A stretch of DNA of 64,000 nucleotides, from the NCBI GenBank assembly GCA_017439675.1, contig JAFSIQ010000029.1:17428-81427 (forward strand), written 5' to 3'. The translations under genes were made by a program, and so were the position numbers. The notes beneath the pieces are model-generated. The model had not been told where the DNA came from. It ran no database searches and saw only the letters and a list, made by a program, of their open reading frames with translations. The stretch is from Lachnospiraceae bacterium. Its GTDB lineage: Bacteria; Bacillota; Clostridia; Lachnospirales; Lachnospiraceae. Positions 1 to 64,000 of the stretch are shown in pieces (position 1 is the stretch's first letter; each line of letters begins with the position of its first letter).

Positions 1-227
1 TTTACATCCTCATCCTCTAGCTTCTCACAACCAAAGCCAGCCTTATTCACCTTTGCAACAATCTGTTCCTCGCCTACCACATTCTCATCATAAACAATTC
101 GCATGGTCTCTGTGGTGAGATTCACTTCACTTTCTGACACACCCTCTAATTTTCTTGTCACCCGTTCTACAGAAGCACTGCAAGCTGCACAGCTCATTCC
201 TGTAATGCGGTACTTTTGTTCTATCAT
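1..227 (-). CDS. copA: Copper-transporting P-type ATPase, N-terminal heavy-metal domain (truncated by window edge)
   Basis: The first 75 residues are visible; the frame stays open to the window edge. They form one heavy-metal-associated (HMA) domain with the metal-binding motif GMSCAACSASV at residues 10-20, the two Cys binding Cu(I). ATG at 227 is preceded by a strong AGGAGGT-like site (about 233-238). A stand-alone CopZ chaperone is about 68 residues, so the longer open frame favours a CopA-type exporter, which pumps Cu(I) out of the cytoplasm. The CsoR-type promoter upstream (357-385) agrees with copper-induced expression. The catalytic domain lies outside the window, so the ATPase call is inferred. 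Confidence 0.8.
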   Translation of the reverse strand, partial: MIEQKYRITGMSCAACSASVERVTRKLEGVSESEVNLTTETMRIVYDENVVGEEQIVAKVNKAGFGCEKLEDEDV

Positions 228-356
228 GATATACCTCCAGAATCTTATTCTTCTATTATTACTATTATCACATAGTGAAATAACAATTATTCTACATCGA
301 ATCACCATCAATCTACTTACATGTAATGTAGTCACTGTAATTCATTTCACACACTT

Positions 357-385
357 ATAATATACCCCCATAGGGTATGTGTCAA
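357..385 (-). promoter_or_regulatory. Sigma-A promoter of the copper gene with the operator in its spacer
   Basis: On the minus strand TTGACA (380-385) and TATTAT (357-362) are separated by exactly 17 bases. The spacer is almost wholly the CsoR-type palindrome, so repressor binding would block RNA polymerase directly. The mRNA leader to the ATG at 227 is about 120 bases; no further regulatory fold was recognised in it. Confidence 0.75.
362..378 (-). promoter_or_regulatory. CsoR-type copper operator
   Basis: The minus strand reads ATACCCTATGGGGGTAT, a pseudo-palindrome closely matching the known Firmicute CsoR site (TACCC and GGGGTA half sites). CsoR leaves DNA when it binds Cu(I). No csoR gene is visible here; the assignment rests on the motif and the copper ATPase downstream. 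Confidence 0.75.
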
Positions 386-523
386 GAAGGTCGAGTAGGC
401 TGACTCCTACTCGACTATATACTTCGTACAACATCTCGCTTATCAGCTTGATGATGTACATTCGCCAAATAGACAATTGCGTGCGAGCACGCTTGTCTAC
501 TTGGCTCATTGTATACACAAATA
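386..523. other. Intergenic stretch with a perfect hairpin and a repeat copy
   Basis: No gene is seen. A 10-bp perfect inverted repeat GTCGAGTAGG/CCTACTCGAC (390-399 and 406-415) with a 6-base loop lies just upstream of the copper promoter and has no T-run, so it does not look like a terminator. Bases 496-521 are one copy of the terminator-distal repeat also found at 20425 and 38780. Confidence 0.6.
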
Positions 524-550
524 AGCCCGACACCTTATTGATGCCGGGCT
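524..550 (-). terminator. Rho-independent terminator of the secreted protein gene at 557-1246
   Basis: Stem AGCCCG/CGGGCT (524-529, 545-550) with a 15-base loop lies just after the stop at 557. In the minus direction it runs into the modest T-rich tract TTATTTGTG. Confidence 0.6.
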
Positions 551-556
551 CTTCCT

Positions 557-1246
557 TTACTTGATATATGTCGCTCTGTTTTCTGCAGTATTATCATAAT
601 ATGTCAAGTTGCTTTCCTTTGCTGTTTTCAACAACTTCTTCATTTTCTTTTTGTATGTCTTATAAGATACTTCCTTGCCATTTACAACACAGGAGTAATA
701 ATACATTTTATATGCACCTTTTCCTGCGATATGTTTTATCTTAGGCTTTGCCATTTCTTTAGTATCCGTCGCCTTAAAAGAAATCTTTTCGATTGCCTTA
801 CCATTTTTTATCTTATAGTAATATGCACTATAAGAACCCGTTCCAGCAAAAGTAGTATACACTACACCTCTCTTCTTATAGACACCAATATTATCACCTG
901 TTAGTATACATTTTACCTTACCCTTATGGTATGTCAACAGCTTGTAATAGCCACTAGCATGACAAGCCGAATCATTTGTCAAAAGTAAATCCTTAACACC
1001 GTCTTTATTCACGTCTACAACACAAAAGCGAAAATTCTTTGTCACATTCTCACTAGACATACTACTCCACTTATATGTAGATTTTGACAATAATTTCTCA
1101 TAAGCAGCAAGTGCCTTTTTATTCTTTGCACGGTTAGACGCCGCATATGATGTAGACTGTACAGAACCAACAAACACAAGTGTCATCACTAAAACGAATG
1201 CTAAAACAATCTTTTTTGACAAACTAACTCTCTTATATTTCTCCAT
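557..1246 (-). CDS. Secreted protein of unknown function
   Basis: A 229-residue protein with a clear signal peptide: a basic N-terminus, a hydrophobic stretch at about 11-33 and a likely cleavage near SYAAS (residues 33-37). The mature part has the segment VVDVNKDGVKDLLL, which resembles the short calcium-binding-like repeats of FG-GAP/VCBS proteins, followed by Tyr- and Lys-rich sequence. The ATG has a good GAGGAGC site. It begins 16 bases after the proS stop and is probably co-transcribed with it; a terminator follows. I do not recognise a named family. It is predicted to be exported and probably stays with the cell wall because of its very basic mature sequence. Confidence 0.75.
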   Translation of the reverse strand: MEKYKRVSLSKKIVLAFVLVMTLVFVGSVQSTSYAASNRAKNKKALAAYEKLLSKSTYKWSSMSSENVTKNFRFCVVDVNKDGVKDLLLTNDSACHASGYYKLLTYHKGKVKCILTGDNIGVYKKRGVVYTTFAGTGSYSAYYYKIKNGKAIEKISFKATDTKEMAKPKIKHIAGKGAYKMYYYSCVVNGKEVSYKTYKKKMKKLLKTAKESNLTYYDNTAENRATYIK

Positions 1247-1261
1247 ACAAAAGCTCCTCTC

Positions 1262-2695
1262 TTAGTATGCTCTTCCGAAATAAACCATCTTCTTCGCTGG
1301 CTTTCCGCAGTGTACACATACAGCTCCTAATGTCTCCTGTGCAAACGGCATACAACGCGTAGAAGCACCTGTCTCCTCCTTGATTGCTTCCTCACATTCT
1401 CTCTCCTCACACCACATTGCCTTGATGAAGCCCTGCTTATTCTCAATAATGTCCGTAAATGCTTCCCATGTATCCGCGACATGCGTATTCTCTTCACGAT
1501 GCTTCAATGCCTTCTCGAACATATCCTTCTGGATAGTCTCAAGAAGTTCGCCTACCTTTGCATTGATGTCATCTAGTGAAACCTCAATCTTTTCACCTGT
1601 ATCACGGCGAACGATTAGTGCCTTGTTTGCTTCGATATCTCTTGGTCCAATCTCTACACGAAGAGGAATTCCACGCATTTCCTGCTCAGCAAACTTCCAT
1701 CCTGGATTCTTATCGGAATCATCCACCTTCACGCGGTAGTCTGACAATACACCCTTAAGCTCAAAAGCCTTTTCCAATACGCCTTCCTTCTTCTGCATAA
1801 TTGGGCAAATCATAACCTGAGTTGGAGCCACCTTAGGAGGAAGCACCAAACCGGAATTATCACCGTGAACCATAATCAATGCACCAATCAATCTAGTTGT
1901 CATACCCCATGAGGTCTGATGTACATATTCTAACTTGTTATCCTTGCTTGTATACTGAATACCAAATGCCTTTGCAAAGCCATCACCGAAATTGTGGCTA
2001 GTACCTGACTGCAACGCCTTACCATCATGCATCAATGCTTCAATGGTATAAGTAGCCTCTGCACCTGCGAATTTCTCCTTCTCTGTCTTACGTCCCTTAA
2101 CAACTGGAATGGCAAGAACCTGCTCACAGAAGTCTGCATACACATTCAACATCTGAATGGTTCTCTCTTCCGCTTCTTCCGCAGTTGCATGTGCAGTGTG
2201 TCCCTCCTGCCACAGGAACTCTCTAGAACGAAGAAATGGTCTTGTCTCTTTTTCCCAGCGAACAACAGAACACCACTGGTTATATACCTTTGGCAAATCT
2301 CTATAGGATTCTACTTCATTTGCGTAGAAATCACAGAACAAAGTCTCAGAAGTTGGTCTTACACAGAGTCTCTCCTGTAATGGATTTAAACCACCATGTG
2401 TCACCCAAGCAACCTCCGGCGCAAATCCCTCTACATGATCCTTTTCCTTCTGCAACAAGCTTTCTGGAATGAACATTGGAAGATATACATTCTCAACACC
2501 AGTTGCCTTAAAGCGAGCATCTAATTGACTCTGAATCAACTCCCAGATTGCATATCCGGCGGGCTTGATTACCATACAACCCTTCACGCTTGTATAATCA
2601 ACCAAATCTGCCTTCAACACAACATCTGTATACCATTGTGCGAAATCCTCTTCCATGGAGGTAATCTGTTCTACTAACTTCTTATCCTTCGCCAT
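1262..2695 (-). CDS. proS: Prolyl-tRNA synthetase (type 3)
   Basis: This class II aminoacyl-tRNA synthetase charges tRNA-Pro with proline using ATP. The 477-residue length, the lack of an editing insertion, and a C-terminal Cys-rich zinc-like part ([10 protein letters not shown] ... [10 protein letters not shown]) ending in Arg-Ala-Tyr identify the archaeal/eukaryote-like type 3 ProS rather than the longer bacterial type. Motifs visible include [17 protein letters not shown] and [20 protein letters not shown] chose the ATG at 2695 (MAKDKK) over an in-frame codon ten residues upstream because GGAG lies eight bases before it. No T-box was found in the short upstream gap (2696-2866). The secreted-protein gene follows 16 bases after the stop. 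Confidence 0.95.
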
Positions 2696-2866
2696 CTCTT
2701 TATCTCCTTCTATTCCATTCCACAAATCTCTGTGGAACTTATTTCCTTGCTGAACGCAAATTCCACGTTCCGTGCATCACCGCCCGATGTGAATATCTTT
2801 CTCTGCAAACATCAAACGATATACATCTGACATTATATCTTCATTGTTTCCCATTTGCAAGTGCAT

Positions 2867-3925
2867 TTACTCTACTTTCTCACTGGCAAACCGATATAAT
2901 TCCATTCCAATCAAAACTCCCGCCGGACCCAAAATAAAACCTATAACGCCAAACAACTGAAATCCTACATACATACTAAGCAAAGTCAGTATTGGTGGAA
3001 GTCCCGTTTTGCTCCCTATCATTTTAGGCTCTGTAGTCTGACGAATCACCACACAGCCCACGTACGCAACTCCAACCACCAACGCTTTTCCAATCTCACC
3101 GCTTATGAGCAAAAAAATGGCATAGGGAATTAAAAACAAGCCTGCTCCCAACACCGGCAACGCATCCGCCACAGCCACTAATGGACCAAGCACTAGATAA
3201 TACGGTTGCCCAATCAGCAAAAACGCAAGCGTGCAAAGTATGCCATCCAACAACATAATCAATCCCTGCGCCTTCAGATATGCCTTCACAGTTTCCCTAC
3301 ACGTCCCCATGGCATGGCAGACACATTTCCCCCACTCGGTCTGTATCATTTTTCCTCGAATTTTTTCATAATCCTGAATCAGAAAAAAGGTAGCCATTAC
3401 AGTAACTATTATTTCAAACACCAGACCGAACAATTTGCCTGCAGCTTGTACAGAATAGGTAGTCACCTTCGGAATCCACTCCGTCACCGATTGCGTCCAC
3501 GAATTATCACCTATCGCCGGCATGGAATCCACAAAAAATGCTTCCACATATCCAAAACTTACTCCCCGGTCCATCCGCAGCAAAGAATCGATACGAAGGC
3601 AGCAATCCTGCACCACACAAACTAATTTTGCTTGATAAAATGGAAGATTCAGCCATATACTTTCGCACTGGTCAAACAGATAACGAAACAACATGCAAAA
3701 GATAATCAGCACAAAGGCATAAAATCCAACCACCGACAATGCTAGCAACCATTTTTTCTTTCTCCCTTCCCACACATCGGAATTTCGATATATCTTTCTC
3801 AAAAGAGGATACAACACAAGAGAAACAACACTAGCAATTACAAAAGGAACAACCAGTGGTAGCAAAAAACGAAAGCTTAAGTAAATAGCTACCGTAATCA
3901 CTACAATAAGTACCATTTTTTTCAA
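2867..3925 (-). CDS. YtvI-like integral membrane protein (AI-2E/PerM permease superfamily)
   Basis: A hydrophobic protein of about 352 residues with around seven membrane segments and the family pattern of a long central region followed by a conserved C-terminal membrane block (LVVGVAYVGCVVIRQTTEPK, then GLPPILTLLSMYVGFQLFG). In Clostridia and Bacilli the sporulation protein YtvI is of this size and type; its biochemical role is not settled. Translation probably starts at TTG 3925: AAGGAGG sits six bases before it, whereas the ATG at 3931 directly abuts the ribosome site and an earlier in-frame TTG at 3958 lies inside the terminator of the preceding gene. The stop is followed by the proS upstream region. 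Confidence 0.75.
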   Translation of the reverse strand: MKKMVLIVVITVAIYLSFRFLLPLVVPFVIASVVSLVLYPLLRKIYRNSDVWEGRKKKWLLALSVVGFYAFVLIIFCMLFRYLFDQCESIWLNLPFYQAKLVCVVQDCCLRIDSLLRMDRGVSFGYVEAFFVDSMPAIGDNSWTQSVTEWIPKVTTYSVQAAGKLFGLVFEIIVTVMATFFLIQDYEKIRGKMIQTEWGKCVCHAMGTCRETVKAYLKAQGLIMLLDGILCTLAFLLIGQPYYLVLGPLVAVADALPVLGAGLFLIPYAIFLLISGEIGKALVVGVAYVGCVVIRQTTEPKMIGSKTGLPPILTLLSMYVGFQLFGVIGFILGPAGVLIGMELYRFASEKVE

Positions 3926-3955
3926 ACTCATCCTCCTTCCATATTCAAACAAAAA

Positions 3956-4003
3956 CAACCTATAGACAGAACAAATATGTAAATTCGTCCTATCTATAGG
4001 TTG
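3956..4003 (-). terminator. Strong Rho-independent terminator of the pseudouridine synthase gene
   Basis: Arms CAACCTATAGA and TCTATAGGTTG (mutually complementary, 3993-4003 and 3956-3966) are followed on the minus strand by TTTTTGTTT. It separates the gene at 4027-4728 from the YtvI-like gene. Confidence 0.85.
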
Positions 4004-4026
4004 CCCTCTTTTTCCTAGTTCATACT

Positions 4027-4728
4027 TTAAAATTCATCTAGTTCAATCACATCAAATGCTTCCCCTTCCGGCTCGCATTTGAATACCATATGCTCACCAG
4101 TTGTCGGATGTTCAAACTCCAAACGTGTTGCAAACAATGCAATCTGCATATAACGCCGCTTCGTCTTTGCAAAACGTGGATTGTACTTGGTATCTCCATA
4201 GATTCCCGCATCTCTGCTGGCCATCTGCACCCGAATCTGATGGTGTCTTCCAGTAATTAGCTGAATCAATACATACGTGAGAATGCCCTCGTCCGTTTCC
4301 ATCACATCTAGTACTTCATAATCCAGCTCTGCTCTTTTCGCTCCTTTGGCGCCCTTTTGCACCACCTTTGACATGTTGGTCTTTCCATCCTTCACCAGAT
4401 AATCGGTCAAAGTTCCACTTTCATCTGGCAACTCCCCTGTCAGGACTGCCTGATAAAACTTAATCATACCTCCATCCTGTACTTGGTCAGACAAATCCGC
4501 TGCTGATTCCTGGCTCTTGGCAAACACCATAATTCCACCTACCGGTCGGTCTAAGCGATGTACCATTGCAAGGTATGGTTCCTCCTCCATCTCTTCCTTT
4601 TCAAAAATATAGTTTTTCAAATAGCTAAGCAAATCTGTATCGTGACTCTTATCCCCCTGTGCCGGCATGCCGTAGGGTTTCACGCACACGATTATATCTG
4701 CATCCTCATATAGTATGTCAACCTTCAT
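4027..4728 (-). CDS. RluA-family pseudouridine synthase (no S4 domain)
   Basis: A 233-residue enzyme that isomerises a uridine in RNA to pseudouridine. The family signature HRLDRPVGGIMVFAKS (about residues 57-72) holds the catalytic Asp, and the C-terminal LITGRHHQIRVQMA motif is typical of RluA/RluD members. There is no N-terminal S4 RNA-binding domain, so the target (23S rRNA or tRNA) cannot be told. It is monocistronic, with a strong terminator after it. Confidence 0.88.
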   Translation of the reverse strand: MKVDILYEDADIIVCVKPYGMPAQGDKSHDTDLLSYLKNYIFEKEEMEEEPYLAMVHRLDRPVGGIMVFAKSQESAADLSDQVQDGGMIKFYQAVLTGELPDESGTLTDYLVKDGKTNMSKVVQKGAKGAKRAELDYEVLDVMETDEGILTYVLIQLITGRHHQIRVQMASRDAGIYGDTKYNPRFAKTKRRYMQIALFATRLEFEHPTTGEHMVFKCEPEGEAFDVIELDEF

Positions 4729-4799
4729 CTACAAGACTCCCTTCCATCTCCTATTGCCTATTTTATGGAGCATACCATTATCCACCTTATTTTACAAGT

Positions 4800-5474
4800 C
4801 TAATCCCGAAATCGGTATCCTATCCCCCAAACCGTTTCGATATAACGAGGATTGGTAATGTCATCCTCTATCTTCTGTCTCAGCTTCTTCACATAGGCAG
4901 TCACAGAAGTATAAAATCCTGACTCCAATGTGTCTTTCCAGACAGCACAATAGATTTCCTCCTTTGTCAAAGCCCGTCCAAGATTCTGTGCCATAAAAAG
5001 TAAAACCTCATACTCCTTAGATGTCATAATAATCTCTCGATTTCGCAAATACACCCGACGACAAAAAGCATCTATTTTCAAATCACCTACTTCTAGTACA
5101 CCAAAAGGTCGTACTAATCTCTGATACCGTTTGATATGTGCCTGTATCCGCGCCATAAGCTCGCCCTGCAAACAAGGTTTAACTATAAAATCATCGATTT
5201 CGCTTTTAAAAACCTTAACCTTTTCCCATTCGTCGTCCTTATCTGACAACACAATAATTGGAACCTGTGTGTACTTTCTGAGACGCGCTACTGTTTGACA
5301 ACAGACATCCCACTTATCACACTCAAGCAAAATGAGACTATACTGTTCTAAATCATTCTCATAATCTACAATAGCAATCTCTTTCTCGAAGACCTGATAA
5401 TCCCCTAGCCCAAGGTAATCCTTTACCCAGTCATCCTCTTTTTTCATTTCCTGTAACAATAAAATATTGTACAT
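4800..5474 (-). CDS. Orphan OmpR-type response regulator with an atypical receiver
   Basis: The 224-residue protein has a receiver-like domain (about 1-120) and a winged-helix DNA-binding domain (about 130-224; note TSKEYEVLLFMAQNLGRALTKE and the end RYIETVWGIGYRF). The receiver lacks key residues. The acidic pair expected near residues 8-9 reads Gln-Glu, and the phospho-acceptor position in YSLILLECDKW is Glu51 rather than Asp; the conserved Lys of the IVKP motif is present. It therefore probably acts without normal phosphorylation. No histidine kinase gene is adjacent. Start at 5474 (MYNILLL) was chosen because AAAGGGG lies eight bases upstream; an in-frame start ten codons earlier lacks such a site. 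Confidence 0.85.
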   Translation of the reverse strand: MYNILLLQEMKKEDDWVKDYLGLGDYQVFEKEIAIVDYENDLEQYSLILLECDKWDVCCQTVARLRKYTQVPIIVLSDKDDEWEKVKVFKSEIDDFIVKPCLQGELMARIQAHIKRYQRLVRPFGVLEVGDLKIDAFCRRVYLRNREIIMTSKEYEVLLFMAQNLGRALTKEEIYCAVWKDTLESGFYTSVTAYVKKLRQKIEDDITNPRYIETVWGIGYRFRD

Positions 5475-5594
5475 TAAAAAAACCCCTTTCTTTATTAACG
5501 ACAAGGGAACAAAAATGAATAAATAATTTGGATTGGTTCGTGAACGCCGTCCTATGACCGCGTCAAAAGAAGTGCAATTAAGATAATATATACA

Positions 5595-5621
5595 AGCTGG
5601 AAATTCTAAGATTTCCAGCTT
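5595..5621 (-). terminator. Terminator of murA
   Basis: Perfect stem AAGCTGGAAAT/ATTTCCAGCTT with a 5-base loop lies 18 bases after the murA stop; the minus-strand tail is TGTATATATT. Confidence 0.75.
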
Positions 5622-5638
5622 ATTATCAAAAAGATTCG

Positions 5639-6940
5639 TTAAACTGCTTTCAGTTTGAACTTTTGAATTTCTTTGTCTGTTTCTACCACCGCAATCTGTC
5701 CACCCAAGTTACGAATCTTCGCATCAAAATCTTCATATCCACGAAGAATGTACTTGATATCCTCTACCACAGTGAAGCCTTCTGCCGACAAAGCTGCAAT
5801 TACGAGAGCTGCTCCCGCTCTCAAATCCGGTGCCACCACATTGGCACCCACGAATCCTTCCACACCGTCAATGATAGCAGTGTTACCTTCTACCTTGATC
5901 TGACCACCCATGCGGAACAATTCGTCTACATACTTAAAGCGATTTTCAAAAATACTTTCCGTAATAATAGATGTTCCTTCTGACAACGCCAATACCACTG
6001 CCATCTGTGGCTGCATATCCGTTGGGAATCCCGGATATGGCAATGTCTTAATATTCGTAGAACGCAATCTATGATTACTTACTACTCGAACAGAATCATC
6101 ATATTCCATGACAACTGCTCCGATTTCCTTCAACTTAGAGGTGATTGCTTCTAAATGCTTTGGAATTACATTCTTAATTGTAATGTCACCCTTTGTTGCG
6201 GCTGCCGCAACCATGAAAGTTCCAGCCTCTATCTGATCCGGAATAATAGAATACTCCGTACCTTTCAATTTCTCAACACCACGAATACGAATCACATCGG
6301 TACCTGCACCTTTAATATTCGCGCCCATACTGTTCAAAAAGTTTGCCACATCAACAATATGCGGTTCCTTCGCCGCATTCTCGATGGTAGTCTTACCTTC
6401 TGCAAGAACTGCTGCCATCATAACATTGATGGTTGCCCCTACAGAAACCACATCCATGTAAATGTGATTACCAACTAAACGTTCCGCCTCTACGTGAATC
6501 ATGCTACTGTGGATGTCCACTTCTGCACCTAATGCCTTAAAGCCCTTGATATGCAAATCAATCGGTCTGCTACCAATATTACATCCTCCCGGCAATGCTA
6601 CGCTAGAACGCTTATACTTTCCGAGCATCGCACCTAACAAATAGTAAGACGCACGAATTTTACGAATAAACTCATCATCCACACAATTGTCTGCATGCGG
6701 GTTGATGGTTCCACCACAAATCTTAACTGTATGTTCATCTATATATTTCACTCTTGCACCAATTCCTTGAATTGCCTGCAACAGTACTCTTGTATCTCTT
6801 ACGTTAGGAACGTTGTCAATTATAACTTCTTCATCAGTCATAATTGCCGCCGCTAAAATTCCAAGGGCTGCATTCTTTGCTCCTGCAATCGAAACCTCTC
6901 CAACTAATGGAGTGCCTCCCTTTATTACATATTGCTCCAT
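5639..6940 (-). CDS. murA: UDP-N-acetylglucosamine 1-carboxyvinyltransferase
   Basis: MurA transfers enolpyruvate from PEP to UDP-GlcNAc, the first committed step of peptidoglycan synthesis, in the cytoplasm. The 433-residue length fits the family. The N-terminal GAKNAALGILAAA motif (20-32) and the active-site loop LPGGCNIGSRPIDLH are present. The catalytic Cys120 is the residue attacked by fosfomycin, so the enzyme is predicted to be sensitive. ATG at 6940 has a GAGGTG site. The gene stands alone with its own terminator. Many clostridia carry two murA paralogues; which one this is cannot be told. Confidence 0.95.
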   Translation of the reverse strand: MEQYVIKGGTPLVGEVSIAGAKNAALGILAAAIMTDEEVIIDNVPNVRDTRVLLQAIQGIGARVKYIDEHTVKICGGTINPHADNCVDDEFIRKIRASYYLLGAMLGKYKRSSVALPGGCNIGSRPIDLHIKGFKALGAEVDIHSSMIHVEAERLVGNHIYMDVVSVGATINVMMAAVLAEGKTTIENAAKEPHIVDVANFLNSMGANIKGAGTDVIRIRGVEKLKGTEYSIIPDQIEAGTFMVAAAATKGDITIKNVIPKHLEAITSKLKEIGAVVMEYDDSVRVVSNHRLRSTNIKTLPYPGFPTDMQPQMAVVLALSEGTSIITESIFENRFKYVDELFRMGGQIKVEGNTAIIDGVEGFVGANVVAPDLRAGAALVIAALSAEGFTVVEDIKYILRGYEDFDAKIRNLGGQIAVVETDKEIQKFKLKAV

Positions 6941-7108
6941 ATTGCACCTCGTGTATGGTTTCTGCCTACATAATTGCAGACGTAATTACTATAATTATAG
7001 CACGAAACTCCATTTTGTAAACATTTTTTGTATTCTATGTGAAAAAACATCACAAATTTGCACCCAAACAATGCAGAATAATACAAAAAAATGTACCCTT
7101 TTTCACAA

Positions 7109-7543
7109 TCATCCCAACTCTTCGCCCTGATTCTCTGCCTCACAATAAACACAACGATAGGTACGTTTTTCTCTATCTGTCAGCTTGAATATCTGCTTCA
7201 CACTTTGCTCTGTGGTGGTAATGCAACGAGGGTTTTTACATTTTACAATATTGACAATTTGTTCTGGTAATTCCACTTTTTTCTTTTCTACCGTCACCCC
7301 ATCCTTGATAATGCTGACAGAAATATCTGGGTCCACATAACCCAATACATCCAAATTGATATCATAATCTGGATGGTCAATTTTCAAAATGTCTTTTCTT
7401 CCCATCTTATGACTTGTAGCATTCTTAATGATTGCCACAGAACAATCCAACTTGTCCAACCCCAAATATTTGTATACTAGCATCGCCTTACCTGCGGTAA
7501 TATGATCTAACACAATTCCATTCTGGATACTATCAATATTCAT
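7109..7543 (-). CDS. pyrI: Aspartate carbamoyltransferase regulatory subunit
   Basis: A 144-residue subunit that binds nucleotide effectors and regulates the PyrB catalytic subunit. The N-terminal part matches the allosteric domain (IQNGIVLDHITAGKAM, residues 6-21), and the C-terminal zinc domain has the Cys pairs CKNPRC and CVYC that hold one zinc and contact PyrB. It starts 30 bases after the pyrB stop, so the two are one operon and should form the dodecameric ATCase. Confidence 0.95.
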   Translation of the reverse strand: MNIDSIQNGIVLDHITAGKAMLVYKYLGLDKLDCSVAIIKNATSHKMGRKDILKIDHPDYDINLDVLGYVDPDISVSIIKDGVTVEKKKVELPEQIVNIVKCKNPRCITTTEQSVKQIFKLTDREKRTYRCVYCEAENQGEELG

Positions 7544-7573
7544 AACACAAATCCATCCTTTCCCTATTCTCGT

Positions 7574-8497
7574 CTATTCAACCTTTCCCATTCCCAACAT
7601 CATCATGATAAGTGCCATTCGGACAAACTTGCCATTCAACGCCTGCCGGAAATAACATGCTCGTGGATCATCATCCACTTCCACCGCAATTTCATTTACC
7701 CTTGGCAACGGATGCAGAATACTCAAATTTTCCTTTGCCTTCTTCAGCTTTGGCATATCCAAAATATAAGTATCCTTCAATCGGATATAGTCTGCCTCAT
7801 TGAAGAAACGCTCCTTCTGAACCCTCGTCATATACAAAACATCCAAACGATCAATCACCTCATCGATGGTTCGAACCTGTTCAAAGGTCATGCCTTCCTT
7901 TCCAAACACTTCCTCCTTGAGATAATTTGGTATCTCTAACTCTTCCGGCGAAATCATAATATAAGTTACATTTTCATAACGGGACAACGCTTTAATCAAG
8001 GAATGTACCGTTCTACCAAACTTCAGGTCACCACAAAATCCAACTGTAATATTGTCAAGGCGACCTTTCTCTCTACGAATTGTAAGCAAGTCTGTCAAAG
8101 TCTGTGTCGGATGATTATGTCCTCCATCACCGGCATTTATAATCGGAGAATCTGACTTCATGGATGCCAAAAATGGTGCGCCCTCCTTCGGATGTCGCAT
8201 GGCAATAATGTCCGCGTAACAGGACACAACCTTCACCGTATCCGACACACTCTCTCCCTTAGTAGAAGAAGAGGAATCTGCCGAAGAAAAACCAAGTACA
8301 TTACCGCCTAGTTCCATCATAGCTGCTTCAAAGCTCAATCGGGTTCTCGTACTTGGTTCAAAAAATAAGGTTGCCAATTTCTTACCTTCGCAAACCTTTG
8401 CATATCGCTTCTTATTCTCAATAATATGATCTGCCAAATCAAGCAAATCATCAATCTCCTTCACACTCAAATCCATTGGGTCAATTAAATGTCTCAT
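7574..8497 (-). CDS. pyrB: Aspartate carbamoyltransferase catalytic subunit
   Basis: PyrB condenses carbamoyl phosphate and aspartate to carbamoyl aspartate in pyrimidine synthesis. In the 307-residue protein the carbamoyl-phosphate loop [16 protein letters not shown] (45-60), the HPTQ motif and the C-terminal HPLPRVNEI motif are intact. ATG at 8497 was chosen because AGGAGG lies six bases upstream; in-frame codons further upstream would run into the preceding gene. It is followed by pyrI and preceded 16 bases earlier by the end of a small membrane-protein gene. Confidence 0.96.
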
Positions 8498-8513
8498 ATC
8501 GTTCCTCCTTCTT

Positions 8514-8990
8514 CTATCCCTTTTCTGGAATATTGTGATCCCAGAAATAACTCTCAGCCTGTGCTCTCTGTTCCTTTGCACATCGCAATACATATTGCTT
8601 TTTATTCGCATACACACGAATCTGTACTGTGCTTATCTCGTCATTGATAATCTTATAAGCATGTATCCGATTCCATTCCAAATATGTGGTTCCAATAAAC
8701 ACACCAATAGGTGCAATTCCACTTTGCATCCGACTATTAAAAAATATCAACAGTACAAACACCACCAAGGTCGGTAAAAAACGGTAATTATCCTGATATA
8801 GCATAAGTGCAATTAACAATAATGCCACATTGACATATATTATCTCCAATGGTCCTGTCTGTCTGCCATACCTACTGCTAATGGTTATCTCTTTCTGTTT
8901 ATCTATGGTTGAAAATGCAATAACAGCCGCCATACCAAATCCCAAAAACAGTATTACCGCAGCCGCATCCAGCCAAACATCTATCTTCAC
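8514..8990 (-). CDS. Small membrane protein of unknown function
   Basis: A 158-residue protein with about four hydrophobic segments: 10-25, 50-66, 70-85 and a weaker one near 92-105. The soluble C-terminal part (about 105-158) contains [21 protein letters not shown]. The GTG start at 8990 has GGAG eight bases upstream. It ends 16 bases before pyrB and is probably the first gene of that operon. Nothing suggests it transports a pyrimidine: it is too small and has no transporter motif. I do not recognise the family. Confidence 0.6.
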
Positions 8991-9025
8991 TTAGTTCACT
9001 CCAACTCTTATCTCAAAACATCACT

Positions 9026-10408
9026 CTAGTACAATAACGCTGCCTCGATAATTCCATCTTTCAGCACAAATTTGACATGCTTTAATTCCTGTTTCACATC
9101 AATTCCAGTTCCAGCAATCTCTACTCTGCAACCCGGAAAGATTACCTTTTGCACGGTAACATTAGCATCTTTTCCGCTACGAATCAAAGCTTCACTTTTT
9201 ATCTTTTCCGTCTGATATCTTTTTAATTCAGTGGTCTTAATCACCTTTGCTTGAATAATCTTCATACGACGATTGTTCACTTCTTTTGTCACATTGGTTT
9301 TTGCCATTCGTTCTAACACCTTTGCAGAACGTTCCAACAAATCCACTTCATCCTCTACCTTTTTAATAAGACCAATCAGTTCTGCATCCCTTGCCAAAGT
9401 GCTAGGCAACGCACCTGCCACCAAAAGGGTAGCAATCTCCGTCTCGTTTCCAGCTTCTGTCAACTCCATCCCCTGCACTGCATGGACAGAGCCTCCTAGT
9501 ACAACTGCATCCTTTCCTTCCACTAATACCTTACCCTCAGCTTCCAACTGGGAATTCATAACTGAACGCACTAATATATTACCGCCTGCCACCGCCTGAG
9601 AGTTTTCAAAGAATTTGCAGGAAATATCTCCACCTGCCACTAATTTTCCTGAAAACTTGCCCTGCATACCATTATGCACGGTAATATTCTTCCCTGCCTC
9701 AATCTGACAGTTACCTACATGTCCTTTGATTTCGATGTTGCCGGATGCCTTTACATTCATACCCGATTTGACATCACCTCGAATATTCACATCGCCATCG
9801 AAGTCAATATGTCCATGGTTAATATCCACATCACCCTCTACCTCTAATAGGTTGGTAATGCGAAATCCCCTTTCCGTTATCTCCACCATACCATGAATGG
9901 CTGCATAATATTTGCCATCTTCATGATAGAAGCCTTTTCCTTTCAAAACCGGCAAATCCTTACCGCGTTTTGGTGCCAACATGGTATTATCCACTGCATA
10001 TCCGTACTCGCCATTCGTTGCCCGCACATACTCTGCTAGCAAATCGCCTTCTTCTACCACAGTCTGTGCTGCTGTATGCACATACTCCACCGAGCCATCT
10101 TCCAGCTCTCGCGGTGTATCTTCCATCTTTGCCTGCGCCACATGGTAAATATAATAACCGTCCTTGCCAGGGACAGAAGGTTTCCCCTGAGCCACCTCAA
10201 TAAAGATGTCATAAATCGCATTTTGAAGCACATCACAAAGAGCAGACTCCATTATGCCTGCTTTCACATTCTTCGACGCTAACAACGACTTCAATTCATC
10301 CACCGTCCATTCACTGCCATTGCTATCCAAGCGCAGCTTCATCTTGGCAGACATTTTATCATCACTGATTATAATCTCCGGAATACATAATTGTGCGTTC
10401 TTCTCCAT
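9026..10408 (-). CDS. FapA-family (DUF342) polymer-forming beta-helix protein
   Basis: A protein of about 460 residues of the FapA/DUF342 type. An N-terminal alpha/beta domain precedes a repetitive Gly-rich right-handed beta-helix core (DVDINHGHIDFDGDVNIRGD, then NIEIKGHVGNCQIEAGKNI, about residues 205-320). A coiled-coil-like segment (about 335-400, LIKKVEDEVDLLERSAKVLE) and a short C-terminal beta region follow. Members are cytoplasmic, and some are linked to flagellar assembly or surface regulation; the exact role is not established, and no flagellar gene is nearby. I chose the ATG at 10408 (MEKNAQ), preceded by a purine-rich GGAAGGTGGGG stretch. Confidence 0.8.
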   Translation of the reverse strand: MEKNAQLCIPEIIISDDKMSAKMKLRLDSNGSEWTVDELKSLLASKNVKAGIMESALCDVLQNAIYDIFIEVAQGKPSVPGKDGYYIYHVAQAKMEDTPRELEDGSVEYVHTAAQTVVEEGDLLAEYVRATNGEYGYAVDNTMLAPKRGKDLPVLKGKGFYHEDGKYYAAIHGMVEITERGFRITNLLEVEGDVDINHGHIDFDGDVNIRGDVKSGMNVKASGNIEIKGHVGNCQIEAGKNITVHNGMQGKFSGKLVAGGDISCKFFENSQAVAGGNILVRSVMNSQLEAEGKVLVEGKDAVVLGGSVHAVQGMELTEAGNETEIATLLVAGALPSTLARDAELIGLIKKVEDEVDLLERSAKVLERMAKTNVTKEVNNRRMKIIQAKVIKTTELKRYQTEKIKSEALIRSGKDANVTVQKVIFPGCRVEIAGTGIDVKQELKHVKFVLKDGIIEAALLY

Positions 10409-10512
10409 ACCAGTCACCCCACCTTCCTGGTGCAAACCGCAGCGGTTCCGCATATGCCTAATATACTATATATCGGCATTTCAAGCCTCTTTACTAACTA
10501 GATATATGAAAA

Positions 10513-10544
10513 AAGCTCTAATATACTATAACATATTAGAGCTT
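10513..10544 (-). terminator. Terminator of the transcarbamoylase gene
   Basis: Inverted repeat AAGCTCTAATAT/ATATTAGAGCTT lies 10 bases after the stop at 10554. In the minus direction it runs into TTTTTTCATAT. Confidence 0.85.
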
Positions 10545-10553
10545 ACTTGTGAA

Positions 10554-11489
10554 TTATTTTGTTAATAATGTAACCATAACTGCTTTTTCCGCATGGCGTC
10601 TATTCTCTGCCTGATCAAGAATCAAGTCTAGGTTGTCATTCACAACCTCCTGGCTGATTTCAAATCCAACATGCATCGGCATGTCATGCATTACCCTTGC
10701 CTTGCTACCTGCCAATAATTCCTTGTTAATCTGGTATGGCATCATTTTAGCAAGAGTCTCTTCCTTCTGCTTCTGATATGCAGGATTATTGAAGAACTCC
10801 ATATCTACCCATGTATCTGTATAAAGTACATCCATATCTGCAACATACTTCTTTGCTTCTTCCATAGACATCGCTGGGTCTAACTCCACGTAATGACCAC
10901 TCGCCTTTGCCTTTTCATAGAAATCCGCATCTACTGCGGTTTCATTTACAAGTGGAGTCAAGCCATAAATGGTACCCTCGCCCATCTTTGCAAAAAATTC
11001 CACAAGGGAATTAAACACATTATTCTTGGCACCTATGTACATAAGCTTCACATTCAAACCACCAAAATGTTCTTTGAACGTCAAAGCATCTGCTAAAATC
11101 TGACATGGATGATAGGTAGAATCACATCCATTGATAAACGGAACTGTAACATTGTCAGCAAAAAGCTTTACCGTATCCGCCTTAATCAGACGCGCCATGA
11201 TAATATCTACATTGCGACATACATACTTAATCTCCGAAACTGGTTCACCAAGGACAAAATTGGAATCCTCCCAAAGCTGATTGTAATAGCTTCCGCCAAG
11301 CTCTGTAATACCTGTGGTAAACGACAAGAAGGTACGGGTAGAAGTCTTTTCAAACAAAGTGTATAACTTTTTCCCCTTCAAGGTTTCCGCATACTTCTCC
11401 GGATTCTTCTTCATGTCATAGGCCAAATCTAAAATGTCCTTCAATTCTTCTTTGCTAAAATTGCTGAAATTAATCATGTTCTTCATCAT
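10554..11489 (-). CDS. Transcarbamoylase of the ornithine/aspartate carbamoyltransferase fold, substrate uncertain
   Basis: A 311-residue enzyme with the carbamoyl-phosphate binding loop EKTSTRTFLSF (STRT at 50-53) and a YHPCQILAD motif, so it should use carbamoyl phosphate. In place of the HCLP motif that contacts ornithine in OTCases it reads MHDMPMHVGFEI (His267-Asp-Met-Pro). This makes a plain argF assignment doubtful; it could be a variant OTCase or act on another amine or amino acid. ATG at 11489 follows GGAAGG by six bases, which decides it over an upstream in-frame ATG. It has its own terminator and no other arginine genes nearby. Confidence 0.75.
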   Translation of the reverse strand: MMKNMINFSNFSKEELKDILDLAYDMKKNPEKYAETLKGKKLYTLFEKTSTRTFLSFTTGITELGGSYYNQLWEDSNFVLGEPVSEIKYVCRNVDIIMARLIKADTVKLFADNVTVPFINGCDSTYHPCQILADALTFKEHFGGLNVKLMYIGAKNNVFNSLVEFFAKMGEGTIYGLTPLVNETAVDADFYEKAKASGHYVELDPAMSMEEAKKYVADMDVLYTDTWVDMEFFNNPAYQKQKEETLAKMMPYQINKELLAGSKARVMHDMPMHVGFEISQEVVNDNLDLILDQAENRRHAEKAVMVTLLTK

Positions 11490-11684
11490 CTGTAACCTTC
11501 CTTCTTCTTTTTCATTGTCTGCCATTCCTTGCATTTTTTCATCTATACATACTAATTATATTTTAAGAATAGATTACCATTATACCCACTTTCATATATA
11601 AAATGCAACAAAAAATGCGAATATATGTCAAATTTGTATAATTTATACTGATTATTGCTTCATTTTACCGACATCGGCGGTTTT
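11490..11684. other. AT-rich intergenic region upstream of the transcarbamoylase
   Basis: No gene is seen. A short ACCG/CGGT hairpin followed by six T residues on the plus strand (about 11669-11687) faces away from any plus-strand gene, so its role is unclear. Confidence 0.4.
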
Positions 11685-12464
11685 TTACACGGTTTCGCCC
11701 TGATCCTCTGACATATTCACCAAATCATCATCCGATACCTTAACATTGGGCATGACTGTTAAGTTGTCTTCTCTAGCAGGAACACTATGTAAGTTTTTCC
11801 GTTTTAATCTTCGTTGCCTACGCTTGTCCACCGGACGAATATTGGTAGCCGCGGCCTCCTGTCTCGCTCTTTGTATCTCTCGGAGCGTCTGGTCTAGCTT
11901 TCGGAATCTCTCTTCCGCTCGTTCCTCCTGTTCCTTCGTCATTCCAGAAAGATGATTCACCACCGCATCTGCCGCATGCGTTCCTACGCTTTGTCCTATC
12001 ATTTCCCTATTTTCCTGAATAGCATTAGACACAATTCGGTTCATAATCTGCTGAAACTGCTGCATTTTTTCTTCGTTTTCCACCAACTTACTCTGTACTG
12101 GAACCAATTCCTTCTGAGATTCTTTCCCACCTTCCTTTTTCGAAGCCTCTAAAACAGATACAACGCTCGTTTCCTTTTCCTCTCTCTGAACAGAAACCGC
12201 CATCTTACTTTGAGCATCCTTTGATGACTCTATCTGTCCTCTTCGCATATCCAAATAACTTCGAATTGCTTTTAGTTGCAATCCGTTTTCCTTCAACGTC
12301 TTGACTTTAGATAACAACTCTATATCCCGTTTTGTGTAATATCGATGTCCCATTCCGTTTCGATGAATGTCCATCTTTAGCTCCTCTTCCCAATACCGCA
12401 GCACATGAGCTTCCACTCCCACCAAAGCCGCTGCTTCCTTAATCAAATAACGTTCCTCTTTCAT
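11685..12464 (-). CDS. MerR-type DNA-binding protein with a long basic tail
   Basis: A 259-residue protein. Residues 1-75 form a MerR winged helix (YLIKEAAALVGVEAHVLRYW, then GHRYYTKRDIELLSKVKTLK). The middle (about 130-200) is Gln/Glu-rich and likely coiled-coil. The C-terminal part has a strongly basic patch (DKRRQRRLKRKNLH, about 213-226) and an acidic end. There is no metal- or drug-binding domain of classical MerR activators, so it may be an architectural or chromosome-associated protein of the RacA-like kind rather than an effector-sensing activator; that is inference. The ATG has a strong AGGAGGAA site. Confidence 0.75.
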   Translation of the reverse strand: MKEERYLIKEAAALVGVEAHVLRYWEEELKMDIHRNGMGHRYYTKRDIELLSKVKTLKENGLQLKAIRSYLDMRRGQIESSKDAQSKMAVSVQREEKETSVVSVLEASKKEGGKESQKELVPVQSKLVENEEKMQQFQQIMNRIVSNAIQENREMIGQSVGTHAADAVVNHLSGMTKEQEERAEERFRKLDQTLREIQRARQEAAATNIRPVDKRRQRRLKRKNLHSVPAREDNLTVMPNVKVSDDDLVNMSEDQGETV

Positions 12465-12520
12465 TTTCAGTATTCCTCCTGTCCTATTACTTAAGCCTTT
12501 CCCTATTATAAAAAAGAAAA

Positions 12521-12549
12521 TGAGGTTGTCCTAGTATAGTGCAACCTCA
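12521..12549 (-). terminator. Terminator of the CHAP/CW-binding gene
   Basis: Stem TGAGGTTG/CAACCTCA (12521-12528, 12542-12549); the minus-strand tail TTTTCTTTTTT is a good U-tract. Confidence 0.8.
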
Positions 12550-12621
12550 AAATTTTTTCATATTTTCACTGAAATCGACAGATTCCGTTTGATTCTTTTC
12601 TTTTTCTCAAATTTCCCAACT

Positions 12622-14193
12622 TTATTGGCTAATATCTGTCACATAATCCATGTCTCCCACTGTAGCTTCTGTTTCAGACGTTTGTGCATCCTGACATTCG
12701 CCTGTAGTCTGCTCCGTCGCCTCTGTACTTTGTTCAGCGGTTGTCTCCTCGACATCAGCCACATACTTGCAACGTCCTTTCCTGTCCGCTTTATATACCT
12801 TTCCCTTGTAGGTAATTTCCTTATTCTTAACCATACGCCCCTTAGCGTCAAAGTAATAACGATACTTTCCAATCTTAAACAACTTGGACTGTGCTCTCAC
12901 ACCATTCTTTTGCAAGTAATACTTCTTACCTCCCTTGGTAATCCATTTCTTTTTCTGTATCACACCACTGCTATTCGCATAGTAATACTTGCCCTTATAT
13001 TTCTTAAATCCCTTCGAGCGTTTTCCGTTGGCATTGAAGTAATATTGCTTAGAACCAATCTTTACAATCTCATTTTGGGCCATGCTACCATCTTCTGTGA
13101 CATACACAAGTTTTCCTTTATAATAAAGCCACTGGGACTTCAATACAATTCCGTCTGCATTCACGTAATAGGTCTCTTTCTCCAATGTAAACCATTGATT
13201 TTTCTGTAGCACACCCTTATTGTTGAAATAATAGGTGTAATTATTCACATCATAAAAACCGGTTACTCTGTAACCTTTTTTATCAACATAATACTTTTTC
13301 TTCTTGATGGTAAGCCATCGCTTTTTCTGAAGCTTGCCCTCTTTGTAATACACATAATTCACTCCATCAGATGCCTTTTTCCAGCCTGTGAACTCTGCAT
13401 CTATCTCCGTAGTATCTTCTGTAGTAGTTTCTCCACCCGTTGCCCCTGTGGTTCCCTGTTCTGTAGTCGCGTCCGAGCCTGTACTTCCGGATTCTGTCGT
13501 TCCACCAGAACCACCCACATCGACATTCTGACTACCAATCACTGTATCGTAATTAGCCGCACGTTCGTAATAGGTAATGTTAGCGGTAGACAAATTGATA
13601 ATACGTCCCCATGAAATCTGACAAGCACCTGAATAGTTTGCTTCTCCCACCATGATATTATCACCTGTTCTAGCAATAACGAAAACAGAGTGCCCATCAT
13701 AGTCCAAACGAACAATATCTCCAACCCGGATACTTGCAATCTGTGCAGCGGTAGGGCTACTAATCTTCGTCCATGTAGTCTCACCAAACACATCATATCC
13801 AAGCTTATTGGCAAAGCCCATACACTGAGTAGCCATTAAATGACCTCCCCCACCGGTAAAATGATTGCAGGTACATCCACCCGTTCCGTAGATATGATCT
13901 ACACCGGCAGTTTTGCCTGCATCACCATGTAACGAGCACGCTGTATCCGTATATCCATCCGAATTATCCGCAAGCTTGCCAACCTTATTCCAGTACTTTC
14001 CATGCGGAAACTTCACCTGCAATTCTGCCACCTTAGCTTGAAAATCAATGGTTGCTGCCTGAGTAGTCACATCCGTCCATAGTGCAAATATCACTACCAA
14101 CAACATGCCCAACAGCACATGCTTGTGTCTCTTCCTTCTGTCCATTGCATTCCCATAGTTCGCTTTCTCTCTTGTATCTATCATTTCGTGCAT
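12622..14193 (-). CDS. Secreted CHAP-like amidase/peptidase with cell-wall-binding repeats
   Basis: The 523-residue protein has a signal-anchor near 25-46 ending in TTQAAT. The N-terminal domain (about 48-205) has CHAP-like features: Cys in QCMGFANKLGYD, His in GDIVRLDYDGHSVFVIA, and GEANYSG. A Thr/Ser/Gly-rich linker (about 215-265) leads to eight or so CW-binding/choline-binding-type repeats (about 270-475; e.g. KKYYVDKKGYRVTG, YYFNANGKRSKG). The tail is Thr/Glu-rich. It is predicted to cut peptidoglycan peptide or amide bonds while held to the wall by the repeats. It starts 19 bases after the uvrA stop and may be partly transcribed with uvrA; a terminator follows. Confidence 0.82.
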   Translation of the reverse strand: MHEMIDTREKANYGNAMDRRKRHKHVLLGMLLVVIFALWTDVTTQAATIDFQAKVAELQVKFPHGKYWNKVGKLADNSDGYTDTACSLHGDAGKTAGVDHIYGTGGCTCNHFTGGGGHLMATQCMGFANKLGYDVFGETTWTKISSPTAAQIASIRVGDIVRLDYDGHSVFVIARTGDNIMVGEANYSGACQISWGRIINLSTANITYYERAANYDTVIGSQNVDVGGSGGTTESGSTGSDATTEQGTTGATGGETTTEDTTEIDAEFTGWKKASDGVNYVYYKEGKLQKKRWLTIKKKKYYVDKKGYRVTGFYDVNNYTYYFNNKGVLQKNQWFTLEKETYYVNADGIVLKSQWLYYKGKLVYVTEDGSMAQNEIVKIGSKQYYFNANGKRSKGFKKYKGKYYYANSSGVIQKKKWITKGGKKYYLQKNGVRAQSKLFKIGKYRYYFDAKGRMVKNKEITYKGKVYKADRKGRCKYVADVEETTAEQSTEATEQTTGECQDAQTSETEATVGDMDYVTDISQ

Positions 14194-14212
14194 ACTCCAT
14201 CATCCTTCGTAA

Positions 14213-17035
14213 TCATGATAACATCTTCTTTAAATACTGTCCTGTATAACTCTTGTCACATTGTACTACTTCTTCTGGGGTTCCTGCAACAACAATCGTA
14301 CCACCACGATCACCGCCCTCTGGTCCAATATCCACAATATAATCTGCTGCCTTCACCACTTCTAGATTATGCTCAATGACTACCACCGTATTACCACCCG
14401 CTGCAAGACGATGCAAAATCTCAACAAGCTTATGCACATCTGCAAAATGGAGTCCTGTCGTTGGCTCATCCAAAATATAGATTGTCTTACCTGTACTCCT
14501 ACGGGATAATTCTGTTGCCAACTTCACACGTTGCGCCTCACCACCAGACAACGTAGTAGATGGTTGTCCCAGACGAATGTAACCGAGACCAACCTCCTTT
14601 AGGGTTTCAATCTTACGAAGAATAGAAGGCACATTCTCAAAAAACTTACAAGCCTCATCTACCGTCATATCCAACACATCAAATATATTCTTACCCTTAT
14701 ACATTACTTCTAACGTCTCGCGATTATAACGCTTACCACCACACACCTCACAAGGTACATACACGTCCGGAAGGAAATGCATCTCTATCTTAATAATACC
14801 ATCACCTTTACATGCCTCACAGCGTCCACCGGATATATTAAATGAGAATCTTCCCTTCTTATATCCGCGCGACTTGGCGTCCTTCGTCCCTGCAAACAAG
14901 TCACGAATCATATCAAATACACCTGTGTATGTGGCAGGATTCGAACGTGGAGTTCTACCAATTGGCGACTGATCGATATCAATCACCTTGTCAAGCTGCT
15001 CTAGTCCTTCAATTCCATCATGGTCTCCAGCCTTAATTCTTGCACGATTCAATTCCTTTGCCAAATGCTTATATAAAATCTCATTCACCAAAGAGCTCTT
15101 ACCAGAACCTGACACACCGGTTACGCAGGTCATCACACCAAGAGGAAATGGCACATCTATATTCTTCAAGTTATTCTGTCTCGCACCCTTCACCGTAATC
15201 CAACCAGTCGGCTGCTTTCTCTCCTCTGGCACAGGAATCTTCATGCGTCCAGACAAATACGCACCAGTAATAGACTTCTTACATTTCATAATCTGCTGGG
15301 CAGTTCCCTGCGCAATCACTTCACCACCCATCTCACCGGCACCAGGCCCAATATCTACGATATGGTCCGCCGCAAGCATCGTATCCTCATCATGTTCTAC
15401 TACAATTAACGTATTGCCCAAATCCCGCAAATGCTTCAATGTACCAATCAACTTGTCATTATCTCTCTGGTGCAACCCGATACTTGGCTCGTCCAAAATG
15501 TAAGCAACACCCACAAGTCCAGAACCCACCTGTGTAGCAAGACGGATTCGCTGTGCCTCACCACCGGATAAGGATGCTGTCGGTCTATAAAGCGCAAGAT
15601 AATCTAATCCTACATTCATGAGAAAATGAAGTCTTGCCTTAATCTCCTTTAAAATCCCACCACCGATAAACTGCTGTCTATCTGTCAGTTCCATATTCTC
15701 CAAGAAATCCACCAATTTTTCAATCGACATGGTGGTAATCTCATAAATATTCTTATCAGCTACCGTAACCGCAAGTGACTCCCGCTTCAAACGCTGACCA
15801 TCGCAGACATCACAAGGAGTAATGGTCATAAAGCTCTCATATTCTTCCTTCATGGATTCTGAACCCACTTCCCGATAACGTCTCTGCACATTGCGAATCA
15901 GCCCTTCGAAAGCTACATCGTAGATGCCCTCGCCACGCTGTCCCTTGTAATGGACCTTTACCTCACGACCATTCGTACCATACAGAATAATCTTCCTTGC
16001 CTCCTCTGACATCTGATTAAATGGTGTATTCAAATCAAAGTCAAACTCCTTCGCTAACGCATCTAATATGGCTCTGGTATAGGATTTCTTATCGGTACAG
16101 GACTGCCAACCAAGCACCACAATGGCACCATCGGCAATGGAAAGATTCTGGTCTGGTATCATCAAATCCACATCAAACTCCATTTTGTAGCCAAGACCAA
16201 AACAAGTCGGACATGCACCAAATGGATTATTAAAGGAAAAGCTTCTTGGCTCAATCTCGTCGATGCTGATATTGCAATCCGGGCAAGCAAAACTAGAGCT
16301 TAGATTGATTGGTTTACCTCCAACCACATCCACCACCATAATTCCTTCTGCCAGTTTCATCACCGCCTCAATAGAATCATTGAGTCTTCGTTCTATTCCA
16401 CTCTTCACAACTAGTCTATCTACCACGATAGAAATATCATGCTTCTTGTTCTTATCCAATTCTATCTCTTCTGATAAATCATAAAGAGAACCATCCACAA
16501 TCACGCGAACATAACCACTTCGCTTTGCCTGAGCAAGCACCTTCTCATGACGCCCCTTACGACCGCGGACAACTGGTGCTAACAACTGAAACTTCGTTCC
16601 TTCTGGAAGCTCCATCACCGTATCCACCATCTGGTCCACCGTCTGTTTCTTAATCTCCTTGCCGCAGCATGGACAGTGCGGTACACCTATTCTTGCGTAT
16701 AACAGACGGAAATAATCATAGATTTCCGTTACCGTTCCCACCGTAGAACGTGGGTTACGATTGGTAGACTTCTGGTCAATGGAAATAGCAGGAGAAAGTC
16801 CTTCAATCTTCTCCACATCCGGCTTCTCTGCCTGTCCTAAAAACTGTCTCGCATAGGAAGACAGGGACTCCATGTAACGTCTCTGTCCCTCCGCATAAAT
16901 GGTGTCAAATGCAAGAGAGGACTTACCAGAACCTGACAGTCCAGTTACAACAACAAGCTCATCTCTCGGAATCTTAATATCTATATTTTTCAGATTGTGC
17001 TCCTTGGCACCTTTGATTGTAATGTATTGCTTCAT
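14213..17035 (-). CDS. uvrA: Excinuclease ABC subunit A
   Basis: UvrA is the DNA-damage sensor of nucleotide excision repair; a dimer loads UvrB onto lesions. The 940-residue length is normal. Both ABC ATPase halves are intact: Walker [15 protein letters not shown] (about 33-46) and [15 protein letters not shown] in the second half, signatures [14 protein letters not shown] and [14 protein letters not shown], and zinc Cys groups [15 protein letters not shown]...CPTC and CEACKGDG...[11 protein letters not shown] at 17035 is preceded by AGGAAAGTGGAG; a GTG two codons earlier is a weaker choice. A hairpin at 17063-17120 lies in the leader. No LexA box was found before it, unlike uvrB. Confidence 0.97.
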
Positions 17036-17062
17036 CTCCACTTTCCTTTCATCTCATCCAAA

Positions 17063-17120
17063 CGATTGTGAAACTCTAATTTACATTATCGATATCGGTT
17101 TTGAAGAGTTTCACAATTGT
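17063..17120 (-). repeat. Inverted repeat in the uvrA leader
   Basis: Arms carrying ATTGTGAAACTCT (about 17065-17077) and AGAGTTTCACAAT (about 17105-17117) flank 27 bases that include the palindromic ATCGATAT. The GAGTTTC-containing arm matches sequences just upstream of asnB (59981) and of the Fn3 gene (31531). There is no T-run on either side; it looks like a regulatory or mobile repeat rather than a terminator. Confidence 0.65.
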
Positions 17121-17247
17121 TTAATCATCCCAACAACATTCACACTTATATTACTTTATTGATTATGATTGAATATAAAATATTTTGCAAGAGTAACTTC
17201 CTCCCAGAAGAAATAAATGTTCCTGATTAAAACCACAAAATCACAAA

Positions 17248-17275
17248 TTGACATCTTTTTATAATCTGCTATAAT
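17248..17275 (+). promoter_or_regulatory. Sigma-A promoter of the antitoxin RNA
   Basis: TTGACA (17248-17253), 16 bases, TATAAT (17270-17275): consensus boxes. No plus-strand coding gene follows; a strong terminator comes about 110 bases later. Confidence 0.85.
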
Positions 17276-17281
17276 GTATTT

Positions 17282-17390
17282 AACAAGGTAGTCGGAAGGT
17301 GAGTGCAGTTCACCCGACCCAGCAAAAAGAATTATAAGTTACAAAAAGTAGTCGTTATTCTCGCCAAAGAACAGGACGGCTACTTTTTAT
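17282..17390 (+). ncRNA. Putative antisense antitoxin RNA of a type I toxin-antitoxin pair
   Basis: A transcript of about 110 nt is predicted from a consensus promoter to the terminator at 17343-17388. It has no convincing coding frame. An inner stem (GTCGG...CCGAC, about 17290-17318) is visible. Its 3' half is complementary to the end of the small toxin-like gene at 17380-17463 on the other strand, the arrangement of TxpA/RatA-type pairs where the antisense RNA pairs with the 3' end of the toxin mRNA. The transcription start is estimated from the -10 box. Confidence 0.65.
17343..17388. terminator. Bidirectional terminator shared by antitoxin RNA and toxin mRNA
   Basis: AAAAAGTAGTCG (17343-17354) pairs along 12 positions, one of them G-U, with CGGCTACTTTTT (17377-17388). 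T-runs lie on both sides, so it works for both strands. The toxin stop codon TAG lies inside it. Confidence 0.8.
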
Positions 17391-17463
17391 TTTCTCTATT
17401 TAGAAATTCAAGAATCACCAATACCATAGTAAGTATTATCATGAATTCCTCATAAGTACTCAT
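17380..17463 (-). CDS. Small hydrophobic toxin-like peptide (holin-like, type I toxin)
   Basis: A 27-residue peptide starting MSTYEEFMI with one hydrophobic segment (about 8-22) and a charged end (NRENKK). This matches the short putative holin-like toxin family (typical start M-S-x-Y-E-x-x-M), whose members insert in the membrane when over-produced. The start at 17463 is favoured because GGAGGG lies eight bases upstream; an ATG two codons earlier abuts the ribosome site. The long GC-rich leader (about 17471-17540) can fold and may sequester the start, as is usual for type I toxins. It is missed by length-filtered gene calling. Confidence 0.7.
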   Translation of the reverse strand: MSTYEEFMIILTMVLVILEFLNRENKK

Positions 17464-17581
17464 AAGCATCACCCTCCCTGTAAGGCTCAGGTCAGATGAC
17501 TAGCACGTCCCCCGGCTACCCAGTTAAACACATTGCAGCCCCAAACTAACGTTCGAATATAGTATAACAAATTCCATTAAA

Positions 17582-17619
17582 AAAGTACAGAACAATTTCA
17601 AACATTTGTTCTGTACTTT
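17582..17619 (-). terminator. Terminator of the duplicated-domain membrane protein gene
   Basis: Thirteen-base arms AAAGTACAGAACA (17582-17594) and TGTTCTGTACTTT (17607-17619); the minus tail is TTTTTT. It separates that gene from the toxin promoter region. Confidence 0.85.
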
Positions 17620-17657
17620 CACATCTTTTTATTCACTCACTGCCTTTGAGCCCCTTA

Positions 17658-19073
17658 TCATTCCACCATACGCTCTTCCTGCAATTGCCCAAATTTATCA
17701 TCAGCCTTAAAACTATCTAGATACTGCCAAAATTGTCCCTCGCTAGTCCGTTCCTTTGCCCCCACAATATAAACCACATCTGGGTTTTGTGAGTTTTCCA
17801 AAATATAGAAGGACAAATACATCTGCGTACGGTCCAACGCACCACGACCATTCCATGTCACACGATATCCCTGATTTCCATCCACTGTAGCCGTTTCGCT
17901 TTTCAACGTGCCTGACACGCCTAAGGTCTGTTCTAGCACGCTCAAAAATGCCCTTGCACCAAATTCTTTACTGTCACCCTGCAATTTTACATTAGACATA
18001 TCGAAGTAATCTAACAAATTAAAATAGCCATAAGTCTCCTGCAAATTCGTTTCCATATATTCCACCGGATTGGTATCATAATCCTCACTTTTTTCTAGTC
18101 CAACCAATACCATTCCCTCAAAGAGTGCCGCCTCCTTCTCACCAACATCCTCAGAAGCAAAAAACTTCAAATCCGCTTTTGTCTGGAAATCGTCTGCAAG
18201 CTCATAATACCAAACACCTTTATATTCTCTAAATCCCTTTGGGATATTAATGTAGCCTGTGGTTTTAGAGCCCACTCTGTCCTCCACTCCCACAAACTGC
18301 TTCGCCTGAGGTTCACCAGAAGACAGAGAAAATGTCTGCACATAATCCACACACTGTTCATAACCACTGGTAAAAGCTGCTGTCACACAATGAAAAACAC
18401 CTTTTTGTTGCGGATTCTCAATAATATAAGTCTGATACTGATACTCCGTTTCTCCTCGGTTTCCTTTCCACTTCATACTCATCCCAGAAAGACCATTCAC
18501 ATCAACAAGCTCTCCTTCAACAAGCAATCCCTTCTCTCCCGCAGTCAAAAGCTCATTTTCCAAAAGACCGCTCCGAATGCCATCAAACACTTGGTCCATA
18601 TCCAACTTGTTCCTCTTCTTACCATAAAGCTGACTGATGCCATCACCAAAACCAACGTAGTCTTCTCTACGTTTATCAGAGGTAACTAACGACATAATTA
18701 TGTACATCGTTCCCTTCTCATTTTTTAGTTGAACCCCTTCTGCAATCCCATCTGCTCCTCCTGCATAATTGACATCTGCCGGATTAAATGAGCCCGTCAC
18801 ACCAAAGCCTTCTGGCACATCTATATAACCATAAATATTGTTGCCAACCCGCGGTGCATCATCCGAGAAATCCGTCACTGTATCATCAAAGCGGGATGAA
18901 TGGACACTAATCACTCTAACTATCAAAAGGACTAACAGCACGCAAATCACAATCACAATCACTCTTGTAATTAATCTTTGTTGTTTGAAGGCTTTCTCAT
19001 CTGTATATACATTCTCTAAAAAATCTTCCATTTCATACTCTGTAACATTTTTCCGAACTGCATTTTGCTCCAT
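17658..19073 (-). CDS. Membrane-anchored extracytoplasmic protein with two related domains
   Basis: A protein of about 471 residues with an acidic cytoplasmic start, one membrane helix (about 34-55, VIVIVICVLLVLLIVRVI) and a large external part. The external part looks like an internal duplication: GYIDVPEGFGVTG near residue 82 and GYINIPKGFREY near 275 each begin a module of some 190 residues that ends in a related Tyr/Ile-rich segment (YQTYIIENPQ and YLSFYILENSQN). It lies 99 bases downstream of the anti-sigma gene, so it may belong to the same operon and be an envelope target of that system. The start at 19073 (MEQNAV) has GAAGG ten bases upstream; an ATG eight codons earlier is possible. 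No named family was recognised. Confidence 0.65.
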   Translation of the reverse strand: MEQNAVRKNVTEYEMEDFLENVYTDEKAFKQQRLITRVIVIVICVLLVLLIVRVISVHSSRFDDTVTDFSDDAPRVGNNIYGYIDVPEGFGVTGSFNPADVNYAGGADGIAEGVQLKNEKGTMYIIMSLVTSDKRREDYVGFGDGISQLYGKKRNKLDMDQVFDGIRSGLLENELLTAGEKGLLVEGELVDVNGLSGMSMKWKGNRGETEYQYQTYIIENPQQKGVFHCVTAAFTSGYEQCVDYVQTFSLSSGEPQAKQFVGVEDRVGSKTTGYINIPKGFREYKGVWYYELADDFQTKADLKFFASEDVGEKEAALFEGMVLVGLEKSEDYDTNPVEYMETNLQETYGYFNLLDYFDMSNVKLQGDSKEFGARAFLSVLEQTLGVSGTLKSETATVDGNQGYRVTWNGRGALDRTQMYLSFYILENSQNPDVVYIVGAKERTSEGQFWQYLDSFKADDKFGQLQEERMVE

Positions 19074-19172
19074 ATCATCTATACCTTCTCTACCCATAAT
19101 ATCTACTCTTCAACATCTGTCATCATTTCTATATATTTGTCAGTTCCATGCACACGGCGTTCCCTCTAATTC

Positions 19173-19775
19173 TCAATCCTCCGCATCCTTCTCCCAGAGA
19201 ACATACAACACCTTACCATCCTTGTCGCAATAGGAAACCTTACTGAATGGTTCATCGCCAAACAAAGGCTTATCCGGTGCAATTTGTGTGTAAGTCAGTG
19301 GCTCCGTCCAACCCATCCTGAATCTGCCAAATATATTTTCGCCTAGATATAGCTTTATCTCTCCATTCGCATTGTCATCAACAATCACAACATCGCCTCT
19401 ACTAGCAAGGTTTTCACGGCGCAAGAACAATCCTTCCTCCATCTCTACCACTTGCAAGTCCTTCATCAAATCTGGTCCATAGTAAAACACCGGTAAAACC
19501 GTAAGGTCGCAGAACAAAAATGCACCATACAGCCCGAGCATCACTACCACAATCAAGATTGTTCGCATCAATATTTTTTTACGAAGTTTTTTAAATGGAT
19601 TAATATCCCTATCTTCCGCAATTGGCATACTTGTTTTCAATTTCTCTGCCACCGCTTTACACTCGGCACATGTTTCCATATGCTTCTCTAACATCATCTT
19701 ACTATCTTCACTTAAAACATCATCAACATATAATGGTATTAAATCGTTTGCAACATTGCAGTTTACCTCTTTCAT
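19173..19775 (-). CDS. Zinc-type (ZAS) anti-sigma factor
   Basis: A 200-residue membrane protein. The N-terminal domain has the ZAS pattern His-x3-Cys-x2-Cys in LEKHMETCAECKAV (about 29-42), which binds zinc and the cognate sigma factor. One membrane helix follows at about 72-92 (TILIVVVMLGLYGAFLF), then an external domain of about 105 residues. ATG at 19775 is chosen because AAAGGAG lies seven bases upstream. It is directly downstream of the ECF sigma gene (53 bases between), so it should hold that sigma factor at the membrane until an envelope signal releases it. Confidence 0.85.
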   Translation of the reverse strand: MKEVNCNVANDLIPLYVDDVLSEDSKMMLEKHMETCAECKAVAEKLKTSMPIAEDRDINPFKKLRKKILMRTILIVVVMLGLYGAFLFCDLTVLPVFYYGPDLMKDLQVVEMEEGLFLRRENLASRGDVVIVDDNANGEIKLYLGENIFGRFRMGWTEPLTYTQIAPDKPLFGDEPFSKVSYCDKDGKVLYVLWEKDAED

Positions 19776-19828
19776 ACACATACTCCTTTCCACTATGTAA
19801 TACTTTATCTTTGAATACAACAAATTTG

Positions 19829-20335
19829 CTATTTCTTCAAAGCATCTAGTATCTTTGCTTTTGCCCGGTAAAATGTCACCCGTGCCCAGCTTTCCGTCTT
19901 ACCATAAACTTCTGCTATTTTCTGATAGGAGACCTCATGTAGCACTTTCAACGAAAATACAGTTTTATACGGCTCCTCCATATTCTCTAAAATGTTTCGA
20001 ATCTCCTCTGCTTCTTCCACAGCCTCAATTCGATTAATTGCAGGTTCCTCCATATCCGGAACATTGAGAAAAACTTCTTCTTCCACAAACCCAGATACAT
20101 TCCTTTTCTCCTTGCGCAAGTAATTAAAATAATCATTTTTCGCAATCTGACATAGCCAGACCCGAATGTCACAATCCCCACGGAACTTGTGAGCTGCTTG
20201 TATCGCTTTGCAAAACGTATTCTGTGTGACCTCCTCAGCAATGTCCACATTACCGGCGAGAGAACGTGCGTAACAAAATACATCCTTGTAATATCTTCTA
20301 TAAATGATATCCATTTCCTTGTTAAATTGTTTCAC
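19829..20335 (-). CDS. ECF-type RNA polymerase sigma factor
   Basis: A 168-residue sigma factor with region 2 (IYRRYYKDVFCYARSLAGNV, EEVTQNTFCKA, about 11-50) and region 4 (EPYKTVFSLKVLHEVSYQKI, then TESWARVTFYRAKAKILDAL, about 112-166). I set the start at GTG 20335 because GGAGGT lies six bases before it; the longer frame lacks a ribosome site. It heads an operon with the anti-sigma gene and probably the membrane protein at 17658. ECF operons usually activate themselves; a TGTAAC...CGTA pair lies just upstream but with a 19-base gap, longer than the usual 16-17. Confidence 0.9.
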   Translation of the reverse strand: MKQFNKEMDIIYRRYYKDVFCYARSLAGNVDIAEEVTQNTFCKAIQAAHKFRGDCDIRVWLCQIAKNDYFNYLRKEKRNVSGFVEEEVFLNVPDMEEPAINRIEAVEEAEEIRNILENMEEPYKTVFSLKVLHEVSYQKIAEVYGKTESWARVTFYRAKAKILDALKK

Positions 20336-20424
20336 CGTCTCACCTCCTACTAATACGACACACAAAATGATTCCCTGTTACAAATTTTTCGAAATTTCTC
20401 AAACATTTCTCAAACAAGCATGAC

Positions 20425-20450
20425 TCCACTTGGCTCATTGTCAACACAAA
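20425..20450. repeat. Terminator-distal repeat, copy 2
   Basis: 26 bases (TCCACTTGGCTCATTGTCAA plus ACACAA) differ at only three positions from 496-521 and are related to 38780-38801. In each case the repeat directly follows the 3' side of a minus-strand terminator hairpin. Confidence 0.6.
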
Positions 20451-20483
20451 AGGAGCAAACACTTTACAAAAGTATCTGCTCCT
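20451..20483 (-). terminator. Terminator of the receiver-ComFB gene
   Basis: Stem AGGAGCA/TGCTCCT extended by ACTTT/AAAGT; the minus tail is TTTTGTGTT. Confidence 0.75.
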
Positions 20484-20490
20484 CATTCCT

Positions 20491-21138
20491 CTAATTATGA
20501 TTCGGTCTCTTCTTTACCACCTGCGCACAATATGCTATCTGTGTTAATATCTTCAACTTGGCTTCTCTGGATGCAACTTTCTCTGCCTTAGTAATAGCCG
20601 CTCCTCGTTCGCTAGTAACATACTTAGGCTCCAAATGATTCAGAGTCAAGCTTAACAAATCCCTACGGCAAATCGGACAATCACACATCCCCAAGTCTCC
20701 AATATATTCATCAATCTCTGCCTGTAGTAAATCTTCCATTACATTGTGAACCTTTCGATTACTACCTACACATAACAAATTCTGCACTCTCTTCCCCACA
20801 ATGTCAAGGTTAAGCGGTTTCCCAATAATATCGTCCGCTCCCATCTTGAATGCGACCCCGATATCTTCTGATTTCTCTAAGTCAATTATTGTTAACACTG
20901 GTATGTTTTTGTGATTGGAATTATTCCCAACCCAATTGAGCAACGCAAATTCCGTCTTTCTTGAGATATCCAAATCAACAATAATCAAATCAACACTACC
21001 CGCATTATCTTCAAAAAACATCAAACTTTCTTTCCCACTTTGAAGAGACATGCATTCATAATCTTTCTGTAACAACGCGGTCAATGTTTCTTGAACTGCT
21101 GAATCAACATCCAGAAAAAGTATCGTCTTCTTACTCAT
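20491..21138 (-). CDS. Response-regulator receiver fused to a ComFB domain
   Basis: 215 residues. Residues 1-120 are a CheY-like receiver (TILFLDVDSA at the start, phospho-acceptor Asp55 in DLIIVDLDIS, Lys in IIGKPL). Residues about 128-200 are a ComFB-type domain with the signature CDCPICRRDLLSLTLNHLEP and KYVTSERG; the Cys-x-Cys-x2-Cys group could bind zinc. ComFB lies in the late-competence comF operon of B. subtilis, and ComFB-like proteins have more recently been described as cyclic-dinucleotide receptors. The fusion thus may join phosphorylation and nucleotide signals, which is inference. No kinase is adjacent. Confidence 0.85.
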   Translation of the reverse strand: MSKKTILFLDVDSAVQETLTALLQKDYECMSLQSGKESLMFFEDNAGSVDLIIVDLDISRKTEFALLNWVGNNSNHKNIPVLTIIDLEKSEDIGVAFKMGADDIIGKPLNLDIVGKRVQNLLCVGSNRKVHNVMEDLLQAEIDEYIGDLGMCDCPICRRDLLSLTLNHLEPKYVTSERGAAITKAEKVASREAKLKILTQIAYCAQVVKKRPNHN

Positions 21139-21346
21139 CCCAATCCTGTCCCCCTTTGTACATTGTCAGACAAAAATGTGCTGAAGATTACTCTTTTCTT
21201 CACCACATAGGTATATTCTAAAATATTATACAAAAAATGACAAGAATTTTATTCAAATTGTGCAATTATATTATCGACACTTCTCAAATTCCAAACTTTT
21301 CGATATTTAATTCACCTATCCGACTAACCTTTAAGTCTCTCATTCC

Positions 21347-23344
21347 CTACATATCATAATCCCGCAGCGTAATCTTCAACTCTTTCAAACGGTCACGATA
21401 CTCTGCTGCCATCTCAAAGTTAAGCTCTGCCGCAGCCGTCTCCATCTTTTTAGTATATTTCTTAATCTCTGTCTGTAATTCCTTCTTGGTCATGGATTCA
21501 ATATCCTTTTCCCGAAGTTTCGCATTCAATACATCAATATCCTCATCTGTGGATGTGGTGATCAAGTCACGAACCGACTTCTGAATCGTAGTCGGAGTGA
21601 TTCCATGCTCTTTGTTATAAGCATCCTGAATCTCTCGGCGGCGATTGGTTTCATCAATTGCAACTCTCATAGACCGGGTAATCTCATCCGCATACATAAT
21701 AACCCTACCTTCACTATTACGAGCAGCACGACCAATGGTCTGTACAAGGGAAGTTTCCGAGCGCAAGAATCCCTCCTTGTCTGCATCAAGAATCGCAACC
21801 AAGGTAATCTCTGGAATATCTAATCCCTCTCGAAGCAGATTAATCCCCACTAATACATCAAACACACCCATTCGTAAATCACGTACAATCTCAATTCGCT
21901 CTAAAGTATCGATATCCGAGTGTAGGTATTTCACCTTCACTCCTTGGTCACGAAGATAATCGGTCAAATCCTCCGCCATACGCTTTGTAAGGGTGGTGAC
22001 CAATACCTTGTGTCCCTTCTCCACCTCCTTATTCACCTCAGAAAGCAAATCGTCCACCTGTCCCTCTACGGGTTTCACCTCAATCAATGGGTCTAACAAA
22101 CCGGTTGGACGAATCAACTGTTCTGTCCGCATCAACTCATGCTCCGCCTCATAATCCGACGGTGTTGCCGACACAAACATAACCTGGTCTAACTTCTCCT
22201 CAAACTCATCAAATCGAAGTGGGCGGTTATCCATCGCAGACGGCAAACGGAATCCAAAATCCACTAGCGTCTGTTTTCTAGAGCGGTCTCCAGCATACAT
22301 TCCACGAATCTGCGGAACGGTAATATGGGACTCATCAATTATCATCAAGAAATCATCCTTGAAAAATTCCAATAACGTATTCGGTGTAGCACCCGGCTCC
22401 AAGCCTGCCAGAGGTCTGGAATAGTTCTCAATACCAGAACAAAAACCTGTCTCTTTCAACATTTCCATATCAAAATGCGTCCGCTCACTAATGCGCTGTG
22501 CCTCAAGAAGCTTATCATTTTCCTTGAAGTAAGAAACCCTCTCTTCTAATTCCTGCTCTATCTCCTCTACGGCACGCTCTATCTTATCCTGTGCCACTAC
22601 ATAATGGGACGCAGGAAAGATAAATGCACAGTTAATTCCTCTCTTCACTTCACCGGTCAGTGGGTCAAACTCCACCATCCGGTCAATCTCATCTCCAAAG
22701 AACTCCACACGAATCGCATCCTCGAAGGTGGATACTGGAAGAATCTCCAACACATCCCCATGCACTCGGAAAGTTCCTCGCTTGAAATCCATCTCATTGC
22801 GTTCATACTGTATATCAATCAAATCCGTAATCAGCTTATCCCATTCGTAAGTAGCACCCACTCGTAAAGTTAACATCATCTCCTCATAATCCTCTGGAGA
22901 ACCAATACCATAAATGCAAGATACAGAGGAAATAACAATAACATCCTTCCGCTCAATCAATGCTGCCGTGGCAGAATGTCTCAACTTATCAATCTCATCA
23001 TTCACAGAAGAATCCTTCTCGATGTAAGTATCCGTAGATGGTACATACGCTTCTGGCTGGTAGTAATCGTAATAGGAAACGAAATACTCCACCGCATTCT
23101 CTGGGAAGAACTCCTTGAACTCACTATAGAGCTGTGCCGCTAACGTCTTATTATGTGCAATAATCAGAGTAGGCTTATTCAGTTTCTCAATAACATTCGC
23201 CATGGTGAACGTCTTACCAGAACCAGTAACACCAAGCAAGGTCTGAAATTGATTCCCCTCTTTAAACCCCCTCACTAAATCTTCTATCGCCTGTGGCTGG
23301 TCACCAGTTGGCTTAAATTCTGAATGTAATACAAACTTATCCAT
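21347..23344 (-). CDS. uvrB: Excinuclease ABC subunit B
   Basis: UvrB verifies DNA damage and recruits UvrC in nucleotide excision repair. The 665-residue length and motifs are normal: Walker [15 protein letters not shown] (about 35-48), beta-hairpin region [20 protein letters not shown], helicase motif II DESH, motif [11 protein letters not shown], and the C-terminal UVR domain ([18 protein letters not shown]). ATG 23344 is preceded by GGAGAAAGAG; a GTG four codons earlier is possible. A LexA-type box at 23431-23444, about 90 bases upstream, predicts SOS induction. Confidence 0.97.
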
Positions 23345-23430
23345 CTCTTTCTCCACTTCAAATCAAAATTACTTCTCATAGTATATTCTTATTCAGCATT
23401 CCAATTCTCTTAATTCATCGAACAGTAATC

Positions 23431-23444
23431 CGAACACTTGTTCC
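23431..23444. promoter_or_regulatory. LexA (SOS) box upstream of uvrB
   Basis: CGAACACTTGTTCC holds GAAC-N4-GTTC, the Gram-positive LexA/DinR operator. It lies in the region where the uvrB promoter must be. The B. subtilis uvrBA operon is a known LexA target. Confidence 0.7.
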
Positions 23445-23543
23445 AAGTATATCACTGTTTATCTTCTCTTTCAACTACTTTCAACCGCTTTCAACCGCAA
23501 CTATGCGTTGCGCAATTTCCCTATGTTTGTAAATCTCAATACC

Positions 23544-23572
23544 TTGTCATTTCTATATTTGAGTGCTAAAAT
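23544..23572 (+). promoter_or_regulatory. Promoter of the C-type lectin gene
   Basis: TTGTCA (23544-23549), 17 bases, TAAAAT (23567-23572), about 50 bases before the start codon at 23625. Confidence 0.65.
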
Positions 23573-23624
23573 AATCTCTACGTGACAAACATATCAAATA
23601 TAGTTAATGCAAAGGAGTACACAA

Positions 23625-24347
23625 ATGTTCAAAAAATTCAGTAAACTTATCATTTTTTCGTTGCTAATGGTATTCAGCATGAGTATCACATCCAATGCAA
23701 CTAGTATCAAGGATTCCATCCCGGCAGACGCAGTACGCAATGGTAATCACTATTATTTAATAGTTGAAGAGCGAGGCATTACCTGGGAAGAGGCAAAAGC
23801 CCTGTGTGAAGCACAGAACGGTCACTTAGCAACCATCACATCAAAGAGTGAACAAAAGTTTATTAATAAGCTTAACAAAAATGAAACCCGTTTGTGGATT
23901 GGCGGTTACAGAGATGATAATGGCAAGTGGAAATGGGTCAGTGGTGAAAAGTGGAAATATACCAACTGGGGTGACGGTGAACCTAACAACTCAAGCAATG
24001 TCGTATCCAACGAAAAATGTGTCGCTGTATGGCCACAACAATGGAACGACATGGCAAACACCAATACTGCCGAACAATCCGGCTACATTTGCGAATGGGA
24101 TTTAGGAACTCCTAAGAAGCCAACCATCACCAAGATTAACAAAAAGAAGAAAACTGTAAAGGGTAAAGCAGAAGTTGGCACTACCGTTTATGTTAAAATC
24201 GGAAAGAAAACATACAGTGCCAAGACTAACAACAAGGGCGTATTTACTGTAAAGTGTAAAACCCTCAAGAAGAATGCTATCATCAAGGTATATGTAAAAA
24301 ATGTAAATGACGGAAAGAGTAGCACCGTCACCAAAAAAGTAAAATAA
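23625..24347 (+). CDS. Secreted C-type lectin-like domain protein
   Basis: 240 residues: signal peptide (about 1-26, cleaved near NATS), a C-type lectin-like domain (about 40-160), and a basic C-terminal bacterial Ig-like module (about 163-240, GKAEVGTTVYVKIGKK). The lectin fold is shown by ITWEEAKALCEAQNGHLATI, LWIGGYRD, YTNWGDGEPNN, EKCVAVW, WNDM and GYICEW, including the Cys residues and the WIGG and WND motifs. The EPN triplet resembles the mannose-type calcium-site motif of animal C-type lectins, so glycan binding is possible but unproven in bacterial members. It has its own promoter and terminator, so it is a single-gene unit. Confidence 0.85.
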   Translation: MFKKFSKLIIFSLLMVFSMSITSNATSIKDSIPADAVRNGNHYYLIVEERGITWEEAKALCEAQNGHLATITSKSEQKFINKLNKNETRLWIGGYRDDNGKWKWVSGEKWKYTNWGDGEPNNSSNVVSNEKCVAVWPQQWNDMANTNTAEQSGYICEWDLGTPKKPTITKINKKKKTVKGKAEVGTTVYVKIGKKTYSAKTNNKGVFTVKCKTLKKNAIIKVYVKNVNDGKSSTVTKKVK

Positions 24348-24398
24348 TTACAATTGAAGTGCTCTTGCGAAAATGCTTTTGCACTCCATCACACCAAG

Positions 24399-24437
24399 AA
24401 AGACTTTGATATCATCATATCTATCAAGGTCTTTTTT
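24399..24437 (+). terminator. Terminator of the lectin gene
   Basis: AAAGACTTTGATA pairs imperfectly with TATCAAGGTCTTT and runs into TTTTTT. Confidence 0.8.
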
Positions 24438-24509
24438 GTATTTACTCTTTCTTATACCCATACTTCTCCTGTGAGTTTTTCACATCGCCATCTGTTTACA
24501 TAATTTTCC

Positions 24510-24538
24510 TTTACGAAACCATTTTTTTGCGTTATAAT
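24510..24538 (+). promoter_or_regulatory. Promoter of the FliM-like repeat protein gene
   Basis: TTTACG (24510-24515), 17 bases, TATAAT (24533-24538). The leader to ATG 24719 is about 175 bases and holds a GTTGTGTTGTTATCA...GACATAACAC imperfect inverted repeat; no known riboswitch was recognised in it. Confidence 0.6.
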
Positions 24539-24718
24539 ATAAGAACTATTCCTTATTCTTAGGGCATTTGTTGTGTTGTTATCACTTCCAAAGCATCGTT
24601 GACATAACACATTTATAAGTCATTCTAACACAACATCTTGTGCAGAAAATAAGATTTTTACAAGGACGACCACAATTTACAGAATATACAGGGGCGTTAC
24701 TAGGCGGAGGTATCACTT

Positions 24719-26290
24719 ATGAACAAACAGGAAAACAAGTTGGCACTTTCGGTGCTAACCACATTAATTTCAGGAATTGCATTAATTTACACATTAATTA
24801 TGTATCACAATATCATATTTGCCGTAATGGGCATGAGCTTATTGTTTTTGATATGTGCGTACATTTTAACCCAGAATATCATTTCCTTTACCCTAGCGAA
24901 GAACAAAATGATGAACAGCCAGTTAAAGGATTACATCAATGATATTTCTGAACAACTAGAAAACATGAGCGGTGCACAATCGCAGCTTGGAAAGGCTACT
25001 TTTCTCTACACCAAACAAGCAGCTCAAACCGTTGCCACCTTGGAGAACAATTACATGGAAAGTCAGGAAGCACTTTACAAAAACCTCACTTCCATCTCCA
25101 ACGCCCAGAACAAAGCAACTAAGTTAATGATTAAATATGATCAGAATAATACCACGAAAGTAATTTCCACCATTAAGGAATTGAGAAACCAATTAAGCGA
25201 TACTATGATTCAGGGATTTGACCAGATTCAGCCGAACAACGCAGAGGTAATTGGTGCCCTAGAAGATATTGTAACCTATTTGAAATCTCAGCCAAATGTG
25301 CCTGACCAGACCTTGAGTTTACAACTTAACAATGTGGCACACGAATTACAGAACATTTCCAATAGCATGCAGCATTTCCAAATGCCGGTGCAAAATGTTG
25401 TACAGGCTGCTCCGCTTCAGACCGCAACTCCAATTACAGAAACCTCTGCAGCTGAAACCATAGCTCCAACTGCAGAAACAACCTCGGTTGCAGAAACCGA
25501 TTCCGTTGCAGATATAGCTACTGCACCGGTTGAAGAAAACATATCAGTTGATACAACTACCTCGGTAGTAGACACAACGCCTACTGTGTCAAATGATGAC
25601 ATCGCTGATTTATTTGCATCCATGGAAGAACCGACAGTTGAAGCAGAGGAAAACACATTAGCTGACGTTGCAGAACAACCAGCATTGGAAACACTCGTAT
25701 CGGAAAAACCAGTTGCTGAAGAAGCAACGGTAGCACCAATTTCAGAAGACCCGAACAAGCAGTTATCCGCAGATGAAATCGCTGCACTATTTGCCGCTGC
25801 AGAACCGACGCCAAAGAAGGAAGCGGAACTGGCACCAAGCGCAGAAGAAACGACCAAAGAAGAACCATTTACCCCTACCTTTACAGTGGTTGGTAAATCG
25901 GATGAATATATGGAAGAGCACAAAGAAGATGTAGTATCTGCTCCAACAATTAGCGATATGAGCGATGACCCGAACAAGCAGTTGTCTGCGGACGAAATCG
26001 CTGCACTATTCGCTGCTGCAGACCCAGCACCAAAAAAAGCGGAAAAGCCAATTGTGGAAGAAATGAAAACTCCTACATTAGATGATCCAAACAAGCAACT
26101 TTCTGCTGACGAGATTGCAGCATTATTTGCCGCCGCAGAACCGGCTCCAAAGGCAGAGCCTTCCGAAGAGGAAATGGCAATGGATGCTGCATTGGCCAAT
26201 GCACAACCTAGCGTAGCTCCTATTTCAGACGACCCAAATAAGCAATTATCCGCAGATGAGATTGCGGCACTATTTGCAAGTCTTGGATAA
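24719..26290 (+). CDS. Membrane protein with four near-identical FliM-like LSADEIAALF peptides
   Basis: 523 residues. Two membrane helices (about 9-28 and 31-52) are followed by a helical, coiled-coil-like region (about 60-225) and a long acidic Thr/Glu/Ala/Pro-rich tail (about 230-523). The tail carries four copies of DPNKQLSADEIAALFAAAEP or a close variant (starting near residues 344, 417, 456 and 504; the last ends the protein as ...ASLG) and one degenerate copy near 294 (NDDIADLFASMEEP). The core LSADEIAALF strongly resembles the N-terminal LSQxEIDALL peptide of FliM/FliY that binds phosphorylated CheY, so the tail may be a docking array for a receiver-like or other partner. That role is inference. 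It has its own promoter and a shared terminator. Confidence 0.7.
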   Translation: MNKQENKLALSVLTTLISGIALIYTLIMYHNIIFAVMGMSLLFLICAYILTQNIISFTLAKNKMMNSQLKDYINDISEQLENMSGAQSQLGKATFLYTKQAAQTVATLENNYMESQEALYKNLTSISNAQNKATKLMIKYDQNNTTKVISTIKELRNQLSDTMIQGFDQIQPNNAEVIGALEDIVTYLKSQPNVPDQTLSLQLNNVAHELQNISNSMQHFQMPVQNVVQAAPLQTATPITETSAAETIAPTAETTSVAETDSVADIATAPVEENISVDTTTSVVDTTPTVSNDDIADLFASMEEPTVEAEENTLADVAEQPALETLVSEKPVAEEATVAPISEDPNKQLSADEIAALFAAAEPTPKKEAELAPSAEETTKEEPFTPTFTVVGKSDEYMEEHKEDVVSAPTISDMSDDPNKQLSADEIAALFAAADPAPKKAEKPIVEEMKTPTLDDPNKQLSADEIAALFAAAEPAPKAEPSEEEMAMDAALANAQPSVAPISDDPNKQLSADEIAALFASLG

Positions 26291-26312
26291 TAATTTACTC
26301 AATACAAAAACA

Positions 26313-26356
26313 AAACCCAGTGGTATACGAAATAACTTTCATATATCACTGGGTTT
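26313..26356. terminator. Bidirectional terminator between convergent genes
   Basis: AAAACCCAGTG (26312-26322) and CACTGGGTTT (26347-26356) form a 10-bp stem with T-rich tails on both sides, serving the genes ending at 26290 (+) and 26399 (-). Confidence 0.8.
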
Positions 26357-26398
26357 ATTTTCGTTTTCTATATGCTTAGCTTACAAGTCAAGATATTC

Positions 26399-27676
26399 CT
26401 ACTTCTTATAGAATATATAACTAGAATAACACCTTGTAGGATAACTCGTTGCACCTGTCACCACAGTTGCCTTCTCATCCCCATAATTCTGATAGGTATA
26501 ATCAAACAAGTAATTACCCTCTGCATCCTTATAGATTTTGTTAATCTTACAAAAAGCACCGGTATACTTATTTTTGTAATACACATATACATGAGTTGGC
26601 TTGTACAATGATGTAGACTTGTAACTATAGTTATCATTTGGCCTTTGACGAGTGTACATAGACTTATTCGCACCAAATGTTACCTTCTTATTGTTTCCAA
26701 CAATCTGATACTGCGCTTTACCCTGTGCATCATATGTAATAAGCATAATACTCTGGATTGCATAATTCTTGTCTGCCATTTTAACCTTCAACTTACCATT
26801 CTTACCAGTCAAAAATCTCTTATAGGTACTCGTATCGCTAGTTGAAGTGCTTGTACGCTTCTCTGTAAACACCTGCTTTGCGCTTCCCAACTGAACAGAG
26901 GAAATAACTTTATTGGTCTTAAACACCTTAACCGTCTGGGTTTCGGTTGTCTTAACTATGATTGGCTCGATATACAAATAATCCTTTCCATCTGCACCCT
27001 TCTTAATGGTTGCTGGACAATATCCACAGCCTGAGTAGAATGCGTACATTTTACCACTAACTGTGCCTACATAATAGGTCTCTGATTCTGAATATCCATC
27101 GAACTCTCTTACAAGCTTTGTCTCAACATACTCTTCCCCAGGTACTTCCACATAACTCTTATTACCAGTCTCATCTTCCGTTATCTGCATCAGCTTGTAA
27201 TAATAGGTTCTCACACCGTTAATGCTCTCACTTCGGGAAAGCTCCATTTTGTAATAGTGAGAACCATCAAATGTATTAGAGTAGTCCACTGTAGTAAACT
27301 TATAGGTACCTGTCTTCTGGAATGTAAACACATAATTATATTTGCCTGTATAAGCCAACACATCACTTATAGATACGCCTTCTGCATACGCATCACTATC
27401 CTTGAAAAACTTTGACTTATAGTAAGAATCATAATACTCATCCCATGAAGTACAATTTGCATGTACCTTCTTCTTCATTTTAGAAACACTCTTACCATTA
27501 ATCTTAACATTATCACCAATCACTGTGACAGTTCCGCCCACATAACTTTGATGTTTGGCATCATCTACTTTTTTTCTGTTGACTGTCATCGCCTCTGCTG
27601 TCATACCTGACATCATCATCAAAAATGCCAACGCCAATGAGGCTAACAATGCTTTATATTTCATTAGACTCTTCAT
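26399..27676 (-). CDS. Secreted protein of unknown function, paralogue of its upstream neighbour
   Basis: 425 residues with a signal peptide (about 1-30, cleaved near AEAM). The mature protein is Tyr-, Lys- and Thr-rich with no domain I can name. Residues about 280-385 (TGKNGKLKVKMADKNYAIQS, MLITYDAQGKAQYQIVGNNK, THVYVYYKNKYTG) align with about 175-260 of the upstream gene product, so both share a C-terminal module. A Cys pair GCGYC sits near 217. It starts 18 bases after its neighbour's stop, so the two form an operon. Probably a surface or adhesin-like protein; no catalytic motif was seen. Confidence 0.7.
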   Translation of the reverse strand: MKSLMKYKALLASLALAFLMMMSGMTAEAMTVNRKKVDDAKHQSYVGGTVTVIGDNVKINGKSVSKMKKKVHANCTSWDEYYDSYYKSKFFKDSDAYAEGVSISDVLAYTGKYNYVFTFQKTGTYKFTTVDYSNTFDGSHYYKMELSRSESINGVRTYYYKLMQITEDETGNKSYVEVPGEEYVETKLVREFDGYSESETYYVGTVSGKMYAFYSGCGYCPATIKKGADGKDYLYIEPIIVKTTETQTVKVFKTNKVISSVQLGSAKQVFTEKRTSTSTSDTSTYKRFLTGKNGKLKVKMADKNYAIQSIMLITYDAQGKAQYQIVGNNKKVTFGANKSMYTRQRPNDNYSYKSTSLYKPTHVYVYYKNKYTGAFCKINKIYKDAEGNYLFDYTYQNYGDEKATVVTGATSYPTRCYSSYIFYKK

Positions 27677-27693
27677 ATATTGTTACCCCCTTC

Positions 27694-28599
27694 TTAATAT
27701 TGCCACAACGACAAATTGCTATAAGAACTCTTTGTGTAGCTGACAGACTTATCACCTGTAATCTTATTGACTTCAACACACTTAATTTCCTTACGTCCAC
27801 GCTTGGTTGTAACAGAATATTTCACTGTATTACCATAGAATTTGTCCTTATAAGAGATATAAATGTATGTATATTTCTTCTCTGAACGAGAACCATAACC
27901 ACTTGCACTCTTTTGTGTATAATAATATGTCTTAGAAAGCGTCACATTACCACCATTCTTTATCTTCTTATACACAAGTTCTCCCTTATCATTGACATAT
28001 GCTACAATAATCCCCGTAATCTTATACTGGCTATTCGGAGTAATCTTAAGCTTTCCAGAGGTTCCCTTCACCTTAGTGTTGGTCTTTGATGTTATTTTCT
28101 TAACTCCATTCGACATTGTGGTGGAGTTCTCCTTTACCACCTGGTTTCCAAATGTAGCCTTCTTAATAAGTGAGTCATTTGCAACCACCTGAACGGTCAA
28201 TTTCTTGGTTGCCTTTACCTTACCGGTAGCATCTGTCACTGTAATAGTAAGCTTATAGGTTCCTGTCTTGGTAGTATAAAAGCTGATTGTAGAATAGGAA
28301 TCACTAGCACCATTGATTTGAACATTGGTGACTGCTGCTGTCATTCCATTTTTCTTGTTAATCTTAATCTTCTTAACAGTATCTCCTTCACCATGCCTTA
28401 CAGTAATAGTGTTGGTAAGTCCAACTACCACACGCTTCTTTGTACTGCTCTTGTAGTTCTCTTTCACATCATAGTAACCATCTACATACACTTCACCTGG
28501 TACATAGTCAGCCGCATTAACCGTTATTACATTGGCAAACAAAAAGCAAAATGCCAGCACAGTAAATACCGCTGAAATCATCTGTCTGAATCTCTTCAT
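27694..28599 (-). CDS. Secreted Ig-like protein, first gene of a two-gene operon
   Basis: 301 residues: signal peptide (about 1-29, cleaved after VNAA), an Ig-like/PKD-like beta domain (about 55-140; ISFYTTKTGTYKLTITVTDA is typical) and the C-terminal module shared with the downstream gene (about 175-260: GKLKITPNSQYKITGIIVAY, then YTYIYISYKDKFYG). The N-terminal parts of the two proteins differ, so they look like a duplicated C-terminal unit on different front ends. ATG 28599 has an AGGAGG site. No enzyme motif is visible; binding or structural role inferred. Confidence 0.7.
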   Translation of the reverse strand: MKRFRQMISAVFTVLAFCFLFANVITVNAADYVPGEVYVDGYYDVKENYKSSTKKRVVVGLTNTITVRHGEGDTVKKIKINKKNGMTAAVTNVQINGASDSYSTISFYTTKTGTYKLTITVTDATGKVKATKKLTVQVVANDSLIKKATFGNQVVKENSTTMSNGVKKITSKTNTKVKGTSGKLKITPNSQYKITGIIVAYVNDKGELVYKKIKNGGNVTLSKTYYYTQKSASGYGSRSEKKYTYIYISYKDKFYGNTVKYSVTTKRGRKEIKCVEVNKITGDKSVSYTKSSYSNLSLWQY

Positions 28600-28823
28600 T
28601 CATTCATCCTCCTCTTTTTTGATGTATATACTTTGTGATTTCTCTTTAGACTTCACACGTAGTATATCTAATTTTCAATTATACCCTTTTCCTACCATTT
28701 TCTCAAGCAAATTAAGGTTGCAATAATCATTTTCTAGGTTACATTTTTCCTAACTTACTACACTTTCACAATCTTCTCACAAAGATAATTTCCATTTGCC
28801 GATTATGAAATTTCTTATAAAGC

Positions 28824-28862
28824 AAAAGGATTTCGACTGCATCAACGCAGACGAAACCCTTT
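28824..28862 (-). terminator. Terminator of the large Fn3 protein gene
   Basis: AAAAGGATTTCG pairs with CGAAACCCTTT (one G-T pair). The minus tail TTTTGCTTT follows. The rest of 28600-28893 shows no gene. Confidence 0.75.
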
Positions 28863-28893
28863 CATAATCTTATACTCTATACCGTTATATTAT

Positions 28894-31500
28894 CTACTTC
28901 TTCACCTTTATGCTCTTCACAGCAGACGCCTTACCGGCAATATCCTCTCCCGCCTCACTTGCAGCAATCGGAACTACCTTGTAGTAATATGTCTTTCCTG
29001 CGGAAAGCCCTGTATCCTTAAATGTAATAGAGGTAGTAACACCTACGCATACATACTTACCCTTCTTCTTGGTCGCGCGATATACTCTGTATGCAACAGC
29101 ACCCTTTACCTTCTTCTTTAACTTAATGGTTACCGTTTTCTTTGCGGATGTTATAGACTTAATGGTTGGCTTTCCAGACGGAGCACTAACAAAAGAGTAA
29201 TTTGCCTCACCGAGAGAAGAACATGTATAGCTAGAAGAGTAACTCTTCCACACTCTCTTTGTCTGTTTCACCACATCAGTAGTCCCCGGTGTTGTTACCC
29301 ATAGCTCGGTTGCACTGCCATAACTGTTCTGTGCTTCTTCATCTGACTTCCCATCATTCTTGTAATCCTGCCATGTCTTTTCTTTGGCAGCATATGCAAT
29401 TACATAATACTGATAGGTGATTCCCGGCTCAGCACCCTTGTAATAATCTGTCTTCTGGCTTACCTCAACCGGAGACATGGCATATCTTTCAATCTGCTTC
29501 ATATTTGCCTGATCCCAGTAGCCACAATACTGAATACTTCCACCATAGATTTCACCAGCATAGTCAATAACAGAGGTGTCGGTGAACTCGCTTGTCGCAT
29601 ATTCATAATTCTGGTAATAATAAGTCTTTGTCTCATCCAGCTTCCAGTTACACATCGGTCTTGCCACCGTACCTGTCGTATCATTGTTAAATGCATCAAC
29701 CGCCGCATTCCATGCAGCCACATCCACAGCCACTGGTTTCTTAGCACCTACATATTGTGTTACCTTACTGCCATAAGTTTCATTTGTATAATATTCGTTA
29801 TCATACTCATCGGCACTAGGATATGCTACTACATAACCATTCACATCCTTATTCTTAGCTATGCTCATAGCCGGCATACGATATACTTCATAATATGCTG
29901 CTCCTTCAACTGGGGTCCATGTTACCTGAATGCCATTTGCTACCTTCTTCGCCTTTACATTCTTTACAATACCTAGTGTGGCTATTGTGGTATATTCGTG
30001 ACTCTCACCCACTGTAGCACCATTATCCTTGTAAGGATAGATGCGATAGGTTTCCGTCAAATCATACTTTCCTTCTGCATCTGCCTTAATATCACTAAGC
30101 TTCTTGGCTACAAACTTATATTTCGTAGCAGACGCACTAAGCTTTGTCACCTGCTCCCATGTATAAGATTGCGTTGCGGCATCAATTACCTTCTTCTCTA
30201 CAATGTAGCCCTTTGCTCCATAGGATTTGTTCCACTCAACGGTCCGGTTACCGGTTGCATCTGTATATTCTGCAGTAATATTCATATCTCCAAAATAGAA
30301 AGATACACTCTTCGAATCATCTATCTGTACTTCTCCGCTGCTACCATCCTTTGGCAAAACAGCAACTACCATATATTGGAATGCACAATCAACTGCCGTT
30401 TTCTTATCTGTATAACTCTTCTTTCCAGAGCCCAATGTCTTCAAAAGTTCCCATTTTCCAAAGCCATCACCGACAACTCCACCCTTGGAATATGCGGTAA
30501 GGTCCGAATCTGCCATACGGCGGTATACCTTATACTGCTTTGCACCGGCAATCTTGTTCCAGGTCAACTTGACATTTTTCTTTCCCTGCACCGTAAGCTT
30601 TAGGTTCAATGCACTACCCCTGGTAGTACATTCATGCACGGTATATGGACCATAACTAATCTTTCCTGTTTTCTTATCCTTGTAATATACTCTTACCTTA
30701 TAAGAATACTTTGTTTTAGACGTTAAATTCTTATCAGTATATACATTCTTTGTTGTAGTTTCAATCTTCTTGTAGGAATTGCCTTCCTTACGATAGATTT
30801 CATAACCAGTTCCCACACTCTTTGATAAATTCAACTGTACAGAAGTTGACTTTACAGCAGAAGACACACCTGGCTCATTGAGGTCCATCTTCAGTGTAAA
30901 GGAGCCCGCAGGCACAATGTAATCCGCCATATAAATGGTAGCAAGTGGAGCAGAGTTGTATTCACCAGTAACATAACTATGGTACTCACATCTCGCCTCA
31001 TACGATTCCTGCCACCATGAGTTTCGCAATCGAACATCACTATAAGTCTGCTTTAATTCTGCAAGCTTGGCCTCTACTGCCGCCTTGTATGCAACACCAT
31101 CAAAGTAGTATATATCCACTTTGTAGGTTCCCGGTGCATAACTCTTTTCAATGTAAGTGCTTGTCTCAGTTCCATCAATTACAAACTTGCCTTCCTCTGT
31201 ATAAAACCACTGTTTTGTCGGCCCCTGATACGCCTTTGAAGAATCGAAGGTTTCATTTCGATAGGAACCTGAAAGGCTTTCTGTTTGATCATCCTTATAC
31301 AGATTAAACATTACCTTCGCTCCATCCGGAAGTTTTGATGGTATTGTAAATGTCCACCCCTCCGTATGCTGTCCATAGGCCTTTGTGCTCTTAAGTGTTA
31401 CCTTGGGTGCTTCTGCCCGCACTGGCGTTACTATACCAATTGCTAAAGCCATCACCGCAAAGGCCGCTATAATATGCTTCATCCATTGTCTTTTTCTCAT
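28894..31500 (-). CDS. Large secreted protein with fibronectin type III-like domains
   Basis: 868 residues with a signal peptide (about 1-30, VRAEA). Several Fn3-like modules are recognisable by their repeating pattern: GYEIYRKEGNSYKKIETTTK (about 235), KYSYKVRVYYKDKKTG, KNVKLTWNKIAGAKQYKVYR (about 308-327), NGIQVTWTPVEGAAYYEVYR (about 528), and a last one at about 780-868 (AVAYRVYRATKKKGKYVC ... GKTYYYKVVPI). The N-terminal 200 residues look like a separate beta-rich domain. There is no catalytic motif, so it probably serves binding, adhesion or scaffolding outside the cell. ATG 31500 has AGGAGGAG. The leader contains a repeat element (31531-31757). Confidence 0.75.
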   Translation of the reverse strand: MRKRQWMKHIIAAFAVMALAIGIVTPVRAEAPKVTLKSTKAYGQHTEGWTFTIPSKLPDGAKVMFNLYKDDQTESLSGSYRNETFDSSKAYQGPTKQWFYTEEGKFVIDGTETSTYIEKSYAPGTYKVDIYYFDGVAYKAAVEAKLAELKQTYSDVRLRNSWWQESYEARCEYHSYVTGEYNSAPLATIYMADYIVPAGSFTLKMDLNEPGVSSAVKSTSVQLNLSKSVGTGYEIYRKEGNSYKKIETTTKNVYTDKNLTSKTKYSYKVRVYYKDKKTGKISYGPYTVHECTTRGSALNLKLTVQGKKNVKLTWNKIAGAKQYKVYRRMADSDLTAYSKGGVVGDGFGKWELLKTLGSGKKSYTDKKTAVDCAFQYMVVAVLPKDGSSGEVQIDDSKSVSFYFGDMNITAEYTDATGNRTVEWNKSYGAKGYIVEKKVIDAATQSYTWEQVTKLSASATKYKFVAKKLSDIKADAEGKYDLTETYRIYPYKDNGATVGESHEYTTIATLGIVKNVKAKKVANGIQVTWTPVEGAAYYEVYRMPAMSIAKNKDVNGYVVAYPSADEYDNEYYTNETYGSKVTQYVGAKKPVAVDVAAWNAAVDAFNNDTTGTVARPMCNWKLDETKTYYYQNYEYATSEFTDTSVIDYAGEIYGGSIQYCGYWDQANMKQIERYAMSPVEVSQKTDYYKGAEPGITYQYYVIAYAAKEKTWQDYKNDGKSDEEAQNSYGSATELWVTTPGTTDVVKQTKRVWKSYSSSYTCSSLGEANYSFVSAPSGKPTIKSITSAKKTVTIKLKKKVKGAVAYRVYRATKKKGKYVCVGVTTSITFKDTGLSAGKTYYYKVVPIAASEAGEDIAGKASAVKSIKVKK

Positions 31501-31530
31501 ACACTTCTCCTCCTAATTTTTTATTTACTC

Positions 31531-31582
31531 ATAAGCATTTACGAAACTCATAGGAAATATATTGAATTGTACAGAATGAACA
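31531..31582 (-). repeat. GAGTTTCG leader repeat upstream of the Fn3 gene
   Basis: About 52 bases match 59981-60034 upstream of asnB at roughly 70% by eye, sharing CGAAACTCAT and GAATTGT-C-GA and ending AACAA. Both copies are on the same strand relative to the downstream gene and end within about 31 bases of its start codon. Confidence 0.55.
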
Positions 31583-31757
31583 AATGCCATAAGTAGGTGC
31601 TTCGAAACCCGTCGGTACTTAACGAGAGATTTGTCTCGAATTTAGTACCACTACGCATTGAGGTGGCGAGATGCCTGAGACCCTAGCTTGCGTGCAAGCT
31701 TAGTTCGAAGGTATGCTTTAGCTATGTGCCTACGTTGGCTTGTTCAATCTGTACAAT
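31566..31757. repeat. 192-bp element with 18-bp terminal inverted repeats
   Basis: Left end ATTGTACAGAATGAACAA (31566-31583) and the complement of the right end (31740-31757) match at 17 of 18 bases. Inside are a second pair TTCGAA (31601/31704 region), a hairpin GGTACT...AGTACC (31614-31649) and a palindrome AGCTTGCGTGCAAGCT (about 31684-31699). It lies between the GH9 gene end and the Fn3 gene start and carries no coding frame. A MITE-like element or a structured leader RNA would both fit. Confidence 0.65.
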
Positions 31758-31790
31758 GTTTAAAATATATATTAGAGTTTTGCAATTGCT

Positions 31791-34700
31791 TTACTTAACC
31801 TTTATCTTGATAGTCGCTTTCTTACCGCTTCCATCCTTTGCTTTGGCAGTAATCTTAACCGTTCCCTTCTTCTTGGCAGTCACCTTGCCCTTGGCATTGA
31901 CAGTCGCCACCTTCTTGTTAGAGGTGGACCATGTAAGCTCCTTGCTAATTCCCTTAGCAGGGGTAAACTTCGCCTTGATGGTAACCGACTTACCCTTCTT
32001 CAAGGTAGTTGTCTTTGCTGACAACTTAATCTTCTTTACAGCATTTTTCATAATGGAAATCTTGTAGGTTGCCACAATGCTGTTGTCTTCTTGTGAATAT
32101 GCTGTTACAGTTACTTTCTTGCCCTTACCAGCCTTCTTGGTTGTCACAACACCCTTGCTGTTCACAGAGGCATACTTACTGTTGCTGACCTTCCACTCCA
32201 CATTCTGGTTGGTTGCATTTTCCGGATACACCATAGCTGTAAGCTTAATTTTCTTGCCTGGAGCAACCTTCTTTGTATCACCAGTTATCTTAATCTGCTC
32301 CACTGCTATATCACCATTTACAACCGTGATTGTGCATGTAGCAGATACACCACTTCCATCATTTGCTGTTGCAGTAATAATCGCAGTTCCTTCAGCCACA
32401 GCTGTCACCGCTCCCTCGGCATCCACTGTTGCAACCGCAGTATTACTACTGCTCCATGTAACCGAGGCATCATATGCATTAGCCGGAAGCACGGTTTCTG
32501 CCAAGGCAACACCATCACCGACCTCCAAGGTTTCCGCTGTGCTATCCAATGTGATATGGGTAACCTTTATCTTTGTCACATTCACTGTAAATGTGACATC
32601 TCCCTTTACAGTATAGGAGATTCCTCCTTGATATAAGTTTCCGGTGGATTTCTCTTTCCATCTCACCACGCAACCCTTTACATCCTCTAGCTCCGGAAGG
32701 ACAATGGCACTTCCTGCATAACACTCCATAGAATCTATGGTTGTCGTTCCATCTTCTTCTAAGAATACAACAGTGTAGGTGGCAATAATATTGCCATTTT
32801 CATCCTTTGGCGTAGAGGAGTATAAGTTCTCCATACCGCCATCTGTAGTGATATTGTTCTCACCCTTCAAGATAATGTTGTCTGACACAATCGCCTTATC
32901 CGTAGAGCCTGCTCCTGCATTTACCTTTACATCCGCATTTTCAATGGCAATGCCCTCAGTCGCTTCTATCGCTGCTGCGCCTGCTCCACCAGTTGCGATT
33001 ACTTCACTACTAATAATTGTAATAGTATCTGCCTTCATCGCAGGATTTCCGCTATCTCCAGTAGCTGTCACTTTACTTTCTTCTATTACAATGCTACCCG
33101 CAGAAATCGCCGCTTTACCTGTTCCGGTTGCTTCTACCACAAGGGTAGGTCCATTGATTGTTATGGTTCCCTTTATCTCAATGTAATCCGCCTTAAGCGT
33201 TCCGTTACCTGTTATCTTCACATCTCCTGTTGTGCTTGACACAATGGATGAAACTGTAGAAGTTCCCACCACCTGAATGGTTGTGCTATCATTTGGCACA
33301 CACACCTTAAGGTTTTCATTGATTCCTACAAGGGTGTATGTGGCATTGGCTGTTTGCAACGTCAACACATTATCTGCATAAGCTACTGTCGGTTCGCTAC
33401 TGCCGTTCACGCGAAGTGCGTCCACATAAGCATCCACTTCACTTCCGCTTAACTTCGACACATCAACGGTATATGGATTTATCACAAGTGTATACACCTG
33501 CAATGGTGTAGAACATGTCGCACTTGCATACTGAGTTGTTGTCTCTTTGTATCTTGCATATATCTTGTAAGATGTAAATGCCGACAAACCTGCAAAGGTT
33601 CCGGATGTCTGCCAGTTCACACCGTCCTTAGAATACTCCACACCATTTATTTCATTCACTGTGATGCGATTGGCTGTACGGCTTGCAAGCACTGGAGTTG
33701 CAGGGACATTAGCGTTGGTCTGCTTGTTGACCTTGATGGTTACCATCTCTTTCGATGTCATCTCATCATCCTCTAGACCATATTGTGTTTTACTTGCATC
33801 ACTCCATGTGAAGATTACATACTTCTGTATCGTACCAATTTCACTTTCTGTCGGTACATAATCTGCATTCTCCCAAGTAAAGGTTCCGTAATCCTCGGCT
33901 GGATATGTATCATTTCCAATCTTTACCTGTCCTCCCACAAACGAAGACTCCTTTAATGCCTGTCCATATGTAATGTCGGTTGCTGTTGGAAAAACAACTT
34001 CCAAGCCTTCACGATTTACATTAATCGAAACTTCTCTTGTAATTGTTCCTGTACTGCTATTATATCCATCAATACTTGTGAAAGAATAATTCTTAATCGC
34101 ATTGTCACTCAATGTTAATACCACATCATAGGATGAGGTTCCTCTAGACGGTGCCATACTAGAATTCTTCCATGCAAAGCTACCATATTCTGTACTACCA
34201 CCGGTTAAAACCGAATCTGCCAAGGTCTGACCTACCGTTAGTGCTGCGGCTGTTGGGAAGTTCACTTGACTTACCGCCTTTGGATGGATTGTCAATGTTC
34301 CGTTCTGTGTGGTTATCTCGTAATTCGCATTACTTGTAACTGTCAAGCTAATCGGATATGTACCTGCATCTGATAATGTAGTCGCTGTTGTAGTCACTTG
34401 ATAACTCAATGTATCGCCTACCACAAGACTATCCTCATATGAGGAATCCACCGACAATGTAGGAACCGCCTCACCATATGTCATTTCTGCATCATTCGCC
34501 TTCACCACAATTGGCTTCTTGGTTACTGTCACAGAAACTGGAATCGTCAGTGTCTTGCCACTATAAGCAATAATCACTTTGTCTGTATAGGTTCCTGCCG
34601 CTAATCCCGTCTTTGGCTTCACCGATATCGTTGATGCCCCCGTCGGACTAATGCTAACCCCCGTCGGCATGCTCACAATTTCAAAATACATGCCAGATTC

Positions 34701-37547
34701 AAGTGAAGTATTGCTTGGTGTTGTAGCAACACCGCCCACATTGATCACGCTTGCTGAAGCTGTATAAACGGATGTATATCCATACTCTATAGACTGACAA
34801 ACCAAACTGCTTGCAGAACTGGTTAGCTCTGCCGGCTTCTTCACTGTCACTGTACAGGTTGCAGTTGCCGATTCGCCAGATTCCATCTTCGCCACCGTTG
34901 TAGCTGTAATGGTTGCTGTACCGTTTGCTTTTGCGGTCACCACACCACTGCTATTCACCGTTGCAACAGAAGTATCACTAGACGACCAAGTAACACTTTG
35001 AGACGCATCCTCCGGAGCAACTGTTGCCACAAGAGTAAATGTTTCCCCTACCACCAATTCCTGAGAGGCGGCATCAAGGGTAACGCCAGTTGGCTTGGTT
35101 GCATTTTCTTCCCCTGCTAAAGTAAAGTTACTTCCACCATAGAAATCCGCATGAATCGTCTGATTTGTAAACCCTGCATCTGTAGAATCCTTATTTAACA
35201 AATATAATGCTGCTGCAGAACCTACCAAGCATGCATTGTAATCTAATGCAACCTCATTGGAAACCGCATCATTCACTGCATCATTATAAGTAGAAAAATC
35301 ACTCCTTGTCGGTCCACCACACAACGCTCCGTAAAGCGTATATTTCTGCGTAGCATTGTTATTAAAATCCGTCCATCCAGAATAGCCGGATGCAGCTCTA
35401 TGATGTGGCTTGGTCGGTGAGTTGGTGTTATAACCACATACCAAATTCTTCCCGATAGAATTATTACCTAAAATCTGACTCATCTGATAACGACACCAAG
35501 AACCATACGTGTTGGTTCCTGCATGCTTGTCACTTACCATCATCATAAACTGCACATTACAGTTTACACGAGCAGAGCCCCAACTGTCACCACAATAGTA
35601 TCCACTAGAGCTATTATTCGCTGTTGTATTAAACCAATTCCGAATAGTGTTTGTGTGGGATGTTTTGTTGCCACTGCTATCTGGTGCATAAAATACCGCT
35701 GCCTGATATGCGTTCTCCCAACCATATGGTTTTTCAATGTTACCATTATTCGCATCATTCGATGTATATTCTGTAGCATAGGAGGAATCATTGGTGGCTA
35801 TATAGAGCAATGCTGCTGCAAGACAATACTCATCCTGCCATCCGCCCCAACCAGAATGATAAAACCCACCTTGATAATCTGCTTCTGCTTTTGAGTTATT
35901 CTTTGCAAATGCAAACAATGCTTTTGCGTATTTTAAATCCTCTTCATTACCAAAATTCAAATAATTAAGAGTCAGTGCAGCAGCCGTACCTCCGACAATA
36001 TCCGTTGCTGGATTCGAAGATGTTGCCACTAAAGTATAGGTACGCTCCGTAGCACTCTCATCTTCCACCTCAGGTGCAACCCAGCTTGCATGATCCTTGT
36101 CACCATGACCAACCTGATAGCAAAATGCTTCCGCCTGCGTACCTGCTGCATTCAACACTGTACAACTCTTTACATATGTACAATAATAATCCGTAATCGT
36201 CTTTAAATGATTCTTCTGTCCAAGCTCATCAAACGCCTGTCCAAATTCGTAATAACTCATTCCCAGTGCAGTCATAGCCTGTGACATTGGCAAACCAAAT
36301 TTCACATGGTCTCCTGCGTCATGATATCCGCCGACCGCAGAGTATTCTGTTCCATTGTAGGTAAACTTATCATTTACATGACAATCTCCTCTCCATCCGT
36401 TATATAAATCCTTGGAATAAAGTGAGGTCTCGCTTACCTGATCACCACACATATTGGCATCATAAAAATAGAGAGAATGCTGTAGCAGTTTTGCAAAATT
36501 GTAATCTAAAGATGTATCAATGGTTCCAATGTTACTACCATCAAAAACTTCACCACTACTAGAATTTCCACTAGAAGAACTACCCGATGGTTGCGTTCCG
36601 GCAGAAATCACAGAATCAAATGCACCCGTACTGCCAGAACCCGTTTTATAATATACAACCGCCTCATTAGTGGACAATGCCGACGAACCACTATACTGAA
36701 TCTTATAGCTTTCCCCACTCAAGGTTCCACCAGAGGATATGGTTTCACCAGAATTAGATGTTACATAGATATAACTATCGTCATAAGACCACTTTACCTT
36801 TGCCCAGCTTCCGTCCCACGCACTGGAGCTTGTAATACCTGTTACTGGAATCATCACAATCCAATCACTGATGGTTTCTGACAATCCATTGCTAACTGCA
36901 ATCTCATACTGATAATAATCATAAGACTGACTTGTCTGTGTCACCGTAGCAGTCACTTTATCCGATGTAGAACCAATAGTAGATGGATCTGTTGCTGTAT
37001 CATCCACACTTGGTGCCTCTGTAGAACTACCTACATTGTATGTCAACACAATAGTTGCGCCTTCCAAAATATTAGCCCGACACTGCGCACCCATTCCTGT
37101 TACAGTAGAACCTGATGCCACTTCCGCAGTTGACCAAGTACTTCCATCCTCTCCTGTACCCTTATATGTACCTAACACCACACTGCCCGTACTATAATCA
37201 TAGGTTGCACCATTCCAACCACTATTCCAATACGCATTCGAATTAGGAGTAATCTTCACTTCCCAATCGCTAATTGTAGTGCCTGTATTGTTATGTAATG
37301 TAAATTCATATTTGTACAAATCCACCGCCGGAGAACCTGTTCCCCACACATTAGCTGCAAACTCTAACTCACTAATATAAGATACATATACCCCACTGTC
37401 GGTTGCCGTAATCACATCCGTACCTGACACGGTAATCGTTTCCGCAGCTTCCACTTTTCTTGACGGAACCATCACAAGGCTTAATACCATAACAAATGTC
37501 AACAGCCATGCGCTTATTCTTTTTCCAAATCCCTTCTTATTCTTCAT
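31791..37547 (-). CDS. Very large secreted GH9 cellulase with carbohydrate-binding and Ig-like modules
   Basis: 1918 residues, probably an endo-beta-1,4-glucanase acting on cellulose outside the cell. Order: signal peptide (1-35); two CBM2-like modules (about 36-172 and 195-310; SDWEVKITPNSNAYWNSGWN); Ser/Gly linker; GH9 catalytic domain (about 345-790) with GGYHDAGDHVKFG near 405-417, PHHRAASGYSGW near 716 and NEVALDYNA near 764 (catalytic Glu). Then a BIG2 domain (about 815-885), MBG-like repeats (about 1010-1280), an Fn3-like part, a beta-helix-like region resembling Cthe_2159 carbohydrate-binding proteins (about 1440-1600), and three C-terminal BIG2 domains (about 1660-1918). No dockerin or sortase motif was seen. 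The second ATG (37547) has better spacing to GGAGG. The CAP-protein gene ends 10 bases upstream, so the two are an operon. Confidence 0.88.
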   Translation of the reverse strand: MKNKKGFGKRISAWLLTFVMVLSLVMVPSRKVEAAETITVSGTDVITATDSGVYVSYISELEFAANVWGTGSPAVDLYKYEFTLHNNTGTTISDWEVKITPNSNAYWNSGWNGATYDYSTGSVVLGTYKGTGEDGSTWSTAEVASGSTVTGMGAQCRANILEGATIVLTYNVGSSTEAPSVDDTATDPSTIGSTSDKVTATVTQTSQSYDYYQYEIAVSNGLSETISDWIVMIPVTGITSSSAWDGSWAKVKWSYDDSYIYVTSNSGETISSGGTLSGESYKIQYSGSSALSTNEAVVYYKTGSGSTGAFDSVISAGTQPSGSSSSGNSSSGEVFDGSNIGTIDTSLDYNFAKLLQHSLYFYDANMCGDQVSETSLYSKDLYNGWRGDCHVNDKFTYNGTEYSAVGGYHDAGDHVKFGLPMSQAMTALGMSYYEFGQAFDELGQKNHLKTITDYYCTYVKSCTVLNAAGTQAEAFCYQVGHGDKDHASWVAPEVEDESATERTYTLVATSSNPATDIVGGTAAALTLNYLNFGNEEDLKYAKALFAFAKNNSKAEADYQGGFYHSGWGGWQDEYCLAAALLYIATNDSSYATEYTSNDANNGNIEKPYGWENAYQAAVFYAPDSSGNKTSHTNTIRNWFNTTANNSSSGYYCGDSWGSARVNCNVQFMMMVSDKHAGTNTYGSWCRYQMSQILGNNSIGKNLVCGYNTNSPTKPHHRAASGYSGWTDFNNNATQKYTLYGALCGGPTRSDFSTYNDAVNDAVSNEVALDYNACLVGSAAALYLLNKDSTDAGFTNQTIHADFYGGSNFTLAGEENATKPTGVTLDAASQELVVGETFTLVATVAPEDASQSVTWSSSDTSVATVNSSGVVTAKANGTATITATTVAKMESGESATATCTVTVKKPAELTSSASSLVCQSIEYGYTSVYTASASVINVGGVATTPSNTSLESGMYFEIVSMPTGVSISPTGASTISVKPKTGLAAGTYTDKVIIAYSGKTLTIPVSVTVTKKPIVVKANDAEMTYGEAVPTLSVDSSYEDSLVVGDTLSYQVTTTATTLSDAGTYPISLTVTSNANYEITTQNGTLTIHPKAVSQVNFPTAAALTVGQTLADSVLTGGSTEYGSFAWKNSSMAPSRGTSSYDVVLTLSDNAIKNYSFTSIDGYNSSTGTITREVSINVNREGLEVVFPTATDITYGQALKESSFVGGQVKIGNDTYPAEDYGTFTWENADYVPTESEIGTIQKYVIFTWSDASKTQYGLEDDEMTSKEMVTIKVNKQTNANVPATPVLASRTANRITVNEINGVEYSKDGVNWQTSGTFAGLSAFTSYKIYARYKETTTQYASATCSTPLQVYTLVINPYTVDVSKLSGSEVDAYVDALRVNGSSEPTVAYADNVLTLQTANATYTLVGINENLKVCVPNDSTTIQVVGTSTVSSIVSSTTGDVKITGNGTLKADYIEIKGTITINGPTLVVEATGTGKAAISAGSIVIEESKVTATGDSGNPAMKADTITIISSEVIATGGAGAAAIEATEGIAIENADVKVNAGAGSTDKAIVSDNIILKGENNITTDGGMENLYSSTPKDENGNIIATYTVVFLEEDGTTTIDSMECYAGSAIVLPELEDVKGCVVRWKEKSTGNLYQGGISYTVKGDVTFTVNVTKIKVTHITLDSTAETLEVGDGVALAETVLPANAYDASVTWSSSNTAVATVDAEGAVTAVAEGTAIITATANDGSGVSATCTITVVNGDIAVEQIKITGDTKKVAPGKKIKLTAMVYPENATNQNVEWKVSNSKYASVNSKGVVTTKKAGKGKKVTVTAYSQEDNSIVATYKISIMKNAVKKIKLSAKTTTLKKGKSVTIKAKFTPAKGISKELTWSTSNKKVATVNAKGKVTAKKKGTVKITAKAKDGSGKKATIKIKVK

Positions 37548-37559
37548 CATTTCCTCCCT

Positions 37560-38429
37560 CTACTTTGTCTTTTTGCTTATTCTATTCCATTTGCTATACT
37601 TCTTAACTGTATTTCCTTCACTGTCCGTACTATTGACATACGCACGAATTCGCACATAATAACGCTTTTTCGACTTCAACTTCACACCATTATATTTCTT
37701 AATTACCTTCTTGGTTGTATTCTTTCCAATTGTAAAACTTCTCTTCTTACTAAATGACTTCGTAGTAGATATCTGTAATTGGTATCCGTCTACACTGGTC
37801 TTTTTCTTCCATTTCAATGTCAGTTTATTCTTTCCAGCCGTGGCTGTAAATCCAGAAACCTTAGAACCTACCGGATTGACTAGCTTTGTTTCCACACCAC
37901 TAGTCAAGGAAACCTTATAGGTTTTCTTCACATTCGCCGGTTGGCTCACTGAATCTGCTTTACAGCAACCAAAACACTGTACCCAGTAAAGAACTCCATT
38001 CATCTGAAAACAACCCACTCCTATGGAATTAAATTCACTAGTCATAATATTGGTTTTGTGTCCACCAGAACCCATCCATCCTGACATCACGTCCGCTGCA
38101 GAACCATAACCATAGGCAATATTCTCCGCATACATCTTATCGCAAGCAGTAAAGCAACGTTCTCCGTTCGGTCTCAAATGATTATATTCCACCGTCAACT
38201 CAGCTGCCCGAAGCATCGCCGCTGCCAACAAGTCCTTGTCCATAGTAAGTTTCCCAAGCCCCTGATTGGTTCGTTTCTGATTCACAATTTTCAAAACCTC
38301 ATACGCTTCATCGTACATGCAAGTACCTGACACTGTTTCCGTACTAGCAGCCTCAACAGGTCTTGCGCACAAAATCGCAAACAGACAGATTGCAAATCCC
38401 AACATTAAATTTCTCCACCTACATTTCAT
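37560..38429 (-). CDS. Secreted CAP/SCP-domain protein with a C-terminal Fn3-like domain
   Basis: 289 residues: signal peptide (about 1-27), CAP domain (about 40-160) and Fn3-like domain (about 188-285, NKLTLKWKKKTSVDGYQLQI, then KKRYYVRIRAYV). CAP features include LKIVNQKRTNQGLGKLTMD, the EN-type motif YAENIAYGYGSAADVMSGWM, GGHKTNIMTSEFNSIGVGC and extra Cys residues. Bacterial CAP proteins are extracellular; their activity is mostly unknown. It is the first gene of an operon with the GH9 cellulase, so a role in surface or substrate attachment is plausible but unproven. Confidence 0.85.
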   Translation of the reverse strand: MKCRWRNLMLGFAICLFAILCARPVEAASTETVSGTCMYDEAYEVLKIVNQKRTNQGLGKLTMDKDLLAAAMLRAAELTVEYNHLRPNGERCFTACDKMYAENIAYGYGSAADVMSGWMGSGGHKTNIMTSEFNSIGVGCFQMNGVLYWVQCFGCCKADSVSQPANVKKTYKVSLTSGVETKLVNPVGSKVSGFTATAGKNKLTLKWKKKTSVDGYQLQISTTKSFSKKRSFTIGKNTTKKVIKKYNGVKLKSKKRYYVRIRAYVNSTDSEGNTVKKYSKWNRISKKTK

Positions 38430-38504
38430 ATAAGAACCCCCTTATCTCATGGTTTTTTCGACCTAATAACATACCTTATATTATAGCATTTCAAAAGAGC
38501 TGTA

Positions 38505-38566
38505 GCAAGCATTTCCATGCACATCGCAAGCACTGCTTGCTCAGTGATGGACGTTCGCCATATGAA
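38505..38566. repeat. Intergenic repeat, copy A
   Basis: About 62 bases beginning GCAAGCATTTCCATGCACAT. It matches 38614-38676, including the shared CTTGCTCAGTGATGGACGTT segment. It holds a GCAAGC-N4-GCTTGC hairpin. Confidence 0.75.
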
Positions 38567-38613
38567 TGCGCTGATGCGCCTTCCTAATATAAGAAGAAGG
38601 CAGGCTCTGAAAT

Positions 38614-38676
38614 GCAAGCATTAACCATCCACATCGCAAGCTCCGCTTGCTCAGTGATGGACGTTCGCAGAATGAA
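38614..38676. repeat. Intergenic repeat, copy B
   Basis: Direct repeat of 38505-38566, spaced 109 bases apart, same orientation. In the hairpin the loop changes (CACTG to CTCCG) while both stem arms stay paired. Related sequence is seen in complement near 63890-63915. Confidence 0.75.
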
Positions 38677-38695
38677 ACCAGCAAGCTGTCTTCAC

Positions 38696-38757
38696 GACGC
38701 AAGAAAAAAACGCATCCTTGAATGCAAGCATTCCGGAATGCGTTTCTTTCTTGCGTC
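38696..38757. repeat. Long inverted repeat next to the tRNA gene
   Basis: GACGCAAGAAA and TTTCTTGCGTC pair perfectly over 11 bases, with an inner ACGCAT/ATGCGT stem. There is no clear T-run on either side. It adjoins copy B of the 62-base repeat; together they fill the gap between the CAP gene and tRNA-Lys. Confidence 0.65.
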
Positions 38758-38779
38758 GCAAAACAACTTCGTCGTTTCG

Positions 38780-38801
38780 CTCTGCTCACTGTTAACACAA
38801 A
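38780..38801. repeat. Terminator-distal repeat, copy 3
   Basis: CTCTGCTCACTGTTAACACA followed by AA is a diverged relative of the repeats at 496-521 and 20425-20450. It again directly follows the T-run of a minus-strand terminator. Confidence 0.45.
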
Positions 38802-38803
38802 AA

Positions 38804-38839
38804 GAACCAACCCAATGTTCTGAGACATCAAATCAGTTC
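38804..38839 (-). terminator. Terminator of tRNA-Lys
   Basis: GAACTGATTTGA pairs over 12 positions (half of them G-U) with TTGGGTTGGTTC and is followed on the minus strand by TTTTTGTG, 11 bases after the tRNA 3' end. Confidence 0.6.
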
Positions 38840-38849
38840 CTTCGCTAAG

Positions 38850-38922
38850 TGGGCCGCCGGGGGCTCGAACCCCGCACACCCTGATTAAGAGTCAGGTGCT
38901 CTACCAAATGAGCTAGCGGCCC
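38850..38922 (-). tRNA. tRNA-Lys (anticodon CUU)
   Basis: 73 bases fold into a full cloverleaf: acceptor GGGCCGC/GCGGCCC with discriminator A, D-arm GCTC...GAGC, anticodon stem CCTGA/TCAGG with loop CTCTTAA (anticodon CTT), and T-arm GCGGG-GTTCGAG-CCCCC-like. CCA is not encoded. It decodes AAG. The gene is isolated, bordered on its 3' side by dispersed repeats. Confidence 0.95.
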
Positions 38923-39172
38923 TTATTCAGTTCGTTGTTCTCTCAACAACATTGATGATTATATATGATGCACAGACAAAATGCAAGTACTTTTTTAATA
39001 TTTTTTCAAAAAAATTTCATAACTCTTAAAAAACCTTTATATTCAATGGCTTTCACCCACATTTCATATACCTTTTTTATATTTTTTGTGGTAATCATAC
39101 ACATTTTATATTATCATATCCATATTGTTAAAAAAACACAGAAAGGAACCCTGAAAACGGGAATATTGACAT

Positions 39173-41314
39173 ATGAAATTTATTATGAAAACAAAATTCG
39201 CTTTCATTCTCATGATTTTGTGCATTTACTGTTCTACTTTAACTACACATGCAACCGAATACGACCCTGGTGCCGGAAGGCTTTCCGGCGACGGCATTGC
39301 CGCGGATTTTTACGAAGATGCCGACACTAACAAAGAATCTTTTTCTTCGAATCCTATCAAACAGTACGGCAGTCGCAAATTAAAAAGTCCTTACACTGGC
39401 GTCAAGTACACACATAAAACTGTATTTGACGGACGAACCATTCGTCACGGCATTGACGTCAGCAAATGGCAGGGTGAGATTGATTGGGCGAAGGTGAAGG
39501 CTGCTGGCATCGACTATGCTTTTATTCAAGTTGGATTTCGTGGCTATGGTGATTCCGGCATTTTAAACGAAGCCACCAAGGACCCATATTTTGACATTAA
39601 CATGAAAAATGCTATCGCCAACGGCATCCAGGTCGGTGTATATGTATTTTCCCAAGCTACCACAGAAGCAGAAGCCATTGAGGAAGCTTCTTACATATTG
39701 GACGCTATTCACGGGTATTCTATTACCATGCCATTGGTTATGGATTTTGAATATGCATCCACCGATTACGGACTAGGCGGTCGTCTCTACAAAGCAAAGC
39801 TATCTAAGAAGAAAGCCACCGCTGTCTGTATGGCGTTTTGTAAAGAGATAGCGGCTGCTGGTTATACCCCTATGGTATATGCTAACAAAAGTATGTTGGA
39901 AGACCAGATATTTGCATCCACACTTACAGATGCCGGATATCGTATTTGGCTTGCAAACTATACAAAGAGCACAGGCTACTCTGGCACTTTCGATTTTTGG
40001 CAATATTCAGAAAAGGGAAAAGTAAGCGGAATTTACGGCGATGTTGATATGAATTTTTACTATGTTCAAGAAAATGACAACTTTGCACCACAACCAAACA
40101 GTATTTCCCTTGCTACATTTACAGAAGTTCCTGACACTATGTATACAGGAAGTGCTATCATACCACAAATGACCGTTACCCACAACGGCACCATTTTGAC
40201 ACCAAATGTAGACTACACTATTACCTACACCGACAATGTGAAGGTTGGAACGGCTACAATTACCATTCAGGGAATGGGCAATTACTGTGATACCAGAAAG
40301 ATTCGTTTTCAGATTCAGCCAAATCCAGTAAGTTCATTTAAGGCAAAGAAGCGTTCCACTAATTTCATTACCCTCTCATGGAAAAAGGATTCCAGCATCA
40401 AAGGATATGAAATCTACCGTGCAGACAAAATAAATGGTACTTTCAATCTGATAAAAACTATAAAAAAGAACTCCTCTGTGACATTGAAAAATACCGGTCT
40501 TACTGCCGGCAGATGTTACTTCTACCAAATTAGAAGCTACAAGGTAGTGGACGGCAAAACCTATTACAGCGAATTTTCACCGGTAACTCCAATCTACACA
40601 AAAACTGGATATACTAGAAATGCTTTGACAAAGACAAAGGCTGCCATCTACGACTATATTCCGGGAACGAAAACAGAAACGATTAAAATTCCAGTCAGCG
40701 ATGCTGTGACACCTGAGAAGGATACAGAGGAAGCCAACACAGAGCAGAGTACAAGCGAACAAACTACAACAGAACAGACCGCAACAGAGCAAAACAGTTC
40801 AGAACAAACGACTACAGCACAAACTACAGCAGAACAGACAAATGCAGAACAAGTTGACACAACAAACAACAACTCTGAACCAACAAACACAGAGCAAGAC
40901 AACTTGCCTCAGACAGAAGCAGAAACCACAACACAAACAGTGAGGGTTGCTTCCACGGTGCTTGCCACTACTGCAAAAAATGAAAGTTTGTCTGTCATTT
41001 ACAGCATCCGCTACAAAAAGCAAACTTGGTACTATGTAAAACACGAAACAACTGATGGCATTTATAAGGGCTATATCCGTTCTAGTGATGTCACCATTAC
41101 AAAGCTTGGCAAAATAGTAAAAACGAAACAGGTAAATGTGCGCAAGAAAGCCACCGCTTACTCAAAGAAGCTGACAACCTTAAAGCGCAACAAAAAAGTT
41201 ACCATATTAGAAACCAAGAAAAAACAGGGTGTAACATGGTACAAGGTACGCTTTAAGAAAAACGGAAAAACATACAATGGTTGGATTTCCGCACCATATA
41301 TTAAGATAATTTAA
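39173..41314 (+). CDS. Secreted GH25 lysozyme with Fn3-like and SH3-like domains
   Basis: 713 residues: signal peptide (about 1-27); GH25 muramidase domain (about 90-300) with GIDVSKWQGEIDW (Asp95), the Asp-x-Glu catalytic motif MDFEY (Asp191/Glu193) and FWQYSEKGKVSGIYGDVDMN; an Ig-like domain (about 315-385); an Fn3-like domain (about 392-475); a Thr/Glu/Gln-rich linker made of TEQTTTEQ-type repeats (about 515-580); and one or two SH3-like domains (about 590-713). It should cut the MurNAc-GlcNAc bond of peptidoglycan, in cell-wall turnover or attack on neighbours. The ribosome site before ATG 39173 is weak (GGGA, 10 bases). The gap 38923-39172 is AT-rich and shows no other gene. Confidence 0.9.
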   Translation: MKFIMKTKFAFILMILCIYCSTLTTHATEYDPGAGRLSGDGIAADFYEDADTNKESFSSNPIKQYGSRKLKSPYTGVKYTHKTVFDGRTIRHGIDVSKWQGEIDWAKVKAAGIDYAFIQVGFRGYGDSGILNEATKDPYFDINMKNAIANGIQVGVYVFSQATTEAEAIEEASYILDAIHGYSITMPLVMDFEYASTDYGLGGRLYKAKLSKKKATAVCMAFCKEIAAAGYTPMVYANKSMLEDQIFASTLTDAGYRIWLANYTKSTGYSGTFDFWQYSEKGKVSGIYGDVDMNFYYVQENDNFAPQPNSISLATFTEVPDTMYTGSAIIPQMTVTHNGTILTPNVDYTITYTDNVKVGTATITIQGMGNYCDTRKIRFQIQPNPVSSFKAKKRSTNFITLSWKKDSSIKGYEIYRADKINGTFNLIKTIKKNSSVTLKNTGLTAGRCYFYQIRSYKVVDGKTYYSEFSPVTPIYTKTGYTRNALTKTKAAIYDYIPGTKTETIKIPVSDAVTPEKDTEEANTEQSTSEQTTTEQTATEQNSSEQTTTAQTTAEQTNAEQVDTTNNNSEPTNTEQDNLPQTEAETTTQTVRVASTVLATTAKNESLSVIYSIRYKKQTWYYVKHETTDGIYKGYIRSSDVTITKLGKIVKTKQVNVRKKATAYSKKLTTLKRNKKVTILETKKKQGVTWYKVRFKKNGKTYNGWISAPYIKII

Positions 41315-41317
41315 TAG

Positions 41318-41346
41318 TTGACTTTCCAAAATGATTGTTCTACAAT
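41318..41346 (+). promoter_or_regulatory. Promoter of the thrS T-box leader
   Basis: TTGACT (41318-41323), 17 bases, TACAAT (41341-41346), starting only three bases after the lysozyme stop codon. Confidence 0.8.
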
Positions 41347-41352
41347 CTAACT

Positions 41353-41716
41353 ATGCGAAACTCTACATCAGAGTTTTCAATAAAATATGAAATGCATTGA
41401 CGAGGACAGTAGATTAAGAATCTATCTCCAGAGAGGGTTTACGATTCCCGATGGATTTGTAGCGATACATTCGCCCTAGAATTTCCATTTGGATGGAGCT
41501 GGAATATACCCACCTAGAGCTTAGTTGAAAACCACCTCCGAGCAGCCGTTAATACCGGCCGGTGACTCCGATATCGTCATAATGAAGTGTCTATGATTCT
41601 GGTTTTTGTACGGATTGTTTTCATAATGCATTACAATCTGCATAATACGGAATAATAGGAACTAGGGTGGAACCGCGATTTATCGTCCCTGGCATATTTT
41701 ATGCTGGGGACTTTTT
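41353..41716 (+). promoter_or_regulatory. T-box leader (tRNA-Thr responsive)
   Basis: The leader has the conserved T-box AGGGTGGAACCGCG (41664-41677) followed by a terminator (GTCCCTGGCAT...ATGCTGGGGAC, T5 at 41712-41716). Uncharged tRNA-Thr pairs with the specifier and with the TGG of the T-box to favour the antiterminator. An ACC triplet at 41508-41510 is a candidate Thr specifier; I did not fold the full stem I. The 5' end holds a small AAACTCT/AGAGTTT hairpin. Confidence 0.9.
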
Positions 41717-41800
41717 AATATATAAAAGTTCTGTCAAGCAGCTGTATCTCGTATAAGCTTGCTTGTTAAGAGATGTTGTTATTTGACAAACGAACAATAT

Positions 41801-41869
41801 GAGCATGTAGACCAAGAGGTCGGAATGCGAATGTTGTGTGCAATTGCGATAGTGCGTAGCACGTAGCAA
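41801..41869. repeat. Dispersed repeat, copy 1 (between T-box and small ORF)
   Basis: About 69 bases from GAGCATGTAGACC to GTAGCAA match 63932-64000 closely (shared AGGTCGGAATGCGAATG, and GTGCGT-AGCACGTAGCAA). The 3' part is a GTGCGTAGCAC hairpin. The surrounding 41717-41912 has no gene. Confidence 0.7.
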
Positions 41870-41912
41870 TTGACTTTTATACAGAATCCAACAACAAACA
41901 GGAGGTGTGATT

Positions 41913-42170
41913 ATGAATGTATTAGAAGCAGTTACTGACACATTGGATAGCACAAAAGAAGTATTAATCGATGGTGTTTGCAACATCAAAGATGCAATTG
42001 TTGATTTCTTTGACGAAGACGCCGGCATCACAAGAAAAATGCTTACACTCATCGTTATCATTGCCGCACTGGCAGGACTCATTTATGGTCTTATCATTGC
42101 GCCAAAGAAGAAAGTCATCGTAGAGACATGTAGTTGTAATGACGACTGGGATGACGAGGATTGGGATTAA
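41913..42170 (+). CDS. Small membrane protein between the T-box and thrS
   Basis: 85 residues starting MNVLEAVTDTLDS: an amphipathic N-terminal part (1-45, acidic), one membrane helix (about 47-66, LTLIVIIAALAGLIYGLII), a short basic stop-transfer APKKK and a very acidic end with a Cys pair (CSCNDDWDDEDWD). ATG 41913 has GGAGGT six bases upstream. It ends 23 bases before the thrS start, so both are read from the same mRNA and probably under T-box control. No family is recognised. Confidence 0.65.
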   Translation: MNVLEAVTDTLDSTKEVLIDGVCNIKDAIVDFFDEDAGITRKMLTLIVIIAALAGLIYGLIIAPKKKVIVETCSCNDDWDDEDWD

Positions 42171-42193
42171 AAAACAAACAAGGAGAATATATC

Positions 42194-44170
42194 ATGATTA
42201 TCACATTAAAAGACGGCTCCTCAAAGAAATATGAAGGAGCAATGAGCGTATTGGATATCGCGAAGGATATCAGCGAGGGACTTGCAAGAGTTGCTTGTGC
42301 TGGTGAGGTTGACGGCGAGGTTGTTGACCTTAGAACGATGGTGGACAAGGACTGTAGTCTTAACATTTTGACATTTGATACAGAGGAAGGTAAAAAAGCA
42401 TTCCGCCACACTGCTGCCCACATTTTGGCACAGGCAGTAAAGAGACTTTACCCAGATGCAAAATGTACTATCGGACCTGCTATTGAAGATGGTTTTTACT
42501 ATGACTTCGATATGCCATCTCTCTCCCGTGAGGATTTGGACAAAATTGAAGCAGAGATGAAGAAAATCGTAAAGGAAAACATTGCAATCAAGAGCTTTAC
42601 TCTTTCTCGCCCAGAAGCAATCAAGTTGATGGAAGAAAAGAATGAGCCATATAAGGTTGAGTTGATTAATGACCTTCCTGAGGATGCGGTATTGAGCTTC
42701 TACGAGCAGGGTGATTTCACAGACCTCTGTGCAGGACCACATCTTATGAGTACAAAACCAGTGAAATTCTTCAAGCTTACATCCTCATCTGGTGCTTACT
42801 GGAGAGGTAACTCTGACAACAAGATGCTTACCCGTATCTATGGTACAGCGTTTACAAAGAAGGAAGATTTGGAAGCTCGTTTGGAGTTCTTAGAAAATAT
42901 TAAGAAACGCGACCACAACAAGCTTGGTCGTGACTTAGAGTTATTTACAACCGTTGACGTTATCGGTCAGGGACTTCCTCTTCTTATGCCAAAGGGTGCG
43001 AAGGTTGTCCAGACTATGCAGAGATGGATTGAGGACTTAGAAGACAACGAGTGGGGTTATGTGAGAACCAAAACTCCTTTAATGGCAAAGTCAGACCTTT
43101 ACAAGATTTCAGGTCACTGGGACCACTACAAAGAGGGTATGTTTGTATTAAATGATGATGAAGACGAGAACGGTGTATCCGCTTCCGGACAGGACATCTT
43201 GGCACTTCGCCCAATGACATGTCCTTTCCAGTACTATGTATATAAAGCGTCACAACGCTCTTACCGCGACCTCCCAATCCGTTACGGCGAAACTTCTACT
43301 TTGTTCCGTAATGAGGATTCTGGTGAGATGCACGGTTTGACTCGTGTAAGACAGTTTACCATTTCAGAGGGACATTTGATTGTAAGACCAGACCAGATGG
43401 TAGAGGAATTCAAAAATTGTCTTGCATTAGCAAAGCACTGCTTGCAGACTTTAGGTGTTGAAGAAGACGTAACCTACCACTTGTCAAAATGGGACCCTGA
43501 CAATAAGGAAAAATACATTGGCGAGCCTGAGGTTTGGGAAGAAACACAGCAACACATGAGAAACATCATGAATGAATTGGAAATTGAGTTCACAGAAGAT
43601 GTAGGTGAAGCTGCATTCTACGGTCCTAAGATTGATATTAACGCAAAGAACGTGTACGGCAAGGAAGACACCATGATTACAATTCAGTGGGATGCGTTAC
43701 TTGCTGAACAGTTTGATATGTACTACATTGATAAGGACGGTTCCAAGACTCGTCCATATATCATCCACAGAACGTCTATGGGATGCTATGAGAGAACTTT
43801 GGCTTGGTTGATTGAGAAATACGCTGGTGCATTCCCTACCTGGTTAGCACCAGAGCAGGTTCGTATTCTTCCTATCTCTGAGAAATTCCATGCTTATGGC
43901 GAGGAAATTTTGAAAGAGCTTAAGAAAAACGGTGTCCTTGCTACTATGGATGACCGTGCCGAGAAAATTGGTTACAAGATTCGTGAGGCAAGACTTCAAA
44001 AGCTTCCATACATGTTAGTAGTTGGCGCCAACGAAGAGGAGACAAAGACAGTTTCTGTTCGTAAGCGTGGTGAAGACGGTGACCTTGGAGCGATGGAGCT
44101 TAGCACCTTTGTAAATAAAATTTGTGAAGAGATTCGCACAAGATCACTCGTTCAAATGAATGCAAACTAA
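42194..44170 (+). CDS. thrS: Threonyl-tRNA synthetase
   Basis: ThrRS charges tRNA-Thr. 658 residues with TGS domain (1-60, MIITLKDGSSKKYEGAMSVL), editing domain motifs HTAAHILAQAVKRLYP and CAGPH, class II catalytic core (FRNEDSGEMHGLTRVRQF, MTCPFQYYVYK) and the C-terminal anticodon-binding domain. ATG 42194 follows AAGGAG by eight bases. It is transcribed behind a T-box leader, so it rises when threonine is short. A terminator follows. Confidence 0.97.
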   Translation: MIITLKDGSSKKYEGAMSVLDIAKDISEGLARVACAGEVDGEVVDLRTMVDKDCSLNILTFDTEEGKKAFRHTAAHILAQAVKRLYPDAKCTIGPAIEDGFYYDFDMPSLSREDLDKIEAEMKKIVKENIAIKSFTLSRPEAIKLMEEKNEPYKVELINDLPEDAVLSFYEQGDFTDLCAGPHLMSTKPVKFFKLTSSSGAYWRGNSDNKMLTRIYGTAFTKKEDLEARLEFLENIKKRDHNKLGRDLELFTTVDVIGQGLPLLMPKGAKVVQTMQRWIEDLEDNEWGYVRTKTPLMAKSDLYKISGHWDHYKEGMFVLNDDEDENGVSASGQDILALRPMTCPFQYYVYKASQRSYRDLPIRYGETSTLFRNEDSGEMHGLTRVRQFTISEGHLIVRPDQMVEEFKNCLALAKHCLQTLGVEEDVTYHLSKWDPDNKEKYIGEPEVWEETQQHMRNIMNELEIEFTEDVGEAAFYGPKIDINAKNVYGKEDTMITIQWDALLAEQFDMYYIDKDGSKTRPYIIHRTSMGCYERTLAWLIEKYAGAFPTWLAPEQVRILPISEKFHAYGEEILKELKKNGVLATMDDRAEKIGYKIREARLQKLPYMLVVGANEEETKTVSVRKRGEDGDLGAMELSTFVNKICEEIRTRSLVQMNAN

Positions 44171-44198
44171 GAGTTTCTTGCAGACAAAACAGACATGC

Positions 44199-44230
44199 AA
44201 AAGTGGTCAGCACACATGCTGGCCACTTTT
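44199..44230 (+). terminator. Terminator of thrS
   Basis: AAAAGTGGTCAGCA and TGCTGGCCACTTTT form a stem of 14 pairs with a 4-base loop and a T-run. Confidence 0.9.
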
Positions 44231-44306
44231 GTTATTATTATACTATTCAACATCCTACATTCTATTCAAATTATATAGCAGAACATTAACCATCCAATCC
44301 TGCTCC

Positions 44307-44387
44307 CTATAATCCTACATAGAAACTCTCACGCCGACGTGCAACTGCATATTGCACATCGTCTTCCACCAACAATATCTGGTACAT
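44307..44387 (-). pseudogene. Remnant of a response-regulator gene (26 codons)
   Basis: A perfect ribosome site (AAGGAGG) precedes ATG 44387, and the first residues MYQILLVEDDVQ are the classic start of a receiver domain including the acidic pair. The frame then leaves the family (YAVARRRESFYVGL) and stops at 44307. It looks like the 5' stub of a deleted regulator, divergent from the LytTR-FHA regulator gene next to it. A functional 26-residue peptide cannot be excluded. The rest of 44171-44551 holds only the thrS terminator and this stub. Confidence 0.6.
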
Positions 44388-44551
44388 TTCGTTTCCTCCT
44401 TCTGCGCATATTGTAAATGTAGTATATATTATTCGTTTATTGTTTGTGTATGATTTTTCTATTACGAATTGATGTAAAAAAGCAGATATATTAGAGGGAA
44501 TGTGATACAATAGAAGATACTTTAAAACAATTATCAAGAAAGGATACGGTT

Positions 44552-45622
44552 ATGCTGACAATCGGATTATGTGATGATGATTTGAACTTTATCGAAGAAC
44601 TACATACTTTCTTACACAATTACATGAAAAATGTCTCTGATTGGCAGCCTCGCATTTATCACAGTGGAGATGAAATTCTTGCAGACATTTCCCATCACAC
44701 ATTCGATTGCAATCTGTTATTTATTGACATTATTATGCCCGGAACCAATGGCATTGAAATTGCAAAATACATATACGAACATCATATCGATACGGATATC
44801 ATTTTCACCACTAGCTCCAAAGAGCATATATATGAATGCTATCGTTATCACTCATTTTCCTACCTGTTAAAGCCACTTTCCGTTACAACAGCAGAAAACG
44901 AATTAAATCGATATTTTTCAGAGATTGCAAAGGCTCCAAAATGTCTGAACATCTCCATTAAGAATGTTCACCATCGCATTCCTCTCCGCTCCATTCTATA
45001 CCTAGAAAGCGATTGCAGGAAAGTGATTATTCATACTCCTTCTAGAGATTATGAATATTACCAGCGATTAGATCACTTAGAGGCTATATTGAAGGATAGC
45101 GGATTTGTCCGATGTCACAAAAGCTATCTGATTCCAGAATCCCGACTTACATCCTATCAATCCGGAAAGGTCATGATTGGAGACATCGAAATTCCTGTCA
45201 GTAACCGATACAAAGGAGATATGGAGCAGCTATTTAGCGATACGGTTTCCAGTGCATCCGTTCTGCCAGACGGCTGTCAGGTTACAAGAAGCTTGTCTCA
45301 AAATCGCGGAATTACTGGAGCACTCGTTTGTACTAAGGGCGCATATCTCGGAAGTATCATACGCTTTTTTGCTGATTGTGAAATTACACTGGGAAGAGAC
45401 GGAACTGCCTGTGATGTTGTCATCAACCTTGCACAGATCAGCCGCAAACATTGCTCTATTCTATATCACTCAGAAAGCAATACTTATGAAATAACCGATT
45501 ATTCACACAATGGAACATTTCTAACGGATGAAGAACGTATGACTAAGAATAAACCTTATCATTTAAAACCCGGTACTGCCATCTCCTTTGGTAACGCCGA
45601 TACGGTTTATCGTCTTATTTAA
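44552..45622 (+). CDS. LytTR-type response regulator with a C-terminal FHA domain
   Basis: 356 residues in three parts: receiver (about 1-120; Asp-Asp 8-10, acceptor Asp59 in LLFIDIIMPGTNG, Lys107 in YLLKPL), LytTR DNA-binding domain (about 130-232; SIKNVHHRIPLRSILYLES, FVRCHKSYLIP), and FHA domain (about 265-356; ITLGRDGTACDVVI, QISRKHCSILYH, YSHNGTFL). The Gly-Arg, Ser-x-x-His and Asn-Gly FHA residues that bind phospho-Thr are present. A DNA-binding regulator with its own FHA could be controlled by both a histidine kinase and the Ser/Thr kinase encoded two genes downstream. ATG 44552 follows AAAGGA. It leads a co-oriented set with 17 bases to the next gene. Histidine kinase partner not seen. 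Confidence 0.88.
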   Translation: MLTIGLCDDDLNFIEELHTFLHNYMKNVSDWQPRIYHSGDEILADISHHTFDCNLLFIDIIMPGTNGIEIAKYIYEHHIDTDIIFTTSSKEHIYECYRYHSFSYLLKPLSVTTAENELNRYFSEIAKAPKCLNISIKNVHHRIPLRSILYLESDCRKVIIHTPSRDYEYYQRLDHLEAILKDSGFVRCHKSYLIPESRLTSYQSGKVMIGDIEIPVSNRYKGDMEQLFSDTVSSASVLPDGCQVTRSLSQNRGITGALVCTKGAYLGSIIRFFADCEITLGRDGTACDVVINLAQISRKHCSILYHSESNTYEITDYSHNGTFLTDEERMTKNKPYHLKPGTAISFGNADTVYRLI

Positions 45623-45639
45623 GACAAAAGGAGACAATT

Positions 45640-46146
45640 ATGAAATTAACAAAATGTCGAAACAATCACTACTACAATGCTGACAAGCTTCCTTACTGTC
45701 CACATTGCATTCATATAGAATCCAATGTGCCTGTAGATGACGTGGAAGGATTACGCCAACAGAACGTGGAAACCATTTCGGTGGAGAACAATATAGCTTG
45801 CACACTACAGGAGAGAAGAACTACTGGCTGGCTTGTCTGCATCTCTGGCGAAATGTATGGCGAAAGCTTCATTCTATACGAAGGAGAGAATCACATAGGT
45901 AGAGAACGTAATATGAATGTATGTCTCTCCAAGGAACCCACTGTTAGCCGCAATACGCATGCTACCATTACATATAATACGGAATCAAACACATTTTCAT
46001 TGGGTATTGGAGCTTCGGACAAGCCTATTTTCCACAACAATACGCTTGTTACCAATACCACTTTACTTACCAACAAGGATTTGATTCAACTGGGAGATTG
46101 CCAATTATTGTTCATTGCATTGTGTAGCAATAAATTTTCCTGGTAG
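45640..46146 (+). CDS. Zinc-ribbon and FHA-domain protein
   Basis: 168 residues. The N-terminus has a likely zinc knuckle (Cys6, His10, Cys20-x2-Cys23: KLTKCRNNHYYNADKLPYCP). A FHA domain follows (about 65-160; LYEGENHIGRERNMNVCL, PTVSRNTHATITYN, HNNT) with the core Gly-Arg and Ser-Arg-x-x-His residues. It should bind phosphothreonine peptides, most likely made by the kinase encoded next. It sits 17 bases after the LytTR-FHA gene, with a good AAAGGAG site, so they share a transcript. Confidence 0.85.
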   Translation: MKLTKCRNNHYYNADKLPYCPHCIHIESNVPVDDVEGLRQQNVETISVENNIACTLQERRTTGWLVCISGEMYGESFILYEGENHIGRERNMNVCLSKEPTVSRNTHATITYNTESNTFSLGIGASDKPIFHNNTLVTNTTLLTNKDLIQLGDCQLLFIALCSNKFSW

Positions 46147-46252
46147 TCACCAACACAATGATGGAAAACAACAAAACCAATCCACAATATCGCATACAGT
46201 CTTTGGAGAGGGACTATAAACAATACTACTATACAATTCGAGGATAAGAACC

Positions 46253-47800
46253 ATGTCAAATACACGCGTTTCTAGCACCGGACTTACTCTCCCTAGCGGA
46301 AGTGTTCTCCATGACAATTACATAGTTGAAGCCGTGCTCGGTGAAGGTGGATTTGGCATTACCTATTCTGCCATCCATCGCTCAACCAATGAAAAGGTTG
46401 CCATTAAGGAATACTTTCCATCTGGAATTGCCCTGCGTAATTTTGCCGGTTCCAAGCCACTAGTAACGCACCCAGAGGGCAAACTGGCAACATCCTTTAA
46501 CCGAGGTATGCACCGCTTTCTAAATGAGGCAGCCCTGCTAAAGAGCTTCCAACATTTAGGCAGTATTGTTTCTGTTCACGATGTGTTTGAAGAAAATGAT
46601 ACCGCTTATCTTGTAATGGAATATATTGAGGGTATCACACTAAAGGAGCTAGTGAAAAATGAAGGGCCAATGCCTTTTGATGAACTGTTAGATTTGATGA
46701 AACCGGTTCTGCTAGATTTACACGAAGTGCACAAGCAAGGACTCATTCATCGCGATATTAGTCCTGAAAATCTGATTGTGGGGATGGATAATCGCCTACA
46801 TGTAATAGACTTTGGTGCTGCAAGCTTCAGCAATCCAAACGAGAGTAAAACCATGACCGTGATTTTAAAATCAGGCTATGCTCCACCTGAGCAATATATT
46901 CCAGACGGAAAAACCGGTGCATGGACAGACGTGTATGCACTCTGTGCTACCATGTATATGGTATTAACCGGAAATAAGCCTACAGAAGCAGTCAGGCGTA
47001 TGCAGACTGATTATTTGCCACCCATTCCAGCTTCAACCGGAATTGCTACATTTCAAGCTAAGGCATTGTATACTGGTCTTAGCCTTAATTCTGCTGAGCG
47101 GTTCGCCACCACCAAGTTATTATATCAGGCACTTACAACAGAACCTGTAGCGGATTTGACAGCGACGAAGGAATCGAACTATTTATCAGATAATATGCAC
47201 AAAAAAATCCAAGGTCTTGGACATGCTCCTGCAAAGAGGAAACCTTGGAAAGCTATATTGTTAGTAGGGATTCTATGCATTGCCTCCATCGCGGCTATAC
47301 AGCAATTTAATAAAATGAATCGAAACAGTACCGTATTGCAAACAAATATAACCAGTGCTTCCTCTGAAAACAGCACAGAAAAAATCACTACCGAGGAAGA
47401 CACAACAGAGCATAACACTACACAGGAAACCCTAAGCCCTCAAATATTAACCATGGTTAATATCGAGGGCTCCTCCCTAGAACAAGCACGCATCACTTTA
47501 TCGAAATTGGATTCCTCCATACAAGTCAATGTAACTGAAGAATACAATACCCAGCATGCAGCAGGCATTGTTATTTCCCAAAGCATTTCTCCTGACACAC
47601 AATTCACAAAAGGGCAGATTGCTCAAATCCAATTGGTCGTCAGCAAGGGGACAGAACCGGTAGCCAACCAAAAGAATACTCATACTCAAACTAGTACGCA
47701 AACCAGTACCCCAAACTCAGATGCCTTTAGCGTTAAAAGTAATGATACTTCGGATAAGTCGGAGGACGATGACGATTATACTACGATACATTTGGATTAA
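46253..47800 (+). CDS. Membrane Ser/Thr protein kinase with one PASTA domain
   Basis: 515 residues. Cytoplasmic kinase domain (about 22-300): Gly loop LGEGGFGITY (29-38), Lys52 in VAIKEY, catalytic loop HRDISPEN (Asp168, with Ile-Ser in place of the usual Leu-Lys), DFGAAS (Asp186) and APPEQY. One membrane helix lies at about 333-350, a Ser/Thr-rich stretch at about 355-395, then one PASTA domain (about 397-467; VNIEGSSLEQARITLSKLDS) outside the cell. The tail is Thr/Ser-rich and acidic. The LPSGSVL...YIVEAVLGEGGFGITY type differs from the PknB/PrkC cell-division kinase of Firmicutes, which normally has three or more PASTA domains and sits next to prpC. No phosphatase gene is nearby. It follows the FHA genes after 106 bases. 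Confidence 0.92.
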   Translation: MSNTRVSSTGLTLPSGSVLHDNYIVEAVLGEGGFGITYSAIHRSTNEKVAIKEYFPSGIALRNFAGSKPLVTHPEGKLATSFNRGMHRFLNEAALLKSFQHLGSIVSVHDVFEENDTAYLVMEYIEGITLKELVKNEGPMPFDELLDLMKPVLLDLHEVHKQGLIHRDISPENLIVGMDNRLHVIDFGAASFSNPNESKTMTVILKSGYAPPEQYIPDGKTGAWTDVYALCATMYMVLTGNKPTEAVRRMQTDYLPPIPASTGIATFQAKALYTGLSLNSAERFATTKLLYQALTTEPVADLTATKESNYLSDNMHKKIQGLGHAPAKRKPWKAILLVGILCIASIAAIQQFNKMNRNSTVLQTNITSASSENSTEKITTEEDTTEHNTTQETLSPQILTMVNIEGSSLEQARITLSKLDSSIQVNVTEEYNTQHAAGIVISQSISPDTQFTKGQIAQIQLVVSKGTEPVANQKNTHTQTSTQTSTPNSDAFSVKSNDTSDKSEDDDDYTTIHLD

Positions 47801-47827
47801 ATGTACTATGTAAAATTCTACCATCAC

Positions 47828-47868
47828 AAAAGAGCTACATTGGCATATAAGCCAATATAGCTCTTTTT
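47828..47868. terminator. Bidirectional terminator between convergent genes
   Basis: AAAAGAGCTACATTGGC and GCCAATATAGCTCTTTT form a long stem (one mismatch) with a 6-base loop, serving the kinase gene (+) and the gene ending at 47916 (-). Confidence 0.85.
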
Positions 47869-47915
47869 ACTATATAAACAATGTACCTTATTTTTAATTA
47901 GAATTTATATACTCC

Positions 47916-49229
47916 CTACTGTTGCAAAAAATAATTACCATCATAGCCTGCACTCCCACTTATCGTTATACTTGGTGCGAATGCCGAATCATAACAAACC
48001 CTGGTTCCACCATTACTACTATTGCAAACATATTCAATAGACGTGCCACTAACCGTATAACTATCACCATACATTCCAGTAGCCGAATAGTAAATGACTG
48101 TCAACCCATCAACCGCAAATTCTAAAGAACCATCATCATAGTAGATAACTTCCAACCAAGAACCCGTCTCTGCATTGTAAAACCATTTGTCTGTACAATA
48201 CCATTTTAGATTCACAGTAGAAGTCTCGGTCTCATAAGACGAATTTTTCTCTTCTGCCCGAACAAATACAAAATCTGCCCCCATGGCTCCTTTGTCATCT
48301 TGCCAAAAAAGTTTTCCATCTTCCATAAATATGCTTCCAGTACCACCAGAATATATCTCTTCCTGACTCGGAGTTAAATCTTCACCATAATACTCAGAAT
48401 AACAACATCCGTTCGTATATGTCAAAGCATTTTTCTTGGAATCAAATTCAGCCACAAACGAACAACATGTGATATCACTTACGCTGTCGCTCCAATGAAT
48501 TCGAACATCATAAAGCACATCATTTTCACAGACTATCTCCATCCAACAGGTTTGATTATTCATATCATACCACTCACCGCAAAACTCAGATGGGTCAACA
48601 GGGACAGGTACGGAATCCTCTTTTTCCACCTCAACTTCGGTAGAAGCTAGGTCATCTGTCTCGCTCGTTTCTGTAACCATTTCCTCTTTACTTCCATCTG
48701 TCTTCACCTCAAAGGAATCATTAAAATCTGCTCTCTCTAAATCACTCTCTGCGATTGCCTTTACATCTGTAATATTAAAATAAGCATCATAACCGGGCAC
48801 TTCTTTATCACATAATTCAAATGTCCCCACATAAAGTTTCGTACCTGCTGTATTCTCACATAGCCAATCAAAATCCATCCAGTCCCAATTGCAAATAGAA
48901 ACATTTCCATTCCTTTCTACAATCCATGTATTTAAATCATAACCTTCTAATCCTGGATAAATTGTTAATGTTGTTGAATTAGTAGAATACTTCGTTACTG
49001 TATTGGGACATGTAACCCTAAAATAAGCTATTGCTCTGCCCTCAAAGCCATCATTTTGCCAATCCTTAAAGTCATAATCGGTTGTAGTCATATCGATAAC
49101 AACATCCGATTCGCTTATATCCTCTCCTAAGAATATAAGCAAATCAAAAGCTATTACCATGAATAAAATAATAATACCTACTAAATTTGCTATTGATATT
49201 TTTCTTTTTTTCTGATTACTGTTAGACAT
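47916..49229 (-). CDS. Membrane-anchored extracytoplasmic protein of unknown function
   Basis: 437 residues: a short basic cytoplasmic part (NQKKRKIS), one membrane helix (about 16-35, LVGIIILFMVIAFDLLIFLG), then a large outside part in three blocks. These are a beta-rich domain (about 45-165), a Glu/Thr-rich linker (about 170-210) and two related-looking domains, each opening with a W-Y motif (FCGEWYDMNNQTCWMEIV near 215; WYCTDKWFYNAETGSWLEVI near 343), which may be a duplication. ATG 49229 is favoured by AAGGAG seven bases upstream. It lies behind the zinc-ribbon gene and converges on the kinase gene. No named family. Confidence 0.65.
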   Translation of the reverse strand: MSNSNQKKRKISIANLVGIIILFMVIAFDLLIFLGEDISESDVVIDMTTTDYDFKDWQNDGFEGRAIAYFRVTCPNTVTKYSTNSTTLTIYPGLEGYDLNTWIVERNGNVSICNWDWMDFDWLCENTAGTKLYVGTFELCDKEVPGYDAYFNITDVKAIAESDLERADFNDSFEVKTDGSKEEMVTETSETDDLASTEVEVEKEDSVPVPVDPSEFCGEWYDMNNQTCWMEIVCENDVLYDVRIHWSDSVSDITCCSFVAEFDSKKNALTYTNGCCYSEYYGEDLTPSQEEIYSGGTGSIFMEDGKLFWQDDKGAMGADFVFVRAEEKNSSYETETSTVNLKWYCTDKWFYNAETGSWLEVIYYDDGSLEFAVDGLTVIYYSATGMYGDSYTVSGTSIEYVCNSSNGGTRVCYDSAFAPSITISGSAGYDGNYFLQQ

Positions 49230-49289
49230 ATCCATTCTCCTTTTTGTATGCTTTTATAATTTTCTGAAGTATAAAACAAAATTTATCTA

Positions 49290-49892
49290 TTATCTTTTGA
49301 TTATCTCCAGTACATCATTGGTAAACTGTCTTGCTATTTTCTTTCTATTAGAAAAAATATATGCTTCCTTTCCACCTTTCATCCGAATGGTAATCTTTCT
49401 ATTAATTCCTAGCCAATAAACTACTAGTGCTCCAACAATACAATAAAAAGGATCTGACGCAATTCCAGCTAAAGCAATAAATATGGCACCATACAAACAA
49501 TAATTAGACACACAGAATCCTTCATTAACATCAACAATGTCTGTTAGATAAATGCTAGGAAATTTGTTCTTTTTCTTTGGATCTACACTGATATACATTT
49601 TATTATCATCAATTTTTATCGAAGTATAAATTCTTCCTTGATACATTAATCTCATACACATAAATACTGCCGATGTAAAGTCATATGACTTATTTATGCT
49701 CTTTTTATCTTCGTTTATATCGTTATCATACATGATGTTTGTTTTTTCATTTCGTTCAACTATAGATTTCATTTCCTCTTTCTTAGATACTTCTTCCTTT
49801 ACCGGAACCATTTCCTGCTTTGTTCCGCACACCGAACAAAACTTTTCTTCCTCATTCATTTCTTTTCCGCAATTTGTACAAAACTTACTCAT
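49290..49892 (-). CDS. Zinc-ribbon membrane protein
   Basis: 200 residues. The N-terminal zinc ribbon is FCTNCGKEMNEEEKFCSVCG (two Cys-x2-Cys pairs, residues 4-23). A Lys/Glu-rich linker leads to a soluble PH-like region with MYISVDPKKKNKF, a hydrophobic hairpin (about 130-160, LYGAIFIALAGIASDPFYCI) and a final basic part. Similar zinc-ribbon plus membrane proteins are common in Clostridia and have no known role. It lies between a WYL regulator gene (53 bases upstream) and the membrane-protein gene at 47916, all on the same strand. Confidence 0.7.
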   Translation of the reverse strand: MSKFCTNCGKEMNEEEKFCSVCGTKQEMVPVKEEVSKKEEMKSIVERNEKTNIMYDNDINEDKKSINKSYDFTSAVFMCMRLMYQGRIYTSIKIDDNKMYISVDPKKKNKFPSIYLTDIVDVNEGFCVSNYCLYGAIFIALAGIASDPFYCIVGALVVYWLGINRKITIRMKGGKEAYIFSNRKKIARQFTNDVLEIIKR

Positions 49893-49945
49893 TACATTTC
49901 CTCCTTAAATAAACATTCTTTCTTCTTAATGATCAAATCGCTTCT

Positions 49946-50701
49946 TCACATCTTTTCCTTAGCAAACCTCTTCCCATAGGGTACATGAAAATGCTGACTC
50001 AACACCTCATACTCCACAATCTGGTTCACGCAATATACGGTTGAAAATGTTGTCTCTTCTACGCTCTTATTAACTTCCTCCTTACTCTCAAACTCTGTAG
50101 AAGAGGCAATTTCATCTTGTTCCGATATGTATGCTGTCAGGTAGAAACTCGTTTCCGAAAACACTATGCCTGCTGGTTGAATGATTTTTGTTATCACCTC
50201 ATGATTCAGCGGATTCTGATAGCAAATTTGCATCAAGCGATGCTCATACACGGCTCCTGCAATATCCCACAAAATTCTTCCCAAGAGCTTTTCGTGCTTT
50301 GGATTCTCATAGTGAAACTTCTCATTTGCAATCAACGCAACTGCCCGTTTCCGTTCTTCTGAAGATGCACAACAAAGCAATAGCTTATCGACTATCGGCA
50401 ATAACTCTTCCTTTACCAACGCATGACTTTCCAAAAAGACCTTACATACCGTCAAAATCTCTTTGCCAGTTAGCTTATCTTGTTCATCACACTCCAACCG
50501 ATATCCCCATTTACTGCGGTCATATACGAGCTGTCGGCTTACGTCCATATCATTTGCAAGGTACGCACGAATATCATCAATGTCTCGCAAAATAGTCCGT
50601 TCATTGACACCAAACCGGAACGCTTCTTTATTTTTATTGATAACCTCCCCTTCCATCAACCTACTATACAGATTGATGATTCGCTCAACCTTCTTATCCA
50701 T
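49946..50701 (-). CDS. WYL-domain transcription regulator
   Basis: 251 residues: an N-terminal HTH (about 1-60; RFGVNERTILRDIDDIRAYL) and a C-terminal WYL-type sensor domain (about 135-220; MQICYQNPLNHEVITKIIQP, IVFSETSFYLTAYIS). WYL proteins bind nucleic acid or nucleotide ligands and control stress or defence genes. The position just before the zinc-ribbon and membrane-protein genes suggests it regulates that small operon. ATG 50701 follows GGAAGAGG. It is divergent from the BspA-like gene. Confidence 0.85.
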   Translation of the reverse strand: MDKKVERIINLYSRLMEGEVINKNKEAFRFGVNERTILRDIDDIRAYLANDMDVSRQLVYDRSKWGYRLECDEQDKLTGKEILTVCKVFLESHALVKEELLPIVDKLLLCCASSEERKRAVALIANEKFHYENPKHEKLLGRILWDIAGAVYEHRLMQICYQNPLNHEVITKIIQPAGIVFSETSFYLTAYISEQDEIASSTEFESKEEVNKSVEETTFSTVYCVNQIVEYEVLSQHFHVPYGKRFAKEKM

Positions 50702-50943
50702 CTACCTCTTCCTTAAGTTCTAATTCATATTCGATTAAGTATAGCAAATTGAGTTTGACAAAATCTGTCACTCTTCGCATTTTTCTTTACATATCTTAAG
50801 GTACTTTTATAATTATTTCAGTTGCGTTGTAAGAATTCGTGGATTTGTTGTAAGAATTGTTGATTTTTTAAATTTCATAGATTATATTACTATCAAAGAA
50901 GTGCCATTTATTGGTTTGATTCAGCTTGATTGGAGGGAAACTC

Positions 50944-52932
50944 ATGCGTACCAGAAATTACATTCGACTCTTATTATCTATTCTTAGCATATGCTTTTGT
51001 ATTACTTTTTGCGAGCATACAAGTTATGCTACATCATTTACGGAAGATTATTTGACATACATAGAAAATGAAGATGGAACCCTTACGGTAACCGGTTATG
51101 ATACTAAGCAATATTATGAATACGCTCCTCTAGAAATCAAAAATACGGTTAACGGAAAAACCGTCACAAAAATTGCTGATAAAGCATTCCAAAATCAAAA
51201 CTATCAATACATTGAGATTGATAACAATATTGATATCGGCGATTATGCTTTTTCTAACATTAATGTATCTGGAATCACTTATGCAGACGGCACATCACTG
51301 TCTATCACCATTGGTTCGGACAATACTGGAACCACCAACATCGGTAATTATGCATTTACCTCAGCCAGCTTCTGGTCAAAGGTATACATCAAATCGAATA
51401 TTATTATAAATGATTGTGCTTTTCGCTTGGCATCCTTTTCCCTACAAATTTATCAGCCAGACTCCATCGTAACCCATATCGGCAAACGCGCTTTTGAAAA
51501 TTCCAATTATTCTTCTGGGCTTAATTATGCTGGCTTAGTTACCGTTGACGAATATGCATTTAAAAATTGCCCATTAACCTGTTTCACCATTTCACCTACC
51601 CTAAAGACGTTCAAGGGTACTTTTTCAGATGGTCTTTATGGAGAGTATTCTCATATCTATATTGATAAAGCGGTAACTGATATTTCTTCATTTGGCTTAA
51701 ACAATCTCTCAGCGACTATATTCCACATTAGTAATGGAAGTCCTCTTGCTACCTACTGTTCTAATAATAATATGTTATTCACTGTTACAGAGGACGAGAA
51801 TCCAGATGCCATTTATAGCAAGCCAATTATCGGCCAGCTCATCTCCAACGACATCTTTGATGTAATAGTAACCGGAGATTTTACTGCCAAACTATTCCGC
51901 CTTAAGGAAACCACAAATTCCATTACATTTGACGAAACAGCGATTGTGGACTACCACGGATATCAATACACCATAACCACAATTGGTAGCAATTCCATTG
52001 TGACTAGTGAATTACCATACCTGACTACCATTCATTTTGGTACTACCATTACCAAGCTGTATCATGGTGCTATCTTTGACATGGGAATGAACATTTCGTA
52101 TATATCCTTCGCATATACTAATCCTAGTACAGAAATGGGATCCATTCCTAGTTCTTCCTATTTAACAATCGAATTGCTTCCTTCTGTTACTAGCATTGAA
52201 GCACTATATACAAGCGAATTATCCCAAGTTACCTTTTTGGTACAAGAGAATAGTCCACTCATCCAAATGCTGGTAGACAAGGACCTCATCTTTCAAACTC
52301 CTGGAAGCGAACCAATTACACCAGATTCTCCCGATTATCCCGCAAAGACCACAACGGAATCTGAGTATGCTCCAAATGCACCTAACGCATTAGACCCAAA
52401 TCAAACCGTGACAGATTCCATGACGACTACGGCATCAGACACAAATTCTTCTACTAGCAAAAGACCTGCAATAGGAACTATATTTACTTATACTGACTTG
52501 AAATACAAGGTGACTGGCAAGAAGACGGTAACCTTCATGAAACCTGCTAAAAAAACAATTACCAAGCTCAAGGTACCTGCCTACGTGATATACGATAAAT
52601 ACAAATTCTATGTAACTAAAGTAGCTACAAAGGCTTGTTACAAATGCACCAAGCTCAAAACCGTAGTAATTGGTGCAAACGTAACGCATATCGGCGATAG
52701 TGCATTTGCCAAATGTAGCTCTTTAAGGAAAATCACTTTTGGAAAAAACGTTAAACATCTCGGAAAAAAGGTTTTGTATAATGATAAGAAGTTAGAACAG
52801 ATTACCTTTCAGGGAACAAAGCTCAAATCCATTGGTAAGAAGACATTCCGAAAGGTTCCGAAGCAAGTGGACATCATCGTTCCGCGTTCAAAGGTTAAAA
52901 AGTATTCTCGGTTAATCAATAATGCAATATAA
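50944..52932 (+). CDS. Secreted BspA-like leucine-rich-repeat protein
   Basis: 662 residues with a signal peptide (about 1-30, HTSYA). LRR_5/BspA-type repeats are seen in two blocks: about 70-240 (VTKIADKAFQNQNYQYIEID, IGDYAF, ITIGSDNTGTTNIGNYAFTS, THIGKRAFENSNY) and at the end, about 555-650 (VTKVATKACYKCTKLKTVVI, ANVTHIGDSAFAKCSSLRKI, LKSIGKKTFRKV). A Pro/Thr/Asp-rich linker (about 460-510) separates them. Such proteins are surface or secreted binding proteins. ATG 50944 is chosen because GGAGGG lies seven bases upstream. It has its own bidirectional terminator. Confidence 0.85.
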   Translation: MRTRNYIRLLLSILSICFCITFCEHTSYATSFTEDYLTYIENEDGTLTVTGYDTKQYYEYAPLEIKNTVNGKTVTKIADKAFQNQNYQYIEIDNNIDIGDYAFSNINVSGITYADGTSLSITIGSDNTGTTNIGNYAFTSASFWSKVYIKSNIIINDCAFRLASFSLQIYQPDSIVTHIGKRAFENSNYSSGLNYAGLVTVDEYAFKNCPLTCFTISPTLKTFKGTFSDGLYGEYSHIYIDKAVTDISSFGLNNLSATIFHISNGSPLATYCSNNNMLFTVTEDENPDAIYSKPIIGQLISNDIFDVIVTGDFTAKLFRLKETTNSITFDETAIVDYHGYQYTITTIGSNSIVTSELPYLTTIHFGTTITKLYHGAIFDMGMNISYISFAYTNPSTEMGSIPSSSYLTIELLPSVTSIEALYTSELSQVTFLVQENSPLIQMLVDKDLIFQTPGSEPITPDSPDYPAKTTTESEYAPNAPNALDPNQTVTDSMTTTASDTNSSTSKRPAIGTIFTYTDLKYKVTGKKTVTFMKPAKKTITKLKVPAYVIYDKYKFYVTKVATKACYKCTKLKTVVIGANVTHIGDSAFAKCSSLRKITFGKNVKHLGKKVLYNDKKLEQITFQGTKLKSIGKKTFRKVPKQVDIIVPRSKVKKYSRLINNAI

Positions 52933-52941
52933 CTACATAAT

Positions 52942-52985
52942 AAAAACGTGGTCAATCATAGAAGCTATGAACTGACCACGTTTTT
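52942..52985. terminator. Bidirectional terminator of the BspA-like gene and the RiPP operon
   Basis: AAAAACGTGGTCA and TGACCACGTTTTT form a perfect 13-bp outer stem with an inner TCATAG/CTATGA stem. It ends the RiPP operon on the minus strand. Confidence 0.9.
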
Positions 52986-52998
52986 GATTATCACAATC

Positions 52999-53763
52999 TC
53001 AATACTCTTTCTTCTTCAAGTCATACCATAAGAACAGTGAGAATAGCACCAACGTAACACAGGACACTATCACCGCAAAAAACATATCATCTATATCAGT
53101 GGAACCTATCTTAGAAATATTCATAATAAACAAATATTTCTGAACTGTTTCCGGTAAATGCATTCCAAATCCAGCCCCTAGCATATAGATACCTAGTCCA
53201 ATTCCTATGGTTGCAGGCACATTTTTTGTCAATGTGCCAATCACGCCCACCAATAAAGTGAAGGCTGTAATAGTACTCCAACCAATCAACACATAGTAAA
53301 CCAACTGTTCTAAGGTGTACTGCCCATAGAAGATATCCCGGACTCCCTTGGATATCAGAACCGGAACAATCATACCAACAAAATGAAGAAGCGTAGCTAT
53401 AATCAGTAAAATCCCAACCTTACCAAAACCTAACTTTGTCCGGCTAGACAATAACATCACATATTTCATTGTTCCACGGGAATAATCCTCTGCTACAATA
53501 ATCGCAGCCATCACCGTCGCCACAACGAACAGACAACCGCCATTAAACAACAGGTTGTACAGATAAACAAAAAGCTCGTCACCATTTGCTGCTAAGAACG
53601 TATCTATCATCTGCTGTGCTGCCTCTGAAAGTCCCGAGCTCTTGCTACTGACTACCAAAAACAGGTATTCCACCAATGGCACAAGCAACATAACAAGCAT
53701 ACATATGTATATGGCAATACTTCTGGTACATTTTCTAAATTCACATCCTAACACTCTAATCAT
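52999..53763 (-). CDS. ABC-2-type permease of the RiPP cluster (YydJ-like position)
   Basis: 254 residues with six predicted membrane helices (about 17-40, 68-95, 115-140, 150-170, 180-200, 220-245) and the ABC-2 pattern (VVATVMAAIIVAEDYSRGTM, where polymerised permeases couple to the ATPase). Start ATG 53763 lies nine bases after GGAGG and overlaps the ATPase stop by eight bases, so translation is coupled. With the ATPase upstream it should form an exporter or an immunity pump for the modified peptides. In B. subtilis the equivalent YydIJ pair is thought to export or protect against YydF. Confidence 0.85.
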   Translation of the reverse strand: MIRVLGCEFRKCTRSIAIYICMLVMLLVPLVEYLFLVVSSKSSGLSEAAQQMIDTFLAANGDELFVYLYNLLFNGGCLFVVATVMAAIIVAEDYSRGTMKYVMLLSSRTKLGFGKVGILLIIATLLHFVGMIVPVLISKGVRDIFYGQYTLEQLVYYVLIGWSTITAFTLLVGVIGTLTKNVPATIGIGLGIYMLGAGFGMHLPETVQKYLFIMNISKIGSTDIDDMFFAVIVSCVTLVLFSLFLWYDLKKKEY

Positions 53764-54493
53764 GAATCCCATCCTCCGTATACTTAATGAAAAATTCCTC
53801 AAAGCTATCTACATCATTACCAACCTTCTGATTCACCTCGTCGATGCTTTCCTCCACGACCACCTCACCATCACGGATAATTCCGATTCTGGTACATGTA
53901 TGCCATGCTTCACCAAGTAAATGGGTGGACAAAATGACCGTCTTCCCAAACTCCTCTGACAAACGACGAATCAAGGTTCGCATATACTTAATGCCATTAG
54001 GGTCAAGGCCATTGGTTGGCTCATCCAAAATGATAATCTCTGGATCATTCAAGAAAACTCTGGAAATAGCAAGTCTTTGTCTCATTCCCTGAGAATAATT
54101 CTTCACAGACACGTTGCGGTCTTCATATAAATCAAAATCCTTCATGATTTGAACGATATCCTTTTCCTTGGTTCCCACCAAAGAACCGAACACCCTTAGA
54201 TTCTCAATACCAGATAAATGATTATAGAAAACTGGTTCATCGATGGAAGCACCAAACACCCTATTGCTCTTACGGTTACGCTTCCACTCCTTTCCCCTGT
54301 AGATAAACTTACCCTCATCAACGGAAACCAGACCAAGCATAGATTTTAATGTAGTGGTTTTTCCCACACCATTCGGACCTAACAGACCATAGATATCTCC
54401 CTCATTTATGGTCATATGAATACCACTCAGCACCTGCTTATCTCCGTATGATTTTTTTATACCTGTCACTTGCAACAATGGATTATCTGTCAT
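53756..54493 (-). CDS. ABC transporter ATPase of the RiPP cluster (YydI-like position)
   Basis: 245 residues with all ATPase motifs: Walker A GLLGPNGVGKTTTLKSML (about 35-52), signature YSQGMRQRLAISRV, Walker B IIILDEPTNGLDP and the H-loop STHLLGEA. It fits the antibiotic-peptide transport subfamily. Its start lies four bases after the M50 protease stop, and its end overlaps the permease start, so the genes are translationally linked. It powers the permease encoded next, probably in the plasma membrane. Confidence 0.93.
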   Translation of the reverse strand: MTDNPLLQVTGIKKSYGDKQVLSGIHMTINEGDIYGLLGPNGVGKTTTLKSMLGLVSVDEGKFIYRGKEWKRNRKSNRVFGASIDEPVFYNHLSGIENLRVFGSLVGTKEKDIVQIMKDFDLYEDRNVSVKNYSQGMRQRLAISRVFLNDPEIIILDEPTNGLDPNGIKYMRTLIRRLSEEFGKTVILSTHLLGEAWHTCTRIGIIRDGEVVVEESIDEVNQKVGNDVDSFEEFFIKYTEDGIHD

Positions 54494-54496
54494 TGT

Positions 54497-55708
54497 TCAT
54501 TCTCCTCTCACTGTTTTATTTAACCCTTTACAGCTTCGTACTATCTTCTTAACAATGGCAACACCTAACTTAATACAAATAAGCACCAGAATCACCATGA
54601 TAAGCTTTGAGTTCGCAATAATATCTATCACAGAACCATGTATTTTGTACTGTTCTGCAAACCATATCATGACATATTTTAGCTGAATATAAGATACTGC
54701 CACCATAAAGCTTATACAGCATAAAAAGTATAATATGTACAAGCATTTAAATCTGATTGTGCCCTTGCCTTTAATGATATCCTTAAACATACCAAAGGAA
54801 TTTTTCCTAAGGTTTGGCTGATTGATAATAGTGGACAACAAATAGTATCCATCTAACGGTAATAGCGGTGACAGATTACAGAACACAAAGGACAGATTCA
54901 TTACCATACACAAATTGGCAATGGTAAGCACCGTTCCCTCGCCAAACGCAGCGAACAAAACGGATATAGCACTCAATAATAGATTGGTGTATATGCCCGC
55001 GCTCCACACAACTAGCTTCTCTTTTTTGGTCAATGTATAGATGCCTGGTATTTTCAAATAAAACATACTAGACAAATTCGCATAGAATCCAAACACAAGA
55101 TTCGATGGAGTCAACCCATAGTATGATGCCACCATCGCATGGGCACTTTCGTGTAACACAATACTGATTAACAAAATTGGCAATGACACAAAAATACTGA
55201 CACCCAAGGATTCATTTAACTTGTAATTATCTAACACAACAAATTTCTCAATCTGGATAAAAAAGAAGCATATACCCAATAATATAGCTACCACCGATAC
55301 ACCAAACATCCAGTGCACAAGGGTTTTATCAATATTTTTAATAGCCTTGCTATATTTACCCAACGGAATGTCTACAAGCTTTAAGAAAAACCGTTCAAAC
55401 TCACTCTTTTCCACCTTGTCTGTATTGGGGTTATTGACAATCAAATCTGCTTTTTCCAATTCGCTAAGTAAATACTCCACATCCAATTCAATTTTTTCCA
55501 CTGTATTCAACTTGTGTTGAATTTGCTCTAGCGTATTCGTTCCATCTAGATATTTAATAAATGCCATGACATATTCTAAAATATCCTCCGGCACCTTAAT
55601 ATACTTATCTCTACTAATAGAACCAATACAATAGATGCGTCCTTCTTTATTTTCGTATAACAAAGAAGACTTGATGTCTTCTATTGCTATGGGTCTGTAA
55701 TCACTCAC
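54497..55708 (-). CDS. M50-type membrane metalloprotease with N-terminal PqqD/RRE-like domain (YydH-like)
   Basis: 403 residues. The N-terminal 95 residues are soluble and have the winged-helix look of a PqqD-like RiPP recognition element (IYCIGSISRDKYIKVPEDIL, then LNTVEKIELDVEYLLSELEK). The rest has eight or so membrane helices with the zinc site HESAH (186-190) and the downstream Asp motif in LLPLDGYYLL (about 278-287), as in site-2-type proteases. B. subtilis YydH has the same membrane-protease class and the same place in its operon. It probably recognises the leader and cuts it within or near the membrane; this is inferred. GTG 55708 has an AGAGG site; the gene starts 18 bases after the maturase stop. 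Confidence 0.85.
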   Translation of the reverse strand: MSDYRPIAIEDIKSSLLYENKEGRIYCIGSISRDKYIKVPEDILEYVMAFIKYLDGTNTLEQIQHKLNTVEKIELDVEYLLSELEKADLIVNNPNTDKVEKSEFERFFLKLVDIPLGKYSKAIKNIDKTLVHWMFGVSVVAILLGICFFFIQIEKFVVLDNYKLNESLGVSIFVSLPILLISIVLHESAHAMVASYYGLTPSNLVFGFYANLSSMFYLKIPGIYTLTKKEKLVVWSAGIYTNLLLSAISVLFAAFGEGTVLTIANLCMVMNLSFVFCNLSPLLPLDGYYLLSTIINQPNLRKNSFGMFKDIIKGKGTIRFKCLYILYFLCCISFMVAVSYIQLKYVMIWFAEQYKIHGSVIDIIANSKLIMVILVLICIKLGVAIVKKIVRSCKGLNKTVRGE

Positions 55709-55726
55709 GCTACCTCTTCACACTCC

Positions 55727-57073
55727 TTAGGACAAACTATTTACATAGTCAGCTAAATCAATCAGCACCTTTTCCGCCATTTGAATATTCATCTGGCAAA
55801 ATCCTTCTTCATAGTTGGCAATGGAATCATTTTGATAATAATTCATACCATGACATCCACAGCAGAAACGCTGTAGCATACAATCATTGCACTTCTCATC
55901 CTTCGCCTTGGCGCGCTCTAAAAATAAAGTACGGATTTCTCTCATTTTTTCACTTTGGAAAATGTTTTCTTCGAAAATACTTCCCATATTCAAATGCTCC
56001 ACATCTGTGAACATAAAACATGGATAAATGTTTCCATGAATATCCACGGACAAGGTGCCCAGTCCCGCCGGACAGATATAATCACTGTACTGCTTATGTC
56101 TTAACGCATCAATTAGGCGCTGTACCAAGGAATAGGTATATGCACCATCTGATTCTAGCGAACCAAAAATATCATCAACAGATTGCACAAAAGCACTGCG
56201 GTCTTTTAATTGCAAGCTCTCTACCGCTGTTGACACTGGAACAATATGAAAGCTTGTCTCTGGAAACATCGGCTGAAAATGATTTGCAATATCCTTGATG
56301 GAAATTCCATTTTCCACATGCTTTTGATTATAGGTAACCTCAATCGTTGTAGGCTGTTTGGTTCGCTTATACAGCTCTTTGATATTGCTTATAATTCGAT
56401 TATAGGTTCCATTTCCGTTATTGTCATATCGATTTAAATCATGTATGTACTGATCTCCATCTAAGCTTACGGTAACATTAAGACCATATTTTTCGATTAG
56501 GTCTATTGCCTCTGTAGTCAAAAGTGTTCCATTGGTACATACACCAAAGGATGGCACATTCTCAATTTCACCATTTTCCTTTTTCTCCAGGAAATACTCA
56601 CATACACCAGCAATTACTTCCAAATTAATCAGTGGTTCTCCACCAAAAAACTGTAAGATTCGAATGGAATCAAAGAAATCGCAGAATACATCTACCGCCT
56701 TCTTTGCAACCTCCATCTTCATAATGCCCTCTTCCGACTGATAGGAACCACCACACGCATAACAATATGCACACTTCAAGTTACAAACATTTGTCACATT
56801 GAGAACAAGACGGTCTAATGTAATCCGCTTCTGCTGTTCTGGTTGTTCCTCACGAAAAACCAACGGGTCCTCATCCTCACATAACAATTCACAAATACTA
56901 TCCAAGTCCTCCTTGCTCACATTGTATTTTTCTCTTGCCACTTCAACACCGTCGGACAGAATACTTCCATATATGTCCTTTACAATTGGTTCCACAACAT
57001 AAAAATCCAAGGTATCCTTATTAAACGCAATTAATTCTTTTGGACTTTTTTCAACAAATACTATTCTTCCCAT
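55727..57073 (-). CDS. SPASM-type radical SAM peptide maturase
   Basis: 448 residues. N-terminal 80-90 residues form a RiPP-recognition-like domain; the radical SAM motif is Cys97-x3-Cys101-x2-Cys104 (NVCNLKCAYCYACGGSY), followed by FFGGEP (GGE motif) and SLDGD. The C-terminal SPASM part is Cys-rich: ICPAGLGTLSVDIHGNIYPC, CNDCMLQRFCCGCHG and FCQMN, enough for two extra iron-sulfur clusters. Such enzymes make thioether (sactionine/ranthionine) or other C-C/C-S bonds in peptides. The Cys-rich precursors encoded directly upstream are the obvious substrates. B. subtilis YydG in the same position is an epimerase, so the reaction must be tested. ATG 57073 follows GAAGGG; the gap to the last precursor contains a stable hairpin. 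Confidence 0.92.
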   Translation of the reverse strand: MGRIVFVEKSPKELIAFNKDTLDFYVVEPIVKDIYGSILSDGVEVAREKYNVSKEDLDSICELLCEDEDPLVFREEQPEQQKRITLDRLVLNVTNVCNLKCAYCYACGGSYQSEEGIMKMEVAKKAVDVFCDFFDSIRILQFFGGEPLINLEVIAGVCEYFLEKKENGEIENVPSFGVCTNGTLLTTEAIDLIEKYGLNVTVSLDGDQYIHDLNRYDNNGNGTYNRIISNIKELYKRTKQPTTIEVTYNQKHVENGISIKDIANHFQPMFPETSFHIVPVSTAVESLQLKDRSAFVQSVDDIFGSLESDGAYTYSLVQRLIDALRHKQYSDYICPAGLGTLSVDIHGNIYPCFMFTDVEHLNMGSIFEENIFQSEKMREIRTLFLERAKAKDEKCNDCMLQRFCCGCHGMNYYQNDSIANYEEGFCQMNIQMAEKVLIDLADYVNSLS

Positions 57074-57128
57074 ATTTTTTACCCTTCGCTATCTGAATGC
57101 TCATTAACATAGTTTCTACTCCAATGTT

Positions 57129-57180
57129 GTGCTTAGTCTTCTGGTTACCAGATAACAAATGTGGGCAGAAGACTAAACAC
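57129..57180 (-). other. Stable hairpin between precursor genes and maturase gene
   Basis: TGTTTAGTCTTCTG (minus strand) pairs with CAGAAGACTAAGCA over 14 positions (one mismatched or wobble pair) and has no U-run. Such hairpins in RiPP operons often protect the abundant precursor mRNA and lower read-through into the enzyme gene; that role is inferred. Confidence 0.7.
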
Positions 57181-57194
57181 ATTTGGGTTAAGTA

Positions 57195-57326
57195 TTAAAG
57201 TACCTTAACGCAGGCAAATCCACACCAGGCTCCGCCTTCACAAAAGAAGCCACATAATGCTCCACCAACAGGAGTAATTGTATCTTCTAAGATCTCCAAT
57301 TTTTGCATTTCTACTTTTTTTACCAT
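57195..57326 (-). CDS. Cys-rich RiPP precursor peptide 3
   Basis: 43 residues, too short for standard gene calling. The leader MVKKVEMQKLEILEDTITP (1-19) matches precursor 2. The core has four Cys (25, 29, 35, 39) spaced Cx3C-x5-Cx3C in a Gly/Ala/Phe-rich segment (GGALCGFFCEGG, AWCGFACVKVL). ATG 57326 has GGAG nine bases upstream. It is the last of the three precursor genes, directly before the hairpin and the radical SAM gene. The leader-core boundary near the Thr-Pro at 18-19 is a guess. Confidence 0.8.
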   Translation of the reverse strand: MVKKVEMQKLEILEDTITPVGGALCGFFCEGGAWCGFACVKVL

Positions 57327-57404
57327 ACTTTTTCTCTCCAATCAGTTATATTACACAACGCAAATTCGCACTCGCGCCATACAAGTAATATGTACTAAAT
57401 TATT

Positions 57405-57533
57405 TTAGAAACCACTACAGCCAAAACCGCAGATTGCACCTGTACAGCTACCGCCACAAAGCAATCCAAGACTACCTGGCGTAATTGTGTTCTCTAACAC
57501 TTCGATTTTTGACATCTCAATCTTTTTAATCAT
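57405..57533 (-). CDS. Cys-rich RiPP precursor peptide 2
   Basis: 42 residues. Leader MIKKIEMSKIEVLENTITP (1-19); core GSLGLLCGGSCTGAI then CGFGCSGF with Cys at 26, 30, 35, 39, spaced Cx3C-x4-Cx3C. ATG 57533 follows GGAGG by nine bases. The leader is 70% or more similar to precursor 3 while the core is free to vary except for the Cys, the usual pattern for co-processed RiPP precursors. Confidence 0.82.
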   Translation of the reverse strand: MIKKIEMSKIEVLENTITPGSLGLLCGGSCTGAICGFGCSGF

Positions 57534-57590
57534 ATTTTACTGCCTCCGCGTTTCATAAAATGATTCACATTTGTTACAGCATTTCAGATT

Positions 57591-57752
57591 TTACCAACCT
57601 GCGCATGCTGCACCGCCGCACCAGCCGCCACATCCAGCTCCAGCACAAGCAACTCCACATCCAGCTCCAACAATGTACTTCAAAAGTGGAATTGCTGGTG
57701 TTACTGCTTCCTCCATTGATGCTACCTGAGATAAATCAACCTTCTTAATCAT
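57591..57752 (-). CDS. Cys-rich RiPP precursor peptide 1 (longest, diverged)
   Basis: 53 residues; ATG 57752 (MIKKVDLSQV) is used, with a GGCAGGTGAAAGG site. An upstream in-frame codon would add eight residues not matching the other leaders. The leader MIKKVDLSQVASMEEAVTPA is only loosely like the other two. The core has five Cys (32, 36, 41, 45, 50; x3, x4, x3, x4 spacing) in a Gly/Ala/Trp-rich tail (GAGCGVACAGAG, CGGWCGGAACAGW). It is the promoter-proximal precursor gene. Confidence 0.82.
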   Translation of the reverse strand: MIKKVDLSQVASMEEAVTPAIPLLKYIVGAGCGVACAGAGCGGWCGGAACAGW

Positions 57753-57926
57753 ACCTTTCACCTGCCTTTCTCTCACTTAATTTACTATGCTTTCGTACTT
57801 CTCATTCATCAGTAAAAATGTGAAACATTCGAATAGCATATTTCCAACACTACCCGAATAATATATAAAGTGGCTCTACCTAAGATAGCACCACCATATA
57901 TCAAGCTTAGACAAGTTCTTTTTATA

Positions 57927-57954
57927 ATCATACTTTATTTTATCCATATAACAA
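57927..57954 (-). promoter_or_regulatory. Candidate promoter of the RiPP operon
   Basis: Minus-strand TTGTTA (57949-57954), 16 bases, TATGAT (57927-57932). The leader to the first precursor is about 170 bases and holds an imperfect GTGGTGCTA/TAGAGCCAC hairpin (about 57871-57895). Other weak boxes exist, so this is tentative. The gap 57753-58059 shows no gene. Confidence 0.35.
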
Positions 57955-58059
57955 GATAGCTTCAGCCTACTTCTCGCGACCTCTTTCACGCATTTCACAT
58001 CATTTAAACACTATTTCTTCCCATTACGCATATTTTCGACAAGCCTTCAATTAAAAGAA

Positions 58060-58092
58060 AACAGTGAGACAGTTGCAAACCGTCCCACTGTT
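58060..58092 (-). terminator. Terminator of asnB
   Basis: AACAGTGAGAC pairs with GTCCCACTGTT (one G-T pair); the minus tail is TTCTTTT. It lies just after the stop at 58097. Confidence 0.8.
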
Positions 58093-58096
58093 GCAT

Positions 58097-59950
58097 TTAA
58101 CCAAGTATACGCACCCTATATTTCTCTAACCAATAATTCACTTGTAATAAATATGCCAATAACTGTGGTCCTGCCATCAACTGTCCATAAAATGGTCTTC
58201 CGTAATCCGTTGGATTACGCATAAACTCTTCCACCTTCTTGTGGTCAAGCAGTACATGAATCGGTGCATTTGCGTTCTGCAATACTTCCCGCATTTCCCT
58301 GCGCAACCTATCTTCATATGCTGGGTCATAGGTTTTAGGATAAGGACTCTTTTTCCGATAGAGCACTTCACTTGGAAGATAGTTTTCTCCTGCTGCCCGA
58401 AGAAGTCCTTTCACAATCCCATTATGACATTTCATCTCCCAAGGTACATTCCATACATATTCAATAATGCGATGGTCTGCAAGTGGAACTCGCGCTTCTA
58501 ATCCACTATGCATACTGGTTCGATCCATTCGGTCTAACAATGTCTGCATAAACCATTTGAGATTCAAATAAGCAATTTCCCGTCTTCTACTCTCTTCCTT
58601 ACCTTCACCAGAAAGCTTTGGAGTCTCCTGAATTGTTTTTTCGTATGCTACTCTTGCATAATCCTCCAGTGGTAGCTCCCGCAGCACTTCATCTTTTAGC
58701 AACATGGTTCTTGGCTTAAAATCCATTGACCACGGAAACATCTCCGCCTCAAAGCATTCCTTTTTATGAAACCAAGGATATCCCCCAAAAATTTCATCTG
58801 CACATTCTCCGGTCAGGGTCACCTTATTATGACCTGCGACCTTTTTACAAAAATAAAGCATAGAAGATTCCACATCTGCCATGCATGGCAAATCTCTTGC
58901 ATCCACTGCATCAAATAAATAATCGTACAAATCCTCATTATTACACTCCAAAAAGTGATGATTGGTATTTGCAAACTTCACCATCTGCTCCACCCATGGA
59001 CGATCCTGTGTGGGCTGGAACGCATTGGATTGAAAATGAATGCTATTATCCACAAAATCAAAGGAATAGGTATCCAACTGTTTCCCCTGCTTTTGTAACT
59101 CTTTACTGCACACCGCTGTAACAAGACTGCTGTCTACACCACCGGATAAAAAAGTACAAATAGGTACATCCGACAACATTTGTTCCCGAATGGCACCTGT
59201 CACCAGTTCTTCTGTACGCTCTACTGTACGATTGAAGTTTTCCTCGTGAGGACGGCTCTCCAGTTTCCAGTAGGCATATGAATGCACACCATTTTCTCCA
59301 AACTCCACAATGTGTGCAGGCAATACTTCGTTCACGTTTCGAAAAACGCCCTTGCCATATGTCTTAGCCGGTCCCAAGCCAAAGACTTCACACAACCCTT
59401 CCTTATCAACCTCCGGCTGTATTCCCGGATAACAAAATAATCCTTTTATCTCGGAAGCAAATACCATTGTATTGTTGTAAATAGTATAGAACAATGGTTT
59501 CACCCCTGAACGATCCCGAAACAAATATAGTTTTTGCTTCCATGCATCCCAAATCGCGAAGGCAAAGATACCATTTAATTTCTTTACAAAATTGATTCCA
59601 TGTACCTCATATCCAGCTAGTATCACTTCCGTATCACTTTCGGTTTGAAATTGCACTCCAAGACCTCGCAATTCTCTCCTTAATTCTCTCATATTGTAAA
59701 TTTCGCCATTATATACAATAGTGCAGCTTCGACCTTCTGCACTATGGGTCATAGGTTGTTGTCCTGTAGATAAATCGATAATCGACAACCGGACATGTGC
59801 CAGACCACAATGTTCATCCATATAAATTCCATTCTCATCTGGTCCTCGATGCTTTTGTACCTCATTCATCTTCTCTAAAATCGGAGTCCATTTATCGGTC
59901 GTGGCTGCATAATCTGTCGTAAAACTGCTAAATCCTGCAATACCACACAT
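58097..59950 (-). CDS. asnB: Asparagine synthetase (glutamine-hydrolysing)
   Basis: 617 residues. The start is fixed at ATG 59950 because the mature enzyme must begin Met-Cys-Gly-Ile (MCGIAGF) with the Cys2 nucleophile of the class II glutaminase; a longer in-frame start would destroy this. N-terminal glutaminase domain (1-200: CGLAHVRLSIIDLSTGQQPM, YNGEIYNMREL), then the ATP pyrophosphatase domain with FLSGGVDSSLV and EVILAGYE-type contacts. It makes asparagine from aspartate, glutamine and ATP. Here it follows the dipicolinate synthase genes spoVFA and spoVFB on the same strand, 85 bases after spoVFB, so it may be transcribed with them during sporulation. Confidence 0.93.
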   Translation of the reverse strand: MCGIAGFSSFTTDYAATTDKWTPILEKMNEVQKHRGPDENGIYMDEHCGLAHVRLSIIDLSTGQQPMTHSAEGRSCTIVYNGEIYNMRELRRELRGLGVQFQTESDTEVILAGYEVHGINFVKKLNGIFAFAIWDAWKQKLYLFRDRSGVKPLFYTIYNNTMVFASEIKGLFCYPGIQPEVDKEGLCEVFGLGPAKTYGKGVFRNVNEVLPAHIVEFGENGVHSYAYWKLESRPHEENFNRTVERTEELVTGAIREQMLSDVPICTFLSGGVDSSLVTAVCSKELQKQGKQLDTYSFDFVDNSIHFQSNAFQPTQDRPWVEQMVKFANTNHHFLECNNEDLYDYLFDAVDARDLPCMADVESSMLYFCKKVAGHNKVTLTGECADEIFGGYPWFHKKECFEAEMFPWSMDFKPRTMLLKDEVLRELPLEDYARVAYEKTIQETPKLSGEGKEESRRREIAYLNLKWFMQTLLDRMDRTSMHSGLEARVPLADHRIIEYVWNVPWEMKCHNGIVKGLLRAAGENYLPSEVLYRKKSPYPKTYDPAYEDRLRREMREVLQNANAPIHVLLDHKKVEEFMRNPTDYGRPFYGQLMAGPQLLAYLLQVNYWLEKYRVRILG

Positions 59951-59980
59951 ACTTTTCTTTCCTTTCTTTTTTCTATCTAT

Positions 59981-60034
59981 ATAGGCGTTTGCGAAACTCA
60001 TGAAAATTGTTTCTGAATTGTGCTGATTTAACAA
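59981..60034 (-). repeat. GAGTTTCG leader repeat upstream of asnB
   Basis: About 54 bases related to 31531-31582. The shared core on the minus strand is ATGAGTTTCGYAAAYGC. It lies between the spoVFB stop and the asnB ribosome site. Confidence 0.55.
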
Positions 60035-60625
60035 TCACCTAGTAAACGGTTGTAAAATTGGCTGAATCTGTTCCCCTTCCAATGCAAATTCCAAAGTAGG
60101 AATCAATCTGTCCGTATGCGCAATCAAGGAATTGGTTTTCTTAATTGGATCATCCTGACCAAACGGCACAAAATATATATTTTTTGCATTCAACAACAAT
60201 CCTATATTTTTCATATTCATTCCCATGGCATCATTTGTGGAAACAGAAATTACCAATGGTTTGTTGTTGCGGAGATGCGCTTTTGCTCCCATCAACACCG
60301 GGGTATCCGTAATACCATTCGCTAATTTTGCAATTGTATTTCCACTGCACGGAAAAACCACATAGATATCTAAGTACGACTGCGGTCCTATCGGCTCTGC
60401 GCCCTCAATCGTACAAATCGGTTTTCGCCCTGTAATTGCTTCCGCCCTTTCCATAAATTCCTCTGGCTTTCCAAATCGGCTACTAATCTGTTGCGATGCA
60501 TTTGAAAAAATGGTATAAACCTCTGCTCCTGTCTCAACTAATTTCTCCATTTCTTTAAATATCTTATCAAATGTACAAAATGAGCCCGTTAAAGCAATTC
60601 CTATTTTCTTTCCTTTCAAATTCAT
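60035..60625 (-). CDS. spoVFB: Dipicolinate synthase subunit B
   Basis: 196 residues of the flavoprotein-like DpaB family (MNLKGKKIGIALTGSFCTFD at the start, VVFPCSGNTIAKLANGITDT, SVSTNDAMGMNMKNIG). Together with DpaA it converts dihydrodipicolinate to dipicolinic acid, which fills the spore core with calcium and gives heat resistance. It starts 14 bases after the spoVFA stop, with a GAGGG site, so it is translated from the same mRNA in the mother cell. Confidence 0.92.
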   Translation of the reverse strand: MNLKGKKIGIALTGSFCTFDKIFKEMEKLVETGAEVYTIFSNASQQISSRFGKPEEFMERAEAITGRKPICTIEGAEPIGPQSYLDIYVVFPCSGNTIAKLANGITDTPVLMGAKAHLRNNKPLVISVSTNDAMGMNMKNIGLLLNAKNIYFVPFGQDDPIKKTNSLIAHTDRLIPTLEFALEGEQIQPILQPFTR

Positions 60626-60638
60626 TTCAATCCCTCTT

Positions 60639-61499
60639 CTATTTCATGTTATCAATTACATATTCTGCCAAACCCTGTGCAGCAGTCTTTGGTGCATATT
60701 TTCCGGGTAATCCATAACAATATAATACCCTTATTCCAAATTTCTTTGCCACTTCACTCTCCACACCCCCCGGTGCAGACGCAATATCAATCACAAGCGT
60801 ATCCTTTCTCACACCTCTTAGGATATCCTGAGAAAGCACTACTGCCGGAATTGTATTATAAATATATTCATAATCCGAAATATATTCCTTCAGTTCACTT
60901 AATGCCAACATCTCCATACCATAGGTATATGCCTGTGCCAATTCTTCCTCACTTTGGCTACACACGCATACTTTTGCCCCCAAACCCTTTAACTTTTGTG
61001 CAAGAACCCTTCCGCATCTTCCATAACCCAATACTAACGTCTTACTTCCATGAATACTGGTTTTTTGATGTTGCAACGCCTCTAAAATACTACCTTCCGC
61101 TGTTGCAACTGCATTTTTTATAACATAAGGTTCGTATTTCATAAAATCGTAACAGGTAACCCCCCGCTCTTTACATGCATCAATAAATTCATCAGGCACA
61201 ATTCCGCCAAATATCTTTTGTCCTTTTTGTAACAAAGCATCAAATTGTACCTTCAACAAATCCGATAGCGGTTGCTGACTGCTAAGTAAATTACCTTTAA
61301 AAAGCGGTATTCCACCCACAATACATCCAGCCGATTCTATTGCCTCCTTCAGTGACTGCGCCTCTACAAAAGAATCCTTTATTTCATTGTCTGTCGAAAG
61401 TCCATATCCAATTACACGATATCCTTTTTTTAACAGATATGGTGCCATATATGCTATACGCGCATCCCCACCAACCAAGGCGACATCAAATTGTCTCAT
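60639..61499 (-). CDS. spoVFA: Dipicolinate synthase subunit A
   Basis: 286 residues: N-terminal DpaA domain (DVALVGGDARIAYMAPYLLK) and C-terminal NAD(P)-binding Rossmann domain (SKTLVLGYGRCGRVLAQKLK, IASAPGGVES, YGLPGKYAPKTAAQGLAEYV). It is the oxidoreductase-like subunit of dipicolinate synthase. A sigma-K-like promoter lies 30 bases upstream. The presence of spoVFAB implies the organism or its recent ancestor makes endospores; many other Clostridia use an EtfA route instead. Confidence 0.93.
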   Translation of the reverse strand: MRQFDVALVGGDARIAYMAPYLLKKGYRVIGYGLSTDNEIKDSFVEAQSLKEAIESAGCIVGGIPLFKGNLLSSQQPLSDLLKVQFDALLQKGQKIFGGIVPDEFIDACKERGVTCYDFMKYEPYVIKNAVATAEGSILEALQHQKTSIHGSKTLVLGYGRCGRVLAQKLKGLGAKVCVCSQSEEELAQAYTYGMEMLALSELKEYISDYEYIYNTIPAVVLSQDILRGVRKDTLVIDIASAPGGVESEVAKKFGIRVLYCYGLPGKYAPKTAAQGLAEYVIDNMK

Positions 61500-61528
61500 A
61501 TCTTTTCACCTACTTTATCACTCTGATT

Positions 61529-61555
61529 TATCATATGTAAAAAAGCAAATTATGT
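61529..61555 (-). promoter_or_regulatory. Sigma-K-like promoter of spoVFAB
   Basis: On the minus strand CATATGATA (61529-61537) matches the sigma-K/sigma-E -10 CATA-N3-TA, with an AC 16 bases upstream (61554-61555). B. subtilis spoVF is transcribed by sigma-K in the mother cell. Confidence 0.5.
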
Positions 61556-61577
61556 GCGAACATCTCTATAAATACAA

Positions 61578-61607
61578 CGAATCGGGCAGGATACCCTGCC
61601 CGATTCG
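61578..61607. terminator. Terminator of the EAL protein gene
   Basis: CGAATCGGGCAGG and CCTGCCCGATTCG form a perfect 13-bp stem with a 4-base loop, placed after the stop at 61640. Confidence 0.85.
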
Positions 61608-61639
61608 CTATTCTTTTCAAATCAATTTCGCAATTGTGC

Positions 61640-63562
61640 CTACGCACAATTCTTATCTAACAAAGAAACAAAATCCTCCGCATTCACTGGCTTTGAATAA
61701 TAATAACCCTGGAAGTAATCACAACCCATATTCGTTAACTCATTCGCCTGCTCTAGTGTTTCTACACCCTCTGCCACAATGTTCATATCCAAAGATTTAA
61801 TCATAGCAACGGAATGGGTTAACACCTTCATAGCATTCTCATTCTCCATAGCTGCCCATACCACGCCTTTATCAATCTTAATGGTATTGTAAGGATATTC
61901 AATCAAGCTAGTGGCATTGGAAAAACCAGTTCCGTAATCATCTAAAGCAAATCTCACGCCATTTGCCACCAACTTGTTCATGTTGGCACTTAAGCACTCA
62001 CTGGAAACCACTGCTGCAGTCTCTGTTACCTCAAGATTAATACGGCTACAAGGTAATTCATAACCTTCCATAATATCCAAGAAATTCTGTGCCAACTTCT
62101 CCTGCATACACTGTACAACAGAAAGATTAACATGAATATTCTCAATTCCCTTTTCCCAAATCTGTTCCTTCACCATGAATTCACATACCGTACGGAACAC
62201 GAACTCCCCAATCTCTAGTATCATACCGTTCTTCTCTGCAATTGGAATAAACTCATCTGGCCCGATAAATCCAATCTCTGTATTCGGCATACGAATCAAT
62301 GCTTCTGCAGCTGTATACCGCTTCTCCTCCACGGAATAAATCGGTTGATAAAACACTTGAAATGTCTGTTCGCGAAGTGCTGTTTTCATCGCACGCAGGA
62401 CTTGTCCTTCTCGACGTTTCTTGTTAAGCAAATCTTCATTCGCCCTCACAATCACATGGTCTTCTCCGTGTGCTGCTTCATTCATCGCATAATCCAATAA
62501 ATCAATCAAATTCTCAATGGTTTCTGCATCCTCCGGATAATGAACCACCGCCATCGGAGCTTCTAGAGAAATCTCCATATTGTTCAGATAAAATGGTTTC
62601 TCAAACCGCTGACGAATGGCATCAATCAGGCAATCCTCCGCAAACACATCATTCTTATAAATAATTGCAAACCCAAAGTTAGAAACATGGAAAACATTCT
62701 TTACTCCACCGATGTGACAGAAAAATTCAGCTATCTCTTTTAACAAAAGCACATTGTTATCCACACCAATGGTATCATTCAAATACTTAAGTCCTTGTAC
62801 CGGCACACCCATAATTCGAAAACCCTTCTTCTTGTCTACCATACCGGTCAAGCGCAATACCAAACCATCCCGATTGAAAACGGCAAGCTTCTTATCTGAG
62901 TAATCCTCTGGATTCTCCAGCGAAAAATAAATGAGCAAAATTGCCAAGGATGCAACAAACTGGGCAACCAAAAAGTGATTGCTAATCATTTCTACCAAAA
63001 TCGCCACAATATTCATCGCCGTATATATATGTACTGTTGTGACTTGTGTCTTTTTCAATGTTGCCCTATATTTGACCGTCCGCACTGCTGCCACAAGATA
63101 ATAAAATATCGTAATGCCATACAACACATCAAACATCGGCCCATGATGATACTGACCTGCACTGTCAAAGGAGAAAACGAAACCCGTGACAGGAGTAGTT
63201 ACAATTATTATCATCTCTATGAGTAGAAGTCCCCATACTGTAATATGGTCCCGCTTATCCCACTTTGTGTTAATCCCCTTGGTTACACACACTAGATATC
63301 CCAAATAGATAGGGGTTCTGCCGTACACCGCAATGCAATAGATTACGTTCAATAAGTACTGTAGCCAATTCGGCAGGAACCCTGCATTATTAATCATCAC
63401 CGCTGTCCCTAAATCAAAAAGACACGCCACCAAATGAATCCATATTAACAATCGGAACATACCAGAGGTCTTTGTATAAATTCTGTCTTTCAAATAGTAA
63501 TGAACTAATATAGTAGCCGTCAATATCAATGCAGCTATGTCATAATGAACTATAAAATTCAT
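61640..63562 (-). CDS. Membrane EAL-domain cyclic-di-GMP phosphodiesterase with degenerate GGDEF
   Basis: 640 residues: seven or eight membrane helices (about 5-220) that look like an unnamed sensor, a GGDEF-like fold (about 235-385) and an EAL domain (about 395-635). The GGDEF site is degenerate (VSNFGFAIIYKND in place of GGDEF), so it should not make cyclic-di-GMP. EAL motifs are intact: EALIRMP, VTETAAV, DDYGTGFSN, KIDKG and EGVET, with GCDYFQGYYYSKP at the end. It therefore probably degrades cyclic-di-GMP in response to a membrane signal. ATG 63562 has a strong GGGAGGG site. Single-gene unit. Confidence 0.9.
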   Translation of the reverse strand: MNFIVHYDIAALILTATILVHYYLKDRIYTKTSGMFRLLIWIHLVACLFDLGTAVMINNAGFLPNWLQYLLNVIYCIAVYGRTPIYLGYLVCVTKGINTKWDKRDHITVWGLLLIEMIIIVTTPVTGFVFSFDSAGQYHHGPMFDVLYGITIFYYLVAAVRTVKYRATLKKTQVTTVHIYTAMNIVAILVEMISNHFLVAQFVASLAILLIYFSLENPEDYSDKKLAVFNRDGLVLRLTGMVDKKKGFRIMGVPVQGLKYLNDTIGVDNNVLLLKEIAEFFCHIGGVKNVFHVSNFGFAIIYKNDVFAEDCLIDAIRQRFEKPFYLNNMEISLEAPMAVVHYPEDAETIENLIDLLDYAMNEAAHGEDHVIVRANEDLLNKKRREGQVLRAMKTALREQTFQVFYQPIYSVEEKRYTAAEALIRMPNTEIGFIGPDEFIPIAEKNGMILEIGEFVFRTVCEFMVKEQIWEKGIENIHVNLSVVQCMQEKLAQNFLDIMEGYELPCSRINLEVTETAAVVSSECLSANMNKLVANGVRFALDDYGTGFSNATSLIEYPYNTIKIDKGVVWAAMENENAMKVLTHSVAMIKSLDMNIVAEGVETLEQANELTNMGCDYFQGYYYSKPVNAEDFVSLLDKNCA

Positions 63563-63931
63563 ACAAACCCTCCCTTCTTGAAACCGCTTTCAAATCCATA
63601 TCCATTATACCTCTTTTAGAATATTTTTACAATGCCTAGTTATCAATATTCGGTTATACTTCTCTTTGTACTTATAATCAATATTTTATGTACTAATTAT
63701 AAGCCTATATTGTTGCGGAATCAACATCTCAATTCTTAAAAATACCTTAAATAAATTCTTAAGAAATCCTTATTTTTCAATGCTTTAGCAAGGTGTAGCA
63801 CCACCGCAACAAATTGCCATTTTCTTTAATGACAAATTCTCTCATTTGTGTTATATTGTTCATCAAGCGATTGCGCAACAAGCAAGCAAAGCTTGCGAAG
63901 ATGTGCAAGCATTTGATGAACTAAGCATCAT
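63563..63931. other. AT-rich intergenic region with a hairpin-rich right end
   Basis: No gene is seen. Bases 63862-63920 include CATCAAGCGATTGCG, a GCAAGC-AAA-GCTTGC-type hairpin, and GTGCAAGCATTTGATG. In complement, the GCTTGCACATCTTCGCAAGC part is related to the repeats at 38505-38676. Confidence 0.5.
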
Positions 63932-64000
63932 GAGCATGCTGACCGGTAGGTCGGAATGCGAATGGGCGATTGGTTGCGAAAGTGCGTAAGCACGTAGCAA
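63932..64000. repeat. Dispersed repeat, copy 2 (window end)
   Basis: 69 bases matching 41801-41869 at about 75-80% by eye (shared GGTCGGAATGCGAATG and AGCACGTAGCAA). The 3' part GTGCGTAAGCAC forms a hairpin. It may continue past the window end. Confidence 0.7.

Follow-up and report, generated by a model that had tools for sequence, protein, structure and literature searches.

A putative RiPP gene cluster with CGxxC-repeat precursors, a radical SAM/SPASM maturase and an RRE-M50 protease in a Lachnospiraceae bacterium

The yydFGHIJ (epeXEPAB) locus of Bacillus subtilis encodes, in this order, a precursor peptide, a radical SAM enzyme, an M50 protease, an ABC ATPase and a permease, and the protective role of YydIJ was minor when tested (PMC7026026). 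Sactipeptides of the streptosactin and ruminococcin C type have short cysteine-bearing cores modified by radical SAM enzymes (PMC8326336), and PapA-type precursors carry CX3D/E motifs (PMC9413430). We analysed 64,000 nucleotides (the window; G000:C14:17428-81427) of a 1.99-Mb Lachnospiraceae genome with a stated completeness of 70%; in this window, three precursor genes are followed, in a single direction on the minus strand and with tight spacing, by genes for a radical SAM/SPASM enzyme, an M50 protease, an ABC ATPase and an ABC-2 permease (Table 1). The original prediction equated this order with yydFGHIJ, which it matches (PMC7026026), and every gene lies where the prediction had placed it. 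The two loci have in common their gene order and the probable roles of the protease and the ABC pair; unlike yydFGHIJ, the window has three cysteine-rich precursors, an RRE-fronted, CteB-like maturase with a full set of SPASM cysteines, and a protease nearer to the daptide protease MpaP.

Table 1. Features of the gene cluster (positions in the window)
Feature	Position	Strand	Description
Precursor pA	57591..57752	-	53 aa; 5 Cys; leader motif MEEAVTP
Precursor pB	57405..57533	-	42 aa; CGGSC-x4-CGFGC; leader motif LENTITP
Precursor pC	57195..57326	-	43 aa; CGFFC-x5-CGFAC; leader motif LEDTITP
RNA hairpin	57128..57181	-	16 bp; between precursors and maturase
Radical SAM/SPASM maturase	55727..57073	-	448 aa; N-terminal RRE-like domain, residues about 1-65
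RRE-M50 intramembrane metalloprotease	54497..55708	-	403 aa; RRE about residues 26-90; HESAH 186-190; LDGY 285-288
ABC transporter ATPase	53756..54493	-	nearest NCBIfam model TIGR03740
ABC-2 type permease	52999..53763	-	PF12730, 1e-9; start read from the ATGATTAG overlap with the ABC stop (ORF list: TTG start at 53802)

Precursor peptides and gene layout

The strict pattern CGxxC-x3..7-CGxxC occurs in three of the 640 window ORFs of 25-110 aa, which are exactly pA, pB and pC, and in no ORF across 20 dinucleotide shuffles of the window; the looser Cx3C-x3..7-Cx3C occurs in six of the 640 (three of them unrelated) and in one ORF across the 20 shuffles. Thus, pA, pB and pC are real genes rather than chance ORFs. 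The Cx3C-x4/5-Cx3C spacing originally proposed is correct for pB, pC and pA, the last with an additional fifth cysteine. Their C-terminal residues are W, F and L in the order pA, pB, pC. None of the three matches NCBIfam or Pfam up to E 1, or NCBIfam up to E 10. Conservation of the precursors in relatives, on which the original prediction had been made to depend, is borne out: peptides of the same kind adjoin related maturases in other genomes, and the core of pC resembles a precursor of Anaerocolumna (65% over 20 aa). Among 31 precursors from the window and related clusters, all 30 Cx3C pairs take the form CGxxC; in a smaller set of 27 rows, loop shuffles reach at most 24 CGxxC pairs out of 29. 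The smaller set omits both L227 rows, L034 and the second L225 candidate, all included in the larger one, and its analysis also leaves out L046, L047, L228, L058 and L028, mostly long branches on an earlier tree; the L228 and L229 precursors enter no count. Three precursor rows (the third of L032, L055 and the second of L225) start one codon off, which was judged to have no effect on motif counts. The L225 locus (4749-5883) has very short precursors of 31-33 aa that end in a single CGGVC or CGIGC and are flanked by genes of about 235 aa resembling membrane proteins.

The leaders contain a predicted strand, phi-x-phi-x-E-phi, in 24 of the 31 precursors (shuffled mean 2.4, maximum 8), or in 27 when E, Q or K is allowed (shuffled maximum 12). 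A RiPP was taken to require short precursors that have a conserved leader and lie beside a modifying enzyme with an RRE, and this arrangement is found here. No description of this precursor family or gene combination was found in the open PMC literature, as far as its accessible text extends; the parts are of known kinds, and the peptide family looks new.

Purine-rich, Shine-Dalgarno-like stretches, read by eye, precede the precursors. The region from 57074 to 57194, which contains the hairpin, folds at -33.5 kcal/mol (z -4.15; 0 of 200 shuffles as low), and this hairpin between pC and the maturase possibly sets the ratio of precursor to enzyme. A terminator-like hairpin of 15 bp (58060-58092) separates asnB from the cluster. 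On the other side, a BspA-type leucine-rich repeat protein gene (50926-52932) adjoins the cluster and converges with it. Genes for a flavoprotein and a DpaA-like protein (60035-61499) resemble those for dipicolinate synthase subunits, and the host organism may sporulate.

The maturase and the predicted bond

The full set of SPASM cysteines originally claimed is present: C334, C352, C395, C398, C404, C407 and C426 are invariant in 13 aligned maturase rows. The nearest solved protein, by sequence and by fold, is CteB, which supports the expectation that the enzyme is probably not of the YydG type: with its SPASM cysteines, it appears CteB-like instead of YydG/EpeE-like. The maturases CteB/ScfB (SCIFF) and PapB have in common with the window enzyme a radical SAM-SPASM architecture with an RRE-like front; unlike in those systems, the enzyme misses the curated cut-offs, its precursors have CGxxC repeats and, in pA, pB and pC, no CX3D/E motif, an M50 protease is part of the cluster, and some members of the maturase's clade adjoin cysteine-free precursors. 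It scores 198.5 bits with the PapB model NF047865 (cut-off 340), which gives SCIFF-type maturases 272-298 bits, so that a nearest match to PapB is not specific. SCIFF identity was rejected at 156.1 bits with TIGR03974 (cut-off 425), and the nif11 model cut-off was also missed. Short cysteine-bearing cores and a radical SAM enzyme are likewise common to the streptosactin and ruminococcin C systems, whose models match the maturase weakly (GggB, 104.3 bits against 650; RumMC, 88.6 against 720).

We consider it fairly probable that the locus is a RiPP cluster in which the maturase installs intramolecular cysteine thioethers in the CGxxC core, the RRE-M50 protease releases the peptide, and the ABC pair serves in its export or in protection of the producer. 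The leader strand, (V/I)-x-(L/M)-x-(Q/K/E)-(V/I/L), would be bound by the maturase's own N-terminal RRE; pA, pB and pC fit the strand solely in its looser form, and the RRE is weak in sequence terms (hhalign probability 22.9), both of which count against this assignment of leader roles. The radical SAM site and two auxiliary SPASM clusters would then form thioethers in the glycine-rich CGxxC repeats, at acceptor residues that probably lie in the loops or adjacent to them. The bond could be the non-alpha thioether that defines a ranthipeptide or the S-to-C-alpha thioether of a sactipeptide, the two chemistries originally named. The thioether is a prediction that has to be set against the model cut-offs missed by the maturase, the PapB model's higher scores for SCIFF-type maturases, the lack of CX3D/E in the three precursors, and the L292 and L033 peptides, which have two and three cysteines, respectively, and no CGxxC, both coming from clusters with M50.

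Cysteine pairs could also serve in disulfides or in metal binding. The paired CGxxC motifs of each peptide resemble a four-cysteine metal site, and the product might be a metal-binding or cysteine-based signalling peptide whose pairs hold metal or disulfides while the maturase introduces some minor, unrelated modification; this is improbable, given that the L292 and L225 peptides have two cysteines and the L033 peptide three, and that the M50 protease and ABC pair resemble RiPP export and self-protection modules.

A challenge to the thioether comes from inside the maturase clade, where similarly close enzymes adjoin cysteine-free precursors. The maturases of L032, L224, L226 and L227, 33-39% identical to that of the window, adjoin tandem small ORFs free of cysteine as read from the chosen start codons, and that of L034 (30%) adjoins one such ORF. 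Cysteine-free rows make up 10 of the 27 precursors in the smaller set, 8 of these 10 having the leader strand, and 13 of the 31 in the larger. In place of CGxxC, (T/S/N/A)G-phi-phi occurs 11 times in the 13 cysteine-free peptides (shuffled mean 0.79, maximum 5), unevenly: the motif is absent from six of the 13, and L227 supplies six of the 11 matches. The deep forks of the clade do not resolve; the cysteine trait needs two changes on one tree (8 of 500 shuffles as low) and three on another (56 of 500). The position of these rows inside the clade implies either that chemistry and substrate changed together or that cysteine is not the whole point. The maturase might alter a glycine-flanked aliphatic or aromatic residue, by epimerisation or by a carbon-carbon or cyclopropane bond, with the cysteines forming disulfides later, so that the cysteine-free relatives would retain the target and lose the disulfides. 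This is unlikely, since CteB is the closest enzyme in both sequence and fold and since CGxxC is invariant wherever Cx3C occurs in the precursor set, a strictness that a late disulfide would not need.

A broader proposal, possible but doubtful, is that of an undescribed RiPP family whose maturases, with the common leader strand phi-x-phi-x-E-phi, act on interchangeable CGxxC and cysteine-free (T/S/N/A)G-phi-phi cores; the radical would arise at a glycine-flanked site, the partner, cysteine or some other, would set the bond, and the RRE-M50 protease with its code LE(D/E/N)xxxP would be an add-on of some clusters. Maturases 33-42% identical to the window's, with either CGxxC or cysteine-free precursors beside them, constitute a natural control that could reveal what directs a SPASM radical enzyme towards a thioether or towards another bond. 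In two of these loci, L226 (4556-8221) and L227 (6223-9804), the cysteine-free small ORFs are of the GG-leader type, carry repeated TNGIISK units in L227, and are accompanied by a second radical SAM gene, of the SPASM type in L226; these sets are possibly a separate undescribed RiPP type.

The M50 protease, a second leader motif and the ABC pair

The protease has the catalytic motifs listed in Table 1, and HExxH and DGY are conserved across the four M50 clusters, with SDGY in L033; the L231 row of the M50 alignment begins one codon early, which was judged not to affect motif counts. Its front, originally described as RRE-like, is PqqD-like: in hhalign, a set of 23 PqqD rows drawn from genomes of this order matches it with probability 92.7 (E 4.2e-7, score 37.7). 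The score never exceeds 14.9 in 100 column shuffles, and the probability is 0.1 for the C-terminal portion of the protease. A structure predicted for the protease alone was set aside at pLDDT 41.1. The daptide MpaP model NF041824, an RRE-fused M50 leader peptidase, aligns over residues 20-376 (3e-27, 95.7 bits, below the cut-off of 300), far more strongly than the YydH/LiaK model NF058609 (1.6e-11, 44.4 bits, below the cut-off of 225); therefore, "yyd" names a gene order here and makes no claim of descent. The gene order and the weak YydH/LiaK match would suit genuine membership of the epipeptide (yyd/epe) family, a very improbable identity, and membership by descent is not favoured by the protease and maturase comparisons. 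A daptide cluster was also rejected: the likeness is limited to the protease, the precursors do not end in threonine, and no additional modifying enzyme is encoded in 52999-57752.

All 8 precursors from the four M50 clusters, and none of the 23 others, contain a second leader element, LE(D/E/N)xxxP; the expression also accepts M in place of L and T in place of E and was composed after the M50 set was seen. By cluster, it occurs in 4 of 4 with M50 and in 0 of 7 cysteine clusters lacking M50 in the examined stretch (L054, L055, L236, L031, L223, L225 and L291), with p 0.003 in a post hoc Fisher test that ignores kinship. Within the sister pair L291/L292 (support 100/99), L292 has both M50 and the motif and L291 has neither. 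This co-occurrence suggests that LE(D/E/N)xxxP is a leader code for the protease, which, by analogy with MpaP and EpeP, may recognise it through its own RRE or cut at it just before the core, freeing the peptide at the membrane. The post hoc origin of the expression weighs against this role, as does the finding that deletion of epeP did not fully abolish EpeX production. The M50 clusters would offer two separable leader signals, apparently for maturase and protease, of use in peptide engineering.

The ABC ATPase scores 201.7 bits with TIGR03740 (lantibiotic protection; cut-off 309.75), and by analogy with YydIJ the ABC pair would export the peptide or protect the producer. The end product, short and rich in glycine and cysteine, may be antibacterial or a signal. 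The cluster provides a defined, testable precursor family.

Distribution and genomic surroundings

Within the genus, 22 of 26 genomes match the maturase at 1e-30, all except the window's own copy at 27-31% identity; these relatives were rejected as another enzyme, the two tested being SCIFF maturases (TIGR03974: 796.1 bits for L023, a separate gene of the source genome on G000:C24, and 805.1 for L002). The maturase query finds 8 of 397 genomes of the family at 1e-42. A six-row maturase alignment finds 8 of 392 genomes of the order at 1e-80, 3 of 391 genomes in the class at 1e-85 and 2 of 22 in the L055 genus, and a 13-row alignment finds 3 of 86 genomes in the G1042 family at 1e-75. The query genome is included in these counts, and the last three also include genomes found before. 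The named relatives, Anaerocolumna sp. AGMB13025 (L054, 39%) and Enterococcus ureilyticus (L055, 37%), came from a search with 80 loci listed and 7 annotated. Outgroup candidates outside 350-560 aa (L029) were dropped from the first tree.

The M50 form is rare: the protease query finds 8 of 397 family genomes at 1e-6, and that of L033 finds 1 of 200, itself, at 1e-15. A first related-locus scan with the window M50 gave no match. The L033 cluster consists of precursor, radical SAM, M50, ABC and two permease genes; L292 has the same architecture, with 34% (radical SAM), 33% (M50) and 40% (ABC) identity to the window; and L231 has three precursors, radical SAM (42%) and M50 (38%) before the contig ends. 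The last two belong to another family (f64) of the same class. On the maturase tree M50 requires four changes, no fewer than with shuffled labels, and thus is not confined to a single branch. Radical SAM and M50 genes also adjoin other transporters in L046, L047, L048 and L052; in L046 (1114-7601) and L047 (6305-12066), which fall outside the clade, they accompany an ABC ATPase and a large protein of 825-834 aa.

Plasmid searches returned three records at 29-31% for the window maturase, none for that of L054 at 1e-40, and four partial records for the protease; a phage search returned 11 records, with 25-28% identity among the best 10 of the 11. Viral scans gave no match with the M50 alignment and at least 80 loci at 21-38% with the maturase. 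Phage or plasmid cargo was rejected on the plasmid and phage records. The neighbouring asnB is found at 1e-150 in 14 of 26 genus genomes, the window's own included. Behind it, in seven annotated genus genomes (two with short stretches of 2.7 and 6.1 kb), there are no cluster or window-flank genes, and generic ABC ATPases at 21-28% are the sole matches (L287, 174 bases, was left unannotated); since the flanks of asnB differ among genomes, no empty site can be defined. Pairs of IS21-type transposase and IstB genes directly adjoin two clusters, L236 (3402-5596) and L292 (11587-13883), hinting at cluster mobility. In L054 (9195-9587) and L055 (9162-9545), a small DUF3796 protein is encoded after the ABC gene and is a candidate immunity protein.
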